64,000 bases of DNA from Pseudocitrobacter corydidari (lineage in GTDB: Bacteria > Pseudomonadota > Gammaproteobacteria > Enterobacterales > Enterobacteriaceae): the NCBI RefSeq assembly GCF_021172065.1, contig NZ_CP087880.1:927111-991110 (forward strand). The letters are read 5' to 3'. Both the position numbers and the translations under genes were made by a program. The notes under the pieces were generated by a model. That model was not told the DNA's origin and did no database searches. It was given only the letters and a program-made list of their open reading frames with translations. Positions 1-64,000 of this stretch are shown here, in pieces. How positions within the stretch are numbered: the first letter of the stretch is position 1; each line of letters opens with the position of its first letter.

Positions 1-570
1 CTCAGTCAGTTTCTGCAGGAAGCCGCCGCCCATATCTTTAACGATATCGACACCTTTACGGTAGCCGTACGCCACACCGTAGTAACGGGTAGCCAGACGC
101 ACCACGTTAAACAGGATGAAGAACAGCAGAGGCCCAAGCAGGCTACCGCTCATCGCGATACCCGCACCCAGCGCCGCGAAGACCGGACGCACAGTACCCC
201 AGAAGATCGGGTCGCCGACGCCAGCCAGCGGGCCCATCAGACCGACTTTGATACCGTTGATTGCCGCATCGTCAATTTCAGCGCCGTTAGCACGCTGTTC
301 TTCCATCGCAAGCGTTACGCCCAGAACCGGTGCAGCAACGTACGGATGGGTGTTAAAGAACTCCAGGTGACGCTTGATAGCCTGTTTACGCGCATCGTTG
401 TTCTCAGGATACAGACGACGGATCGCCGGTACCATGGAGAAGCAGAAGCCCAGCGCCTGCATACGTTCGAAGTTCCATGAACCCTGGAACAGGTTTGAAC
501 GCAGGAACACGCCACGGATATCGCTCGGAGTGAGTTTTTTCTCGGTGGTAGTTTGAGTTGTATCAACCAT
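1..570 (-). CDS. manZ: ManZ, mannose PTS permease subunit IID (3' end outside window)
   Basis: This is the IID membrane subunit of the mannose/glucose/glucosamine phosphotransferase system; with ManY it forms the sugar channel in the inner membrane. The first 190 residues are present and begin MVDTTQTTTEKKL, matching E. coli ManZ almost throughout; the family length is about 283, so roughly the last third lies beyond base 1. Visible landmarks are the N-terminal SNLFQGSWNFERMQ stretch and the glycine-rich GLMGPLAGVGDPIFWGT loop typical of IID proteins. The start at 570 follows manY by 12 bases, so it is the last gene of manXYZ. Confidence 0.97.
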   Translation of the reverse strand, partial: MVDTTQTTTEKKLTPSDIRGVFLRSNLFQGSWNFERMQALGFCFSMVPAIRRLYPENNDARKQAIKRHLEFFNTHPYVAAPVLGVTLAMEEQRANGAEIDDAAINGIKVGLMGPLAGVGDPIFWGTVRPVFAALGAGIAMSGSLLGPLLFFILFNVVRLATRYYGVAYGYRKGVDIVKDMGGGFLQKLTE

Positions 571-582
571 GTCGCTCACCTG

Positions 583-1383
583 TTAGTCCAGTTCGTTATC
601 AAGATCATTCGCGCCAGCAGCCGGAGCCGCAGCACCCGCAACGCGGTTATATTTCGGGCTCAGCTGAATGTACAGAATCGCCATTACCGCACCAATCACA
701 CCCAGCGCAACCAGGTTGAAGTTGGTGAAGGCAGCGGTGACGAAGCCCAGGTAGAAGAACGGCATCAGGTAGCCTGCACGCATCATGTTAATAACCATGG
801 CGTAACCGACGACAACGATCATACCACCGGCGATGTTCAGGCCGCTGGTGACCACTTCCGGGATCGCGTTCAGCATGTTCTGCACTTCGCTGGTACCCAC
901 GGACACCGCCACGATCACTGCCGGGATAGCGATACGCATCGCCTGCAGGAACAGGGAGGAGACGTGGATCCAGGAGAGCGCCGTCAGGTTGCCGTTTTCG
1001 GCCGCCTTATCCGCTGCGTGCTGGAATGCCACGGTAATGGTACGTACGATGATGGTCAGAACCTGGCCTGCGGCTGCCAGAGGAATTGCCAGCGCGATAC
1101 CGGCGCCGATGCTCTGATGACCTGCAATAACCAGAATGGTAGAGATAATGGATGCCAGCGCGGCGTCAGGCGCAACCGCCGCACCGATGTTCATCCAGCC
1201 GAGGGCGATCATTTCCAGCGTACCACCGATGATGATACCGGTTTTCATGTCGCCGAGAACGATACCGACCAGAGTACAGGCAACGAGCGGTCGGTGGCAC
1301 TGAAACTCATCAAGGATCGACTCCATACCTGCGATACAGGCAACGATGAATATCAGCACAATTTGAAGAGTGGTAATCTCCAT
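583..1383 (-). CDS. manY: ManY, mannose PTS permease subunit IIC
   Basis: This is the IIC channel subunit of the mannose-family PTS. The 266-residue protein is strongly hydrophobic, with about six or more membrane segments, and is nearly identical to E. coli ManY: it begins MEITTLQIVL, has the GGTLEMIALGWMNIGAA signature near residues 53-69, and ends in the acidic tail DLDNELD. It lies between manX and manZ on the same strand with short gaps (62 and 12 bases), as in the canonical operon. It partners ManZ in the membrane and ManX in the cytoplasm. No anomalies are seen. Confidence 0.98.
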   Translation of the reverse strand: MEITTLQIVLIFIVACIAGMESILDEFQCHRPLVACTLVGIVLGDMKTGIIIGGTLEMIALGWMNIGAAVAPDAALASIISTILVIAGHQSIGAGIALAIPLAAAGQVLTIIVRTITVAFQHAADKAAENGNLTALSWIHVSSLFLQAMRIAIPAVIVAVSVGTSEVQNMLNAIPEVVTSGLNIAGGMIVVVGYAMVINMMRAGYLMPFFYLGFVTAAFTNFNLVALGVIGAVMAILYIQLSPKYNRVAGAAAPAAGANDLDNELD

Positions 1384-1445
1384 TGTACTTCTCCTATAAA
1401 CGTAAGACTAAAGTGTGAAAACTGAGTGACAATCAACGAGATAGC

Positions 1446-2408
1446 TTATTTACCAATCTTGTTGATCAGATCCATCATTTTCAGTTTCGGATCGTTGGAG
1501 ACCTTACGGACTTCCAGTTCGATACCACGGTCGTTCAGTTTCTTGAACGCTTCGATATCTTTTTCATCGACCGAAACGGCGTTATTCACCTGAGTTTTAC
1601 CCTGGCGGAAGGCCATACCACCGATGTTGATGGAGGTGAATTTCACACCACCTTCAGCAAGGCGTTCGACATCCGTTGGGTTCGTGAACAGCAGCATCAC
1701 TCGTTCACCCGCGTATTTCGGGTTGTTGTAGACGCGAAGCATCTTGGCAATATCAACCACATGCGCGGTTACGCCCGGAGGAGCAACCTGCGTCAGCAGG
1801 GTTTTACGTACGGTATCTGCGGCAACTTCATCGCTGACGACGATGATGCGGCGGACGTTGGTTTCTTTGGTCCAGCGGGTTGCTACCTGACCGTGGATTA
1901 AACGGTCATCGATACGCGCCAGGCCAATGACCATGTAGTCATTTTCACCCATCGGTTTAACCGGAGCCGCAGGTTTCGCTGCGACCGGGGCAGGTGCGGC
2001 TTTTTCAACCGGCTTCGCTTTGAGCGCTTTCACTCCTTCACGACCGGTTTCAACGGCAATCGCCACCAGCTCATCAAACGATGGGTTATCATCACGCGCC
2101 ATCAGCGTTTCCACTAACATCGGGATGTTGACGCCCGCGATGACTTCATACTGTTCTTTATCGACAACAATACGGCTGGCCGCGTTGAACGGGCTTCCGC
2201 CCCAGGTATCAACGAGGAACAACACGCCTTTGCTGGTATCAAGCTTTGCCAGCTGCGCGTTGTATTTTTCGATCAGCGTCTCGGCATTCTCGCCAGGCAC
2301 GAAATCGATCCAACCCACATTTTCCTGCTCGCCCAACAGCATCTCTGCTGTCTTCAGCAGTTGTTCTGCTGCCCAACCATGTGTGCCTATTACAATAGCA
2401 ATCGTCAC
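1446..2408 (-). CDS. manX: ManX, mannose PTS cytoplasmic subunit IIAB
   Basis: This soluble subunit passes phosphate from HPr to the sugar. The 320-residue protein has a IIA domain (about 1-130) with phosphorylatable His10 in the start MTIAIVIGTHGW, an Ala/Pro-rich hinge (about 131-157, KPVEKAAPAPVAAKP), and a IIB domain with the second active histidine, His172, in DDRLIHGQVATRW. The E. coli protein has 323 residues; the difference is in the hinge. The start is GTG, placed just after a strong AAGGAGG ribosome site, as in E. coli. It is the first gene of manXYZ, behind the operator region at 2524-2611. Confidence 0.98.
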   Translation of the reverse strand: MTIAIVIGTHGWAAEQLLKTAEMLLGEQENVGWIDFVPGENAETLIEKYNAQLAKLDTSKGVLFLVDTWGGSPFNAASRIVVDKEQYEVIAGVNIPMLVETLMARDDNPSFDELVAIAVETGREGVKALKAKPVEKAAPAPVAAKPAAPVKPMGENDYMVIGLARIDDRLIHGQVATRWTKETNVRRIIVVSDEVAADTVRKTLLTQVAPPGVTAHVVDIAKMLRVYNNPKYAGERVMLLFTNPTDVERLAEGGVKFTSINIGGMAFRQGKTQVNNAVSVDEKDIEAFKKLNDRGIELEVRKVSNDPKLKMMDLINKIGK

Positions 2409-2866
2409 TTGCTACCTCCTTTTATTATCGTTGCATCAGGCGGGCTGATGCTTGTTGAAGCGATATCGTGACCGAATCGATTCAGATAAGGGTTTGAGAG
2501 AAAAAATTAATAACTGCCGAGAATTATTTTAGATAGTGAAAAAATAATTAATGTGATGAAGATCCGTAATTTAGTCAAAGGGGGCCAATTATTTTGCGGC
2601 GCAAAAAATAATCTTACTTATTGCAAAGACAGGTAAATCTTTGCCAAATTGTGATCAGTTTTTGCTATGTTTAGCTTCCGTTTAATTTTGCAGGAGTATA
2701 GGGCAGTAGCCCAAAGTATGGACCGTCACCGACGCCTTTACACATTCACATCGCACATTTGTGCAGTACATCCCGGCCAGCCGCGCCACCGTTCCCTTTT
2801 GTCCGAAATTGTCACGCCTGTATCTGACAGCGCGATGACGCGTCATCTTGTTAGCTGGAGTCGCTC
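2409..2866. promoter_or_regulatory. manX / yoaE divergent intergenic region
   Basis: This 458-base gap separates the divergent manX and yoaE. It is AT-rich on the manX side, where two palindromic operator-like elements lie (entered separately), and it contains TGTGAT words at 2553 and 2651 that could be halves of CRP sites. The yoaE side is a long leader containing a small GGGCAGTAGCCC hairpin (2701-2712) and an open frame overlapping the yoaE start. I see no RNA gene that I recognise. Confidence 0.6.
2524..2611 (-). promoter_or_regulatory. two Mlc/NagC-like operators for manXYZ
   Basis: Two imperfect palindromes of the form TTATTTT-N9/10-AAAATAA lie at 2524-2547 and 2589-2611, with centres about 65 bases apart. 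The second is the more symmetrical, with a GCGGCGC core flanked by A/T arms. In E. coli, manXYZ is repressed by both Mlc and NagC at A/T-armed sites of this kind. The assignment rests on pattern and position only; which repressor binds each site cannot be told from sequence. Confidence 0.55.
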
Positions 2867-2879
2867 ATGGAATTGTTAA
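2667..2879 (+). CDS. possible small leader ORF overlapping the yoaE start
   Basis: A 70-codon open frame ([14 protein letters not shown]...) runs through the yoaE leader and ends with TAA 13 bases inside yoaE, in another frame. Such an overlap would suit translational coupling. No good ribosome site precedes the ATG at 2667, and an in-frame ATG at 2718 also lacks one; a CAGGAG at 2691-2696 fits neither. I recall that a small ORF called yoaL has been annotated next to yoaE in E. coli K-12, but I cannot confirm homology here. It may be chance. Confidence 0.3.
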
Positions 2880-4426
2880 TGGACCCGTCAATCTGGGCCG
2901 GTTTGTTGACGCTTGTCGTCCTGGAAATCGTGCTGGGTATTGATAACCTGGTCTTTATCGCGATCCTTGCGGATAAACTTCCGCCAAAACAGCGTGATAA
3001 AGCGCGCCTGATAGGTTTGTCGTTGGCGCTGATTATGCGTCTGGGCCTGCTTTCGGTGATCTCGTGGATGGTCACGCTCACCGCGCCGCTGTTCAGCGTG
3101 TGGGATTACTCGTTCTCCGGGCGTGATTTGATCATGCTGCTGGGTGGTCTGTTCCTGTTGTTCAAGGCGACAACCGAGCTTCATGAACGGCTGGAAAACC
3201 GTCAGCACGATGCCGGTCACGGCAAAGGCTACGCCAGCTTCTGGGTCGTGGTGCTGCAAATTGTGGTGCTGGATGCCGTCTTCTCCCTTGATGCGGTGAT
3301 TACCGCCGTGGGGATGGTGAACGATCTGCCTGTCATGATGGCGGCCGTGGTGATTGCGATGGGCGTGATGTTGCTGGCTTCCAAGCCGCTGACGAATTTT
3401 GTCAATCAGCATCCGACGGTGGTGGTGCTCTGTCTGAGCTTCCTGCTGATGATTGGTTTGAGCCTCGTGGCGGAAGGTTTCGGTTTCCATATTCCGAAAG
3501 GCTACCTGTACGCGGCGATTGGTTTCTCCATCATTATCGAACTGTTTAACCAGATTGCGCGTCGTAACTTCATTCGCCACCAGTCCACGCTGCCGCTGCG
3601 TGCGCGTACAGCAGATGCCATTCTGCGCCTGATGGGCAGCCGTAAGCAGGCCAGCCCGCAGCAGGAAGGTGATAACCCGACGCCTGTGTCAGTGCCGGAA
3701 GGTGCGTTTGCGGAAGAAGAACGCTATATGATCAACGGCGTGCTGACGCTGGCTTCGCGTTCCCTGCGCAGCATTATGACGCCGCGCGGTGAAATCAGTT
3801 GGGTCGATGCCGACCTCAGCAAAGACGAAATCCGCCAACAACTGCTTTCGTCGCCGCACAGCCTGTTCCCGGTGTGTCGCGGTGAACTGGATGAGGTTAT
3901 CGGCATCGTGCGTGCCAAAGAGATGCTGGTGGCGCTGGAAGCGGGTGATGACGTGGCGGCGATTGCCTCGGCGCATCCGGCCATTGTTGTGCCGGATACA
4001 CTCGACCCGATTAACCTGCTGGGCGTGCTGCGTCGGGCAAAGGGGAGCTTTGTTATCGTCACCAACGAATTTGGTGTGGTGCAGGGGCTGGTGACGCCGC
4101 TGGACGTGCTGGAAGCTATCGCCGGTGAATTCCCGGATGCCGATGAAACACCGGAAATCGTCGCCGATGGCGAAGGCTGGGTGGTGAAAGGCGGTACCGA
4201 CCTGCACGCGCTGCAACAGGCGCTGGGAATCGATAACCTGGTGAATGAGGAAGAAGATATCGCCACCGTTGCGGGTCTGGTGATTGCCGTAAACGGGCAT
4301 ATCCCGAAAGTGGGCGATGTGATTGAACTGGCGCCGTTGCAGATAACCATCACCGAAGCCAATAACTACCGCATCGATCAGGTGCGCGTGGTGAAGCAAC
4401 CGTCAGAACATGACGAAGAAGAGTAA
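2867..4426 (+). CDS. yoaE: YoaE, TerC-family membrane protein with CBS and CorC domains
   Basis: This inner-membrane protein of 519 residues closely matches E. coli YoaE. The TerC domain (about 1-235, seven membrane segments) opens with [12 protein letters not shown] and carries the acidic [11 protein letters not shown] and [11 protein letters not shown] motifs of TerC transporters. A CBS pair (about 300-425, with [11 protein letters not shown] and [16 protein letters not shown]) and a CorC/HlyC transporter-associated domain follow. TerC relatives such as Alx and MeeF are linked to manganese export; the substrate of YoaE itself is not settled. A GGAG lies 7 bases before the ATG. It is divergent from manX and convergent with pdeD. 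Confidence 0.95.
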
Positions 4427-4435
4427 CGCGGGCCC

Positions 4436-6010
4436 CTAGGGCATAACGGGCGGAGGTGGCCCGTTATGCTTCGCCAGCCACTGGGGGAATTCCGCCAGTG
4501 GCATTGGCGGCGCGTAGAGATAACCTTGCAGTAAATGGACGCCGTGGCGTTGCAAATAGTTTGCCTGCTCCGGCGTTTCCACCCCTTCCGCAACCAGTTC
4601 AATATTCAATCGTTGCCCCAGCGCAATAATAATGTCCGTTACCGTCGAATTGACCGCATCGGTGCCAATCGCATGGGTAAACGACTTATCAATTTTCAGC
4701 ACATCGGGATGCAGTTTCTCAAGCCACGAGAGCGAGCTGTTGCCGGTCCCGAAATCATCAATCGCCAGCTGGACTTTTCTGCTGTGCAGTTCGCGTAAAA
4801 GCTCACTGTTCACGTCGTGCAGCGCATCGCGCTCGGTCAGTTCAATGGTTAACTGGACGACGGGCTTTACGCTAAACCACAGGTTATTGAGGTCTTCAAG
4901 CAGCAGCTTGTCGTCACGGAAATGCGCTGCGGCCGCGTTGATGCCAATATGAAACTTAGGATCCGCGGGAAAGTAGTGCAGCTGCTGTGCCGTTTCATTC
5001 AGCACATAGCGGGTCAGCGGCAGGATAAGATTTTTGGCTTCGGCAATGGGGATAAACACATCTGGTGCGATCGGCCCTAAACGAGGATTGTTCCAGCGCA
5101 GCAGAATCTCTACACCGTCGCAGCGCTGGGCGCGGGTGTTCAGCAGCGGCTGGCAGAAAAGTGTGAATTCGCGCTGGGCAATGCCCATGTTGATTTCCCA
5201 GGAAAAGCTCATGCGTCTGGCGGTCGCAATCCACGTTATCCAGGCGAAAAGCAGGCCGAAGATCAACGCCAGCGGCAGCCTGCCGGGTAACTCACGCAAT
5301 GCCAGCATCCAGAAAGAGGGGCCACTGACGGCAATGCTGAAAGGATAGGCGCGCGATGCCTGCGAATAGAACATCTCACCTTTACGCTGTAATCGCTGTT
5401 CGGTAATGCCGACACCGTCCATGTAATAGGCGTTATCGATGTTCAGACTGGTACGGGTTATGAGCGGCGGGGAAGGGTCGAGAATCATTTCGCTGACCAA
5501 ATCAATGTTAATGCCGATCACCACACCGTTTTGGTCGTCCTGCGCTGCCGGGAACCACTGCATCAACACGGGACTTCCTTTGACCAGCGAACGATCTATT
5601 GTCAGGATGATTTTAGGCTTGCTGTCCGCTAACCTGGGCTGCAGTTTGCGCAACGGAATATCGCGCTCGCCGAAGGCGCTGGAGCAGTAAAGAATACCGT
5701 CCTTGACCAGGAAAATAGAGCGCGCGGTTTTTAAGGTTGCGACCTGCTGACGAAGCTGTAACAGACTGTCATTACAGGGTTTTCCGATAAGGGGTTGCAG
5801 GCGAATGCGCTCTTTTTCCAGGCTCCGAAGGATCTTATCCATCGTAGTTACTGCGCGCAGGGTATAGCTTTCTATCTGCTGTTTATTTTCGCTACGCTGT
5901 AAAATAAATCCAATACCCAGCGTAAGCGAAAAGACACCCAGCGCCACCAGGACACAGAGAAGAATACGCTTATGGAGATATTGTTTTACTATCCAGTGCG
6001 CAGATTGCAT
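4436..6010 (-). CDS. pdeD: PdeD, CSS-motif/EAL cyclic-di-GMP phosphodiesterase
   Basis: This membrane-bound enzyme hydrolyses c-di-GMP. The 524-residue protein has an N-terminal membrane segment (about 15-37), a periplasmic CSS-motif redox sensor domain (about 40-235, with CSS in ILYCSSAFG), a second membrane segment near 240-260, and a cytoplasmic EAL domain (about 270-515) in which the EVLL-type motif reads EILLR, with the metal-binding DDFGTG and the EGVET loop intact. In E. coli the CSS domain is controlled by DsbA/DsbB-dependent disulfide formation; dsbB is in this window. The 3' end contains a perfect inverted repeat (4441-4469). Formerly yoaD. Confidence 0.95.
   Translation of the reverse strand: MQSAHWIVKQYLHKRILLCVLVALGVFSLTLGIGFILQRSENKQQIESYTLRAVTTMDKILRSLEKERIRLQPLIGKPCNDSLLQLRQQVATLKTARSIFLVKDGILYCSSAFGERDIPLRKLQPRLADSKPKIILTIDRSLVKGSPVLMQWFPAAQDDQNGVVIGINIDLVSEMILDPSPPLITRTSLNIDNAYYMDGVGITEQRLQRKGEMFYSQASRAYPFSIAVSGPSFWMLALRELPGRLPLALIFGLLFAWITWIATARRMSFSWEINMGIAQREFTLFCQPLLNTRAQRCDGVEILLRWNNPRLGPIAPDVFIPIAEAKNLILPLTRYVLNETAQQLHYFPADPKFHIGINAAAAHFRDDKLLLEDLNNLWFSVKPVVQLTIELTERDALHDVNSELLRELHSRKVQLAIDDFGTGNSSLSWLEKLHPDVLKIDKSFTHAIGTDAVNSTVTDIIIALGQRLNIELVAEGVETPEQANYLQRHGVHLLQGYLYAPPMPLAEFPQWLAKHNGPPPPVMP
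4441..4469. repeat. 11-bp perfect inverted repeat at the yoaE/pdeD 3' junction
   Basis: The arms at 4441-4451 and 4459-4469 (GCATAACGGGC and its complement) enclose a 7-base loop. The repeat lies inside the last codons of pdeD and just past the yoaE stop, so one stem-loop could end or protect both convergent transcripts. No U-tract follows on either strand, so it is not a classic intrinsic terminator. Confidence 0.6.
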
Positions 6011-6106
6011 ATCCGATGCTCAATACCTGGCCAGAGCCTTTTACGGCAACACAAGCAAGTTTAGCGGTGCGCGAAGAAAAAAGTGAGGTAAAAGAGAGAA
6101 ATAAAT

Positions 6107-6126
6107 CGCCCATCCGAAGATGGGCG
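6107..6126 (-). terminator. terminator of sdaA
   Basis: An 8-bp stem with a short loop (CGCCCATC, then GATGGGCG) lies just beyond the sdaA stop. Read on the reverse strand it is followed by ATTTATTTCTC, a weak U-rich run, consistent with an intrinsic terminator of sdaA. Confidence 0.7.
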
Positions 6127-6134
6127 AGGAGAGG

Positions 6135-7499
6135 TTAGTCACACTGTACTTTAATCGCCAGGCCGCCGCGTGAGGTTTCGCGGTATTTTGCGTTCATATC
6201 TTTCCCGGTTTCATACATCGTTTCGATGACTTTATCGAGTGAGACGCGCGGCTCGCTGGTACGGCGCATCGCCATCCGTGAGGCGTTAATCGCTTTTACC
6301 GAGGCAATCGCGTTACGTTCAATGCATGGAACCTGAACCTGACCGGCAACCGGGTCGCAGGTGAGACCCAGGTTGTGTTCCATACCGATTTCCGCCGCCA
6401 CGCAAACCTGTTCCGGGCTGGCGCCCAGCAGTTCTGCGAGACCCGCAGCCGCCATGGAACAGGCCACGCCCACTTCGCCCTGACAACCGACTTCTGCGCC
6501 GGAAATAGAGGCGTTCATTTTATAGAGCGCGCCAATTGCCCCGGCGGCGAGGAAGTAGCGAATGTAGATATCCGGGCTAACGGATTCAATAAAGTGATCG
6601 TAATAGGCGAGTACTGCTGGCACGATCCCGCAGGCGCCGTTGGTTGGCGCAGTGACCACACGGCCCCCGGCGGCGTTCTCTTCGTTCACCGCCAGCGCGA
6701 ACATATTCACCCAATCGACCACGTTCATCGGGTCGTTAGAGAGCTTATCGCTGGCGACCAGCAGGCGACGCAGCGCGGAGGCGCGACGCGGTACGCGCAG
6801 CGGACCTGGCAGCACGCCTTCAGTATTCATGCCGCGGTCGATACAGGCCTGCATGGTCTGCCAGACGTTAGCGAAGTACTCTTCAATCTCTTTCTTGCTG
6901 TGCAGCGCCAGTTCGTTCTGCATCACCATGCCAGAAAGTGACAGGCCGGTCTCTTTGCAGTAGTTCAGCATTTCGGTCGCGGAAGCGAACGGGTAAGGCA
7001 CTTTCACCTCATCGACCGCATCTTTGCCGAAATGTTCTTCATCAACGATAAAGCCGCCGCCGATGGAGTAATAGGTTTTGCTGTAGAGTTCCGTTTCACC
7101 CGCCCAGGCGTGGATCTGCATGCCGTTTTCATGCAGCGGCAGGTTGCCATTGTGGAAACGCATGCCGTTATCTTTCGGGAAGTCGACTTCTTTGCGCCCC
7201 TGCGCCAGCAGCAGACGGCCACGGGTTTCGACGTCGCGGATAAACGCGGGAATAGCATCAATATCGACCGTCGCAGGCTGATTGCCCGCCAGACCCATAA
7301 TAATGGCGATATCAGTATGGTGACCTTTACCGGTTAACGAGAGAGAACCGTAGACATCAACCGCGACGCGGGTAACATCATCAATCAAACCTTTTTCGAC
7401 CAGGTCATCGACGAACTGCTTGCCCGCTTTCATCGGCCCTACAGTATGGGAAGATGAGGGGCCAATCCCCACCTTGAACATGTCGAATATACTAATCAC
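6135..7499 (-). CDS. sdaA: SdaA, L-serine deaminase I
   Basis: It converts L-serine to pyruvate and ammonia using an oxygen-labile [4Fe-4S] cluster. The 454-residue protein matches E. coli SdaA along its length: an N-terminal beta domain with [17 protein letters not shown] and a catalytic alpha domain with [11 protein letters not shown] and the cluster cysteines in [18 protein letters not shown] chose the GTG start at 7499 (VISIFDMF) because GGAG precedes it at good distance and E. coli also uses GTG there; a longer in-frame ATG upstream adds residues absent from the family. Confidence 0.97.
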
Positions 7500-7664
7500 T
7501 TTCTTACTCCTGACAGGGTTACCAGCGTGTTGCGGCAACGATGTTATAATTGCGCATAGTGTATGAGGGAACCGGATATTCGGCTGAACTATTCACATGA
7601 ATTAAACTAATGAATCGATCCTGTTTTACTAATACCGAACATCTTCCTGTTACGCTAAGTATAG

Positions 7665-8243
7665 TCAGGGTTTCACGCCTATTTGTAAGGCCAGTTCACG
7701 GATGATGCCGGCGGTCATGCCCCAGACAAAATAGTGCTGGTACCACGAAAGCCATACACGGTGTGAATCGCCCCGGCGATGAATGTCGAGCGGATGGTAA
7801 CGCCCGAGCCGCAGGGCCTCTGCCAGCGGCATTTCAAATACCGATGACACTTCATCGACGCTGGCGTGATAGTGCAGATTTGGCGGAATAACGCCGACCA
7901 CCGGCGTGACCTGAAAACCGGTTACGCTATCGACCGGCGGCAGCATGCCGATGATTTCAACACTCTCTGGCGGAATGGCGACCTCTTCCTGCGCTTCACG
8001 CAGCGCGGCGGCAATCAGCGACGCATCGGTGCTATCGACCGCGCCCCCAGGGAAGGCTACCTGACCAGGATGTTTGCGCAACTTTGCTGAACGTTGGGTC
8101 AGCAGCAAACCGGGCTCAGGGCGCCGCACAATCGGCACCAGCACCGCCGCCTGGCGCTGATTGACCGTCATGCGGCTCGCCTGCGGGCGCAGCAGTTGAA
8201 AGCGAGAAAGAAAATCATCCAGGTTCAGAGCAGGGGATGCCAT
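7665..8243 (-). CDS. nudL: NudL, Nudix hydrolase of the CoA-pyrophosphatase type
   Basis: This 192-residue Nudix protein is of the UPF0035/CoAse group, which cleaves CoA or acyl-CoA pyrophosphate bonds. The group-specific segment [19 protein letters not shown] is followed by the Nudix box around residues 66-90, GG-AVDSTD...[11 protein letters not shown]; the REAQEE core carries the metal-binding glutamates. It begins [21 protein letters not shown]. Only two bases separate it from pabB upstream, so they are cotranscribed. The exact substrate in the cell is not known from sequence. Confidence 0.93.
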
Positions 8244-8245
8244 GG

Positions 8246-9601
8246 TTACGACTCCAGTTGATGCAGAATACGGTTAACTTTATCAAACGTTTCCTGATAT
8301 TCCGCTGCTTCGTTGCTGTCTGCCACAATACCACCCCCGGCGGAACAGTAAACCTGCCCGCGCCAGGCGGTAACGGTGCGAATGGTGATGCTGGTATCCA
8401 TGTTGCCGCAGGCGCTGAGATACCCGATGCTGCCGCACCAGGCGTTACGGCGATGCGGTTCGAGTTCGTCGATAATCTGCATGGCCCGCACCTTCGGCGC
8501 ACCGGTGATCGAACCACCTGGAAACGCCGCGCGCAGCAGGTCGCTGGCGTGGAGCGTATCCGGCAAGGTTGCGGTAATAGTACTCACCAAATGGTGCACT
8601 GCCGGGAAGGGCTCGACCACAAACAGTTCCGGCACGCGAACGCTGCCCGGCACCGCGACGCGGCCAATATCGTTGCGCATCAAATCGACAATCATCAGAT
8701 TCTCGGCGCGATCTTTCGGCGAGTTTGCCAGGCGTTCAGCCTGTGCGGCGTCTTCAGTGGCGTCGGCCAGGCGTGGAAGGGTACCTTTAATCGGGCGCGT
8801 CTGAATCTCGCCGTGTTCCAGCAGAATGAACCGCTCCGGCGAGAGGCTTAAAATCGCCCCTTCTTCAAGTCGGATAAACGCGCTGAATGGTGCGCGATTA
8901 CTGCGGTTGAGCTGAACGAAAGCCTGCCATTCATCACCGGTATAACTCGCCTGAAAACGCTGGGCAAGGTTGACCTGATAACAATCGCCGCTCTGCAGAT
9001 ACGCCTGCACCTGGCGGAATTTTTCGCCATACGTTTCCCGGCTCATATTTGCCTGCCACGCCGAGGTTAGCGCAAATGGCAGCCTCGATTGCCCCTGCTG
9101 ATTCAGCAGCCAGTCCAGACGCTCCTGCGCGTTACGCTGACTGACCAGTGTCACCGTTTGCTGATGATGATCGACAATCAGCGCCCAGTCATAAATGCCC
9201 ACCGCCATATCCGGCAGGTCAATATCCTGCTGCGCATGATGGGGAAGTTGCTCAAAGCGGCGACCCAAATCGTAGCCGAAAAGCCCCAGCGCACCGCCGG
9301 TAAACGGCATATCAGGAAGCGAATCGGTATTGAACGCATGGGCATCGAGTTCTGCTTGTAAAAGAGAGAGCGGATCCTGCGATGACGCGGTATGCTCACT
9401 GCCGCGCGTAATCGTGGTTGTTTCGCCCTGTGTCACCAGGATAGTGAGAGGTTGCGCAACCAGAATGTCGTAACGACTGTGTGGATGGTCCGCATGGCCC
9501 GAGTGCAGTAGCATCGCCCACGGCTGGTGGCTAAACGGCGCAAAATAGTGCTCAGCGGCATCCTGTCGCCACGGTAACGTAATCATTGAAGGGAGTAACA
9601 T
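8246..9601 (-). CDS. pabB: PabB, aminodeoxychorismate synthase component I
   Basis: It converts chorismate to 4-amino-4-deoxychorismate for folate synthesis, using ammonia supplied by PabA. The 451-residue protein has an N-terminal domain (about 1-140) and the chorismate-binding domain of the anthranilate synthase I family with [46 protein letters not shown] and [10 protein letters not shown] start it at 9601 ([15 protein letters not shown]) because a GAGGAAG precedes that ATG and the E. coli protein lines up from there; a longer frame reaches 9658 without support. Confidence 0.96.
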
Positions 9602-9660
9602 CTTCCTCAAACCCAAACAGCGTGAAATAATAAGCGCCAACAATGTAGCAGGAGTCAAAC

Positions 9661-9846
9661 ATGTTTGCAGGATTACCTTCGCTGACCCACGAGCAGCAGC
9701 AACAAGCGGTAGAACGTATTCATGACCTCATTTCTCAGGGAATGAGCAGCGGCGAAGCGATTGCGCTGGTCGCCGCAGAAATTCGCGCCACCCACACGGG
9801 CGAGCAGATTGTGGCGCGTTTTGAAGATGAGGATGAAGAAGAGTAG
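9661..9846 (+). CDS. yoaH: YoaH, small UPF0181 protein
   Basis: This 61-residue acidic protein is the counterpart of E. coli YoaH (59 residues): [42 protein letters not shown], ending in a run of Glu/Asp (FEDEDEEE). It is mainly helical and soluble by appearance. It is divergent from pabB across 59 bases and convergent with yoaB across 5 bases. Its function is unknown. In E. coli K-12 yoaC separates yoaH from yoaB; it is missing here. Confidence 0.9.
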
Positions 9847-9851
9847 GGCAG

Positions 9852-10196
9852 TTATACTGCGGCGATAATTTTAATTTCGACCTTATACTCCGCTTTCATC
9901 AGTCTGGCCTGCACGGTGCAACGCACCGGCGCATGGCCCGCAACAACCCATTCATCCCACGCTTTGTTCATTGCGGCGAAATCATCTCCGTTGGCGAGAA
10001 AAATCGTCGCATCAAGAATTTTGGTTTTATCGCTACCCTGTTTTTGCAAAATCGCGTCAATCTGCGCCAGAGTGTTCGCTGTTTGCTCGTAAGCATCTGC
10101 TTGCAGATTTTCCGGTACCCCGGTGTAGTACAGCGTCTGGTTGTGAATCACGACATCAGACCAGCGGGCTTCGGCATCAATACGCGTAATCGTCAT
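9852..10196 (-). CDS. yoaB: YoaB, RidA/YjgF-family protein
   Basis: This 114-residue member of the RidA family corresponds to E. coli YoaB. RidA itself hydrolyses reactive enamine/imine intermediates from PLP enzymes; whether this subfamily does the same is unproven. The conserved arginine lies in APVRCTVQARLM, and the fold is expected to be a trimer. I begin it at 10196 (MTITRIDAEARWSDVV) where AGAGGAAA precedes the ATG; the frame continues upstream to 10244 without a site and with no family match. Confidence 0.92.
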   Translation of the reverse strand: MTITRIDAEARWSDVVIHNQTLYYTGVPENLQADAYEQTANTLAQIDAILQKQGSDKTKILDATIFLANGDDFAAMNKAWDEWVVAGHAPVRCTVQARLMKAEYKVEIKIIAAV

Positions 10197-10325
10197 TGCA
10201 GTTTCCTCTGTTGAAGTTCCTTTACGTGCGCAAGAGTGCCACATTGTTGCCCGGTCGTCACCCGTTCGACTGGCGAAAGGACGGTCAGCCTGACATAATC
10301 ACTGTCCAAATAAACAGGGGGCAGT

Positions 10326-12236
10326 GTGACGGACGATTTTGCAGCAGACGGTCAGTTAGCGAAAGCGATTACCGGTTTCAAACCACGCGAACCGCAGCGC
10401 CAGATGGCGCACGCCGTGGCGCAGGCAATCCGTGACGGCGAACCGTTGGTGGTGGAAGCGGGTACCGGTACCGGGAAAACCTACGCCTATCTTGCGCCCG
10501 CGCTGCGCGCCGATAAAAAGGTGATTATCTCTACCGGCTCGAAAGCGTTGCAGGATCAGCTCTACAGCCGTGATTTACCCACGGTGGCGAAAGCCCTGGA
10601 ATTCAAAGGCAAACTGGCGTTACTGAAAGGGCGTTCGAACTACTTGTGTATTGAACGTCTTGAACAGCAGGCGCTGGCGGGCGGCGATCTGCCGGTGAAC
10701 ACCTTAAGCGATGTTATTCTGCTCCGTTCGTGGGCGAATCAAACGATTGATGGCGACATCAGCACCTGTGTCAGCGTCGCGGAAGATTCGCAGGCCTGGC
10801 CGCTGGTCACCAGCACAAATGACAACTGCCTCGGTAGCGACTGCCCCCAGTACGCCGACTGCTTTGTGGTGAAGGCGCGTAAAAAAGCGATGGACGCCGA
10901 TGTGGTGGTGGTCAACCATCACCTGTTTCTGGCCGATATGGTGGTCAAAGAGAGCGGTTTCGGGGAACTCATACCCGAGGCCGAGGTGATGATTTTCGAT
11001 GAAGCGCATCAGCTTCCTGATATCGCCAGCCAGTATTTTGGTCAGTCGCTCTCCAGCCGACAGCTGTTAGACCTCGCCAAAGACATCACCATCGCGTACC
11101 GAACAGAACTGAAAGATACCCAGCAATTGCAAAAATGTGCTGACCGCCTGGCGCAGGCCACTCAGGACTTCCGCTTGCAGCTGGGCGATCCTGGCTATCG
11201 CGGGAATCTGCGTGAACTGCTGGCAGATAACACCATTCAGCGCGCGCTTCTGTTGTTAGATGATGCGCTGGAGCTGTGCTATGACGTCGCCAAACTGTCG
11301 CTGGGGCGCTCTGCTTTGCTGGACGCGGCCTTTGAACGGGCGACGCTGTATCGTGCGCGACTCAAACGGTTGAAAGACGTCAACCAGCCGGGTTACAGCT
11401 ACTGGTATGAGTGCAACTCGCGCCACTTTACCATGGCGCTAACGCCGCTCACGGTAGCCGATAAATTCAAAGAAGTCATGGCGCAGAAGCCGGGTAGCTG
11501 GATTTTTACCTCGGCCACCTTATCGGTGAACGACGATCTGCATCACTTCACCGATCGCCTCGGCATCGGAGAGGCGCACTCACTCCTGTTGCCGAGCCCG
11601 TTTGACTACGCGCATCAGGCACTGCTGTGCGTACCGCGTAACCTGCCGTTACCCAATCAGCCCGGCGCGGCGCGTCATCTGGCGGCCATGTTAAAACCGA
11701 TCATCGAAGCCAACGATGGCCGCTGTTTTATGCTTTGCACCTCACACGCCATGATGCGTGATCTGGCGGAGCAGTTCCGCGCCACTATGACGTTACCGGT
11801 GTTACTCCAGGGCGAAACCAGCAAAGGGCAGTTGCTGCAACAGTTTGTCAGCGCGGGTAATGCGCTACTGGTGGCGACCAGCAGTTTCTGGGAAGGTGTG
11901 GATGTGCGTGGTGATGCGCTCTCGTTGGTGATCATCGATAAACTGCCGTTTACCTCACCGGATGACCCGCTGCTGAAGGCGCGAATGGAAGATTGTCGTC
12001 TGCGCGGCGGCGATCCCTTTGAAGACGTTCAGCTGCCGGATGCGGTCATTACCCTTAAACAGGGCGTCGGGCGTTTGATTCGCGACACCGACGATCGCGG
12101 TGTGCTGGTGATTTGCGACAATCGTCTGGTGATGCGCCCGTACGGCGCAACGTTCCTTGCCAGCCTGCCGCCTGCACCGCGCACGCGGGATATCGGGCGC
12201 GCGGTTCGTTTCCTGGCGATGTCATCCATTCGTTAA
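10326..12236 (+). CDS. yoaA: YoaA, XPD/DinG-type Fe-S DNA helicase
   Basis: This superfamily 2 helicase of 636 residues is the same length as E. coli YoaA, which works with HolC (Pol III chi) in DNA damage tolerance. Walker A is AGTGTGKT at residues 45-52, and four cysteines for an iron-sulfur cluster occur in the RSNYLC and NDNCLGSDC..DC segments. The DEAH box (IFDEAHQ), TSATLS and the C-terminal QGVGRLIRD motif are present. The start is GTG after CAGGGGGCA, as in E. coli. It is divergent from yoaB and cotranscribed with tsaB downstream (78-base gap). Confidence 0.96.
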   Translation: MTDDFAADGQLAKAITGFKPREPQRQMAHAVAQAIRDGEPLVVEAGTGTGKTYAYLAPALRADKKVIISTGSKALQDQLYSRDLPTVAKALEFKGKLALLKGRSNYLCIERLEQQALAGGDLPVNTLSDVILLRSWANQTIDGDISTCVSVAEDSQAWPLVTSTNDNCLGSDCPQYADCFVVKARKKAMDADVVVVNHHLFLADMVVKESGFGELIPEAEVMIFDEAHQLPDIASQYFGQSLSSRQLLDLAKDITIAYRTELKDTQQLQKCADRLAQATQDFRLQLGDPGYRGNLRELLADNTIQRALLLLDDALELCYDVAKLSLGRSALLDAAFERATLYRARLKRLKDVNQPGYSYWYECNSRHFTMALTPLTVADKFKEVMAQKPGSWIFTSATLSVNDDLHHFTDRLGIGEAHSLLLPSPFDYAHQALLCVPRNLPLPNQPGAARHLAAMLKPIIEANDGRCFMLCTSHAMMRDLAEQFRATMTLPVLLQGETSKGQLLQQFVSAGNALLVATSSFWEGVDVRGDALSLVIIDKLPFTSPDDPLLKARMEDCRLRGGDPFEDVQLPDAVITLKQGVGRLIRDTDDRGVLVICDNRLVMRPYGATFLASLPPAPRTRDIGRAVRFLAMSSIR

Positions 12237-12314
12237 CAAGGGCGCAGCCTGGTACAAAGTGTGCTAAGATGCGCGCCATTTTATTGATCTGCAATTGCGA
12301 GAGCGCGACGAATC

Positions 12315-13013
12315 ATGCGAATTCTGGCTATCGACACCGCCACGGAAGCCTGCTCGGCTGCCCTGTGGAATACCGGTGACATCTGTGCTCATTTTGAACT
12401 CTGTCCTCGTGAACACACCCAACGCATTCTGCCTGTGGTGCAGGATATTCTTAGCCAAAGCGGCGTCACTTTAGCGGAGCTGGACGCGCTGGCTTTTGGC
12501 CGTGGGCCGGGCAGTTTTACCGGTGTGCGTATCGGTATCGGTATCGCGCAGGGGCTGGCGCTCGGCGCTGAACTGCCGATGATTGGCGTCTCGACGCTTG
12601 CGACCATGGCGCAGGGCGCATTCCGCAAAAGCGGCGCGACGCGCGTTCTGGCCGCCATTGATGCCCGCATGGGCGAAGTCTACTGGGCGGAGTATGTTCG
12701 CGACGAGCAGGGCATCTGGCACGGCGAAGAGAGTGAAGCGGTACTGAAACCGGAAGCGGTTAAAGCACGTCTCATGCAGTTATCCGGTGAATGGGTAACC
12801 GTGGGCACCGGTTGGCCGGCATGGCCTGAACTGGCCGCCGACGCCACGCACCTCACGATAACCGATGGCGAGGTGTTACTGCCCGCAGCCGAAGATATGC
12901 TACCCATCGCGGTTTATCTGCTGGAGCAGGGCAAAACCGTCGCCGTTGAGAAAGCCGAACCTAAATATTTACGCAACGAAGTGGCATGGAAGAAACTTCC
13001 GGGCCGTGAATGA
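12315..13013 (+). CDS. tsaB: TsaB, tRNA t6A biosynthesis scaffold
   Basis: TsaB (YeaZ) is an inactive ASKHA-fold paralogue of TsaD and the hub of the TsaBDE complex that makes threonylcarbamoyl-adenosine at A37 of ANN-decoding tRNAs; it is essential in E. coli. The 232-residue protein begins [19 protein letters not shown] and carries the [23 protein letters not shown] block of the family. It follows yoaA and precedes the slp-family gene by 38 bases on the same strand. No anomaly is seen. Confidence 0.97.
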
Positions 13014-13051
13014 ATCTTAGTAAGTAAATACTGAGAAAAAGGAGTTGCATC

Positions 13052-13639
13052 ATGGCGGGTCAAAAAGCGGTCGTTCGCATTGCTCTGGCGGGGCTTATTG
13101 CTGTCGCACTGAGTGGCTGCGTCAGCGTGCCGGATGCTATTAAGGGCAGCAGCCCAACGCCGCAGCAGGATCTGGTGCGCGTAATGGCATCGCCGCAGTT
13201 GTATGTCGGCCAGGAGTCCCGTTTCGGTGGGAAAGTGGTCAATGTGCAGAATACCAACGGTAATACGCGTCTGGAAATTGCTACCGTACCCCTCGACAGC
13301 GGTGCGCGCCCGATTCTTGGCGAACCTTCGCGCGGGCGAATTTATGCCGATGTTAATGGCTTCCTTGACCCCGTCGATTTCCGTGGGCAACTGGTGACGG
13401 TTGTCGGCCCTATTGCGGGCACGGTGGAAGGCAAGATTGGCAATACCGCCTACAAGTATCTGCGTGTTCAGGTCACCGGCTATAAACGCTGGCGGGTGAC
13501 CCAGCAGGTGGTGATGCCGCCGCAGCCGATTGATCCCTGGTTCTACGGCCCGCATCCGTGGCGTGGGGGTTACGGTTATGGCGGTTGGGGATGGTATAAC
13601 CCCGGCCCCGCTCAGGTACAAACTATCGTTACTGAATAA
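13052..13639 (+). CDS. yeaY: YeaY, Slp-family outer-membrane lipoprotein
   Basis: This is a lipoprotein of 195 residues. The signal peptide ends in the lipobox LSGC with the lipidated Cys at residue 23; the next residue is Val, which favours the outer membrane. The Slp domain follows ([49 protein letters not shown]), and the tail is Gly/Tyr/Trp-rich (residues about 165-188). An AAGGAG lies 8 bases before the ATG. Its role is unknown; the paralogue Slp is a starvation lipoprotein. A strong terminator follows at 13658. Confidence 0.94.
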
Positions 13640-13657
13640 CGAATTGATTTGTAAAAG

Positions 13658-13690
13658 AAAAGAGGCAGCGGCTAGTCCGCTGTCTCTTTA
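13658..13690 (+). terminator. terminator after yeaY
   Basis: An 11-bp stem with one G-U pair (AGAGGCAGCGG, then CCGCTGTCTCT) is followed by TTTATTTAG. It lies 20 bases after the yeaY stop and would isolate tsaB-yeaY from fadD. Confidence 0.8.
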
Positions 13691-13754
13691 TTTAGATGGT
13701 ATTAGAAAAATAAAAAGTGACGCGCTTCGCAACCTGCGGTTTGTGTAATTAATA

Positions 13755-13771
13755 AACTGGTACGCTGAGTT
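13755..13771 (+). promoter_or_regulatory. candidate FadR operator before fadD
   Basis: The 17-base word AACTGGTACGCTGAGTT agrees well with the FadR operator pattern (A-N-CTGGT-CYGAC-NNGTT type), including the CTGGT and GAGTT halves. It lies about 75 bases before the fadD start, where FadR represses fadD in E. coli. FadR itself is encoded at 23064. The assignment is by pattern and context. Confidence 0.6.
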
Positions 13772-13843
13772 AATATTATGTTAACGGATGGTTTATTAAT
13801 TGGGGTTGTGATGACGACGAATACGCATTTTAGAGGTGATACT

Positions 13844-15529
13844 TTGAAGAAGGTTTGGCTCAACCGTTATCCGTCCGATGTTCCGGCGGATATCAATCCT
13901 GACCGTTATCAATCCCTGGTTGAACTCTTCGAACATGCCACGACGCGCTATGCTGACCAGCCAGCGTTCGTCAACATGGGCGAAGTGATGACGTTTCGTA
14001 AACTGGAAGAGCGCAGTCGTGCGTTCGCCGCCTATCTTCAGCAGGGGCTTGGGTTACAAAAGGGCGATCGCGTGGCGTTGATGATGCCGAACCTGCTGCA
14101 ATATCCGGTCGCGCTGTTTGGTATTCTACGTGCGGGCATGATTGCGGTGAACGTCAACCCGCTCTATACCCCACGCGAGCTGGAGCATCAGCTCAACGAC
14201 AGCGGTGCGGCAGCAATTGTCATTGTCTCCAACTTTGCCCACACCCTGGAAAAAGTCGTCGAAAAAACCCAGGTGAAGCACGTTATTCTGACGCGCATGG
14301 GCGATCAGCTTTCCACCGCGAAAGGGACGCTGGTTAACTTTGTGGTGAAGTACATCAAGCGTCTGGTGCCAAAATATCATCTGCCGGATGCTATCTCTTT
14401 CCGTCGCGCGCTGCACAACGGCTATCGGCTTCAGTATGTTAAACCTGAGATCAGCGCCGACGATCTCGCGTTCCTGCAATATACCGGCGGCACTACCGGC
14501 GTGGCGAAAGGCGCGATGCTCACGCACCGCAATATGCTCGCCAACCTCGAACAGGTTAACGCCACCTATGGGCCGTTGTTGCATCGCGGTACGGAGCTGG
14601 TGATAACCGCACTGCCGCTGTATCACATCTTTGCGCTCACCATGAACTGCCTGCTGTTTATCGAGCTGGGCGGTAAGAACGTGTTAATCACCAACCCGCG
14701 CGATATTCCGGGGCTGGTGAAAGAGCTGGCAAAATACCCGTTTACCGCGATGACCGGGGTAAATACCTTATTCAACGCGCTGCTGAACAACAAAGAGTTT
14801 CAGCAGCTCGACTTTTCGACACTGCATCTCTCGGCGGGCGGCGGCATGCCGGTACAGAATGCGGTTGCTGAACGCTGGGTAAAACTGACCGGGCAGTATC
14901 TGCTGGAAGGTTACGGCCTGACGGAGTGCTCGCCGCTGGTGAGCGTCAACCCGCACGATATCGACTATCACAGCGGCAGTATTGGCCTGCCGGTGCCGTC
15001 CACCGATGTTAAGCTGGTGGATGATGACGATAACGAAGTGGCGCACGGCGAGCCGGGTGAACTTTGCGTGAAAGGGCCACAGGTGATGCTGGGCTACTGG
15101 CAGCGTCCGGACGCGACGGATGAAATCATCAAAGACGGCTGGCTGCATACTGGCGATATCGCGGTGATGGACGACGAAGGCTTCCTGCGTATTGTCGATC
15201 GCAAAAAAGACATGATTCTGGTCTCTGGCTTCAATGTGTATCCAAATGAAATTGAAGATGTAGTGATGCAGCATCCTGGCGTTCAGGAAGTGGCGGCCGT
15301 CGGCGTACCGGCGGGAAGTAGCGGCGAAACGGTGAAGATTTTTGTCGTTAAGAAAGACGCCTCGTTAACTGATGAAGCGCTCATCACCTTCTGCCGCCGC
15401 CAGCTAACGGGCTATAAGGTGCCGAAACTTGTCGAATTCCGTGATGAATTACCGAAGTCTAACGTTGGTAAGATTTTGAGACGAGAATTACGTGACGAAG
15501 CACGTGCTAAAGTAGAGAATAAAGGCTGA
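13844..15529 (+). CDS. fadD: FadD, long-chain acyl-CoA synthetase
   Basis: It activates long-chain fatty acids to acyl-CoA with ATP as they cross the inner membrane, the entry step of beta-oxidation. The 561-residue protein matches E. coli FadD in length and sequence: the AMP-binding motif [18 protein letters not shown] near residue 210, a YGLTECSP loop, and the FACS motif [25 protein letters not shown] near 430-460. I chose the TTG start at 13844 ([12 protein letters not shown]) because GAGGTGAT precedes it and E. coli fadD also uses TTG; the in-frame ATGs upstream add an unrelated leader. Confidence 0.97.
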
Positions 15530-15548
15530 GAAATTTCTAAGTCGCCAG

Positions 15549-15571
15549 ACGCCGGCTATGCCGGCGTTTTT
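15549..15571 (+). terminator. terminator of fadD
   Basis: An 8-bp G/C-rich stem, ACGCCGGC-TAT-GCCGGCGT, is followed directly by TTTTTATT. It is a classic intrinsic terminator 20 bases after the fadD stop and 28 before rnd. Confidence 0.88.
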
Positions 15572-15598
15572 ATTGGGCGCAATCTAAGAGAGTATGAT

Positions 15599-16726
15599 TT
15601 GAACTATCAGATGATCACCACCAACGAAGCGCTGAGCACCTTGTGCGAAGCCGTTGCGCAGGTTACTTCCATCGCGCTGGACACCGAGTTTGTCCGCACC
15701 CGTACCTATTATCCGCAGCTGGGACTCATTCAGCTGTTTGATGGTCAGCAAACGTCGCTTATCGATCCGCTCGGCATTACCGACTGGTCTCCGTTGCAGG
15801 CGATTTTGCAGGACACCCGCATCACTAAGTTCCTGCACGCGGGTAGCGAAGACCTGGAAGTGTTTCTGAATGTATTCGGTTCAATGCCAAAACCGCTGAT
15901 TGATACCCAAATTCTGGCCGCGTTTTGCGGCCGCCCGATGTCCTGGGGTTTTGCGGCGATGGTGGAAGAGTATACCGGCGTCAAACTGGACAAAAGCGAG
16001 TCGCGTACCGACTGGCTGGCGCGCCCGTTGACCGAGCGTCAATGCATCTATGCGGCGGCAGACGTCTGGTATCTGCTGCCTATCGCGCACAAGCTGATGG
16101 CGGAAACCGAGCAGGCAGGGCGCTTAGACGCCGCACTGGATGAGTGCCGTCTCATGCAGCAGCGTCGTCAGGAAGTGGTTGACCCGGCGGAAGCCTGGCG
16201 CGACATCACCAACGCCTGGCAACTGCGTACGCGTCAGCTGGCGTGCCTGCAACTGCTGGCCGACTGGCGTCTGCGTAAAGCCCGTGAGCGCGATCTGGCG
16301 GTGAATTTTGTGGTGCGTGAAGAACATCTGTGGAGCGTGGCGCGCTATATGCCGGGCAGCATGGGCGAGCTCGACAGTCTGGGCCTTTCCGGTAGTGAGA
16401 TCCGCTTCCATGGTAAAACGCTGCTGAGCCTGGTGGCGAAAGCGCAGGCGCTACCGGATGACGCACTGCCAGAGCCGTTGCTGAATCTGATGGACATGCC
16501 GGGCTATCGCAAAGCGTTTAAAGAGATTAAAGCGCTGGTGCAGGAAGTGGGGCAGGAATCTGGTGTAAGTGCCGAACTGCTGGCGTCGCGTCGCCAGATT
16601 AACCAGTTGCTGAACTGGCACTGGCAGCTGAAAACCTTCGCCAGCGCACCAGAGATGATCTCCGGCTGGCGCGGCGAGCTGCTGGGTGGCCGTCTTGACG
16701 CGCTGCTCGCCGAGTATCCGCGCTAA
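15599..16726 (+). CDS. rnd: RNase D
   Basis: This is a 3'-5' exoribonuclease that trims tRNA precursors and other stable RNAs. The 375-residue protein has a DEDD exonuclease domain (about 1-170) with Asp28 and Glu30 in LDTEFVRTRTYYPQ, Asp in FLHAGSEDLEVF and YAAADVWYLLP, then an HRDC domain (about 210-290) and a second HRDC-like segment. It begins with TTG at 15599, as does E. coli rnd, whose rare start limits expression. The next gene, minE, is convergent; in E. coli K-12 the two loci are far apart. Confidence 0.97.
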   Translation: MNYQMITTNEALSTLCEAVAQVTSIALDTEFVRTRTYYPQLGLIQLFDGQQTSLIDPLGITDWSPLQAILQDTRITKFLHAGSEDLEVFLNVFGSMPKPLIDTQILAAFCGRPMSWGFAAMVEEYTGVKLDKSESRTDWLARPLTERQCIYAAADVWYLLPIAHKLMAETEQAGRLDAALDECRLMQQRRQEVVDPAEAWRDITNAWQLRTRQLACLQLLADWRLRKARERDLAVNFVVREEHLWSVARYMPGSMGELDSLGLSGSEIRFHGKTLLSLVAKAQALPDDALPEPLLNLMDMPGYRKAFKEIKALVQEVGQESGVSAELLASRRQINQLLNWHWQLKTFASAPEMISGWRGELLGGRLDALLAEYPR

Positions 16727-16731
16727 AAAAG

Positions 16732-16766
16732 AAACCCCGGTGGCCTGCGCCTTCCGGGGTTTTTTC
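16732..16766. terminator. bidirectional terminator between rnd and minE
   Basis: The stem AACCCCGG/CCGGGGTT has arms at 16733-16740 and 16754-16761, with TTTTTC on the rnd side and TTTCTTTTTT on the minE side. It can end both convergent units. Confidence 0.85.
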
Positions 16767-16784
16767 TCACATCGACCAGCGATA

Positions 16785-17054
16785 TCAGGACTTAGATTCT
16801 TCCGCTTCCGGTAAGGTCACGTTAAGTTCCAGAATCGAGATATCCCCGTCTTTCTGTTCCAGCTGTACTGTCACCATTTCCGGGTCAATCTGAATGTATT
16901 TGCAGATGACTTCCAGAATGTCCTTGCGCAGCTGCGGCAGGTAATGCGGTTCAGCATCGCTGCGGCGGCGTTCTGCCACAATAATCTGTAAGCGTTCTTT
17001 CGCGATATTCGCGGTGCTCTTTTTTCGTGAGAGAAAAAAGTCGAGTAATGCCAT
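16785..17054 (-). CDS. minE: MinE, cell-division topological specificity factor
   Basis: MinE stimulates MinD ATPase and drives pole-to-pole Min oscillation, keeping FtsZ inhibition away from midcell. The 89-residue protein has the N-terminal membrane-targeting helix ([12 protein letters not shown]), the MinD-contact region (about 12-31, [18 protein letters not shown]) and the C-terminal dimer domain. It is one residue longer than in E. coli, at the Ser-rich C-terminus (EAEESKS). It is last in minCDE, 3 bases after minD. Confidence 0.97.
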
Positions 17055-17057
17055 AAT

Positions 17058-17870
17058 TTATCCTCCGAACAGGCGTTTGAGGAAACCTTTCTTCTCTTCT
17101 TCAATGAAGCGGAAAGGACGTTCTTCTCCCAACAGACGATCCACAGTGTCAGCGTAGGCTTTACCTGCATCGGACACCGCATCCAGAATAACCGGTTCAC
17201 CCTGGTTGGAGGCGCGCAGTACAGATTGATCTTCCGGGATGACGCCGACCAGTTTAATGCGCAGAATTTCCAGCACATCTTCCATGCTCAGCATATCGCC
17301 TTTGTTTACGCGACCCGGATTGTAGCGGGTCAGCAGAAGGTGTTCTTTAATCGGTTCTTCACCGTTTTCCGCACGACGCGATTTCGAGGCCAGAATGCCC
17401 AGAATGCGGTCGGAGTCGCGCACGGAAGAGACTTCCGGGTTGGTGGTGATGATCGCTTCATCGGCGAAATAGAGCGCCATCAGCGCGCCGGTTTCGATGC
17501 CCGCCGGGGAGTCGCAGACCACAAAGTCGAACTCCATCTTCTTCAGTTCTTCGAGTACTTTTGCGACGCCTTCGCGGGTCAATGCGTCTTTATCACGGGT
17601 CTGTGAGGCCGGAAGAATAAACAGATTTTCCGTGCGCTTATCTTTGATCAGCGCCTGGTTCAGCGTGGCATCGCCCTGAATAACGTTAACGAAATCATAC
17701 ACAACGCGGCGTTCACAGCCCATAATCAGGTCGAGGTTTCGCAGTCCGATATCGAAATCGATAACGACAGTTTTCTTTCCCTTCTGCGCCAAACCAGTCG
17801 CGATGGCCGCGCTGGAGGTGGTTTTGCCCACGCCCCCTTTACCCGAAGTCACAACAATAATGCGTGCCAT
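17058..17870 (-). CDS. minD: MinD, septum-site-determining ATPase
   Basis: This ParA/MinD-family ATPase binds the membrane in its ATP dimer form and recruits MinC. The 270-residue protein shows the deviant Walker A KGGVGKTT with signature Lys11 and Lys16, switch I and switch II (DFDIGLRNLDL; CDSPAGIE), and the C-terminal amphipathic membrane helix (about 256-270, KKGFLKRLFGG). It is nearly identical to E. coli MinD. It lies between minC (22-base gap) and minE (3-base gap). Confidence 0.98.
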   Translation of the reverse strand: MARIIVVTSGKGGVGKTTSSAAIATGLAQKGKKTVVIDFDIGLRNLDLIMGCERRVVYDFVNVIQGDATLNQALIKDKRTENLFILPASQTRDKDALTREGVAKVLEELKKMEFDFVVCDSPAGIETGALMALYFADEAIITTNPEVSSVRDSDRILGILASKSRRAENGEEPIKEHLLLTRYNPGRVNKGDMLSMEDVLEILRIKLVGVIPEDQSVLRASNQGEPVILDAVSDAGKAYADTVDRLLGEERPFRFIEEEKKGFLKRLFGG

Positions 17871-17892
17871 AGAAATTCCTTGTTAAAAGGGA

Positions 17893-18600
17893 TTAATTAA
17901 ACGGTTGAATTGTCAAAGCGCTGTCGTCTAAACGCAGACGCGCCGCTTTGCCATAAAACTCGGCTGGGATTTGATCGCTCAGCCAGTATTCCCCGGCAAT
18001 GGACATCAATTCCGCTGCCAGATGTGTACAAAAAATTTGTGCCTCCCGGTCACCGGCAGCGCCAGCCAGCACGCGTCCCCGCATCATGCCATACACATGA
18101 ATGTTACCATCAGCGATAAGCTCTGCGCCTGCGCTCACGTGGTTTGTAACAATCAGATCACAGTTTGGCGCATAAATGCGCTGACCGGAACGAACCGGCA
18201 TATCAATCAATCGCGTTTTTGTGATCGTGCTAACAGTTGGGGCAGGTTCTGGCTGAGGTTGAGGTTCGGCGGGAGCAGGGCGGGCGATTTTTTCTTTACC
18301 CTCAGTGAGTAAAGGCAGGCCCGCTTTGTCGATTTCCGCTTTCATGCGCGGGTTCTTCGCGCCGCTCACGCCCACAATACGCAAACCCGCAGCATTAATC
18401 GCCTGCTGCAACGGCTGCCATTGGGTCGTCTCTTCCAGGCTACTGACGTTTACCACCACCGGCGCGTGACGAAAAAAAGCCGGAGCCTGAGCCACCTTGT
18501 CTTCTAACGCCTGACGAATAATCTCGGGATTTGCCTCATGCAAATGCACCACTGATAAAGTGAAGCTACTGCCTTTAAGTTCGATTGGCGTGTTTGACAT
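17893..18600 (-). CDS. minC: MinC, FtsZ assembly inhibitor
   Basis: MinC blocks Z-ring formation away from midcell. The 235-residue protein has an N-terminal FtsZ-inhibiting domain (about 1-105), a Pro/Ala/Gln-rich linker (about 106-128, [15 protein letters not shown]) and a C-terminal beta-helix dimer/MinD-binding domain with the RSGQRIYAP and GMMRGR(V)LAGA signature. The E. coli protein has 231 residues; the extra residues lie in the linker. I begin it at 18600 ([12 protein letters not shown]) on homology, with AAGG upstream; a frame to 18630 is not supported. Confidence 0.97.
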
Positions 18601-18726
18601 CCTGGCCTTACTCAATTTGCTATTTATCATCCAGCACTATGCGGTGATATTCCGAAGACTATCAGGCATGTTATAGTCACTGATATATAGAGGCAAGTCA
18701 CCACGGGCTTAAATAAGAGTAAAAGT

Positions 18727-19008
18727 ATGTTTTGTGTGATCTACCGGAGCGCTAAACGCGACCAAACCTATCTTTATGTCGAAAAAAGAGACGATTTCTC
18801 CCGCGTGCCTGAGGAGCTGATGAAAGGCTTCGGGCAACCGCAGTTGGCGATGCTGCTGCCGCTGGACGGGCGTAAACAGCTGGTGAACGCGGATCTTGAA
18901 AAGGTAAAACAGGCCCTCAAAGAGCAGGGATATTATTTACAGATCCCGCCGCCGCCTGAGAATTTACTGAAACAGCATCTGGCCGAATCAGGTAAACCGC
19001 AAGATTAA
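18727..19008 (+). CDS. ycgL: YcgL, UPF0745 small protein
   Basis: This 93-residue protein matches E. coli YcgL ([45 protein letters not shown]), an alpha/beta fold of unknown function. It is divergent from minC across 126 bases and precedes ycgM. It is conserved in gamma-proteobacteria beside minC, so a link with division has been suggested only by context. Confidence 0.92.
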
Positions 19009-19090
19009 TCCTGGTCCGTTATTGATGTTGGTCGAAAAATGAGTCTATTAGTTATAACAAATATGTTTGAAAAACGAATAGGGGAAACGA

Positions 19091-19750
19091 ATGTATCAGC
19101 ATCATAACTGGCAAGGGGCATTGCTGGATTATCCGGTCAGTAAAGTCGTCTGTGTCGGCAGTAATTACGCAAAGCACATTCAGGAAATGGGCAGCGCTAT
19201 TCCGGAAGAACCGGTGTTGTTTATCAAACCGGAAACCGCGCTTTGCGATATTCGCCAACCGCTGGTGCTTCCGCAAGGGCTGGGTTCTGTGCATCATGAA
19301 GTTGAACTGGCGGTGCTGATTGGCGCAACATTGCGCCAGGCAACCGAAGAGCACGTTCAGAAAGCGATTGCGGGTTATGGCGTAGCGCTGGATCTCACGC
19401 TGCGCGATGTGCAGGGTAAAATGAAGAAAGCGGGGCAACCGTGGGAAAAAGCCAAAGGCTTTGATAATTCCTGCCCGATTTCTGGTTTTATTCCGGCTGC
19501 CGAATTCGAGAGCGATCCGCAGAATACGCCGCTGGCGTTAACGGTTAACGGCGAGGTGCGCCAGCAGGGAACGACGGCAGACATGATCCATAAAATCATC
19601 CCGCTGATTGCCTATATGAGCCGTTTCTTCACTCTGAAGCCTGGCGATGTCGTGTTAACCGGCACCCCCGAAGGCGTGGGGCCACTGCTGAGCGGCGATG
19701 AACTGACCGTACAGTTCAACGGCCTTTCCCTCTCTACCCGCGTACTGTAA
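19091..19750 (+). CDS. ycgM: YcgM, fumarylacetoacetate hydrolase-family protein
   Basis: This 219-residue single-domain FAH-family protein closely matches E. coli YcgM. The metal-binding acidic residues are in EVELAVLIG and the DLTLRDVQ segment, and SNYAKHIQEMG forms the substrate lid. Relatives include acylpyruvases and oxaloacetate decarboxylases; a FAHD1-like role is plausible but not shown by sequence. A GGGGAAACGA precedes the ATG. It is followed by ycgN. Confidence 0.93.
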   Translation: MYQHHNWQGALLDYPVSKVVCVGSNYAKHIQEMGSAIPEEPVLFIKPETALCDIRQPLVLPQGLGSVHHEVELAVLIGATLRQATEEHVQKAIAGYGVALDLTLRDVQGKMKKAGQPWEKAKGFDNSCPISGFIPAAEFESDPQNTPLALTVNGEVRQQGTTADMIHKIIPLIAYMSRFFTLKPGDVVLTGTPEGVGPLLSGDELTVQFNGLSLSTRVL

Positions 19751-19757
19751 TCCCTTC

Positions 19758-19780
19758 TTGCCGCCCTGATTGGGCGGCAA
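19758..19780 (+). terminator. hairpin after ycgM
   Basis: A 9-bp stem, TTGCCGCCC-TGATT-GGGCGGCAA, starts 8 bases after the ycgM stop. It lacks a following T run, so it is either a weak terminator or a 3'-end protecting hairpin before ycgN. Confidence 0.55.
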
Positions 19781-19843
19781 AACTTGCATCCCTGTGCCAG
19801 ACTGGTTATAAGGTGCACCCTGGTTTTTGATGTGGACATCCTT

Positions 19844-20290
19844 ATGAGCGAATTACCTTTCTGGCAAAGCAAAACTCTCGACGAAATGACTGACGCCGAG
19901 TGGGAATCGCTGTGCGATGGCTGCGGGCAATGCTGCCTGCATAAACTGATGGATGAAGACACGGATGAAATCTATTTCACCAACGTTGCCTGCCGTCAGC
20001 TGAACATCAAAACCTGTCAGTGCCGTAACTACGAACGTCGTTTCGAATATGAGCCGGACTGCATCAAACTCACCCGCGAGAATTTGCCAACCTTCGAGTG
20101 GTTACCGCACACCTGTGCCTATCGCCTGCTGGCGGAGGGGAAAGGTCTGCCGGAGTGGCATCCGCTGTTGACCGGCTCAAAAGCCGCGATGCATGGCGAG
20201 CGTATTTCTGTGCGCCATATTGCTGTGAAAGAGTCGGAAGTGCGCGACTGGCAGGACCATATTATGAATAAGCCTGAGTGGGCAGACTAA
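19844..20290 (+). CDS. ycgN: YcgN, UPF0260 cysteine-rich protein
   Basis: This 148-residue protein of the YkgJ/UPF0260 group matches E. coli YcgN. A cluster of cysteines, CDGCGQCC near residue 26 and then [14 protein letters not shown], suggests metal or Fe-S binding (known of the YkgJ family only by inference). I start it at the ATG 19844 ([15 protein letters not shown]); a GTG 12 bases upstream in frame is an alternative, as neither has a strong ribosome site. Its function is unknown. Confidence 0.9.
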
Positions 20291-20301
20291 CCCCAACGCC
20301 A

Positions 20302-20514
20302 TCACGAACAATAAACGTTTGCCGCCATTGGCCCGCGTAAACCATTTACGCGGCAAAACTCCACGCGCATGCCGGGGATCAGAGATTCGGATTGATGGGT
20401 ACTGAGGGCTGAGATGTGAACCTGAACGTCTTTACGACCATCTGAAGGGGTGATGAGACCTTTACCGCTGAGGGAGTCAAAAGCTTTGACAATGCCTGTC
20501 ATTTTACGAGACAA
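20302..20514 (-). CDS. cspH: CspH-like cold-shock domain protein
   Basis: This 70-residue CSD protein is most like E. coli CspH ([16 protein letters not shown], ending RGP.AANVY.S). The usual RNA-binding motifs are altered: RNP1 (KGFGFI in CspA) reads GKGLIT and RNP2 (VFVHF) reads VQVHI, so the exposed aromatic residues are missing, even the one Phe kept in E. coli CspH. Nucleic-acid binding may be weak or different. In E. coli cspH lies elsewhere, near cspG; here it sits between ycgN and dsbB. Confidence 0.85.
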
Positions 20515-20605
20515 ATAAATTCCTTTGTATTGATAACGCCGAACACTATACGCAGGTTTGGATATTTATCCAGTGTTTTATTTTGTCAGGCAGCACTGCG
20601 GAATT

Positions 20606-20633
20606 AAAAAACGCGCCAAAAGGCGCGTTTTTT
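20606..20633 (-). terminator. terminator of dsbB
   Basis: AAAAAACGCGCC-AAAA-GGCGCGTTTTTT forms a perfect stem with A and T runs on both sides, 8 bases past the dsbB stop. It could also stop transcripts entering from the other side. Confidence 0.88.
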
Positions 20634-20641
20634 AGAAGTCA

Positions 20642-21172
20642 TTATCGACCAAACAAATCGCGTTTTTTCGGCTTAAACGGCTGAGCGATAATCACCAGCA
20701 CCGCCACCACCAGATAAGCGGCGAAGATACCGACCAGCCACTGCGGCATTTCCAGCGACAGGAAAGACCACTGACGCACCGCGCAGTCGCCGGATGCGAC
20801 AAACACCTGCGGCAGCCATTTATCGAGCGGCAGCCAGGTCGGGAAGCGCGCGGCAAAGTCGCAGGTCATAAACGGCGACGGATGCAGCTGAATCATCGTG
20901 TGCTCCCAGGCAAGCTGCAAACCACGAATGGCGCTGTAGATCCAAATCACCATGGCGACGTAACGCAGCGGCGTTTTTGGGGCGATGGCGCCTACAATAC
21001 CTGCACCCATGATGCCGAACAGGGCGCAACGCTCATAGATACACATGACGCACGGCTGCAGCAGCATAATATGCTGGAAATACAGCGCAACGAGTTCAAG
21101 TGCAAAGGCAGTCAACGCCATCAACAACCACGCGCCACGGCCTCGTGAGCACTGGTTCAAATATCGCAACAT
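20642..21172 (-). CDS. dsbB: DsbB, disulfide bond oxidoreductase
   Basis: DsbB reoxidises periplasmic DsbA and passes electrons to quinone. The 176-residue inner-membrane protein has four membrane helices and both periplasmic cysteine pairs: Cys41-Cys44 in PCVMC and the second pair in MTCDF and GDCAVRQ (near 104 and 130). I begin it at 21172 (MLRYLNQC) because AGGGA is about 8 bases upstream; an ATG two codons earlier is too close to that site. It is 122 bases beyond nhaB on the same strand. Confidence 0.97.
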
Positions 21173-21270
21173 AATCATTTCCCTGGAACATGTTTAAGAG
21201 CAGCAGTTTAAACCAAAAAAAGCCTGCCGCCACTGACGTTTAGCAATTATTACGTAAATGAACATTAAAT

Positions 21271-21291
21271 GCCCGGCACTACTGGCCGGGC
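21271..21291 (-). terminator. terminator-like hairpin after nhaB
   Basis: GCCCGG and CCGGGC arms enclose nine bases, placed 10 bases beyond the nhaB stop; on the reverse strand it is followed by ATTTAATGTT. It would separate nhaB from dsbB. Confidence 0.6.
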
Positions 21292-21300
21292 AGTTTAGCT

Positions 21301-22851
21301 TTAAGGTAAATGTGGAGAGGGGATCCAACCGAGCGCCAATAGCCAGTCGCTGGCGGGTTGCAGGGCAAACTCAACGCACAGCAGCCCAACCAGTGTCAGT
21401 ACAATGGTGTAAGGCAGCGCCATCCAGACCATGCGACCATAAGAAAGTCGTATGAGCGGTGCCAGCGCCGAGGTGAGCAGGAACAGGAATGCCGCCTGAC
21501 CATTCGGCGTGGCGACTGACGGCAGGTTAGTGCCGGTGTTGATCGCGACCGCCAGCATCTCAAATTGTTTGAGGTCGATAGCGCCAGACTCCAGCGCAGC
21601 CTTCACTTCGTTGATATAGACGGTGCCAACAAACACGTTATCGGAAATCGACGACAGCAAACCGTTGAAGATATAGAACAGCGAGCGCTGTGCGTGCGGA
21701 GAAGCTTGCAGCACAAAGTCGATGATTGGCGCGAACAGGTGCTGGTCAATAATCACCGCAACGACCGCGAAGAAGACGGTCAGCAGCGCGGTGAAGGGCA
21801 GCGCCTCGGTGAAGGCTTTGCCGATGGCATGCTCATCGGTAATGCCGGTGAACGAGGTGGCAAAGATGATAACCGACAGACCAATTAACCCGACTTCCGC
21901 CAGATGGAAAGCCAGCGCCAGCACCAGCCAGACGCCAATCAGCGCCTGAACGCACAGGCGCATGGTGTCCTGGCGCGAGCGCTGTTTACGGCTTCGCTCA
22001 TCAAAATCATGCAGTGTTTTGCGCACGGTCTCCGGAAGCGTGGCCCCGTAACCGAACAGCTTGAATCTCTCTAAAAGCAGGCAGGTGGTGATGCCACAAA
22101 TAAACACCGGCACGGTAACCGGAGCCATTCGCATAAAGAACTCACCGAAGTGCCAGCCGGAGGCTTTGGCGATAATCAGGTTCTGTGGTTCGCCGACCAT
22201 CGTCATCACGCCGCCAAGCGCGGTGCCGACGCCCGCGTGCATCATCAGGCTGCGCAGAAACGCGCGGAATTGTTCCAGTACGTCGCGATAGTGTTTATCA
22301 ATGTGGCTATCATCGAGCAGATCGTCATCGTCAGTACGGTTTGACGCCGCTCGGTGATAAATGCCATAGAAACCCACCGCGACGCTGATGATCACCGCGA
22401 CGACCGTCAGCGCATCAAGGAAGGCTGACAAGAATGCCGCCGCCAGGCAAAACGCCAGCGAAAGCAGCATTTTGCTGCGAATACTCAGCAACAAGCGGGT
22501 GAAGATAAACAGCAGCAGCTGCTTCATAAAGTAGATACCGGCGACCATGAAGATCAGCAGCAGCAATACTTCGAGATTAGCCGCGATTTCTTCACGCACG
22601 TGTTCAGCTGACGTCATGCCGACAATCACCGCTTCAATCGCCAGTAGCCCGCCGGGGATCAACGGATAGCATTTGAGCGCCATCGCCAGGGTGAAGATAA
22701 ACTCGACAACCAGTAGCCATCCGGCGAGAAAGGGATTAACGAGAAAGATAATCGGGTTAATTACCAGAAATATCAGGAGTAAAAGTTTATACCAGTCCGG
22801 GGATTGCCCGAGAAAGTTGCGCCATAACGCGCGACAGTATGAGATTTCCAT
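21301..22851 (-). CDS. nhaB: NhaB, Na+/H+ antiporter
   Basis: This inner-membrane electrogenic Na+/H+ antiporter has 516 residues (513 in E. coli), about twelve membrane segments, and a conserved opening [22 protein letters not shown]. The [17 protein letters not shown] and [29 protein letters not shown] segments are family hallmarks. I start at ATG 22851 by homology; a TTG two codons upstream is possible but unneeded. It is divergent from fadR across 212 bases, as in E. coli. Confidence 0.97.
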
Positions 22852-23014
22852 GACCAATAGTCTGCCTCGTAGAAGTCATCTTTTGTTACAACCAGGGCTG
22901 AAACTCTAGCAGAGATCGCCGCAAAAAACGCCCTTAAGTACGGAACAGGAAAATCAAAAAATGAAACGGCGATCCCTTTTTAATTCGCTTCGTGTGCTAT
23001 CTGCTGTTGATGCG

Positions 23015-23031
23015 GTCTGGTATGATGAGTG
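23015..23031 (+). promoter_or_regulatory. candidate FadR site in the fadR promoter
   Basis: The word GTCTGGTATGATGAGTG resembles the FadR operator (CTGGT...GAGT) and covers a likely -10 box (TATGAT), 33 bases before the fadR start. This suggests negative autoregulation. The call rests on pattern only. Confidence 0.5.
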
Positions 23032-23063
23032 GATTGCAACGCTGTGTAATGGAAATTCTAACT

Positions 23064-23768
23064 ATGGTCATTAAGGCGCAAAGCCCGGCGGGTTTCGCGG
23101 AAGAGTATATTGTTGAAAGCATCTGGAATAACCGTTTTCCACCAGGGTCTATTCTGCCTGCCGAGCGCGAACTTTCTGAACTGATTGGTGTGACCCGTAC
23201 AACCTTACGGGAAGTGTTGCAGCGTCTGGCTCGTGATGGCTGGTTGACTATCCAGCACGGTAAGCCGACGAAAGTAAACAACTTCTGGGAAACGTCCGGC
23301 CTCAATATTCTGGAAACGCTGGCGCGTCTCGATCACGAAAGCGTACCGCAACTGCTGGATAACCTGCTTTCCGTGCGTACCAACATCGCCACCATTTTTA
23401 TCCGCACCGCGTTTCGTCAGCATCCTGACAAAGCGCTGGAAGTGCTGGCCACTGCGCGTGAAGTCGAAGACTACGCCGATGCGTTTGCCGACCTCGATTA
23501 CAATATTTTCCGCGGGCTGGCGTTTGCCTCTGGTAACCCGATTTATGGCCTGATTCTGAACGGCATGAAAGGGCTCTATACCCGTATTGGCCGTCACTAT
23601 TTCGCCAATCCGGAAGCGCGTAGCTGCGCGCTGGGCTTCTATCATCGCTTAACAGAAGTGTGCGAGCAGGGTCTGCATGATCAGGTGTATGAAACCGTGC
23701 GTCGTTACGGCCATGACAGCGGCGAGATCTGGCACCGGATGCAGAAAAGTATGCCCGGCGGCGTATAA
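23064..23768 (+). CDS. fadR: FadR, fatty-acid metabolism regulator
   Basis: This GntR-family regulator represses fad genes and activates fabA/fabB; long-chain acyl-CoA releases it from DNA. It has 234 residues: a winged-helix domain (about 1-72) with the recognition region [24 protein letters not shown], and an acyl-CoA binding domain (about 80-230). The C-terminus ends MPGGV, five residues shorter than the 239 of E. coli. The ATG at 23064 ([15 protein letters not shown]) is the family start; an upstream extension in frame is not supported. It is divergent from nhaB. Confidence 0.97.
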
Positions 23769-23780
23769 GCCAGCGCAAAG

Positions 23781-23808
23781 AAAAAGCCTCTCAATCGAGA
23801 GGCTTTTT
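23781..23808 (+). terminator. terminator of fadR
   Basis: A 12-bp stem (AAAAAGCCTCTC, loop AATC, GAGAGGCTTTTT) is followed by GGTTTTTTG, 12 bases after the fadR stop. The symmetrical A/T flanks allow use from the ycgB side too. Confidence 0.9.
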
Positions 23809-23853
23809 GGTTTTTTGCGGCGTTTTGCCGGGGGCGCTTTTGTTGCCTTAAAC

Positions 23854-25386
23854 CTACAACGCGCTCGGTCTCGGCGGGCAACGCTCAAGTAACTCAACGC
23901 TGCCGTCCGCATTCTGCTGCTCCAGATGCACTTCAAAGCCCCACAGACGATGCACGTGCTTGAGCACTTCACGGCGGCCTTTATCCAGCGGCGCGCGATT
24001 GTGCGGCACATAGCGTAACGTCAGCGAACGGTCGCCGCGCAGATCCACATTCCACACCTGAATATTCGGCTCCAGGTTACTGAGATTATATTGCGATGAC
24101 AGCTGCGCACGGATTTCACGATAGCCGCTTTCATTGTGGATCGCTGAGATCTCCAGATAGTTATTGCGATCGTCATCCAGCACCGTAAACAGGCGGAAAT
24201 CACGCATCACTTTCGGTGACAGGAACTGGCTGATAAAACTCTCATCTTTAAAATCGCGCATCGCAAAATGCAGCGTTTCCAGCCAGTCGGAACCGGCCAT
24301 ATCCGGGAACCAGTAGCGGTCTTCTTCCGTCGGCGTCTGGCAGATACGTTTGATATCCTGGAACATGGCAAAGCCCAGCGCGTACGGGTTAATCCCGCTG
24401 TACCACGGGCTATTGTACGGCGGCTGGAAGACCACGTTGGTGTGGCTATGAAGAAACTCCAGCATAAACCGCTCGGTCACTTTCCCTTCATCGTACAGAT
24501 GGTTGAGAATGGTGTAGTGCCAGAACGTAGCCCAGCCTTCGTTCATCACCTGTGTCTGTTTCTGCGGATAAAAATACTGGCTCACCTTACGCACAATACG
24601 CATGATTTCGCGCTGCCACGGCTCCAGCAACGGGGCATTTTTCTCCATAAAGTACAGCAAATTCTCCTGCGGTTCGGAAGGATAACGGCGCGCGGATTCC
24701 ACCGTTTTCTCCTCTTCACGCTTCGGCAGAGTGCGCCACAGCATATTCACCTGGCTTTGCAGATACTCTTCGCGACTTTTCTGCCGCGCTTTCTCCTCCT
24801 GCAACGAGATTTTTTGCGGACGTTTGTAGCGGTCCACACCGTAGTTCATCAATGCGTGGCAGGAGTCGAGCAGCTTTTCCACTTCATCCACGCCGTAGCG
24901 CTCTTCACACTCGCTAATGTATTTACGGGCGAAAAGCAGGTAATCGACGATCGAACTGGCGTCTGTCCAGCTGCGGAACAGATAGTTGTTTTTAAAGAAG
25001 GAGTTATGTCCGTAACAGGCGTGCGCCATCACCAGCGCCTGCATAGTAATGGTGTTCTCCTCCATCAAATACGCGATACAGGGATTGGAGTTAATCACAA
25101 TCTCATAGGCCAGCCCCTGCTGGCCGTGTTTATAGGCCCGCTCGGTCTCAATGAACTTCTTGCCGAACGACCAGTGGGTGTAATTAATCGGCATCCCGAT
25201 GCTGGAGTAGGCATCCATCATCTGCTCAGAGGTAATGACTTCGATTTGATGGGGGTAGGTGTCCAGCCGGTAGAGTTTGGCTACCCGGTCTATCTCAACC
25301 AGATAGGTTTCCAGCAGGGGAAATGTCCAGTCGGGTCCGTCGCTTAAACGCGTGCTGTCCTTATTCATCGAATCAATCGTTGCCAT
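23854..25386 (-). CDS. ycgB: YcgB, SpoVR-family protein
   Basis: This 510-residue SpoVR-family protein has the same length as E. coli YcgB and nearly the same sequence (GPDWTF near residue 18; MNEGWATFWHYTILNHLYDEGKVTERFMLEF near the middle; PYNSPWYSGINPYALGFAMFQDIKRIC). E. coli YcgB belongs to the RpoS regulon and often occurs with yeaG/yeaH; its biochemical role is unknown. I start at 25386 (MATIDSMNKD) with GAGGG upstream; the frame runs on to 25449 without homology. It is divergent from dadA. Confidence 0.94.
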   Translation of the reverse strand: MATIDSMNKDSTRLSDGPDWTFPLLETYLVEIDRVAKLYRLDTYPHQIEVITSEQMMDAYSSIGMPINYTHWSFGKKFIETERAYKHGQQGLAYEIVINSNPCIAYLMEENTITMQALVMAHACYGHNSFFKNNYLFRSWTDASSIVDYLLFARKYISECEERYGVDEVEKLLDSCHALMNYGVDRYKRPQKISLQEEKARQKSREEYLQSQVNMLWRTLPKREEEKTVESARRYPSEPQENLLYFMEKNAPLLEPWQREIMRIVRKVSQYFYPQKQTQVMNEGWATFWHYTILNHLYDEGKVTERFMLEFLHSHTNVVFQPPYNSPWYSGINPYALGFAMFQDIKRICQTPTEEDRYWFPDMAGSDWLETLHFAMRDFKDESFISQFLSPKVMRDFRLFTVLDDDRNNYLEISAIHNESGYREIRAQLSSQYNLSNLEPNIQVWNVDLRGDRSLTLRYVPHNRAPLDKGRREVLKHVHRLWGFEVHLEQQNADGSVELLERCPPRPSAL

Positions 25387-25712
25387 TAGCGCGCCCTCAT
25401 TGTTGGCGACTCTCTCTGTCTGGAGAGCCTCTGTAAAAGAATAGAACACCTGGAAAAAACTGTAACAAGCGCCAATTTTTTTCTTCGCGATTTCTTCATT
25501 TTGATGACGATATTTTTACAATTATGCAGCATTTTATGCTGGGTAATATTATTGCTCAGCAGGAGATGTCGATTCTCGCATGCCAGCGCTGGCGGGGCTG
25601 TATGTGAACTACGTCACCATAAAAAAAGCCTATGTTGAATAATATTTTCATCTGGGTTATCAATTTGTAATCAGAAGATTGTTCTTTTACTCATTTCGAT
25701 TCTGGAGTAGCT
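25387..25712. promoter_or_regulatory. ycgB / dadA divergent intergenic region
   Basis: This 326-base gap between the divergent ycgB and dadA is A/T-rich in its middle (about 25470-25560 and 25620-25690), which suits the Lrp-controlled dadAX promoter known from E. coli. I cannot pick out individual Lrp or CRP sites with confidence and see no gene in it. Confidence 0.5.
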
Positions 25713-27011
25713 ATGCACGTTGTCATACTGGGAAGTGGCGTAGTGGGCGTGACCAGCGCCTGGTATTTAAGTCAGGCAGGACATCAGGTCACGGTTATCG
25801 ATCGTGAAACGGGCCCGGCGATGGAGACCAGCGCCGGAAATGCCGGGCAAATCTCCCCCGGTTACGCGGCACCCTGGGCCGCGCCTGGCGTGCCGCTGAA
25901 GGCGATTAAATGGATGTTCCAGCGCCACGCGCCGCTGGCGATTAGCCTCGATGGCACGCAGTTCCAGTTGAAATGGATGTGGCAAATGCTGCGCAACTGC
26001 GACACGCGCCACTATATGGAGAACAAAGGGCGCATGGTGCGTCTGGCAGAGTACAGTCGCGACTGCCTGAAAGCGCTACGTGAATCCACCGGGATTGCCT
26101 ACGAAGGGCGGCAGGGCGGCACGTTGCAGCTTTTCCGCACCGCACAGCAGTATGAGAACGCGATGCGCGATATTGCCGTGCTGGAAGACGCGGGCGTGCC
26201 GTATCAACTACTGGAATCCGCCCGACTTGCCGAGGTTGAGCCTGCGCTGGCGGGCGTGGCGCACAAGCTCACTGGCGGCCTGCGTTTGCCCAATGATGAA
26301 ACCGGCGACTGCCAGCTCTTCACTCAACGTCTGGCGCAGATGGCTGAAAATGCGGGCGTCACTTTTCGCTATAACACGCCGGTGGATGCGCTGCTGCGAG
26401 AAGGCGAGCACATCTATGGCGTGAAGTGCGGCGATGAACTGATTAAAGCCGATGCTTATGTGATGGCGTTTGGTTCCTATTCCACCGCGATGCTCAAGGG
26501 TCTGGTGGACATTCCGGTGTATCCGCTGAAAGGGTATTCGCTCACCATCCCGGTGAAGGAAGAGGCGGGCGCGCCGGTTTCGACTATCCTTGATGAAACC
26601 TACAAAATCGCCATCACCCGTTTTGATAATCGTATCCGCGTTGGCGGGATGGCCGAAATTGTCGGCTTTAATACTGAACTGCTGCAACCTCGCCGTGAAA
26701 CGCTGGAAATGGTGGTGGGCGATCTGTTCCCGCGCGGTGGCTATATTGAACAAGCCACGTTCTGGACTGGTCTGCGCCCCATGACGCCGGATGGCACGCC
26801 AATTATTGGCAAAACCGCATTCAAAAATCTGTGGCTGAACACGGGCCACGGCACGCTGGGCTGGACCATGTCCTGCGGTTCCGGGCAGCTAATCAGCGAT
26901 TTAATCTCCGGGCGTACGCCCGCCATTCCTTATGACGATCTAAGCGTGGCGCGCTACTCGCCGGGCTTTACGCCGTCGCGTCCTCAGCATTTGCACGGCG
27001 CTCATCATTAA
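25713..27011 (+). CDS. dadA: DadA, D-amino acid dehydrogenase
   Basis: This FAD-dependent, membrane-associated dehydrogenase oxidises D-alanine (and other D-amino acids) to the keto acid, feeding electrons to the respiratory chain. The 432-residue protein begins [19 protein letters not shown], with the dinucleotide motif GSGVVG at residues 7-12, then the [22 protein letters not shown] block and the C-terminal [23 protein letters not shown] precedes the ATG. It forms an operon with dadX 9 bases downstream; in E. coli Lrp and CRP control it from a promoter region like the 326-base ycgB-dadA gap. Confidence 0.97.
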
Positions 27012-27020
27012 GGAGAACGC

Positions 27021-28091
27021 ATGTCTCGTCCTGTAGAAGCCAGCATCGATCTTTCGGCGCTGCGGCAGAACCTGAACGTGGTACGCCGGGCGGCCCCGGA
27101 ATCTCGCGTCTGGTCGGTGGTTAAAGCCGATGCTTACGGGCACGGCCTGAAGCGTGTCTGGGGCGCATTACGCGAAACAGACGGTTTCGCGATGCTCAAT
27201 CTGGAAGATGCCATCCAGCTACGTGAGTGGGGATGGAAAGGGCCTATTCTGCTGCTGGAAGGGTTCTTCCATGCCGATGAACTGGAACTGTTTGATAAGT
27301 ATCGCTTAACCACCAGTGTTCACAGTAACTGGCAGATCAAAGCGATCCAGGACGCCCGGTTAAACGCTCCGCTGGATATCTATCTGAAAGTGAACAGCGG
27401 TATGAACCGGCTCGGATTTACGCCGGATCGCGTCAGTACCGTGTGGCAAATCCTGCGTAAAGTGCCGAACGTCGGCGCGATGACGTTGATGTCACACTTC
27501 GCGGACGCAGAAAAAAGCGAGGGCGTCGAACGGCCCATGCAGCGAATCGAACAGGCGGCGGAAGGGCTGGAATGCCCGCGCTCGCTTGCCAATTCGGCAG
27601 CAACGCTCTGGCACCCTGAAACGCATTATGACTGGGTGCGGCCGGGCATTATTCTCTATGGCGCGTCGCCTTCCGGCCAGTGGCAGGATGTGGCCAATAG
27701 CGGCATTAAACCGGTGATGACTCTGAGCAGTCAGATTATCGCCGTGCAAAATCTGAAACCGGGCGACACGGTGGGCTACGGCAGCCGTTATACCGCTACG
27801 CAGGAGCAGCGAATTGGCATTGTCGCCTGCGGATACGCGGATGGTTATCCGCGTATTGCGCCGTCGGGTACGCCGGTCATGGTAGACAGTGTGCGTACCA
27901 CCACGGTAGGAACGGTGTCGATGGATATGCTGGCGGTGGATTTAACGCCATGCCCCAATGCGGGAATTGGCGCGCCGGTAGAGCTGTGGGGCAACGGCAT
28001 CAAAATCGATGACGTTGCCGCCTGTGCGGGCTCCGTGGGCTACGAATTAATGTGCGCGCTGGCGCCGCGTGTACCGGTTGTGACGGTGTAA
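27021..28091 (+). CDS. dadX: DadX, catabolic alanine racemase
   Basis: This PLP enzyme converts L-alanine to D-alanine for breakdown by DadA, and can supply D-Ala for the cell wall. The 356-residue protein has the PLP lysine Lys35 in VVKADAYGHG, the TIM-barrel alanine racemase domain (about 8-230), VGYGSRYTA, and the catalytic tyrosine in GYADGYPR of the C-terminal domain. AAGGAG lies before the ATG, 9 bases after dadA. It is convergent with cvrA. Confidence 0.97.
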   Translation: MSRPVEASIDLSALRQNLNVVRRAAPESRVWSVVKADAYGHGLKRVWGALRETDGFAMLNLEDAIQLREWGWKGPILLLEGFFHADELELFDKYRLTTSVHSNWQIKAIQDARLNAPLDIYLKVNSGMNRLGFTPDRVSTVWQILRKVPNVGAMTLMSHFADAEKSEGVERPMQRIEQAAEGLECPRSLANSAATLWHPETHYDWVRPGIILYGASPSGQWQDVANSGIKPVMTLSSQIIAVQNLKPGDTVGYGSRYTATQEQRIGIVACGYADGYPRIAPSGTPVMVDSVRTTTVGTVSMDMLAVDLTPCPNAGIGAPVELWGNGIKIDDVAACAGSVGYELMCALAPRVPVVTV

Positions 28092-28101
28092 CTTAATCGG
28101 C

Positions 28102-28120
28102 GAGGCGGTTATTCCGCCTC
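28102..28120. terminator. hairpin between dadX and cvrA
   Basis: GAGGCGG-TTATT-CCGCCTC follows the dadX stop by 10 bases and overlaps the last cvrA codons; on the plus strand TTCTTCTG follows. It probably ends dadAX. Confidence 0.65.
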
Positions 28121-29842
28121 TTCTTCTGCAACTTTAACCCCGACTTTAACTACTTCATTATCGGCTTTCTCCGCGACCGTCCACACCATTCCGGCAAACT
28201 CTACCTGATCGCCAACAACCGGCGTGGCGCCTAACAGCTGCTGAACGATCTCGCCCAGCGACTGCTGTTTATCGCGAAACTCTTCGACACCGTCGAGACC
28301 GTAAATCATTGCCACATCGGCGAATTTGGCGCTGGCTTCGAGAATAAAGTCACCAAAGAAACGTTGATCCAGCGCCACCGGCGGTGACTGACTGAACAGT
28401 TTGCCGAGCGCCGGAATATCACGCTCGCGGGCAATCACGCACAGAATATCGCCTTCACGCAGGCGCGTGCTGCCATTCGGATGCAGCAACACGTTATCGC
28501 GGAACAGTGCGGCAATGCGCGTATCCTTCGGCATATGCAGGTCACGCAGCGCCGCGCCCACGCACCATTTATCGGCGCTCAACTGATAAATAAGCTGCTC
28601 CCACGGGTTTTCCGGATGAATATCCAGCCCGACGCGCGACACCGGCCAGCCAACGGGCGGCACCACCACTTTGGCGCGCTTCGCCGCCCAGGAGAGTGAG
28701 GTGCCCTGAAGCAGCAGCGATACCAACACCACGAAGAAGGCGACGTTAAAGAACAGACGCGCGTTATCCAGCCCGGCCATCATCGGGAATACGGCGAGGA
28801 TAATCGGCACCGCGCCGCGCAGACCCACCCAGCTGATGAAAATGCGCTCGCGCAGGTTAAAACCGCGAAACGGCAGCAGGCCGATAAACACCGATAATGG
28901 GCGGGCGAAGAAGATCATCCACAGCGACAGCAGCAGGGCGGAAGCGGCAATCGGCAGCAGGTCAGACGGCGTCACCAGCAGGCCGAGCACCAGGAACATG
29001 CCGATTTGCGCCAGCCACGCCAGCCCATCGAAGTTTTGCAGGATGCCAAAGCGGTTACGAATAGGCCGATTGCCGAGCAGGAAACCGCACAGGTACACGG
29101 CGAGGATGCCGCTGCCGTCCAGCGAGGTGGTAATGGCGAAAATCATGATCCCGCCGCTGAGGGCCAGCAGCGGATACAGCCCGGTCGGCAGGGTGATGCG
29201 GTTAATCATCTGTAACAGCAGATAACCCCCCGCGAGGCCAATCAAAATACCCAGACCAAACTGCTGAATGATATGCACGGCAAACATCCAGCTTAACCCC
29301 GTTTCGTGCTGCTGAATCATCTCAATCAGGGTGATGGTCAGAAAGACCGCCATCGGATCGTTGCTGCCGGATTCAATTTCAAGCGTCGAGCCGACACGCT
29401 CATTAAGCCCTTTGCCGCCCAGCAGTGAGAACACCGCCGCCGCATCCGTCGAGCCAACAATCGCGCCAATCAGCAGGCCTTCAATCCAGTTAAGGTTAAA
29501 CAGCCACGCTGCCGCAATACCCGTCAGCCCCGAAGTGATTAACACACCTACCGTTGCCAGTGACAATGCCGGGCCGAGGGCGACGCGAAATGAGCTCGCC
29601 TGAGTGCGCATCCCGCCGTCCAGCAGGATCACCGCCAGCGCGAGGTTACTCACCATATAGGCGAACGGGTAATTATCGAAAGGAATACCGCCGATGCCAT
29701 CTACGCCTGCGAGCATACCAATGGCAAGAAAGATTACCAGAATCGGGATACCGAGGCGGGAGGAGAATGAACTTAAAAGAATGCTACAGGTTACTAAGAC
29801 TGAACCCAAAATAAAGAGACTAATGACTGCCGCGGCGTCCAA
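28109..29842 (-). CDS. cvrA: CvrA (NhaP2), CPA1-type K+/H+ antiporter
   Basis: This 577-residue inner-membrane cation/proton antiporter (578 in E. coli) has about twelve membrane helices (1-390) with the ion-binding [10 protein letters not shown] segment and [12 protein letters not shown], followed by a cytoplasmic RCK/TrkA-C domain (about 400-485, [10 protein letters not shown]) and a CorC/HlyC domain. The NhaP2 family exports K+ (and Na+) and supports growth in low osmolarity. The acidic C-terminus reads VAEEEAE. It is convergent with dadX; an M48 peptidase gene separates it from ldcA. Confidence 0.95.
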
Positions 29843-29991
29843 TGTTCACGTACTCCCCGATAACGAACAAGCTAGTTACAAAAAGTTATCATAATTAGTG
29901 TGCGAGCAGGGGAACAATAAGAGGATTGAATGTTTTTTTATTTTACACCGTCGCCCGATAACTCGACCGGGCGACGCCGTAGGTTATGGCG

Positions 29992-31938
29992 TTAGCGGTT
30001 CTCTTTAAGTTCCTGTCGCGCATGGGCCGAACGCAGATACTGCTGAAACTCTTCAATCACGCTGACCGCAGAGATTTCTATTTTCGTTCCATCCTGTGCT
30101 TTACGCATATCAGCATAGACGATCAGCGCAAAGAGTTTGCCCACACCCCGGTTTTCCACGCCGCGCACCATACGTTTGAGTTTCTTCGGCGGCTGATAGC
30201 CCTCTCGCCAGCTTAACACGATGCGCAACGCTTCATGACGTTCCTCAACGTCAAAGTCAGTAATGGCGGTCCACTCAATAGGTTTATCCAGATCGCTACA
30301 CACAATGTGTGTTGGCGTGAAGGTATAGAGCGGTGTCTTGCCGGAGCGATGCAGCATAAACGTGACGAAACCTAATACCCAGGCCATCCCAATCAACCCG
30401 CCAGAAATCCTGGCGGCGTTCGGCATAAAAAGAGCCACGACACCAATAACCATCAGGAACACGGCACCTGCGCTTTGCAGCAACACTTTTTTCTTGTTGT
30501 CGCGCCAGATTTCACAGCTTTCCGTTGCCAGTACCGCGTGCGATTCCAGCATCTGCTGGTGCTCTGCATTATACTGGACGGCTTCTTCCGTCAGCGACTG
30601 CGACATTGACGCGCGCACCTCTTCCAGCCCGCCGAATAACGCGCCCAGAGAAGCGAAGTCGCTTTCAGAGACCTGACGCGTTGCGTGCGCAATCAGGCTA
30701 TCGTCAATTTTAACGTTCAGCGCCTCAATACGCGCGCGCGTGACCGGGTGGCTGTCTGTCGGGTGCTGAATCTCATGTTCCAGACACGCCTGCACATCGA
30801 AAGTATTGACTTTGCACGCTTCGCCGAGCAGGCCGCTTATCCACTCCTGCTGTGCCTGTTGTTTACCGGACATCACCTTATTGAGGTAGTTGTCGACCAT
30901 TTCAGACAGCGCGGAAATACGCAGCAGCGCCGTGGAAAGCGCCTGCGGCGTACTGGCCCGTGCGCCGGTTTGGTCGGCGGCAAACTCACGGATGCGGCTC
31001 CAGTAGCTGACCGTTTCGTGGAACTTAATCAGGAACCACAGGCCCATATCCAGCGCAGGATGCAACACGATGCGGTCAATCCACGCCACTCCGTTGGAGT
31101 TATTTGCCATCTGCTGTAGCGTATTTTCAAGGCCCGCATAAACCGGGGCGAAGCGTAAACTGTACTGCGTATCCTTCCCGGTAAAATGGCCCAGTTCGTG
31201 ACCAATAACCGCCGCCACCTCGTCTTTATTCATCAACGATGAGTAGGTGAGGGGTAAATAAAGGGTATTGCCGGTCAGCAGATCGCCGCTGTTCAGGCGA
31301 ACGTTATTGGCGGTGACATAAAAGCAGTCAAAGAAGCCGACCACGATGTTATCCGGCATCACCACCTGGCTCTTCTGCGCCAGATCGCGCACCCAGCCCC
31401 ACAGCTGTGGAGATTGTTCCTCTGAGACCGAATGACCATGAATATGACTTTCTTCGCGCTTAAAGAAGGCAAAACAACGGCGGATGGAAAACATGCTTTT
31501 CAGCAGCATCCACAATATGGCGCCAATAGCAAAGAGCGCCATCATAAATACTTTTCCTGACCCGTGACCGGAATGCGAGAGCGAAACCAACCAGGCCAAC
31601 TCACCGCCCACTAAGGAGACAATCCCCAGCCCGTTGCAGATCATAATCAGCAGCATAAAGATAGGGATAATGCCCCGGCAGAGGGTAAAGGTGGCAATCA
31701 ATTTATTTTGCGAGGTACGCGACGCGACCACACTCAGATGGCAAATCAGCATCGCCAGAAGGCAAATGAGAATGGACCCGACGCTGCAAAGCCCCGCAAA
31801 GACAGAGAGACCTGCTCGGAGCGCAGCAGAGGAACTGTGCCCCGCAGGCGTGCCGCCGAGACGCCAGAACTGCCAAAAACCATAAATAAGAATTAATATT
31901 GGTATTAAAAATATTCGTCTGAAAGCTTTTATTTCCAT
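29992..31938 (-). CDS. membrane-bound M48-type zinc metallopeptidase (accessory)
   Basis: This 648-residue protein has about four hydrophobic segments in its first 175 residues (for example IFLIPILILIYGFWQFW), then a metallopeptidase domain with the zinc motif HELGH at about 246-250 (AAVIGHELGHFTGKD) and a likely third ligand in REFAADQTGA near 318. Two further membrane segments near 480-535 and a PH-like soluble tail with an LRIVLSWREGY stretch complete it. M48 enzymes such as HtpX degrade membrane proteins, but the substrate here is unknown. It stands alone, with AT-rich DNA upstream, between two genes that adjoin in E. coli, so it is probably acquired. Confidence 0.85.
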   Translation of the reverse strand: MEIKAFRRIFLIPILILIYGFWQFWRLGGTPAGHSSSAALRAGLSVFAGLCSVGSILICLLAMLICHLSVVASRTSQNKLIATFTLCRGIIPIFMLLIMICNGLGIVSLVGGELAWLVSLSHSGHGSGKVFMMALFAIGAILWMLLKSMFSIRRCFAFFKREESHIHGHSVSEEQSPQLWGWVRDLAQKSQVVMPDNIVVGFFDCFYVTANNVRLNSGDLLTGNTLYLPLTYSSLMNKDEVAAVIGHELGHFTGKDTQYSLRFAPVYAGLENTLQQMANNSNGVAWIDRIVLHPALDMGLWFLIKFHETVSYWSRIREFAADQTGARASTPQALSTALLRISALSEMVDNYLNKVMSGKQQAQQEWISGLLGEACKVNTFDVQACLEHEIQHPTDSHPVTRARIEALNVKIDDSLIAHATRQVSESDFASLGALFGGLEEVRASMSQSLTEEAVQYNAEHQQMLESHAVLATESCEIWRDNKKKVLLQSAGAVFLMVIGVVALFMPNAARISGGLIGMAWVLGFVTFMLHRSGKTPLYTFTPTHIVCSDLDKPIEWTAITDFDVEERHEALRIVLSWREGYQPPKKLKRMVRGVENRGVGKLFALIVYADMRKAQDGTKIEISAVSVIEEFQQYLRSAHARQELKENR

Positions 31939-32114
31939 ATAAAAAGACTCGCATCAAGTGATAAATTTAAAATGACGGTTTATTTTAAATTGGCCTTAAG
32001 GGAGCTTTTGTTATTATTCCTTACGATAGCTTTAAGATATTTTAATTATATTCAGAAATGGAATGTGTGTGTTTGTGGGATGCTGTATCTGTTGCAACAT
32101 CCCACAAACCAGCC

Positions 32115-33026
32115 TTAACGAAGAACCGGATGCCCGCTGATGGCCAGTGTCGTAGCACCTGCCGAATGCACCAGTTTCGCCTGCGCCCCTAACGGCAGCG
32201 TGACGGTGCGCTGCTCGTGGCCGAAATCGAGCCCGCTGATGACCGGAATCGCCAACCTTGAACGCAAATAGTCGTACATGGTCTGCAAATCATAACCTGC
32301 GTCGTAGTCATTCGGCGTAGCGCCGGTGAAGCTGCCGAGCACGATGGCCTTCTGGCGCGGCAGAATACCGGCGTACAACAGTTGAAGCAGCATGCGCTCC
32401 ACGCGGAAAGGATGTTCGTTGATATCTTCCAGCACCAGAATACCGTCGCTGATTTGCGGCATCCACGGCGTGCCGACCAGCGACGTCAGCATTGCCAGAT
32501 TGCCGCCCCACAGTTTGCCTTCTTCGCGGCACTGTGGACCGTCGCCCGCCCACTCAAGCGTGAAGCTTTCATTGCGCAGCGCCTGCCAGAAGTGATGCAC
32601 GGTAAAGTCGTTCAGGGTTTCTGCACCAAAATTCCCCGCCAGCATCGGCCCGCTGAAGGTGATGACGTCACCTTTTGCCAGCAGCCCCAACTGAATAACG
32701 GTGAAATCGCTGTGGCCGCAGATAAGCAGCGGATCCTGCTGCTGGCGCGCGACGAGCGACGGCCAGTTGATGGCATCCAGCAGACGGCTTGCGCCATAGC
32801 CGCCGCGCACCGCCAGCACAATCTGATTTTTACCTTTCAGTTCCGCGAGTTGATTGATATCGGCCAGGCGCTCACTCTCGACGCCCGCAAAGCGCTGGCT
32901 GCGGCGAGGAATGACCTGCTGGTGGTTGACCTGATGCCCTGCGCTTATCAGTCGGCCAACGCCCATTTCGGCGGCGGATTGATTGATGCAGTAGCCCGAC
33001 GGGGCGATCAGATGAAACTGTGACAT
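32115..33026 (-). CDS. ldcA: LdcA, L,D-carboxypeptidase
   Basis: This cytoplasmic S66 serine peptidase removes the terminal D-Ala from murein tetrapeptides in cell-wall recycling. The 303-residue protein (304 in E. coli) begins MSQFHLIAPSGYCINQ; the nucleophile serine lies in LICGHSDFTV near residue 106, and the other catalytic residues in LVLEDINEHPFRVER (Glu) and GLDFGHEQRTVTLPLG (His). It is divergent from emtA across 94 bases. No anomalies are seen. Confidence 0.96.
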   Translation of the reverse strand: MSQFHLIAPSGYCINQSAAEMGVGRLISAGHQVNHQQVIPRRSQRFAGVESERLADINQLAELKGKNQIVLAVRGGYGASRLLDAINWPSLVARQQQDPLLICGHSDFTVIQLGLLAKGDVITFSGPMLAGNFGAETLNDFTVHHFWQALRNESFTLEWAGDGPQCREEGKLWGGNLAMLTSLVGTPWMPQISDGILVLEDINEHPFRVERMLLQLLYAGILPRQKAIVLGSFTGATPNDYDAGYDLQTMYDYLRSRLAIPVISGLDFGHEQRTVTLPLGAQAKLVHSAGATTLAISGHPVLR

Positions 33027-33120
33027 GGTAATTCCTTGCAGAGAACGAAACGAGTATCATGCCGCCTGAACCCGTTATTGTCATTACTGGCGACATACTT
33101 GAGCTAAAAAGGATAGTTGC

Positions 33121-33732
33121 GTGAAATTGAGATGGTTTGCTTTTTTAATTGTGTTACTTGCCGGATGCAGTTCAAAACAGGATTACAAAAATCCACCCTG
33201 GGACCCACAGGTGCCGGTGAAGCGCGCAATGCAATGGATGCCTATTAGCGAAAAAGCCGGTGCGGCGTGGGGCGTAAGCCCGCGTTTGATCACCGCCATC
33301 ATTGCCATCGAGTCTGGCGGTAACCCGAATGCCGTCAGCAAATCTAACGCGGTGGGCTTGATGCAACTCAAAGCGTCCACCTCTGGAAAAGATGTCTATC
33401 GCCATATGGGCTGGAGCGGTCAACCGTCAACCAGCGAGCTGAAAAACCCGGAGCGTAATATCTCCATGGGAGCGGCTTACCTGAGCATACTGGAACATGG
33501 CTCGCTGGCAGGCATTAAAGACCCGGAAGTGATGCAGTACGCGCTGATGGTCTCTTATGCCAACGGCGCGGGCGCGCTGCTGCGGACGTTCTCCTCCGAT
33601 CGCAAAAAAGCGATCAGCAAAATCAACGATCTGGATAAAGACGAGTTCTTCGAACACGTCGTTGAAAACCATCCGGCTCCACAGGCGCCGCGCTATATCT
33701 GGAAAATGCAGAAAGCGATGGATGCGATGTAA
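33121..33732 (+). CDS. emtA: EmtA (MltE), endo-type membrane-bound lytic transglycosylase
   Basis: This outer-membrane lipoprotein cleaves peptidoglycan within glycan chains. The 203-residue protein has a short signal peptide with lipobox LAGC (Cys16) and an SLT domain with the catalytic Glu64 in [24 protein letters not shown], both at the same positions as in E. coli. The start is GTG at 33121 after AAAAAGGATAGTTGC. Its stop codon directly abuts the ycgR stop, with no base between the two convergent genes. Confidence 0.96.
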
Positions 33733-34467
33733 CTAGTCGCGAACCCTGTTGGCGCGTTCACGTGCTTCTCGCTCCAGCGAAAAAATAATGCGCTGGAGCG
33801 AGCGTTCTGTCGCCGGGTTAACGTTAAGAAAACGCAAACTCAACCGTGGTGTGCTCACCGTTTCGTTTTTATGATCGACCACTCTTCGCTCGCTGACTGC
33901 AATCAGTTGGGCATCAAAATGAAATGTTCCCCATTGCCCCATATCCAGCTCCAGCTGGGAAAAACGCATTCCCGGCTGTAAATCATCTTCCGGTTGGCTA
34001 TCCAGCAGCGCGCCCATTCCTCCCAGTGACAGGTCAAAAATTCGAAAGCGCAGCATCTGTTTGCCGGGCAACTGCGCTTTGCCAAAGTAGGGCGGATGCA
34101 GCGGGGCGGTGATGCGAAAATATTCACGACGCTGGATAAACCAGATCGTCGGCGGAACGGGAAGAATGAATGCAGGTAGCCCCTGAAATTCGCCCGCCTG
34201 CAATTGTGCTACCGTGAATTCCATCTTAGCGCCGGCGGTTTCGGCGGTGATGGTGACGTTTTCCACTCGCTGTACCGCGCGGTTTTCATACGCCTGACTG
34301 CCAAAATCGAGTATCAGTGCGGTTTTGCTCACCTCCAGAAGGCGACTGATAAATTGCCCGCTTCCCCACGAGACGCGTAGCGGAACGTCATCGCGATGGA
34401 GATCGCGCAGAATATTCAAAACGGCCAGCGGGTTTTGTTTCAGAAACTGCGAAGGGTATTGATTCAT
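33733..34467 (-). CDS. ycgR: YcgR, c-di-GMP-binding flagellar brake
   Basis: YcgR binds c-di-GMP through a PilZ domain and slows the flagellar motor by contacting MotA/FliG. The 244-residue protein has the YcgR N-domain (about 10-105) and a PilZ domain with the RxxxR motif in QRREYFRI (near 113-118) and DLSLGGMG. The ATG at 34467 follows GAGGAGATAGCAG. A sigma28 promoter lies upstream (34503-34529), fitting its place in the flagellar class III regulon. Confidence 0.96.
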   Translation of the reverse strand: MNQYPSQFLKQNPLAVLNILRDLHRDDVPLRVSWGSGQFISRLLEVSKTALILDFGSQAYENRAVQRVENVTITAETAGAKMEFTVAQLQAGEFQGLPAFILPVPPTIWFIQRREYFRITAPLHPPYFGKAQLPGKQMLRFRIFDLSLGGMGALLDSQPEDDLQPGMRFSQLELDMGQWGTFHFDAQLIAVSERRVVDHKNETVSTPRLSLRFLNVNPATERSLQRIIFSLEREARERANRVRD

Positions 34468-34502
34468 CTGCTATCTCCTCTGGAGGATAAACCGTCTGCT
34501 TG

Positions 34503-34529
34503 TTATCGGTTTACGTCCAGGAAACTTCA
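34503..34529 (-). promoter_or_regulatory. sigma28 (FliA) promoter of ycgR
   Basis: On the reverse strand AAGTTT, eleven bases, then ACCGATAA match the flagellar sigma factor consensus (TAAAGTTT-N11-GCCGATAA), 36 bases before the ycgR start. Confidence 0.85.
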
Positions 34530-34731
34530 GCCTCGGTAAAAAAAATTTTTTGTTCGCTTTCTACGCGGCGTGCGGGCGAGAAGGGCCTGTTCAGGTCAAA
34601 CATATTCAGCATATGAATAAAATATAAGCGCGACGGCGAGATTTTTAAGAGTAATTACCTATACTTGAAACATTAGCGGCGCAGAATGTCGGCGCTTTTT
34701 TTGAGGTTTTTTTAATTGGAGGATGGTAAAA

Positions 34732-34989
34732 ATGGGTGTTATTGCCTGGATTATTTTTGGTCTTATTGCGGGTGTTATTGCCAAACTGATTATGCCGGGG
34801 AAAGACGGTGGCGGCTTTATTCTGACCTGTCTGCTGGGTATCGTTGGTGCGGTGGTGGGCGGCTGGATTGCCACTACGCTGGGCTTTGGCGATCGCGCAA
34901 TGGGCTTTGATATGCACAGCTTCCTGGTTGCTGTTGTGGGCGCCATTGTGGTGCTGGCTATCTTCCGCTTCCTGCGCCGCAATAACTAA
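34732..34989 (+). CDS. ymgE: YmgE, GlsB/YeaQ/YmgE-family small membrane protein
   Basis: This 85-residue protein has three hydrophobic segments (about 3-20, 29-46, 62-80) separated by glycine-rich turns (IMPGKDGGGF) and ends in a basic cap, FRFLRRNN. It matches E. coli YmgE, formerly called a transglycosylase-associated protein; its function is unknown. I start it at 34732 (MGVIAWIIFGL), 8 bases after GGAGG; an ATG three codons earlier lies too close to that site. A GGCCCC/GGGGCC hairpin follows at 35004. Confidence 0.93.
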   Translation: MGVIAWIIFGLIAGVIAKLIMPGKDGGGFILTCLLGIVGAVVGGWIATTLGFGDRAMGFDMHSFLVAVVGAIVVLAIFRFLRRNN

Positions 34990-35003
34990 GCATCACGCTT
35001 CTA

Positions 35004-35021
35004 CGGCCCCATTCGGGGCCG
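35004..35021 (+). terminator. terminator-like hairpin after ymgE
   Basis: CGGCCCC-ATTC-GGGGCCG begins 14 bases after the ymgE stop and is followed by the pyrimidine-rich CTATACTTCCTTTCT. It is a moderate intrinsic terminator. Confidence 0.65.
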
Positions 35022-35093
35022 CTATACTTCCTTTCTGTTGATTCCCCACAAATTTTCCAGACTCTGTGTATCTGCCTATTGCGCGTTAAATAA

Positions 35094-35129
35094 AAATGAG
35101 AATAATTAGCATTCTTTATTCTAATTATT
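35094..35129 (+). promoter_or_regulatory. Fur-like box and inverted repeat before the TonB receptor
   Basis: The AT-rich stretch AATGAGAATAATTAGCATT (from 35095) resembles a Fur box. It overlaps a perfect 9-bp inverted repeat, AATAATTAG (35101-35109) with its complement at 35121-35129. Both lie within 50 bases of the receptor start, where an iron-responsive operator would be expected. Which of the two is functional cannot be told from sequence. Confidence 0.5.
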
Positions 35130-35144
35130 GGTCAGACAAACATT

Positions 35145-37247
35145 ATGCGCTTCGCCTATCGTACGCTCTCGGGAATGATTGCACTTGCTCTCGCCACACC
35201 GGCCGTGGCCGACAACGCTGAAACCACTATGGTCGTCACCGGTTCACAGGGGAGCAGTGAACTGCCCGCATGGACCAACAGCGCCACCAAATCCGCCGTC
35301 GCGGAGAGCAAAACGCCGCAGGTTATCAATACCATCAGTGAGAAAGAAATTACCCAACGTCACGCCAACTCGGTCAATGAAATTCTGCGTTATGCACCGG
35401 GCGTCTCGACGGAAGTGCGCGGCAGCACCAGCTACATGAGCGAATATAAAATTCGTGGCTTTACCGTCGACAATGAATTTTATAACGGCCTGCAATTGCC
35501 CTATAACGTCAATGGCAACACCAAAGCGCGTATTGACCCGCTGCTGATTGAAAACGTGGATATTCTGAAGGGGCCTTCCTCGGTGCTTTATGGCAACGGT
35601 TCGCCGGGTGGTCTGGTGAATATTCAGGGGAAAAAACCGCAAACCGAACAACGTACGGAAGTGGGGTTTAACACCGGCACGCGCAACCTGAAAGAGGGAT
35701 ATCTGGATTCCACCGGGCGTATCCTCGACAGCGACTGGAGCTACCGCCTGCTGGGCAAAGCACGTGAAGGCGATGACCAGCCCCATACTACGCGTTACGA
35801 AGATTATCTGGTTGCGCCGAGCGTCACCTGGCAGCCCGATAATAAAACCCGCCTGACGATTGACGCGCTGGCGCAAAACACGCCGAGCCTGACGCCGTCC
35901 AATCCATTGCCGCTTTCGTATCTGCGTTCCAGCTACGCCGGGCGTCGCGACTTTGCGGGGGATAAGTGGAGCGGTTTCGAACAGCGCCAGTGGATGGTGG
36001 GGTACAGCTTCGAGCATGAATTCGACAGCGGTTGGGGCATCGCCCAGAAAGCGCGTTATTTTGACATCGATACTCACCAGCGCAGCGCCTATTCCACCGG
36101 GAATGCGGGTAGTGCGAACGTGTATGAACTGAACCGCTTTGCCTATACCACCGATGAAGATCTGCACAGCTTTAATATCGATAACCAGGTCAGCAAAACT
36201 TTCGCGCTGGGCGACTGGCAGCATCACCTGCTGGCGGGGTTCGATTACCAGAAACTGAATTCGCACTATAACTATCGCTACGCCTCGACCACGCCGGGCA
36301 TCGATATGCTGCATCCGGATTACTCGCAGATCACCAGTGATAATTTAGGGCTCTACACCGCGCAGAAAAATCGTCTTTCTTACAACCAGAAAGGGTATTA
36401 CTTCCAGGATCAGGTGGAGTTCGGCGGCCTGAATATTCTTGGCAGCATTCGTTATGATGAGTACCAGTCTGCCACCACGGATTATCTCAATGACCAGCAA
36501 AAAGCGTGGATCTCCCAGGATCGCGTCACTAAACGCCTGGGCGCGCTGTATGCCTTTGATAATGGTCTGTCACCGTTTATCAGCTACTCAGAAGGCTTCC
36601 TGCCGGTATCGCCGCGCGGTAACCTGACCGCGCAGGACGTGAAACCGACCACCAGCAAACAGGTGGAGGGCGGCGTCAAATACCTGCTGGCAGAATACGC
36701 GACGACCTTTACCGCGTCGGTGTTTAATATTCGCCAGAAAAACGTGGTGAGCGCGGACCCCAGCTGGAACTACCGCCAGACGGGGGAGATTGAATCGAAA
36801 GGCGCAGAGCTCTCTGTCGTGAGTCGTCCAACGGACAACATCAACCTGATTGCCAACTACGCCTACACGCACGCTATCAACACCGAGGATGAAACTTACG
36901 AAGGTAAGCGACCGACGCAGGTGCCGGAAAACGCGTTTAACCTGTGGGGGGACTACACCTTTGACAGCAGCGTATTAAGCGGTTTCACCGTGGGTGCGGG
37001 CGTGCGCTACACCGGGCCGATGGAGATTTCTCCGGCCAATAACGAAGGCAAGCTGGGCGGTACGACGCAGTATGATATGGCGGTATCGTACGATATGTCG
37101 GCTATCGACAGCAGCCTGAACGGCTTGATGCTGAAGGCCAGCGCGCAGAACCTGACCAACAAAGAAACCTTCAGCTGCTACGACAGCACCAACTGCTGGA
37201 TTGGCCGCGATCGTACGGTGCAGGTGGGGGCGAGTTATACGTTTTGA
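35145..37247 (+). CDS. TonB-dependent siderophore receptor, FhuA/FoxA type
   Basis: This 700-residue outer-membrane receptor has a signal peptide (about 1-22, ending AVA), a TonB-box-like ETTMVVTG just after it, a plug domain (about 50-160, PQVINTISEKEITQ...LIENVDILKGPSSVLYGNGSPGGLVNIQGKKP) and a 22-strand barrel ending in aromatic SYTF. The cysteine pair near the end (FSCYDSTNCWIGRDRTVQVG) is typical of the FhuA/FoxA hydroxamate receptors. The ligand cannot be fixed. No siderophore synthesis, esterase or ABC genes lie beside it, so it relies on transport genes elsewhere. It is absent from this position in E. coli K-12. Confidence 0.9.
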   Translation: MRFAYRTLSGMIALALATPAVADNAETTMVVTGSQGSSELPAWTNSATKSAVAESKTPQVINTISEKEITQRHANSVNEILRYAPGVSTEVRGSTSYMSEYKIRGFTVDNEFYNGLQLPYNVNGNTKARIDPLLIENVDILKGPSSVLYGNGSPGGLVNIQGKKPQTEQRTEVGFNTGTRNLKEGYLDSTGRILDSDWSYRLLGKAREGDDQPHTTRYEDYLVAPSVTWQPDNKTRLTIDALAQNTPSLTPSNPLPLSYLRSSYAGRRDFAGDKWSGFEQRQWMVGYSFEHEFDSGWGIAQKARYFDIDTHQRSAYSTGNAGSANVYELNRFAYTTDEDLHSFNIDNQVSKTFALGDWQHHLLAGFDYQKLNSHYNYRYASTTPGIDMLHPDYSQITSDNLGLYTAQKNRLSYNQKGYYFQDQVEFGGLNILGSIRYDEYQSATTDYLNDQQKAWISQDRVTKRLGALYAFDNGLSPFISYSEGFLPVSPRGNLTAQDVKPTTSKQVEGGVKYLLAEYATTFTASVFNIRQKNVVSADPSWNYRQTGEIESKGAELSVVSRPTDNINLIANYAYTHAINTEDETYEGKRPTQVPENAFNLWGDYTFDSSVLSGFTVGAGVRYTGPMEISPANNEGKLGGTTQYDMAVSYDMSAIDSSLNGLMLKASAQNLTNKETFSCYDSTNCWIGRDRTVQVGASYTF

Positions 37248-37248
37248 T

Positions 37249-37321
37249 GATTGCCCGGTGGCGCTGCGCTTACCGGGCCTACAGAGTCGCGTAGGCCGGA
37301 TAAGGCGCAGCCGCCATCCGG
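37249..37321. repeat. BIME (paired REP palindromes)
   Basis: Two REP-type palindromes, GCCCGGTGGCGCTGCGCTT.. with its partner ACCGGGC and GTAGGCCGGATAAGGCGCAG..CATCCGGC, stand head to head between the convergent receptor and treA genes. REP units of this kind occur in enteric 3' regions and bind gyrase or stabilise mRNA. Confidence 0.88.
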
Positions 37322-37323
37322 CA

Positions 37324-38961
37324 TTACTTCGCCGCCTGAACCGGCGCGTCCGGCACCGTATCGCACGGTTTCTCTTTCGGGCAAATCAAATCCAGCATTT
37401 TCAGCGTCACGCCGTTGGTCCAGCCAAAGCCATCCTGCAGCGGATATTCACCGCCGCCCCCGCCCGTCCCGGTGGAGGTAATATCATATTTCTCCACCAG
37501 TTTTTTCTCCTTATCGTAGGTGTGCTGCACGTTGCTCAGGAAGCGCCAGGTGACGTCCATCGCCACTTTCTCCTGACCATAATTCTGCAACCCTTCCACA
37601 GCGACCCACTGTAACGGCGCCCAGCCGTTTGGCGCATCCCACTGTTGCCCGCTGTTAATGGTCGTGGTGGTAATGCCGCCGGGTTTTAACAACCGGCTCT
37701 GCGTCGCCGCCGCCATTTTCGTCGCCCGCTCATGCGAAGCGGCATTCACGTACAGCGGGAACAGGGCGGCAGCCGTGAGCTGATTACGTACCTTGTGCGA
37801 CTTCAGATCGTAATCGGCATACCAGCCCTCTTTATCGTTCCACAGATATTTTTCGATGGCTTTCTGACGCGCGTTAGCTTCGGTATCGTACTGGTTACTT
37901 TTCGCCGTATCGCCCGCGGCTTTGCTCCCTTCGGCGATCAGTTTTTCCATCTTAAACATCAGCGCGTTCAGGTCGACCGGCACGATGCTGGTGGTGCGAA
38001 TGGTGCCCAGTTGCTGCGGGTTATCCATCCAGCGCGAACTGAAATCCCACCCTGATGCGGCGGCGGAGCGCAGGTCGCGGTAGATTTCCGTGGCGGGGCG
38101 ATTCGGGTTTTTCTTCGCCGTGGTCACGTCATCAAGCCACGATTCCGGACGTGGCGTATCGTTATCATCCCAGTAGCGGTTGAGCAGGGTACCGTCGCGC
38201 AGTTTGACCACTCGCTTGTTGGCATCGCCAGGCTGAAGACTGTCTGCGCCGTCCATCCAGTACGCGTGCTCTTTTTCCATCTGCGGCAGATAGGTTTTCA
38301 GCGCGTTGCTGTCATGTTTTGCCAGTAACTCAACCATCAGCGAGAAAAATGGTGGTTGCGAACGGCTTAAATAGTAGCTGCGGTTGCCATTGGGGATATG
38401 CCCCCAGGTGTCGATTTCATAAGCGAAGTTCGCCACCATATCGGCCACTTTATCCCAGTGCCCGCTCTCCGCCAGGCCAAGCATGGTGAAGTAGCTGTCC
38501 CAGTAATACACCTCGCGAAAACGCCCGCCGGGCACCACATACGGTTTTGGCAGCGGCAGCAGGGAACTCCATTTTTCCGCCGTTTCGCTGGTGCGGGTCA
38601 GCACTGGCCACAGGCCATCAATGTGCTGACGCAGGGTTTGCCCTTTGGGCGGCACATAGGTTTCGCCTGCCTGCGGCAACGCAAAGTTCATCTCTACAAA
38701 GTGGCGCAGGTCGAAGCTGGTCTGACTCTTCTGCATGCGGTAATCCGCGAGGATCATCAACGGGTCGCTTTTAGGCACCGCGTCGGCAAAGGTTTTTTGA
38801 TCGGGAAAGAGTTTCGCGCTTTGCACATCATTAAACAGTGGCCCAAGCAGAATATCAGGGGAGGCCGGGTACTCCTCCTGCGCCTGTGCGGCAAAGGCCA
38901 GCAGCAGGGCGCTTAACGTCAGGGTATGGCGCGCAACAGGATGCGCAGCAATGTTCTTCAT
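37324..38961 (-). CDS. treA: TreA, periplasmic trehalase
   Basis: This family GH37 enzyme hydrolyses trehalose to two glucose molecules in the periplasm at high osmolarity. The 545-residue precursor has a signal peptide (cut after AQA, about residue 27) and both trehalase signatures: [14 protein letters not shown] at 144-157 and [10 protein letters not shown] from 440. The [19 protein letters not shown] segment near the end is also conserved. The C-terminus is shorter than the 565-residue E. coli protein. I start at 38961 ([11 protein letters not shown]) with GGAGAAAACCG upstream; an earlier in-frame ATG at 39000 lacks support. Confidence 0.95.
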
Positions 38962-39273
38962 CGGTTTTCTCCATTTCGGCAAACAGCAGGAGCGCTGCAA
39001 TCAACCTGATGAAAACCTTAGTTGAAATTCCTCTTTGCCGTGGCGATTTGCGTGATTAATTGCTGTTTTTTCAGCGCGGATCGCATTGCGATGCGTTAAA
39101 AATGAAAGTCCGTTATTCATTGGAATATCTTTTCGCTGTCTGTATTGGCCATTATTTTTACTGATGAATATTTGCACAGTTATCGCTCATGCATGTTCTG
39201 AAAGGGTGCAGTTAATTCTTATAAATAATAAGGAGAATAAATTAATTTATTTTAAAACAACAAGTTAATTATT

Positions 39274-39289
39274 TGGCATGCCGGTTGCT
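39274..39289 (+). promoter_or_regulatory. sigma54 (-24/-12) promoter of the urea operon
   Basis: TGGCATGCCGGTTGCT agrees with the sigma54 consensus TGGCAC-N5-TTGCT, with the GG and GC doublets exactly 12 bases apart. Transcription would begin near 39300, about 28 bases before the atzF ATG. An NtrC-type activator is the natural candidate for a urea-nitrogen operon (inference). Confidence 0.75.
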
Positions 39290-39303
39290 ATACGAATTCC
39301 ATC

Positions 39304-39314
39304 TTGTATACCAA
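39304..39314 (+). promoter_or_regulatory. possible operator for the FCD-GntR regulator
   Basis: TTGTATACCAA, just past the expected transcription start, is close to TTGTATACAA-type sites bound by FCD-family GntR regulators. A similar word, TTGCTATACGAA, lies at 39285. The regulator is encoded at 44750. This is a weak pattern-based call. Confidence 0.35.
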
Positions 39315-39327
39315 CAGGAATTCCAAC

Positions 39328-41130
39328 ATGGCAGTGATGACCGGAAAAACAGTTAGCGAATGGCAACAGGCCATTGCGCGTAATAGTGACAACGTATTTG
39401 CCTTATTAAATGACCACCTTCAGTCTCTGACTGCGCAGGATAATGCGTGGATCGTGCTTGCCAGTGAAACGCAGGTTCGCGAGCAAATAGATGCTCTGTT
39501 GCCGCACTACCAGCAGCAGCCAGAACGTTATCCGCTGTTTGGTATTCCCTTTGCGATTAAAGACAACGTCGATGCCGCTGGCTGGCCGACCACCGCGGCC
39601 TGCCCGGCGATTGCCACCGTCGCGGAACGCGACGCTATCGCCGTAGCGAAACTGAAAGCGGCGGGGGCGATCCTTATCGGTAAAACTAACCTGGACCAGT
39701 TCGCCACCGGGCTGGTAGGCACGCGCTCTCCCTACGGGGCGGTCGCGAATGCCTTTAACCCCGATTATGTGAGCGGCGGTTCCAGCTCCGGCTCGGCGTC
39801 GGTGGTGGCGCGCGGGCTGGTGCCGTTTGCATTAGGCACTGACACCGCAGGTTCTGGCCGCGTACCCGCCGGGTTCAACAATATTGTCGGGCTGAAGCCG
39901 ACCAAAGGCTGGCTTTCCGCGACCGGTGTTTTCCCGGCCTGTCGTCTGAACGACACGCTTTCGGTGTTTGCCCTGACGGTGGATGACGCCTGGCAGGTTG
40001 CCACGCTCGCCGGAGGGTTCGACTCCGAAGATGCCTATTCCCGAAGCAACCCGGCTACTGCGCCTGCGACTTTTTCGCAAAACCCGGTACTCGCCATTCC
40101 CGACGCGCTGGTGTTCTTTGACGATAGCGCGGCAGAGCAGGCCTGGCAGGCGGCGCTCGGTGCGCTACGCGAAAGCGGCGTGACCTTAAAGCCCATCGAT
40201 TTCACCGCGTTCTATCAACTTGCGGAACAGCTTTACCAGGGCCCGTGGGTGGCCGAGCGCACCGTGGCGGTGGGCGATACGCTGAATCACCCGGAGCAGA
40301 TGGACCCCACCGTCCATACCATCATCGCCGCAGGTCTGAATTACAGCGCCGTTGAGGCTTTTAAAGCCGAATATCTGCGGGCGGAGCTGGCACGCAAGAT
40401 TCAGACCGCGCTTGCTGAGGTTGATGCGTTGGTGGTGCCGACGTCACCGACCATACACACCCTGGCGGATATGGCGCGCGAGCCCATTCGCTTTAATTCG
40501 CAGTTCGGCACTTACACCAATTTCACCAACCTTGCCGATCTCAGCGCCCTCGCGCTGCCGGCCCCGTTCCGGGCAGATGGCTTACCCGCTGGCATCACGT
40601 TGCTTGCCCCGGCCTGGCATGACCGTGCGCTGGCCGATTTTGGCCGCCGCTGGCAGCAACAGCTGGCTCTGCCGCTCGGCGCGACCGGGCACGCCTTCCC
40701 GGCTATCTCTCCATCGTTACCGCTTTCAGAGCATCACGTTCGCGTCGCCGTGGTCGGCGCACATCTGCGCGGTATGCCGCTTAACTTCCAGCTGACTCAG
40801 CGCGATGCGGTGTTTGTTGAGGCGACAGAAACTGCCGCCCGCTATCGGCTTTTTGCGCTGGCGAATACACAGCCGCCGAAACCCGGCATTGCGCGCGATG
40901 CCGACGGCGCGGCGATTCAGGTGGAGCTGTGGGATATCCCGCTGGCGCGCTTTGGCGAGTTTGTCGCTGAAATTCCCGCACCGCTGGGGATTGGCTCACT
41001 GGAGTTGGCCGATGGGCGCTGGGTGAAAGGCTTTATCTGCGAACCGGCGGCACTGAATGACGCCACCGATATCACTGAATTCAAAGGCTGGCGCCACTGG
41101 GTTGGCCGTAAGGAGACGCATCATGTTTAA
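39328..41130 (+). CDS. atzF: AtzF-type allophanate hydrolase
   Basis: It hydrolyses allophanate to ammonia and CO2, the second step of urea amidolyase. The 600-residue protein has an amidase-signature domain (about 1-440) with Lys78, cis-Ser152 and nucleophile Ser176 (GIPFAIKDN; GGSSSGSA; GTDTAGSGR); the 74- and 24-residue spacings match known AtzF. The C-terminal allophanate-hydrolase domain (about 470-600) follows. AGGAATTCCAAC precedes the ATG at 39328 (MAVMTGKTVSEWQQ). Its 3' end overlaps uca by 8 bases, so translation is probably coupled. It is the first gene after the sigma54 promoter. Confidence 0.93.
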   Translation: MAVMTGKTVSEWQQAIARNSDNVFALLNDHLQSLTAQDNAWIVLASETQVREQIDALLPHYQQQPERYPLFGIPFAIKDNVDAAGWPTTAACPAIATVAERDAIAVAKLKAAGAILIGKTNLDQFATGLVGTRSPYGAVANAFNPDYVSGGSSSGSASVVARGLVPFALGTDTAGSGRVPAGFNNIVGLKPTKGWLSATGVFPACRLNDTLSVFALTVDDAWQVATLAGGFDSEDAYSRSNPATAPATFSQNPVLAIPDALVFFDDSAAEQAWQAALGALRESGVTLKPIDFTAFYQLAEQLYQGPWVAERTVAVGDTLNHPEQMDPTVHTIIAAGLNYSAVEAFKAEYLRAELARKIQTALAEVDALVVPTSPTIHTLADMAREPIRFNSQFGTYTNFTNLADLSALALPAPFRADGLPAGITLLAPAWHDRALADFGRRWQQQLALPLGATGHAFPAISPSLPLSEHHVRVAVVGAHLRGMPLNFQLTQRDAVFVEATETAARYRLFALANTQPPKPGIARDADGAAIQVELWDIPLARFGEFVAEIPAPLGIGSLELADGRWVKGFICEPAALNDATDITEFKGWRHWVGRKETHHV

Positions 41131-44100
41131 CACTGTCCTGATTGCTAACCGGGGGGAAATTGCCTGCCGCGCGATGCGTACCTTAAAGCGGCTGGGCATC
41201 ACCAGCGTCGCGGTCTATTCCGATGCGGATAAAAACGCGGAACACGTCAAGCAGGCGGATATCGCGCTGGCGCTGGGCGGAGAGAAAGCCAGCGACAGCT
41301 ATCTGCGCATCGACAAAATCATCGCCGCCGCGCAGGAAAGCGGGGCGCAGGCTATCTGGCCGGGTTACGGTTTTCTCTCGGAAAGCCTGGCATTTGCCGA
41401 TGCCTGCGAGCAGGCGGGCATCGCGTTTGTCGGCCCAACGGCGCAGCAGATTGGCGAGTTCGGGTTAAAGCACCGGGCGCGCGAACTGGCGGCGCAGGCG
41501 GGCGTGCCGATGACGCCGGGAACCGGGCTGCTGGACACTGTTGAAGAGGCGCTAAACGCCGCGCAGAACATTGGCTTTCCGGTGATGCTCAAAAGTACGG
41601 CGGGTGGCGGCGGTATCGGCCTCACACGCTGCGCCGACCCAGAGGCGCTGGTGCAGGCGTGGGAGAGCGTGCGTCGTCTCGGCGAACAGTTCTTTAGCGA
41701 TGCTGGCGTGTTTATTGAGCGCTGTATCGATCGCGCCCGTCATATCGAAGTGCAGATCTTTGGCGATGGCAACGGCAATGTTGTCGCCCTGGGCGAGCGC
41801 GACTGCTCTCTTCAGCGGCGCAATCAGAAGGTGGTTGAAGAGACGCCTGCGCCGAATCTGCCGCAGGCCACGCGCGAAGCACTCCTGAAGGCCGCCGTTG
41901 AGCTGGGCAAGCTGGTGAATTACCGCAGCGCAGGTACGGTGGAATTTATCTACGACCCCGAGCAGGACGCGTTCTATTTCCTCGAAGTGAACACCCGTTT
42001 GCAGGTGGAGCATCCGGTAACCGAGTGCGTTACCGGGCTTGATCTGGTGGAGTGTATGCTGCGCGTCGCCGCAGGCGAAAGCATCGACTGGGCACGTCTG
42101 GCTCAGGCCCCACAGGGCGCGGCGATGGAAGTGCGCATCTATGCGGAAAACCCGCTAAAGAACTTCCAGCCGAGCCCCGGCGTGCTAACGGAAGTTGCTT
42201 TCCCGGACGGAGTGCGCATTGACAGCGGCGTGGCGACAGGCAGTGAAGTCTCTGCATTTTACGACCCGATGATCGCCAAGCTGATCGTGCATACGGATAC
42301 CCGCGAGGCGGCGCTGGAGAAACTGACGCAGGCGCTGAACGCCACGCGGTTGCACGGCATTACTACCAATCTCGATTATCTGCGCCAGATAACCTCCAGC
42401 GAGGCGTTTACGGAAGGCCGCGTCTGGACGCGCTGGCTCGATAGCGTGGAAGCAGAATCTCCGGTGATTGAAGTGCTGCAACCGGGCACCTGGAGCAGCA
42501 TTCAGGATTATCCGGGGCGTCTGGGGTACTGGGATATTGGCGTACCGCCCTCCGGGCCAATGGATGATTACGCCTTTCGACTGGCGAACCGCATCGTCGG
42601 TAACCATCACACCGCCGCCGGGCTGGAGTTCACGCTTCAGGGGCCGGTATTGCGTTTTCACACGGACGCGGTCATTGCCCTCACCGGGGCAGATTGTCAG
42701 GCGCTGCTGGATGAGACTCCCGTGCCGCTCTGGCAGCCGGTCACGGTTAAGCGTGGGCAGACCCTCAGCCTTGGGCGCGCCAAAGCGGGGTGTCGCGCGT
42801 ACCTCGCGGTGCGTAACGGTTTTGATGTCCCGGAGTACCTCGGAAGCCGTTCCACCTTCGCCCTGGGGCAGTTTGGCGGCCACGCCGGACGCACGCTGAA
42901 AGTGGCCGATCTGCTGCCCGTTTCGCGGCCGGAACTGAATGCCTGCACCACGCCTGCGCCGGTGAGCGAACCGCAGGCGCTGGCCGCGTCGCTGGTGCCT
43001 GAATATGGCGATAGCTGGCGCATCGGCGTGCTGTATGGCCCGCACGGCGCGCCGGATTTCTTCAGTCAGAAATCGATTGATGACTTTTTCGCCAGCGAAT
43101 GGCAGGTGCATTACAACTCTAACCGCCTCGGTGTGCGACTGGTCGGCCCAAAACCGGAATGGACTCGCCCGGATGGCGGCGAAGCCGGGTTGCACCCCTC
43201 CAACGTGCATGACTGCGAATACGCCATTGGTGCGATTAACTTTACCGGCGACTTCCCGGTGATCCTCACGCGCGATGGGCCGAGCCTGGGAGGATTTGTC
43301 TGCCCGGTCACCATTGCCAAAGCGGAGCTGTGGAAAGTGGGGCAGGTGAAGCCCGGCGACACGATTCGCTTCTACCCTATAAGCGTGGCAGACGCGGTTG
43401 CACGGGAAAAGGCGATGGATCGCACGATCGACACGCTCCAGTCCAGCCATCTGACGACATTCGCCGTGCCATCGCTGGCCGCGCGTGATGGCGTCTCGGC
43501 GACGGCGCTGGTGTCGTTGCCTGCCAGCGCGACAACGCCCGCCATCGTCTATCGCCAGGCGGGAGATAATTACATCCTGATTGAATACGGTGACAACGTC
43601 CTCGATCTGGCACTGCGCCTGCGCGTGCATCTGCTGATGGCGCGGCTGAACGATTTATCGCATCCGGGCATTAAAGAGCTTTCGCCGGGCGTGCGCTCGC
43701 TACAGGTGCGCTACGACAGCCGTGAAATCAGCCAGCAGGCGCTGGTGGCGATTCTGCTGGAGCAGGAGTCGCACATGGGCGATGTCAGCGAAATGAAAGT
43801 CCCGTCGCGCATCGTCTGGCTGCCGATGGCTTTTGAAGATACCGCGACGCTGGATGCCGTCAGCCGTTATCAGGATACGGTTCGCGCCAGCGCGCCATGG
43901 TTACCGAATAACGTTGATTTCATCCAGCGCATCAATGGGCTGGCGAGCCGCGAGGCGGTGCGTGACACGATTTTCGATGCCAGCTATCTGATCCTCGGGC
44001 TGGGCGATGTTTACCTCGGCGCTCCCTGCGCTGTACCGATTGACCCGCGCCACCGCTTGTTGAGTTCGAAATACAACCCGGCGCGTACCTTTACCGCAGA

Positions 44101-44740
44101 AGGCACGGTCGGCATTGGCGGCATGTATATGTGTATCTACGGCATGGACTCTCCCGGCGGTTATCAACTGGTGGGGCGCACGCTGCCTATCTGGAATAAA
44201 TTCCTCAAAAACCGTCAGTTCTCGGCGGGCGAGCCCTGGCTGCTGCGCTTCTTTGACCAGGTGCGCTTCTATCCGGTCAGCGAAAGCGAACTCAATCAAC
44301 TGCGTGATGATTTCCGCGAAGGCCGCGCCGCCGTGCGCATCGAAGAGAGCGAGTTCGATTTTGCTGAACATCTGCGCTTCCTTGAGGCCAACGCCGAGGA
44401 GATCCGAGACTTCCGAGAGAAGCAGGCGCTGGCCTTCGAAGGCGAAGTCGCGCGCTGGCAGATGGATGAACAAGCCGTCGACGCAGAGCGCCCGCACCCG
44501 GTTGTCATCGAGGAAGCCGACGATGATGCCTTTGCCGTGACCGGCGATATGAACGGCAACATCTGGAAAGTGCTGGTGAAACCGGGCGATGAGGTGACCG
44601 AAGGGCAGCCGCTGATCATCGTCGAAGCGATGAAAATGGAGCTGGCGATCCACGCCCCTCAGGCGGGAACCGTGAAACGCATCGGCTGTCAGCCGGGCCA
44701 CCCGGTGAGCCCCGGCGATGCGCTGTTGTGGCTGGCGTAA
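41123..44740 (+). CDS. uca: urea carboxylase (biotin-dependent)
   Basis: It carboxylates urea to allophanate with ATP and bicarbonate. The 1205-residue protein is a complete single chain: a biotin carboxylase domain (about 1-450, MFNTVLIANRGEIACR; ATP loop KSTAGGGGIGLT), the KipA-like carboxyltransferase region (about 465-770, IQDYPGRLGYWDIGVPPSGPMD), the KipI-like region (about 820-1035), and a biotinyl domain with Lys1171 in EAMKME. Together with AtzF it replaces urease. The ATG at 41123 lies after AAGGAGACGCATC and inside the end of atzF. No UAAP1/UAAP2 genes, often found beside uca, are present. Confidence 0.95.
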   Translation: MFNTVLIANRGEIACRAMRTLKRLGITSVAVYSDADKNAEHVKQADIALALGGEKASDSYLRIDKIIAAAQESGAQAIWPGYGFLSESLAFADACEQAGIAFVGPTAQQIGEFGLKHRARELAAQAGVPMTPGTGLLDTVEEALNAAQNIGFPVMLKSTAGGGGIGLTRCADPEALVQAWESVRRLGEQFFSDAGVFIERCIDRARHIEVQIFGDGNGNVVALGERDCSLQRRNQKVVEETPAPNLPQATREALLKAAVELGKLVNYRSAGTVEFIYDPEQDAFYFLEVNTRLQVEHPVTECVTGLDLVECMLRVAAGESIDWARLAQAPQGAAMEVRIYAENPLKNFQPSPGVLTEVAFPDGVRIDSGVATGSEVSAFYDPMIAKLIVHTDTREAALEKLTQALNATRLHGITTNLDYLRQITSSEAFTEGRVWTRWLDSVEAESPVIEVLQPGTWSSIQDYPGRLGYWDIGVPPSGPMDDYAFRLANRIVGNHHTAAGLEFTLQGPVLRFHTDAVIALTGADCQALLDETPVPLWQPVTVKRGQTLSLGRAKAGCRAYLAVRNGFDVPEYLGSRSTFALGQFGGHAGRTLKVADLLPVSRPELNACTTPAPVSEPQALAASLVPEYGDSWRIGVLYGPHGAPDFFSQKSIDDFFASEWQVHYNSNRLGVRLVGPKPEWTRPDGGEAGLHPSNVHDCEYAIGAINFTGDFPVILTRDGPSLGGFVCPVTIAKAELWKVGQVKPGDTIRFYPISVADAVAREKAMDRTIDTLQSSHLTTFAVPSLAARDGVSATALVSLPASATTPAIVYRQAGDNYILIEYGDNVLDLALRLRVHLLMARLNDLSHPGIKELSPGVRSLQVRYDSREISQQALVAILLEQESHMGDVSEMKVPSRIVWLPMAFEDTATLDAVSRYQDTVRASAPWLPNNVDFIQRINGLASREAVRDTIFDASYLILGLGDVYLGAPCAVPIDPRHRLLSSKYNPARTFTAEGTVGIGGMYMCIYGMDSPGGYQLVGRTLPIWNKFLKNRQFSAGEPWLLRFFDQVRFYPVSESELNQLRDDFREGRAAVRIEESEFDFAEHLRFLEANAEEIRDFREKQALAFEGEVARWQMDEQAVDAERPHPVVIEEADDDAFAVTGDMNGNIWKVLVKPGDEVTEGQPLIIVEAMKMELAIHAPQAGTVKRIGCQPGHPVSPGDALLWLA

Positions 44741-44749
44741 GGAGGCGTA

Positions 44750-45424
44750 ATGGAAAGCAGCAAGCGTAGTCCCGGCCTTGGCGAGCGAATTTATCACGCG
44801 CTGAAAAACGACATCTTCGATTTTCGCCTGATGCCCGGTGAGCATTTCAGCGAAAGCGAGATTTCAGAGCGAATGGCCGCCAGCCGCACACCGGTGCGCC
44901 AGGCCCTGTTTCGTCTCGAACAGGAGGGCTACGTGCAGGTGTACAGCCGGAGCGGCTGGCAGGTGAAGCCGTTTGATTTCGCCTGGTTCGAAGCGCTGTA
45001 CGACTTTCGCATCGTACTGGAGTGTGAAGCAGTTAAGCGCCTGTGCGACATGCCGCCCGCGATGTGCCAGGACCATCTCGCACCGCTGGTGGATTTCTGG
45101 ATAGAGGCACCGCGCATGGCGCCCGGCAAAACTCTTTCACGCCATGACGAGGCTTTCCACACCACGCTGGTACGTGCCAGCGGCAACGAAGAAATGGTGC
45201 GCGTGCATATCGAGCTGACGGAAAAGATTCGCATTATTCGCCATCTCGACTTCACCCGCGAGGACCGCGTGGATGCCACCTATCAGGAGCATGCGCGCAT
45301 ATTGCAGGCGGTGCTGCGTCAGCAAAGGGAAGAGGCGCAGCGCCTGCTGACAGAACACATTTCACAGAGTAAAGCCGAGGTCAGGAAAATTACCCTGCAC
45401 CGGCTCCAGCAGGCCAGGTTGTAA
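44750..45424 (+). CDS. FCD-family GntR transcriptional regulator of the urea locus
   Basis: This 224-residue regulator has an N-terminal winged helix-turn-helix (about 1-72; FSESEISERMAASRTPVRQALFRLEQEGYV) and an all-helical FCD ligand domain (about 80-215) with the metal- or ligand-binding Asp/His set (HDEAFHTTLVRASGN; HARILQAVL; LLTEHI). Its position 9 bases after uca, behind AAGGAGGCGTA, and before urtA argues that it controls urea use, with urea, allophanate or a related compound as ligand (inference). I do not recognise a named orthologue. Confidence 0.85.
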   Translation: MESSKRSPGLGERIYHALKNDIFDFRLMPGEHFSESEISERMAASRTPVRQALFRLEQEGYVQVYSRSGWQVKPFDFAWFEALYDFRIVLECEAVKRLCDMPPAMCQDHLAPLVDFWIEAPRMAPGKTLSRHDEAFHTTLVRASGNEEMVRVHIELTEKIRIIRHLDFTREDRVDATYQEHARILQAVLRQQREEAQRLLTEHISQSKAEVRKITLHRLQQARL

Positions 45425-45434
45425 GACGTTCCCG

Positions 45435-45450
45435 CTCCGCATGTGCGGAG
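45435..45450 (+). other. palindrome between the gntR gene and urtA
   Basis: CTCCGCA-TG-TGCGGAG lies 32 bases before urtA. It could be an RNA hairpin that partly ends the atzF-uca-gntR transcript or an operator for the regulator. No T run follows. Confidence 0.45.
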
Positions 45451-45481
45451 ACATTAATCAATATTATTTAGGGGTTTAGTG

Positions 45482-46753
45482 ATGAAAAGACGTTCTTTAC
45501 TGAAAGCTTTTGCCCTCTCCGCGACCTTTTTGAGCATGGGCTTCTCGTTACAGGCATACGCAGCAGACACCATTAAAGTCGGCATCATGCACTCGCTCTC
45601 CGGCACGATGGCGATTTCAGAAACGCCATTAAAGGATATGGCGCTGATGACCATTGATGAAATCAACGCCAAAGGCGGCGTGCTGGGTAAAAAACTGGAA
45701 CCGGTGGTGGTTGACCCCGCGTCAAACTGGCCGCTGTTCGCGGAGAAAGCGCGCCAGCTGCTGAGCCAGGATAAAGCCGCCGTGGTGTTTGGCTGCTGGA
45801 CGTCGGTGTCGCGCAAATCGGTGCTGCCGGTATTTGAAGAACTGAACGGCTTGCTGTTCTATCCGGTGCAGTACGAAGGCGAAGAGATGTCGCCAAATGT
45901 GTTCTACACCGGGGCGGCGCCGAATCAGCAGGCGATCCCGGCAGTCGAGTACATGATGAGCGAAGACGGCGGCGGGGCGAAGCGCTTCTTCCTGCTGGGC
46001 ACCGACTACGTTTATCCGCGCACCACCAACAAAATTCTGCGCGCGTTCCTGCATTCAAAAGGCGTTCAGGATAAAGATATTGAAGAGGTGTATACGCCGT
46101 TTGGTTACAGCGACTATCAGACCATTGTCTCCAGTATCAAAAAATTCTCCGCAGGCGGTAAAACGGCGGTGATCTCCACCATTAACGGTGACTCCAACGT
46201 GCCGTTCTATAAAGAACTCGCCAATCAGGGCATTAAGTCCACCGATGTGCCGGTCGTGGCGTTCTCCGTCGGCGAAGAGGAGCTGCGCGGCATCGACACC
46301 AAACCGCTGGTGGGCCACCTGGCCGCGTGGAACTACTTTGAATCGGTCAGCAACCCGGTGAACACCAAATTCGTGGCGGATTATCGCGCCTATGCCAAAG
46401 CGCATAAGTTGCCGAACGCCGATACGGTGGTGACCAACGACCCGATGGAGGCGACCTATGTCGGTATTCATATGTGGGCGCAGGCGGTGGAAAAAGCGGG
46501 CACCACGGATGTGGATAAAGTGCGTGAAGCGATGGCGAATCAATCGTTTTCTGCGCCGAGCGGTTTCACCCTCACCATGGATGCCACCAACCACCATCTG
46601 CATAAACCGGTGATGATTGGCGAAATCGAAGATAACGGGCAGTTCAACGTGGTGTGGCAGACCGAACAACCGGTGCGCGCGCAGCCGTGGAGCCCGTACA
46701 TTCCGGGCAATGACAAAAAATCGGAAAGTCCGGTGAAGACGGGCGGTAAATAA
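45482..46753 (+). CDS. urtA: UrtA, urea ABC transporter substrate-binding protein
   Basis: This periplasmic urea-binding protein is of the branched-chain amino-acid (LivJ-like) type. The 423-residue precursor has a signal peptide (about 1-27) starting MKRRSLLKAF, where the twin arginine followed by SLLK resembles a Tat motif, and cut after AYA. The mature part reads KVGIMHSLSGTMAISETPLKD, characteristic of UrtA, with VFGCWTSVSRKSVLPVFEE. I start at ATG 45482; a GTG one codon upstream is also possible. AGGGG precedes it. It is the first of urtABCDE. Confidence 0.94.
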   Translation: MKRRSLLKAFALSATFLSMGFSLQAYAADTIKVGIMHSLSGTMAISETPLKDMALMTIDEINAKGGVLGKKLEPVVVDPASNWPLFAEKARQLLSQDKAAVVFGCWTSVSRKSVLPVFEELNGLLFYPVQYEGEEMSPNVFYTGAAPNQQAIPAVEYMMSEDGGGAKRFFLLGTDYVYPRTTNKILRAFLHSKGVQDKDIEEVYTPFGYSDYQTIVSSIKKFSAGGKTAVISTINGDSNVPFYKELANQGIKSTDVPVVAFSVGEEELRGIDTKPLVGHLAAWNYFESVSNPVNTKFVADYRAYAKAHKLPNADTVVTNDPMEATYVGIHMWAQAVEKAGTTDVDKVREAMANQSFSAPSGFTLTMDATNHHLHKPVMIGEIEDNGQFNVVWQTEQPVRAQPWSPYIPGNDKKSESPVKTGGK

Positions 46754-46795
46754 TCGCAGCGGCGGGGGCGGATGACGCCTCTGCCAACGGTTGGC

Positions 46796-46816
46796 TGGCC
46801 CGGCGTTGTCGGGCCA
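46796..46816 (+). other. intercistronic hairpin between urtA and urtB
   Basis: TGGCCCG and CGGGCCA arms enclose seven bases in the 83-base urtA-urtB gap. It lacks a T run. Hairpins here commonly protect the binding-protein message so that UrtA exceeds the permease (inference). Confidence 0.55.
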
Positions 46817-46836
46817 CAAAAGAAGACACCGACACG

Positions 46837-48402
46837 ATGAAAATTTTAAGCTCTCTTTTTATTAGCTGTCTGTTGATGGCAACCTCGGCGCTGGCCGGTC
46901 CCGCTGAAGATTACGGCAAGGCGAACCGCAGCCAGCAGGCGCAGTTGCTGCAACAGTGGGCGCAAACGCCGGACGCTTCCCGCCTGACGCTGTTACAGGC
47001 GTTGAGCCGTGAAACGGTGGTGATGGACAGCCAGGGCCAGCTTTTTTCACAGCAGCAGGGCAAACTCACGCCGCTGGAGGGCGACGCTGCGCCCGCTGGC
47101 GCGACGAAAAAAGTGTTTATGAATAACCGTCTGCGTGGGCTGGTCGCCAGTGCGCTGTCGGCGCATCAACTGGTGAGCCCGGACGACGCCGTACGGTTGC
47201 AGGCAGCGCAGGCGTTGCAGACCAGCGCGCAGGCAGATCAGTTACCGTTCCTCAGCCAACGTCTGGCCGCAGAGAAAAATGACGCCGTACATCAGGCGCT
47301 GGGTATCGCGGTTGCCGGATTACAGTTAACCGATAGCCGTCCAGCCCAGCGCTTGCAGGCGGTGAAATTACTGGGCGAGGCCAGCGATCCCCAGGTTCAG
47401 GCGAGTCTGAACCGACTCACGCAGCCAGAAAATGAACCGGATGCGGCAGTGCGCGACGCGGCGGCCGATAGCCTGAAACAGATCCAGCAGCGCCTGAAAT
47501 GGGGTGAGTGGCTGGGGCTGGCGTTTAGCGGCTTATCGCTGGGCTCGATTCTGCTGCTGGCGGCGCTAGGCCTTGCCATTACTTACGGCCTGCTGGGCGT
47601 CATCAATATGGCGCACGGAGAAATGCTGATGCTGGGCGCATACGCCACCTGGCTGGTGCAGGATTTCTTTGCCCGTTACGCGCCGGACTGGCTGGCGCTT
47701 TACCCTCTGGCGGCGCTGCCGGTGGCTTTCGCCATTACCGCCGTGATGGGCATGCTGCTCGAGCGTACGATTATTCGCCATTTGTATGGGCGCCCGCTGG
47801 AAACGCTGCTGGCAACGTGGGGGATCAGCCTGATGCTTATTCAACTGGTGCGCGTGATATTTGGCACGCAAAACCTGGAAGTGGCGAACCCGGCGTGGTT
47901 ATCGGGCGGCTGGAACGCGCTGCCGAATCTGGTGCTGCCGTACAACCGGATTGCGGTGATCGTTTTCGTGGCGGGCGTGCTGGCGCTGACCTGGCTGCTG
48001 CTCAATAAAACCCGTCTCGGAATGAACGTGCGGGCGGTCACACAGAATCGCCGGATGGCGGACTGTTGCGGCGTGCCGACCGGGCGTGTGGATATGCTGG
48101 CGTTTGGGCTGGGTTCCGGCATCGCCGGGCTGGGCGGCGTGGCGTTATCCCAGTTGGGCAACGTGGGGCCGGAGCTGGGGCAGGGGTACATCATCGACTC
48201 CTTCCTGGTGGTGGTGACTGGCGGCGTTGGGCAACTGGCGGGCACCGTGGTGGCCGCGCTGGGGCTGGGCGTGCTGAATAAATTCCTCGAACCACAGCTT
48301 GGCGCGGTGCTGGGGAAAATCGCCATCCTGGTGATGATTGTGCTGTTTATCCAGAAGCGGCCGCAGGGGCTGTTTGCCTTCAAAGGGAGGGTGATTGACT
48401 GA
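46837..48402 (+). CDS. urtB: UrtB, urea ABC transporter permease
   Basis: This LivH-type inner-membrane permease has 521 residues. It has a signal-like N-terminus (about 1-21, ending ALAG), an extra periplasmic helical-repeat domain (about 22-220) that is a known trait of UrtB and absent from LivH, then about eight membrane helices (about 225-515) with the GLLGVINMAHGEMLMLGAYATW motif. The stop overlaps the urtC start in TGATG, so the two are translationally coupled. Confidence 0.93.
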   Translation: MKILSSLFISCLLMATSALAGPAEDYGKANRSQQAQLLQQWAQTPDASRLTLLQALSRETVVMDSQGQLFSQQQGKLTPLEGDAAPAGATKKVFMNNRLRGLVASALSAHQLVSPDDAVRLQAAQALQTSAQADQLPFLSQRLAAEKNDAVHQALGIAVAGLQLTDSRPAQRLQAVKLLGEASDPQVQASLNRLTQPENEPDAAVRDAAADSLKQIQQRLKWGEWLGLAFSGLSLGSILLLAALGLAITYGLLGVINMAHGEMLMLGAYATWLVQDFFARYAPDWLALYPLAALPVAFAITAVMGMLLERTIIRHLYGRPLETLLATWGISLMLIQLVRVIFGTQNLEVANPAWLSGGWNALPNLVLPYNRIAVIVFVAGVLALTWLLLNKTRLGMNVRAVTQNRRMADCCGVPTGRVDMLAFGLGSGIAGLGGVALSQLGNVGPELGQGYIIDSFLVVVTGGVGQLAGTVVAALGLGVLNKFLEPQLGAVLGKIAILVMIVLFIQKRPQGLFAFKGRVID

Positions 48403-49478
48403 TGAGCCAGCCACTGACACTGACTTTAGCCCGCCGCGCGCCGCGTGTGTCGGGCGCACTCGGCGCGTTGATTTTCATCGTGCTGCTGATTCTGCCCTTT
48501 CTGGCGCTGTTGCCTGCGGCGCATCCGCTGGCGGTTTCAACCTACACGCTTACGCTGATGGGCAAAATCCTGTGCTATGCGATCGTCGCCGTGGCGCTGG
48601 ATCTGGTGTGGGGTTACGCCGGTCTGCTCTCGCTTGGACACGGGTTGTTCTTCGCCCTGGGTGGCTACGCGATGGGCATGTACCTGATGCGCCAGGCCGC
48701 GGGCGATGGCTTACCCGCCTTTATGTCGTTTCTCTCGTGGACGGAACTGCCGTGGTTCTGGGCCGGTACCCAGCACTTTGCCTGGGCGTTGTGCCTGATC
48801 GTTCTGGTGCCTGGCCTGCTGGCGCTGCTGTTTGGCTACTTCGCTTTCCGCTCGCGCATCAAAGATGTCTACTTCTCGATCATGACTCAGGCGCTGACCT
48901 ACGCCGGTATGTTGCTGTTTTTCCGTAACGAAACCGGTTTTGGCGGCAACAACGGCTTTACGGGATTCACCACGATTTTAGGCTTTCCGGTGTCGGCGAC
49001 GGGCACGCGCATCGCGCTGTTTATCGCTACCGTGTTGCTGCTGGTGGCGGCGCTGGCGATCGGCGTGGCGATCACCCGCAGCAAGTTTGGCCGGGTGCTG
49101 ACCGGTGTGCGCGATGCGGAGAATCGCCTGATGTTCTGTGGTTACGACCCGCGCGGATTCAAGCTGTTCGTCTGGACGCTGTCAGCGGTGCTGTGTGGGC
49201 TGGCGGGGGCGCTGTATGTGCCGCAGGTGGGCATTATCAACCCCAGCGAAATGTCGCCCACTAACTCTATCGAAGCGGCGATCTGGGTGGCGCTCGGCGG
49301 TCGCGGATCGCTGATTGGCCCGGTGCTGGGCGCGGGCATTGTGAACGGTGCGAAAAGCTGGTTTACCGTCGCGTTCCCTGACTACTGGCTCTTTTTCCTT
49401 GGCCTGATGTTTATTCTGGTGACCCTGTTTTTACCGCGCGGCGTGATTGGCCTGCTCAAACGGAGGAAGCATGACTGA
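48402..49478 (+). CDS. urtC: UrtC, urea ABC transporter permease
   Basis: This is the LivM-type partner of UrtB, with 358 residues and about ten hydrophobic segments. Typical motifs are the GYAGLLSLGHGLFFALGGYAMGMYL stretch near residue 67 and the GGNNGFTGF and NPSEMSPTNSIEAAIWVALGGRGSLIGPV blocks. It begins in the overlap with urtB and ends in an 8-base overlap with urtD (ATGACTGA), so the four downstream genes form one tight unit. Confidence 0.93.
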   Translation: MSQPLTLTLARRAPRVSGALGALIFIVLLILPFLALLPAAHPLAVSTYTLTLMGKILCYAIVAVALDLVWGYAGLLSLGHGLFFALGGYAMGMYLMRQAAGDGLPAFMSFLSWTELPWFWAGTQHFAWALCLIVLVPGLLALLFGYFAFRSRIKDVYFSIMTQALTYAGMLLFFRNETGFGGNNGFTGFTTILGFPVSATGTRIALFIATVLLLVAALAIGVAITRSKFGRVLTGVRDAENRLMFCGYDPRGFKLFVWTLSAVLCGLAGALYVPQVGIINPSEMSPTNSIEAAIWVALGGRGSLIGPVLGAGIVNGAKSWFTVAFPDYWLFFLGLMFILVTLFLPRGVIGLLKRRKHD

Positions 49479-50262
49479 TTCCCTTTTTACCCAGCCATTG
49501 CCGCAGGATCGCTATCGTGGAAAAACCGACCCGGTGCTGCAACTGGAAAAGATCAACGTCACCTTTGACGGCTTTCGCGCGTTAACCGATCTCTCGTTGT
49601 CGATTGGCGTGGGGGAACTGCGCTGCGTGATTGGCCCTAACGGCGCGGGTAAAACCACGTTGATGGATGTGATCACCGGGAAAACCCAGCCGGATAACGG
49701 GCGGATTTTTTACGATCAGACTATCGACCTGCGCACCTTATCGCCCGTTGAGATTGCTCGCGCGGGGATTGGCCGCAAGTTTCAGAAACCCACCGTGTTT
49801 GAAGCGCTGACGGTGCTGGAAAATCTCGAAATCGCGCAGAAAAATGATAAATCCGTGTGGCACAGCCTGCGCGCTAAACTCAGCGGCGAGCAGCGAGATC
49901 GCATCAATGAGGTGTTGCATCTGCTGCGCCTTACCGACTCCAGCCAGCGCGCGGCGGGGTTGTTATCCCATGGGCAAAAACAGTTTCTGGAAATTGGCAT
50001 GCTGCTGGTGCAGGAGCCGCATCTGTTACTGCTGGATGAACCCGCCGCCGGGCTGACGGATGCAGAAACGGAATACATTGCCGAACTGTTTCGGACGCTG
50101 GCAGGAAAGCACTCATTGATGGTGGTTGAGCACGATATGGGCTTTGTCGAGAGTATCGCCGACCACGTGACGGTGCTGCATCAGGGGCAGGTGCTGGCGG
50201 AGGGCTCGCTGCGCGACGTACAGGCCAACGAGCAGGTTATCGACGTTTATCTGGGGCGCTAA
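49471..50262 (+). CDS. urtD: UrtD, urea ABC transporter ATPase
   Basis: This LivG-type ATP-binding subunit has 263 residues. Walker A is GPNGAGKTT at 55-63, the signature is LSHGQKQFLEIGMLL and Walker B LLLLDEPAAGLT, with VVEHDMGFV as the switch histidine. I begin it at ATG 49471 (MTDSLFTQPLPQD), 3 bases after CGGAGGA; a longer in-frame start at 49447 lies inside urtC without a site. It pairs with UrtE. Confidence 0.94.
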   Translation: MTDSLFTQPLPQDRYRGKTDPVLQLEKINVTFDGFRALTDLSLSIGVGELRCVIGPNGAGKTTLMDVITGKTQPDNGRIFYDQTIDLRTLSPVEIARAGIGRKFQKPTVFEALTVLENLEIAQKNDKSVWHSLRAKLSGEQRDRINEVLHLLRLTDSSQRAAGLLSHGQKQFLEIGMLLVQEPHLLLLDEPAAGLTDAETEYIAELFRTLAGKHSLMVVEHDMGFVESIADHVTVLHQGQVLAEGSLRDVQANEQVIDVYLGR

Positions 50263-50263
50263 T

Positions 50264-50962
50264 ATGTTGCAGGTTCAGGATCTTAATCAATATTACGGCG
50301 GCAGCCACATTCTGCGCGGCTTGTCGTTCGACACCACGCCGGGGGAAATCACCTGTCTGTTAGGGCGCAACGGCGTGGGCAAAACCACGCTGCTGAAATG
50401 TCTGATGGGCGTTATTCCGGCGAAATCTGGCGAGATCCGCTGGAAAGGAAAGGTGATTAACGGGATGAGGCCGCATCAGCGCGTGCAGCAGGGGATTGCT
50501 TATGTGCCGCAGGGGCGCGAAATCTTCCCGCGTCTGACGGTAGAAGAGAACCTGTTGATGGGGCTGGCGCGTTTCTCCGGGCGTGACGCAAAAGCGGTAC
50601 CGGAAGAGATCTATGCGCTCTTTCCGGTGCTGCGTGAAATGAAACAGCGACGCGGCGGTGATTTATCCGGCGGGCAACAGCAGCAGCTGGCGATTGGCCG
50701 CGCGCTCGCCTGTCGCCCGGAACTGCTGATTCTTGATGAACCTACAGAAGGGATTCAACCGTCGGTGATCAAAGAGATTGGCGCGGTGATCACAAGTCTC
50801 GCCAGGCGCGGCGACATGGCGATTCTGCTGGTGGAGCAGTTTTATGACTTTGCCGCCGAGCTTGCGGATAACTATCTGGTGATGTCGCGCGGAGCGATTA
50901 TCCAGCGCGGGCGCGGTGATGAAATGGAGGCGCAGGGCGTGCGCGGGCTGGTGGCGATTTAG
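50264..50962 (+). CDS. urtE: UrtE, urea ABC transporter ATPase
   Basis: This LivF-type ATP-binding subunit has 232 residues. Walker A is GRNGVGKTT at 34-42, the signature [15 protein letters not shown], Walker [15 protein letters not shown], and the switch region [11 protein letters not shown]. It starts one base after the urtD stop. Its last four bases overlap the last bases of prpR on the other strand, so the two operons meet directly with no terminator between them. Confidence 0.94.
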
Positions 50963-52539
50963 CGCGCCTGTTCCTCTTTCAGCCGTCGCCAGAAGGTGGT
51001 GCGGCTGACGCCCAGATAACGCGCGGCGGCGCTGCGATCGCCGCCACACTGTGCCAGCGCATCGAGGGCTGACGGCGCAAATGTGAGCGTGTTTCCCGCG
51101 TCATACAGCTCTGGCAGCAGTGCGGGAAGGTCCCGCTCATCGCTGACCATATCGCTACTGAGCAACAGCGCCAGGCGCTCGCAGAGGTTGCGAAGTTCGC
51201 GAATGTTGCCCGGCCAGGCGTAGCGCAACAACGGCGGCAGGCAGAGGGCGATGCGGTGATTCAGAGTATCGCTCAGCGGCGAATCCAGCGTCGCCAGCGA
51301 TTGCGTCAGGTAGCGTCGTGCCAGAAGCGCGATATCGTCGCCGCGCTCGCGCAGGGCGGGTACGCGCAGGCGCAGAGCGCTGAGGCGGAAAAAGAGATCG
51401 GCGCGGAAACGCCCCTCGGCGACGGCTTGTTGCAGGTCGCAATGCGTCGCGCTGATGACACGAAACTCAACGTTCAGCGGCTGCTGCCCGCCGACGCGCG
51501 TCACGCGCTTTTCCTCCAGCACGCGCAGTAAACGCGTTTGCAGATGCAGCGGCATCTCGCCGATTTCATCGAGGAACAGCGTGCCACCGTTGGCCGTTTC
51601 CAGCAGGCCGCTGCGCCCGCCGCGCCGCGAGCCGGTGAACGCGCCTTCTTCATAGCCAAACAACTCGGCTTCCAGCAACGACTCCGCAATCGCCCCGCAG
51701 TTGATCGCCACAAAGGGCGGCGAGCCGCGGCCCGCGCGCGGACGATGGCGGGCAAAATATTCCTGATGCAGCGCCTGCGCCGCCAGCTCTTTCCCGGTGC
51801 CGGTTTCGCCTTCAATCAACACCGCCGCCGGGGATCGCGCATAGAGCAGAATCGTTCGGCGCACCTGTTCCATTATTGCCGATTCCCCCACCAGATCGCC
51901 CAGGCCGTAGCGGGTTCGCAGCGTGTCGCGTTGGGCGCTGCTGCGGATGGTGGCCGAAAAGCGGGTCATATCCAGCGCATCGTTGAACGCCTGGCGCACC
52001 GTGGCGGCTGAATAGAGAAAAACTGCCGCCAGCCCGGCCTCTTCGGCGAGTTCCGTTACTAATCCCGCGCCGACCACCACGCGGATCCCGGAGGCTTTTA
52101 ATTCGGTTATCTGGCTACGGGCATCCTCTTCGGTGACGTAGCTGCGCTGTTCAAGCGGCAGCTGGAAGCTTTTCTGAAACTCCTGCAGGGCAGGCAGCGG
52201 CGCTTTGTAGGTGATAACGCCGATCCGATCGGCGACGCGGCGTGCTTTGCCCAGCGCCTGTAACAGATCAAATCCGCCGGGGCGGATCAGGATAACCGGC
52301 ACCGAGAGGCGACTTTTCAGATACGCACCGTTCGAACCGGCAGCAATAATTGCGTCGCAGTGTTCGGTGGCCAGTTTCTGGCGGATGTACTGCACCGCTT
52401 TCTCAAAACCGAGCTGAATCGGCGTGATTGTTGCCAGATGGTCGAACTCAAGGCTGATATCGCGGAACAGATCAAACAGGCGCGTTACTGAGACGGTCCA
52501 GATAACCGGTTTTGCAGCTGGCGTGATGTTATCGGTCAT
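50959..52539 (-). CDS. prpR: PrpR, sigma54-dependent activator of prpBCDE
   Basis: PrpR senses 2-methylcitrate and activates prpBCDE with sigma54. The 526-residue protein has the PrpR N-terminal sensor domain (about 15-195), a linker, the AAA+ activator domain (about 215-440) with Walker A GETGTGKE at 244-251, the sigma54-contact [10 protein letters not shown] loop and EIGEMPL, and a Fis-type helix-turn-helix at the end ([22 protein letters not shown]). It is divergent from prpB across 272 bases that contain the regulatory sites listed. Confidence 0.96.
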
Positions 52540-52581
52540 GACAACGCACTCAAATGAAGGTGACCTGATCTGTTGTAGTTG

Positions 52582-52629
52582 TGTTTCATGAATGTTTCAA
52601 AATAGAAGGGTGAAACAATCTCTGAAACG
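52582..52629. promoter_or_regulatory. PrpR enhancer repeats
   Basis: Four copies of one heptamer lie in 48 bases: TGTTTCA at 52582 (one mismatch, TGTGTTTCA context) and 52593, and its complement TGAAACA at 52611 and TGAAACG at 52623. They sit 120-165 bases before the sigma54 promoter, where PrpR enhancer sites are expected. Confidence 0.65.
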
Positions 52630-52748
52630 TTAGCTGAAGCGCTTTACCCTCATGCTTAAGCGAGATAGCGAGAAAGTAAATATTCAACATGATGATTTTA
52701 TTATCAATATTCTGCTGTTTTGATTTTTGTGAACTGACGCAGCCCTTC

Positions 52749-52764
52749 TGGCACATCGCTTGCT
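52749..52764 (+). promoter_or_regulatory. sigma54 (-24/-12) promoter of prpBCDE
   Basis: TGGCACATCGCTTGCT matches TGGCAC-N5-TTGCT in full, 48 bases before the prpB start. It fits PrpR control known from Salmonella and E. coli. Confidence 0.88.
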
Positions 52765-52811
52765 CTTTTGCTGTTACGCAAAAATAACATTTAAACAACA
52801 AAGAGGTGTGC

Positions 52812-53702
52812 ATGAGCACTCAATCACCGGGTCAGGCGTTCCGTCAGGCGCTGAGTAAAGAAACGCCGCTGCAAATCGCAGGCACTATCAACGCTAACCA
52901 CGCTCTGCTGGCGCAGCGGGCCGGATTTCAGGCGATTTATCTCTCCGGCGGCGGCGTGGCGGCGGGGTCGCTTGGCCTGCCCGATTTAGGCATCACCGGG
53001 CTGGACGATGTGCTGACCGATATCCGGCGTATTACGGATGTTTGCTCGCTGCCGCTGCTGGTGGACGTCGACAGCGGGTTTGGCGCTTCGGCCTTTAACG
53101 TGGCGCGCACGGTGAAATCGGTGAGTAAGGCCGGTGCGGCAGGGCTGCACATTGAAGATCAGGTAGGGGCAAAACGCTGCGGCCATCGCCCGAATAAAGA
53201 GATTGTCTCAACCGAAGAGATGGTCGATCGCATTAAAGCCGCCGTGGATGCCCGTACCGACCCGGACTTTGTGATTATGGCGCGCACCGATGCGCTGGCG
53301 GTGGAAGGGCTGGAGGCGGCCATCGAACGCGCCCGCGCGTATATCGAAGCCGGGGCCGACATGCTGTTCCCGGAAGCCATCACTGAGCTTTCGATGTATC
53401 GCCAGTTTGCCGATGCGGTACAGGTGCCGATTCTTGCCAATATCACCGAATTTGGCGCCACGCCGCTGTTCACCACCGACGAACTGCGCAGTGCGCACGT
53501 GGCGATGGCGCTGTATCCGCTGTCGGCGTTTCGCGCCATGAACCGCGCCGCAGAACAGGTCTACAACGTACTGCGTCAGGAAGGCACGCAGAAGAGCGTT
53601 ATCGACATCATGCAGACCCGCAGCGAACTCTACGAAAGCATCAACTACTACCAGTTTGAAGAGAAACTCGACGCCCTGTTTGCCAGCAAACGCGGCAAGT
53701 AA
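52812..53702 (+). CDS. prpB: PrpB, 2-methylisocitrate lyase
   Basis: It splits 2-methylisocitrate into pyruvate and succinate, the last step of the methylcitrate cycle. The 296-residue protein has the family length and the isocitrate-lyase-superfamily motif KRCGH with catalytic Cys123. Metal-binding acidic residues are in VDVDSGFG. I start at ATG 52812 ([14 protein letters not shown]) after AAGAGGTGTGC; a GTG two codons upstream overlaps that site. It is the first gene of prpBCDE. Confidence 0.96.
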
Positions 53703-53742
53703 TCGGTTTTACCCTACACATCCATAATAAGACGAGGCCAGT

Positions 53743-54909
53743 ATGAGCGAAGCGACCATTTTGCAAAACACGACTGCCACAAAAGCGAAAAAATCCGTGG
53801 CGCTCTCCGGGGTGCCTGCCGGAAATACCGCCCTCTGTTCCGTGGGCAAAAGCGGTAACGATCTGCACTACCGCGGCTATGACATTCTCGACCTTGCGAA
53901 GCACTGCGAGTTTGAAGAGGTGGCGTATCTGCTGATTCACGGCAAATTGCCCAATCGCGATGAGTTGCACGCGTATAAGACGCGGTTGAAAGCGCTGCGT
54001 GGCTTGCCTGCCAACGTACGCATCGTGCTGGAATCGCTGCCAGCGGCGTCGCACCCCATGGATGTGCTGCGCACCGGCGTCTCTGCGCTGGGCTGTACAT
54101 TGCCGGAGAAAGAGGAACACTCGGTTTCCGGCGCGCGTGATATCGCGGATAAGCTACTGGCGTCGCTCGGCTCCATTCTTCTCTACTGGTATCACTACAG
54201 CCACAACGGTGAGCGTATTCAGCCGGAAACCGATGACGACTCCATCGGCGGCCATTTTTTGCACCTGCTGCACGGCCATAAACCGCCGCAAAGCCAGGTG
54301 AAGGCGATGCACGCGTCGCTCATTCTCTACGCCGAACATGAGTTTAATGCCTCAACGTTCGCCTCGCGGGTGATTGCCGGAACCGGTTCGGATATCTATT
54401 CCGCCATTATCGGTGGGATTGGCGCGCTGCGCGGGCCGAAGCACGGCGGGGCCAATGAAGTGTCGCTCGATATTCAACAACGCTATGAAACGCCGGATGA
54501 AGCCGAGCAGGATATTCGCCGCCGCATCGACAACAAAGAAGTGGTTATCGGCTTTGGTCATCCGGTGTATACGATTTCCGACCCGCGCCATCAGGTGATC
54601 AAAACCATCGCCCATCAGCTTTCCCGTGAAGCGGGTTCCATGAAGATGTATGACATCGCCGACCGCCTGGAAACGGTGATGTGGGAAACCAAAAAGATGT
54701 TCCCCAACCTCGACTGGTTCTCGGCGGTCTCCTACAACATGATGGGCGTCCCCACCGCGATGTTCACGCCGCTGTTTGTGATGGCGCGCGTAACGGGCTG
54801 GTCGGCCCATGTCATTGAACAGCGCCAGGACAATAAAATCATCCGCCCGTCCGCCAACTATACCGGTCCGGAAGATAAACCGTTTGTCGCACTGGAAAAT
54901 CGCCAGTAA
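53743..54909 (+). CDS. prpC: PrpC, 2-methylcitrate synthase
   Basis: It condenses propionyl-CoA with oxaloacetate to 2-methylcitrate. The 388-residue citrate-synthase-family protein (389 in E. coli) carries the GGANE ([10 protein letters not shown]) and [13 protein letters not shown] active-site blocks with the catalytic histidines, and the C-terminal [16 protein letters not shown]. It lies 40 bases after prpB and 44 before prpD. Confidence 0.96.
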
Positions 54910-54953
54910 TTCATATGCTTACCTCTGACAATAACGAAAACAGGAAAACAAAC

Positions 54954-56405
54954 ATGTCTCAGCCGATTACCAATCTTCGTGTGGAATTCGACCAGGAAAT
55001 CGTCGATATCGTGGATTACGTGATGAATTACCAGATTGATTCCAGCGTTGCGTGGAACACCGCGCATTATTGCCTGCTTGATACGTTGGGCTGCGGGCTG
55101 GAAGCGCTGGAGTATCCGGCGTGTAAAAAACTGATGGGGCCGATTGTGCCGGGAACGGTGGTGCCCAACGGCGCAAAAGTGCCGGGTACGCAGTTCCAGC
55201 TCGACCCGGTGCAGGCGGCATTCAATATTGGCGCGATGATCCGCTGGCTGGATTTCAATGATACCTGGCTGGCGGCAGAGTGGGGGCATCCGTCCGATAA
55301 CCTTGGCGGTATTCTCGCAGTGGCCGACTGGCTGTCGCGCAATGCGGTGGCGGCGGGTAAAGCGCCGCTCACTATGCAGAAAGTACTGGCGGGCATGATT
55401 AAAGCGCATGAAATTCAGGGCTGCATTGCGCTGGAAAACGCCTTCAATAAAGTCGGGTTAGACCATGTGCTGCTGGTGAAAGTGGCCTCGACGGCGGTGG
55501 TGGCTGAGATGCTCGGCCTGAGTCGCGACGAAATTCTCAATGCCGTGTCGCTGGCGTGGGTTGATGGGCAGTCGCTGCGAACCTATCGCCATGCGCCGAA
55601 CACCGGCACGCGGAAATCCTGGGCGGCGGGTGACGCCACATCGCGCGCGGTGCGGCTGGCGCTGATGGCGCAGACCGGTGAAATGGGGTATCCCACGGCG
55701 CTGACCGCCAAAACATGGGGCTTCTACGATGTCTCTTTTAAAGGGGAAACGTTCCGCTTCCAGCGCCCTTACGGTAGCTACGTGATGGAGAACGTGCTGT
55801 TTAAAATCTCCTTCCCGGCGGAGTTCCATTCGCAGACCGCCGTGGAAGCCGCGATGACATTGCATCAAAAAATGGCTACTGCGGGGAAAACCGCGGCGGA
55901 TATTGAGCGCGTGACTATTCGCACGCATGAAGCCTGTATCCGCATTATCGACAAAAAAGGGCCGCTCACTAACCCTGCCGATCGCGATCACTGTATCCAG
56001 TATATGGTGGCGATCCCGCTGCTGTTCGGGCGTCTCACCGCCGCAGATTACGAAGAGAACATCGCCTGCGACCCGCGCATTGATATTCTGCGTGCCAAAA
56101 CCCATTGCCATGAAGATCCGGCGTTTACCCGCGATTATCACGACCCGCAAAAACGCTCAATTGCCAATGCCTTAACCGTCGAATTTTCGGACGGTAGCCG
56201 CTTTGAGGAAGTGGTAGTGGAGTACCCGATTGGTCACGCCCGTCGCCGTGAAGAGGGGATCCCGCTGCTGATTGAGAAATTTAAAACCAACCTGGCACGC
56301 CAGTTCCCGGCGCGTCAGCAGCAACGCATTCTGGAGGCCTCGCTGGACAGACAGCGCCTGGAGCAGATGCCGGTAAACGCGTTCCTTGATCTGTTCGTCA
56401 TCTGA
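54954..56405 (+). CDS. prpD: PrpD, 2-methylcitrate dehydratase
   Basis: It dehydrates 2-methylcitrate to 2-methyl-cis-aconitate. It is 483 residues long, the same as E. coli PrpD, with [23 protein letters not shown] and [13 protein letters not shown] as family blocks. This is the Fe-S-free MmgE/PrpD type, not the AcnD/PrpF route. I begin at 54954 ([13 protein letters not shown]), with AGGAAAACAAAC upstream; an ATG at 54915 in the same frame is not supported by homology. Confidence 0.96.
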
Positions 56406-56426
56406 TCCGTTCAGAAGGAGACTTCC

Positions 56427-58313
56427 ATGTCTTATGAGACGTTCTATCAGCGGTCGATTAACGACCCGGAGGCATTCTGGGCCGAGCAGGCCCGGCGCAT
56501 TGACTGGCAAACGCCGTTTACGCGCCCCCTCAATTATGACAATCCGCCGTTTGCCCGCTGGTTTTGCGGCGGCAAGACCAACCTGTGCCATAACGCGATC
56601 GATCGCTGGCTACCTTCGCAGCCGGAAGCGCTGGCACTGATTGCTGTGTCGGCGGAAACCGGCGAGGAGCGAACATTTACCTTTCGCGAACTGCACGCCG
56701 AGGTGAATCGCACGGCGGCGATGCTGCAAACGCTTGGCGTTTCGCGCGGCGACCGGGTGCTGGTGTATATGCCGATGATCGCCGAAGCGCATATTACGCT
56801 GCTGGCCTGCGCCCGCATTGGCGCGATCCACTCGGTGGTGTTTGGCGGTTTCGCCTCGCACAGCCTCGCCGCACGGATTGATGATGCGCGCCCGGTGCTG
56901 ATCGTCTCAGCGGATGGCGGATCGCGCGGGGGAAAAGTGATCCCCTACAAAAAGCTGCTTGATGATGCGATTTCTCTCGCCGAATATCCGCCAAAACGGG
57001 TGCTGCTGGTAGACCGTGGGCTGGCACCGATGCAGTGCGTGGCTGAACGTGATGTGGATTACGCGACGCTGCGAGCGCAGCATCTTGATGCTCAGGTGCC
57101 GGTTGTCTGGTTAGAATCGAGCGAAACCTCCTGCATTCTCTACACCTCTGGCACGACGGGTAAACCGAAAGGTGTTCAGCGCGATGTCGGCGGTTATGCC
57201 GTGGCGCTGGCAACGACGATGGCGACGATTTTTGGCGGTAAAGCGGGCGGCGTGTTCTTCTGCACCTCGGATATTGGCTGGGTAGTGGGGCATTCATATA
57301 TCGTCTATGCGCCGCTGCTGGCGGGCATGGCGACGGTGGTGTTTGAAGGTACACCGACCTGGCCGGATTGCAGCGTCTGGTGGAAGATCGTTGAAAAATA
57401 TCAGGTTAGCCGGATGTTCTCCGCGCCTACCGCTATCCGTGTGCTGAAAAAATTCCCCACCGCGCAAATTCGTAATCACGATATTTCGTCGCTTGAAGTG
57501 CTGTATCTCGCCGGGGAACCGCTGGATGAACCGACCGCCAGTTGGGTGACCGAAACGCTGGGCATCCCTGTCATCGACAACTACTGGCAGACGGAATCTG
57601 GCTGGCCGATTATGGCCATCGCCCGCGAGTTGAGCGATCGCCCGACACGCCTTGGCAGCCCCGGCGTGCCGATGTTTGGCTATCACGTTAAACTGCTCAA
57701 CGAACATACCGGCCAGGAGTGCGCGGCGAATGAAAAGGGCATGGTGGTGATTGAAGGGCCGCTACCGCCGGGCTGTATTCAGACCATCTGGGGCAATGAT
57801 GAGCGTTTCGTCAATACCTACTGGTCGCTGTTCGACCGCCCGGTCTACGCGACCTTTGACTGGGGGATTCGGGATGATGACGGCTATTACTTTATCCTCG
57901 GGCGCACGGACGATGTGATTAACATCGCCGGACACCGCCTCGGCACGCGCGAGATTGAAGAAAGTATCTCCGGCTACGGTAACGTCGCGGAAGTCGCGGT
58001 GGTGGGCGTAAAGGATGCGGTAAAAGGGCAGGTAGCCGTGGCGTTTGTTATCCCCAAACAGGGCGACAGCTTGCTACTGCGTGATGTGGCGCAGGAGGAA
58101 GAACAGGCTATCCAGCACCGGGTGGATGACCAGATTGGTCACTTCGGGCGACCAGCGCGAATTTACTTTGTTTCACAGTTGCCGAAAACGCGATCCGGCA
58201 AAATGCTCAGGCGCGCGATGCAGGCGATTTGTGAGGGGAGGGATCCGGGGGATTTAACGACGATTGAGGACCCGAATGCGCTGGTGGAGATCCGGCGGGC
58301 GCTGGGGGAGTAG
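56427..58313 (+). CDS. prpE: PrpE, propionyl-CoA synthetase
   Basis: It activates propionate to propionyl-CoA through propionyl-AMP. The 628-residue protein has the family length and motifs: the adenylate loop YTSGTTGKPKGVQRDVGGY near 236-254, NYWQTESGWP near 386-395, and the catalytic lysine region LPKTRSGKMLRR near 585-597, whose lysine is acetylated by Pat-type enzymes in relatives. GAAGGAGACTTCC precedes the ATG. It ends the prp operon; a BIME follows. Confidence 0.96.
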   Translation: MSYETFYQRSINDPEAFWAEQARRIDWQTPFTRPLNYDNPPFARWFCGGKTNLCHNAIDRWLPSQPEALALIAVSAETGEERTFTFRELHAEVNRTAAMLQTLGVSRGDRVLVYMPMIAEAHITLLACARIGAIHSVVFGGFASHSLAARIDDARPVLIVSADGGSRGGKVIPYKKLLDDAISLAEYPPKRVLLVDRGLAPMQCVAERDVDYATLRAQHLDAQVPVVWLESSETSCILYTSGTTGKPKGVQRDVGGYAVALATTMATIFGGKAGGVFFCTSDIGWVVGHSYIVYAPLLAGMATVVFEGTPTWPDCSVWWKIVEKYQVSRMFSAPTAIRVLKKFPTAQIRNHDISSLEVLYLAGEPLDEPTASWVTETLGIPVIDNYWQTESGWPIMAIARELSDRPTRLGSPGVPMFGYHVKLLNEHTGQECAANEKGMVVIEGPLPPGCIQTIWGNDERFVNTYWSLFDRPVYATFDWGIRDDDGYYFILGRTDDVINIAGHRLGTREIEESISGYGNVAEVAVVGVKDAVKGQVAVAFVIPKQGDSLLLRDVAQEEEQAIQHRVDDQIGHFGRPARIYFVSQLPKTRSGKMLRRAMQAICEGRDPGDLTTIEDPNALVEIRRALGE

Positions 58314-58344
58314 ATCTGATTGCAGAGAATCTGCCTTTGTTGAT

Positions 58345-58448
<104 letters not shown>

Positions 58449-58479
58449 CTCATTAGAGCAACTGGCCTGACTAAGCACC

Positions 58480-59571
58480 TTAGACGTTAAACAAGAAGTT
58501 CATCACATCGCCATCTTTCACGATGTAATCTTTCCCTTCTGCACGCATTTTACCGGCTTCTTTCGCGCCTTGTTCACCTTTGTAAGTGATGAAGTCTTCA
58601 AACGCGATAGTCTGGGCGCGAATGAAGCCTTTTTCAAAGTCGGTGTGGATTTTACCGGCAGCCTGCGGTGCGGTTGCGCCGACAGGAATCGTCCATGCAC
58701 GCACTTCTTTCACGCCAGCGGTGAAGTAGGTTTGCAGATTCAGCAGGGCGTAACCCGCGCGGATCACGCGGTTCAGGCCTGGCTCTTCGAGGCCCAGTTC
58801 CTGCATGAATTCGTCACGCTCTTCGTCGTCGAGTTCGGCGATATCAGATTCAACCGCAGCACACACCGGAACAACCACAGAACCTTCGGCAGCGGCGATT
58901 TCGCGTACTTTGTCCAGGTATGGGTTGTTCTCGAAACCGTCTTCGTTGACGTTCGCGATATACATGGTTGGCTTCAGGGTAAGGAAGCTCAGGTAGCGGA
59001 TAGCGGCCTTGTCTTCTTCAGTGAGATCCAGTGCACGCAGCATACCGGCGTTTTCCAGCTGCGGCAGGCATTTTTCCAGTGCAGCCAGTTCAGCTTTCGC
59101 GTCTTTGTCGCCGCCTTTGGCTTTCTTCTGCACGCGGTGGATAGCGCGTTCGCAGGTATCAAGGTCAGAGAGCGCCAGTTCGGTGTTGATGACGTCGATA
59201 TCTTCTGCCGGATCAACTTTGCCAGAAACGTGGATAATATTGTCGTTTTCGAAGCAGCGAACGACGTGGCCAATGGCTTCGGTTTCGCGGATGTTGGTCA
59301 GGAACTGGTTACCCAGACCTTCACCTTTTGATGCGCCTTTTACCAGGCCTGCGATGTCCACGAATTCCATGGTTGTTGGCAGGATGCGCTGCGGTTTAAC
59401 GATTTCAGCCAGCTGGTCCAGACGCGGGTCGGGCATGGGTACAACACCGGTGTTCGGCTCGATGGTACAGAACGGGAAGTTCGCCGCTTCAATACCTGCT
59501 TTTGTGAGCGCATTGAACAGGGTGGATTTGCCCACGTTAGGCAAACCGACGATACCGCATTTAAATCCCAT
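58480..59571 (-). CDS. ychF: YchF (OLA1), ribosome-binding ATPase
   Basis: This Obg-family P-loop protein hydrolyses ATP rather than GTP and binds ribosomes; it affects oxidative stress resistance. The 363-residue protein has G1 GLPNVGKS at 9-16, the NVNEDG segment in place of NKxD, a coiled-coil insert (about 130-190) and a C-terminal TGS domain ending [11 protein letters not shown]. It is 115 bases after pth on the same strand, as in E. coli. Confidence 0.97.
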
Positions 59572-59686
59572 GTTTAAATCACCTTAATCTTTTGATAATC
59601 AACCTGTTAGCGATAACAGGTATCAGAAAAGTAAATAACTCTGCCTATTATACACGGCATGCGGCAAAAATGCCGCTGTTCAACGG

Positions 59687-60271
59687 TTATTGCGCCTTAA
59701 AGGCGTGCAAACGGTTGGTGGCTTTGGTTAAGCCATCCTTCAGCCAAACCTCCGTACAGCGCGCCGCTTCGTCTACCGCATCGTCGATCAGCTTCTGTTC
59801 AGATGCCTGCGGCTTTCCGAGAACAAAACCGACAACTTTGTTTTTGTCGCCCGGATGGCCGATTCCGATGCGTAAGCGATGAAAATTGGGGTTATTGCCC
59901 AATTTGCTGATGATGTCTTTCAGCCCATTATGGCCGCCATGACCACCTCCAAGCTTAAACTTCGCCACACCGGGCGGGAGGTCGAGCTCATCGTGCGCCA
60001 CCAGAATTTCATCCGGATTAATACGATAGAACGTCGCCAGCGCGGCAACCGCTTTACCACTCAGGTTCATGAAGGTGGTTGGCACCAGCAGGCGCACATC
60101 AACACCTGCCAGATTAATGCGCGAGGTGTAGCCAAAAAATTTACTTTCTTCTTTCAGCGGCGCACGGGCGCGCTCCGCCAGCAAATCGACATACCAGGCA
60201 CCCGCGTTATGGCGCGTCGCAGCATACTCTGCGCCGGGGTTAGCCAGGCCGACAATCAGTTTAATCGTCAC
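59687..60271 (-). CDS. pth: Pth, peptidyl-tRNA hydrolase
   Basis: It frees tRNA from peptidyl-tRNA that drops off ribosomes and is essential in E. coli. The 194-residue protein has the active-site His21 in [17 protein letters not shown], Asn near 71 in FMNLSGKAV, and [10 protein letters not shown] and [12 protein letters not shown]. It is upstream of ychF in one transcription unit and divergent from ychH across 273 bases. Confidence 0.97.
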
Positions 60272-60544
60272 GTTATTATTCCTGAACAGGTCGTATTTCT
60301 GGCGCGTAGTTTACGTGGTGAACGCGCACTTGACAAAAATAAGCGCCCAAAGGGGCAAAAACCGAATAGTTCAATCGGGTGACCATTTGGACTTGATGTA
60401 ATTCAGTAACTTAAATGTAAAGTTTTGTTGCGTTAATGTTCGTAATTGCGATCGCCATCGCACAAATTGCCAAAAGTGGTGTCTATACTTTACACACAAG
60501 GAGAAGGGATATTTCCCTTAAGCCCAAAAGCTCGGAGGTGACAT

Positions 60545-60820
60545 ATGAAACGTAAAAACGCTTCGTTACTCGGTAATGTGCTCATGGGTCTGGGCCTGGT
60601 CGTAATGGTGGTCGGCGTCGGCTATTCTATTTTAAACCAGTTGCCACAGTTCAATTTGCCACAGTTTTTCGCGCACGGTGCGGTGTTAAGCATCTTTATC
60701 GGCGCAATCCTCTGGCTTGCCGGGGCGCGTGTCGGCGGACACGAACAGGTCTGCGACAGATATTGGTGGGTACGCCACTATGATAAACGTTGTCGCCGCG
60801 ACAAACGCACCAGTCACTGA
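60545..60820 (+). CDS. ychH: YchH, small stress-induced inner-membrane protein
   Basis: This 91-residue protein has two membrane segments (about 10-29 and 42-61) and a basic, Cys-containing tail (VCDRYWWVRHYDKRCRRDKR). It matches E. coli YchH, a stress- and carbon-regulated membrane protein of unknown mechanism. CTCGGAGGTGACAT precedes the ATG. It is divergent from pth and convergent with dauA. Confidence 0.92.
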   Translation: MKRKNASLLGNVLMGLGLVVMVVGVGYSILNQLPQFNLPQFFAHGAVLSIFIGAILWLAGARVGGHEQVCDRYWWVRHYDKRCRRDKRTSH

Positions 60821-60835
60821 TATCTGATGTAAAAA

Positions 60836-60860
60836 AAATGGCTCCCGAAGGAGCCATTTT
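60836..60860. terminator. bidirectional terminator between ychH and dauA
   Basis: AAAATGGCTCC-CGA-AGGAGCCATTTT forms a strong stem with A and T flanks on both sides, directly before the dauA stop at 60862. Confidence 0.85.
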
Positions 60861-60861
60861 G

Positions 60862-62544
60862 CTATTCGATATCGGCCAACGCCGCTTCTTTATTCGGGAA
60901 GAAGGTCAGGCGGCCGGGAATCGGTTTGATTCCGGCGCGTGCCATCGTACGCAGCGGCTGGAATTCCATGTTCGACACCCGCAGTTCGCATCCTTCCGGC
61001 AGCTTACGCACAAAGCGCTGGAACGCATCCAACCCGCCCGCATCCAGCACCGGTACCGCATCCCACTTCAGCACCACGATACGTTTGCCTTCGATGCGTG
61101 ACTCAAGGTCAGTAAACAGGTTCTCGGCGGCGGCGAAGAACAGCGGGCCGATCACGCGAAGTACCAGTACATCATCGGGTACGTCTACATTGACCGGAGA
61201 CAGACGGGTCATTTGCGCGATACGACGCATAAACAGCAACGATGCGAGCACAATCCCCACACTGATAGCGATAACCATGTCGAACAGCACCGTCAGCGAC
61301 ATACAGATAAGCATCACGATGATGTCATCTTTCGGCGCGCGGCGAAGCAGGTTAACCACTTTATGCGCTTCACTCATGTTCCACGCCACCATCAGCAGCA
61401 GGGCAGCCATCGCTGAAAGCGGCAGCCAGGAGAGCAGCGGCGCGAGGATCAGCAGCGCCAGAATAACCAGAATCGCGTGGATAACGGCAGAAACGGGTGA
61501 GGTCGCCCCGGCTCGCACGTTGGCGGCGGAACGGGCAATGGCAGCGGTGGCGGTGATGCCGCCAAAGAACGGCGCGGCGATATTCCCCAGCCCCTGGCCA
61601 ATCAGCTCGCTGTTGGCTTTGTGTTTGGTGCCGGTCATGCCATCGAGCACCACGGCGCAGAGCAGCGACTCAATCGCCCCCAGCATCGCCATCGAGAACG
61701 CGGCGGGCAGCAGCGCGCGCAGCGATGCCCAGCTCAGCGTGAAGTCGGAACCCGGCATATCCCACGGCAGCACCAGCTGCGGCAGCAGTTGCGGGATACC
61801 GTTACCCTGCGAGCCATCCGCCAGCACATAGTGGAACTGAGAGCCAATGGTGGCGACGTGACCACCGAGCATATTGACGATAAACATCACCACGCAGCCC
61901 GCAATCAGCGCGGGCAGGTGGCCCGGCAGACGAATGCCGAGGCGCGGCCAGAAAATAAGCGTGCCGAGCGTGACGATACCAATCGCTGCATCGCCCATAT
62001 TGATGGTCGGCAGCGCCATCACCAGCGCGCCGACTTTTTGCAGATAATGTTCCGGCACGTGCGTCAGTTGCAGGCCAAGGAAGTCTTTAATCTGCATTGT
62101 CCCGATGGTGATACCAATACCGGAGGTAAAGCCCAGCGTGACGGAGAGGGGAATGTATTCAATTAAGCGGCCAAAACGCGCAAGGCCAAAAAGAATCAAA
62201 AATACCCCGGACATCAACGTGGCGACCAGCAACCCGGCAAGGCCAAACTGTTGTGATACAGGGTAAAGAATAACGACAAAGGCGGCCGTCGGCCCGGAGA
62301 CGCTAAAGCGTGAGCCCCCGGTGAGGGCGATTACAATCCCCGCAACGGCAGACGTATACAGACCGTACTGTGGGGCGACGCCGCTGCCGATCGCCAGCGC
62401 CATCGCCAGCGGGATAGCAATAATACCGACGGTGATCCCGGCGATAACATCGCGAGTAAAGCGGGATACGGTGTACTTCTCTTTCCAGCACGCGTCGATG
62501 AGAGCGCGGAAAGGCATCACCTGTGAGGAGAAGATTTTATTCAC
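60862..62544 (-). CDS. dauA: DauA, SLC26/SulP C4-dicarboxylate transporter
   Basis: This inner-membrane transporter (formerly YchM) of 560 residues takes up succinate and other C4-dicarboxylic acids under acid, aerobic conditions in E. coli. The SulP membrane domain (about 30-420, with [15 protein letters not shown] and [15 protein letters not shown]) is followed by a cytoplasmic STAS domain (about 440-555, [21 protein letters not shown]). The start is GTG at 62544 ([12 protein letters not shown]) with no clear ribosome site; a start a few codons inside (MPFRALID) is possible. Confidence 0.94.
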
Positions 62545-62630
62545 AATAATGTTTCATCCGTGAGCGCATCATCTGTCATGTGAATGGCAGGTGAAGGAGG
62601 CATAGGTCATACAAATAGTTACTATAGACA

Positions 62631-62656
62631 AAAAAACCCGCCGCAGCGGGTTTTTT
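62631..62656 (-). terminator. terminator of prs
   Basis: A perfect hairpin, AAAAAACCCGC-CGCA-GCGGGTTTTTT type, lies 13 bases after the prs stop on the reverse strand. T runs on both sides make it strong. Confidence 0.9.
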
Positions 62657-62668
62657 AACCAGGTCCGA

Positions 62669-63679
<1,011 letters not shown>

Positions 63680-63765
63680 CTATATTCTTCCCAGGCGGTG
63701 TATTAAAGAGCGCGATGCAACGTCTGGAACAGGGTGACGTTGTCACCGAAACTCAGCTTGCCCGG

Positions 63766-64000
63766 CTAAAGCATGGATTGATGGAGTGGAGAGAGGTTGA
63801 CACCCTTCGCCACAAAGCCATTAAACCATTCCGGGGCTTGCTCCAGCACCTGACGAGCAGCGAGTTCTGTGTCAAATTCAGCAAAAACACAGGCCCCTGT
63901 GCCAGTCAGGCGCGACGGCGCGTATTCTAACAGCCAGGAAAGCACCTCATCAACCTCGCGAAAACGTTTTCTTGCGATAACCTCGCAATCATTGCCAAAT
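63766..64000 (-). CDS. ispE: IspE, 4-diphosphocytidyl-2-C-methyl-D-erythritol kinase (C-terminal part)
   Basis: The last 77 codons of ispE run in from the right edge. The reading is [13 protein letters not shown], then [38 protein letters not shown] and ending [16 protein letters not shown], which follows the E. coli IspE C-terminus closely, including the glycine-rich [10 protein letters not shown] block of the GHMP kinase fold. IspE phosphorylates CDP-methylerythritol in the MEP isoprenoid pathway. It lies 149 bases before prs on the same strand, as in E. coli. Confidence 0.95.

Follow-up and report, generated by a model that had tools for sequence, protein, structure and literature searches.

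The sequence TGGCATGCCGGTTGCT, at 39274-39289 on the + strand of the 64 kb of DNA analysed here (the window), is almost certainly a real σ54 promoter of the atzF operon, as judged from its retention 5' of this gene in related genomes. Promoter-, enhancer- and operator-like sequences lie together upstream of atzF; their conservation, their spacing, the association of one of them with gntR, and the identities of the downstream genes were all observed by comparing sequences, the source of all the evidence here. They point to a scheme, considered quite probable as a whole, in which atzF-uca-gntR-urtABCDE would be read from a σ54 promoter that is activated by NtrC and repressed by GntR at the transcription start. 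The features of the control region are listed below, with offsets counted from the first T of the promoter and with TGCACC-N5-GGTGCA as the NtrC consensus.

39173..39189, + strand: upstream NtrC-like dyad TGCACAGTTATCGCTCA, 8/12, left half good and right half weak, offset -101
39194..39210, + strand: downstream NtrC-like dyad TGTTCTGAAAGGGTGCA, 9/12, one good half, offset -80
39255..39267, + strand: IHF-like site AAACAACAAGTTA, 8/9 of WATCAANNNNTTR, offset -19/-18, weak evidence
39274..39289, + strand: σ54 -24/-12 promoter element TGGCATGCCGGTTGCT
39294..39323, unstranded: probable GntR operator GAATTCCATCTTGTATACCAACAGGAATTC with core CTTGTATACCA, an imperfect dyad of 11/15 pairs around GTATAC
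39300, + strand: predicted transcription start (+1), placed by counting from C39288 as -12

The motif is present as originally predicted, with its GG (39275-39276) and GC (39287-39288) in the exact GG-N10-GC arrangement just before atzF, and it matches TGGCACG-N4-TTGCW at 11 of the 12 specified positions. There are 38 bases between the element and the atzF ATG at 39328, and the predicted start would give a leader of 28 nt. Taken alone, TGGCATGCCGGTTGCT is weak evidence, since a first-order Markov simulation predicts about 0.6 such matches (11/12 with GG/GC) by chance in every 64 kb, and judging the promoter by its motif alone was rejected because the string is not sufficiently rare. The window has two matches of this quality. 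The second, TGGCACATCGCTTGCT at 52749-52764 on the + strand, is between the divergent prpR (50959-52539) and a prp gene (52806) and is a built-in positive control.

Scans of the 5.0 Mb host genome were made with exact patterns, the σ54, NtrC, and IHF patterns being textbook consensus sequences and not trained matrices. The stricter pattern TGGCAYG-N4-TTGCW occurs seven times, versus two occurrences for the reversed control. The proteins encoded downstream of the six other exact matches were assigned by eye. Three of these matches precede gltI, glnK, and rpoH, at distances of 33–235 nt, two precede flagellar-type genes, and one precedes a nitrogen-type ABC transporter, at its binding protein gene behind a guanidine-I riboswitch. 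In E. coli, gltI, glnK, and rpoH are known σ54 targets. The genes found downstream would suggest that an exact match in this genome usually resembles a real promoter.

The genes that follow the promoter are:

39328..41130, + strand: atzF, allophanate hydrolase (TIGR02713, 810 bits versus a cut-off of 511)
41123..44740, + strand: uca, urea carboxylase (TIGR02712, 1964 bits versus a cut-off of 1304)
44750..45424, + strand: GntR/FCD-family regulator gene (PF00392 and PF07729)
45479..46753, + strand: urtA, urea ABC transporter binding protein (TIGR03407)
46837..50962, + strand: urtBCDE, urea ABC transporter permeases and ATPases (TIGR03409, TIGR03408, TIGR03411, TIGR03410)

All of the atzF, uca, and urtABCDE assignments are above the curated NCBIfam cut-offs, and AtzF is 96% identical in the closest named relatives, Pseudocitrobacter faecalis and P. 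vendiensis. At residue 707 Uca carries the motif GAIN, with Asn where guanidine carboxylases have Asp, a residue which we take to be the diagnostic urea/guanidine position. This motif was aligned to the same motif in the fungal urea amidolyase of known structure, 5i8i. According to a review, Asn marks the urea carboxylases and Asp the guanidine carboxylases (PMC12186494); Uca has the active-site Asn, and there is no riboswitch in the window. The host genome has no urease alpha gene, which bears out the proposal of a urease-independent urea pathway, and the dedicated GntR-type regulator that had been proposed is encoded within the operon itself, by the gene for the PF00392 and PF07729 protein. 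The promoter had been assigned to the urea carboxylase and allophanate hydrolase genes. This stands for atzF and uca, but the unit was drawn too short, as it very probably also takes in gntR and urtABCDE. The gntR-urtA gap is only about 54 bases and no terminator-like structure was found on the + strand within 44600-46900, so that a single transcript running from atzF to urtE is likely.

It is conservation that establishes the promoter, because the motif alone is weak evidence. The sample was of 198 genomes of the family, 60 of which encode this AtzF, and the addition of one E. coli copy gave 61 upstream regions; there are related genomes in the sample, and the statistics therefore overstate independence. 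Of the 61 atzF loci, 49 have a σ54 element scoring 10/12 or better, its GG and GC exact, no more than 200 bases upstream, compared with 0.9% when the sequences are dinucleotide-shuffled; across these regions the element is mostly at -53 to -58 from the atzF ATG. The -24 element is kept in all 52 of the sampled family genomes that have the operon with its own gntR, with both GG and GC intact in 49 of them; in L032, L044, and L062, which are gntR-bearing, TGGCA is kept and the -12 element is altered. While TGGCA is invariant, the invariance of GG and GC is partly built in, since the sites were selected by these doublets. The independent evidence for the predicted promoter is the comparison with shuffles, the nearly uniform distance from the ATG, and the spacing from promoter to operator core, which is fixed at 30–31 bp. 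The claim of a σ54 promoter for atzF and uca is thus sustained by conservation across relatives, the motif by itself having been insufficient to establish it.

Both elements recur beyond the family. In two Achromobacter genomes TGGCACGCGTATTGCT precedes CTTGTATACAAG, and uca is followed by an orthologous gntR; in Marinospirillum the match to the promoter is weaker, the perfect palindrome CTTGTATACAAG is found again, and an orthologous gntR lies alongside. In L029, from a reduced genome of 1.4 Mb (G037), atzF is kept and gntR and the promoter are lost; a remnant of the right arm of the operator, GATGGAATTCA, remains, and there is a long inverted repeat, CATATTGTTTAGTTAGAGCACTTTTCATCTCTTACGG, upstream.

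The CTTGTATACCA dyad, which overlaps the predicted start at 39300, is likely to be the operator of GntR, with GntR most simply repressing initiation. Its core, as TTGTATAC or TTGTGTAC, is found in 52 of 52 genomes with gntR versus none of 8 without it (Fisher p ~4e-10, uncorrected for the relatedness of the genomes). Most of the eight genomes that do not have gntR have a different layout, in which a carboxylase gene leads straight into atzF. The CTTGTATACCA core occurs once in the host genome, where the search for a second operator gave no site with fewer than three mismatches. The fact that the core tracks gntR and recurs beside orthologous gntR genes outside the family makes GntR the best candidate for the protein that binds it. 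It is rather unlikely that GntR is instead an activator, or has its targets elsewhere, with the dyad at the start serving another regulator or an RNA function. A global regulator could also bind such a dyad, and the GntR recognition helix is identical across the operator variants. Set against this are the perfect association of the dyad with gntR and the single site in the genome overlapping +1, and an RNA from this promoter would be without the full dyad. A hairpin formed by the GAATTCC and GGAATTC arms was rejected because the left arm comes before the predicted +1. A leader riboswitch was likewise rejected, with no Rfam match near the operon and a predicted leader of only 28 nt.

In L036, L037, L039, L040, L042, L044-L048, L056, L058, and L062, TTGTGTAC replaces TTGTATAC, and operators of the TTGTGTAC type are mostly 31, not 30, bp from the promoter. 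Co-variation of the TTGTGTAC variant with the DNA-contact residues of GntR was considered and rejected, as M28L is the sole change in the N-terminal domain that distinguishes the groups. The sequence CTTGTATACAAG is present in L079, L080, and L089, and no paper describing it as a GntR operator was found in the literature covered, which was incomplete.

With GntR as the probable repressor, NtrC is the likely activator of the atzF operon. This had been proposed from the first, and a scan of the gap with the simple consensus agrees with it, in that NtrC-like dyads are conserved at fixed positions and both NtrC (812.7 bits, above cut-off) and RpoN are encoded in the host genome. The two dyads of the window are individually weak, at 9/12 and 8/12. 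Among 45 nonredundant regions, a dyad of at least 9/12 is present 30–170 bases upstream of the promoter in 67%, versus 5.2% of shuffles, an enrichment of about 13-fold; in a control block taken from these regions farther upstream, the figure is 4.4%. The best dyads of these 45 regions pile up at -80 and -101, a separation of 21 bases, or two helical turns. The IHF-like site is less strongly enriched than the NtrC dyads, with at least 8/9 in 44% of the relatives versus 16% of shuffles.

The promoter could in principle be driven by another enhancer-binding protein, given that several further σ54 activators are encoded in the host genome, including the neighbouring PrpR (50959-52539), the gene for which is just past urtE and convergent with it. 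This is improbable, as the conserved upstream dyads are of the NtrC type, the same type of dyad being present upstream of glnA in this genome. For PrpR in particular, there is a σ54-like site of its own at 52749, beside the prp gene, and the atzF promoter is retained in copies without an adjacent prpR, on plasmids and in a strain of E. coli. That the motif is a chance match, with the operon read from a σ70 promoter, is very improbable even at about 0.6 matches of such quality expected per window, for the element is kept across dozens of genera at fixed spacing and no σ70-like site was found within 38900-39500.

Under nitrogen limitation, NtrC-phosphate would bind the pair of tandem dyads, with centres at about 98 and 119 bp before the start, and loop over, possibly with the help of IHF, to open the σ54 polymerase at a start near 39300. 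We infer from the sequences that both RpoN and NtrC would be needed. GntR/FCD would bind the CTTGTATACCA dyad over the start and block initiation until an inducer from the pathway appears. Urea and allophanate are the candidates for this inducer, the choice between them being a guess; in yeast, allophanate induces the urea amidolyase genes. Since NtrC would activate in low nitrogen and GntR would block until the inducer is present, the output would be a conjunction, an AND gate that opens when nitrogen is short and substrate is present. UrtABCDE would then import urea, Uca would carboxylate it to allophanate, and AtzF would release ammonia.

This arrangement is like that of the enteric NtrC/σ54 promoters glnA p2, glnK, and gltI in having a -24/-12 element with upstream TGCACC-N5-GGTGCA dyads, and the exact 16-mer pattern is shared by glnK and gltI of the host genome. 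It differs from them in the addition of a probable local repressor operator over the start, which would bring substrate control. In the atzR-atzDEF cyanuric acid system of Pseudomonas sp. ADP, nitrogen and substrate jointly control an allophanate hydrolase gene, although there the local regulator is LysR-type and σ54 acts on the regulator gene. The original prediction held such double control to be uncommon. This does not hold for the operon family, where double control appears to be normal, since the σ54 element and the probable GntR operator are both standard in gntR-bearing relatives (49–52 of 52 genomes) and are found also in Achromobacter and Marinospirillum.

Elsewhere, urea carboxylase, atzF, or urt genes have already been reported or predicted to be under Ntr control (PMC5491218, PMC5343134, PMC8381380). 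In an ntrC mutant of Burkholderia cenocepacia, urea carboxylase expression falls by 6.0 log2 and growth on urea is lost, and the urt genes also lose expression, but the gene clusters are different and urt there lies with urease (PMC5491218). In the passages available from a comparative genomics study, atzF is in the predicted NtrC regulons of Rhizobiales and urt in those of several orders (PMC5343134). In those available for Klebsiella oxytoca, the operon named, UreABC-UrtABCDE, is induced by nitrogen starvation, with NtrC/σ54 suggested on data not shown (PMC8381380). The enterobacterial atzF-uca-gntR-urt operon and the GntR operator are not named in the passages from these two sources. A broad σ54 survey has genes annotated as urea carboxylase among its predicted targets (PMC12316311). 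In the literature covered, which was incomplete, no publication was found on the enterobacterial atzF-uca-gntR-urt promoter and its GntR operator.

Guanidine carboxylase operons with guanidine-I and -II riboswitches have a related carboxylase, with allophanate as the common intermediate, and differ in their active-site Asp, versus Asn in Uca, and in their riboswitch control (PMC12186494). The host has a second carboxylase, 52–53% identical to Uca and with Asp (GAVD), which sits behind guanidine-I and guanidine-II riboswitches at C1 ~1865000-1873000. An exact σ54 match at C1:1873007-1873022, on the - strand, precedes the guanidine-use operon (L139, C1:1856000-1875000), and there is a 9/12 NtrC-like dyad at -80. 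This operon is without an adjacent allophanate hydrolase gene, and the genome has no close AtzF other than that encoded by the atzF of the window. It is a speculative and rather doubtful suggestion that GntR senses allophanate and that the single AtzF serves both the urea and the guanidine pathways. If true, two nitrogen-scavenging branches would be linked by sharing an enzyme, an intermediate, and an Ntr signal.

The same operon and regulatory block are found next to transposase genes in E. coli ECONIH4 and also on plasmids of Enterobacter and Klebsiella, the Enterobacter copy being flanked by IS and Tn3-like elements. AtzF relatives are on 38 plasmid records, which by annotation are from Salmonella, Enterobacter, Klebsiella, and others. 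In the three mobile copies read (L140, L141, and L038), two of which are beside IS/Tn elements, the promoter, NtrC-like sites, and operator are intact. The presence of the whole cassette, including its promoter, on plasmids and in the E. coli strain would make it a probable ready-to-use urea module under nitrogen regulation, which could function as soon as it enters any host that has NtrC and RpoN. The comparative evidence places a urease-independent enterobacterial urea pathway in the Ntr response, a fairly expected addition, and names for the uncharacterised GntR regulator a specific candidate operator that is directly testable.
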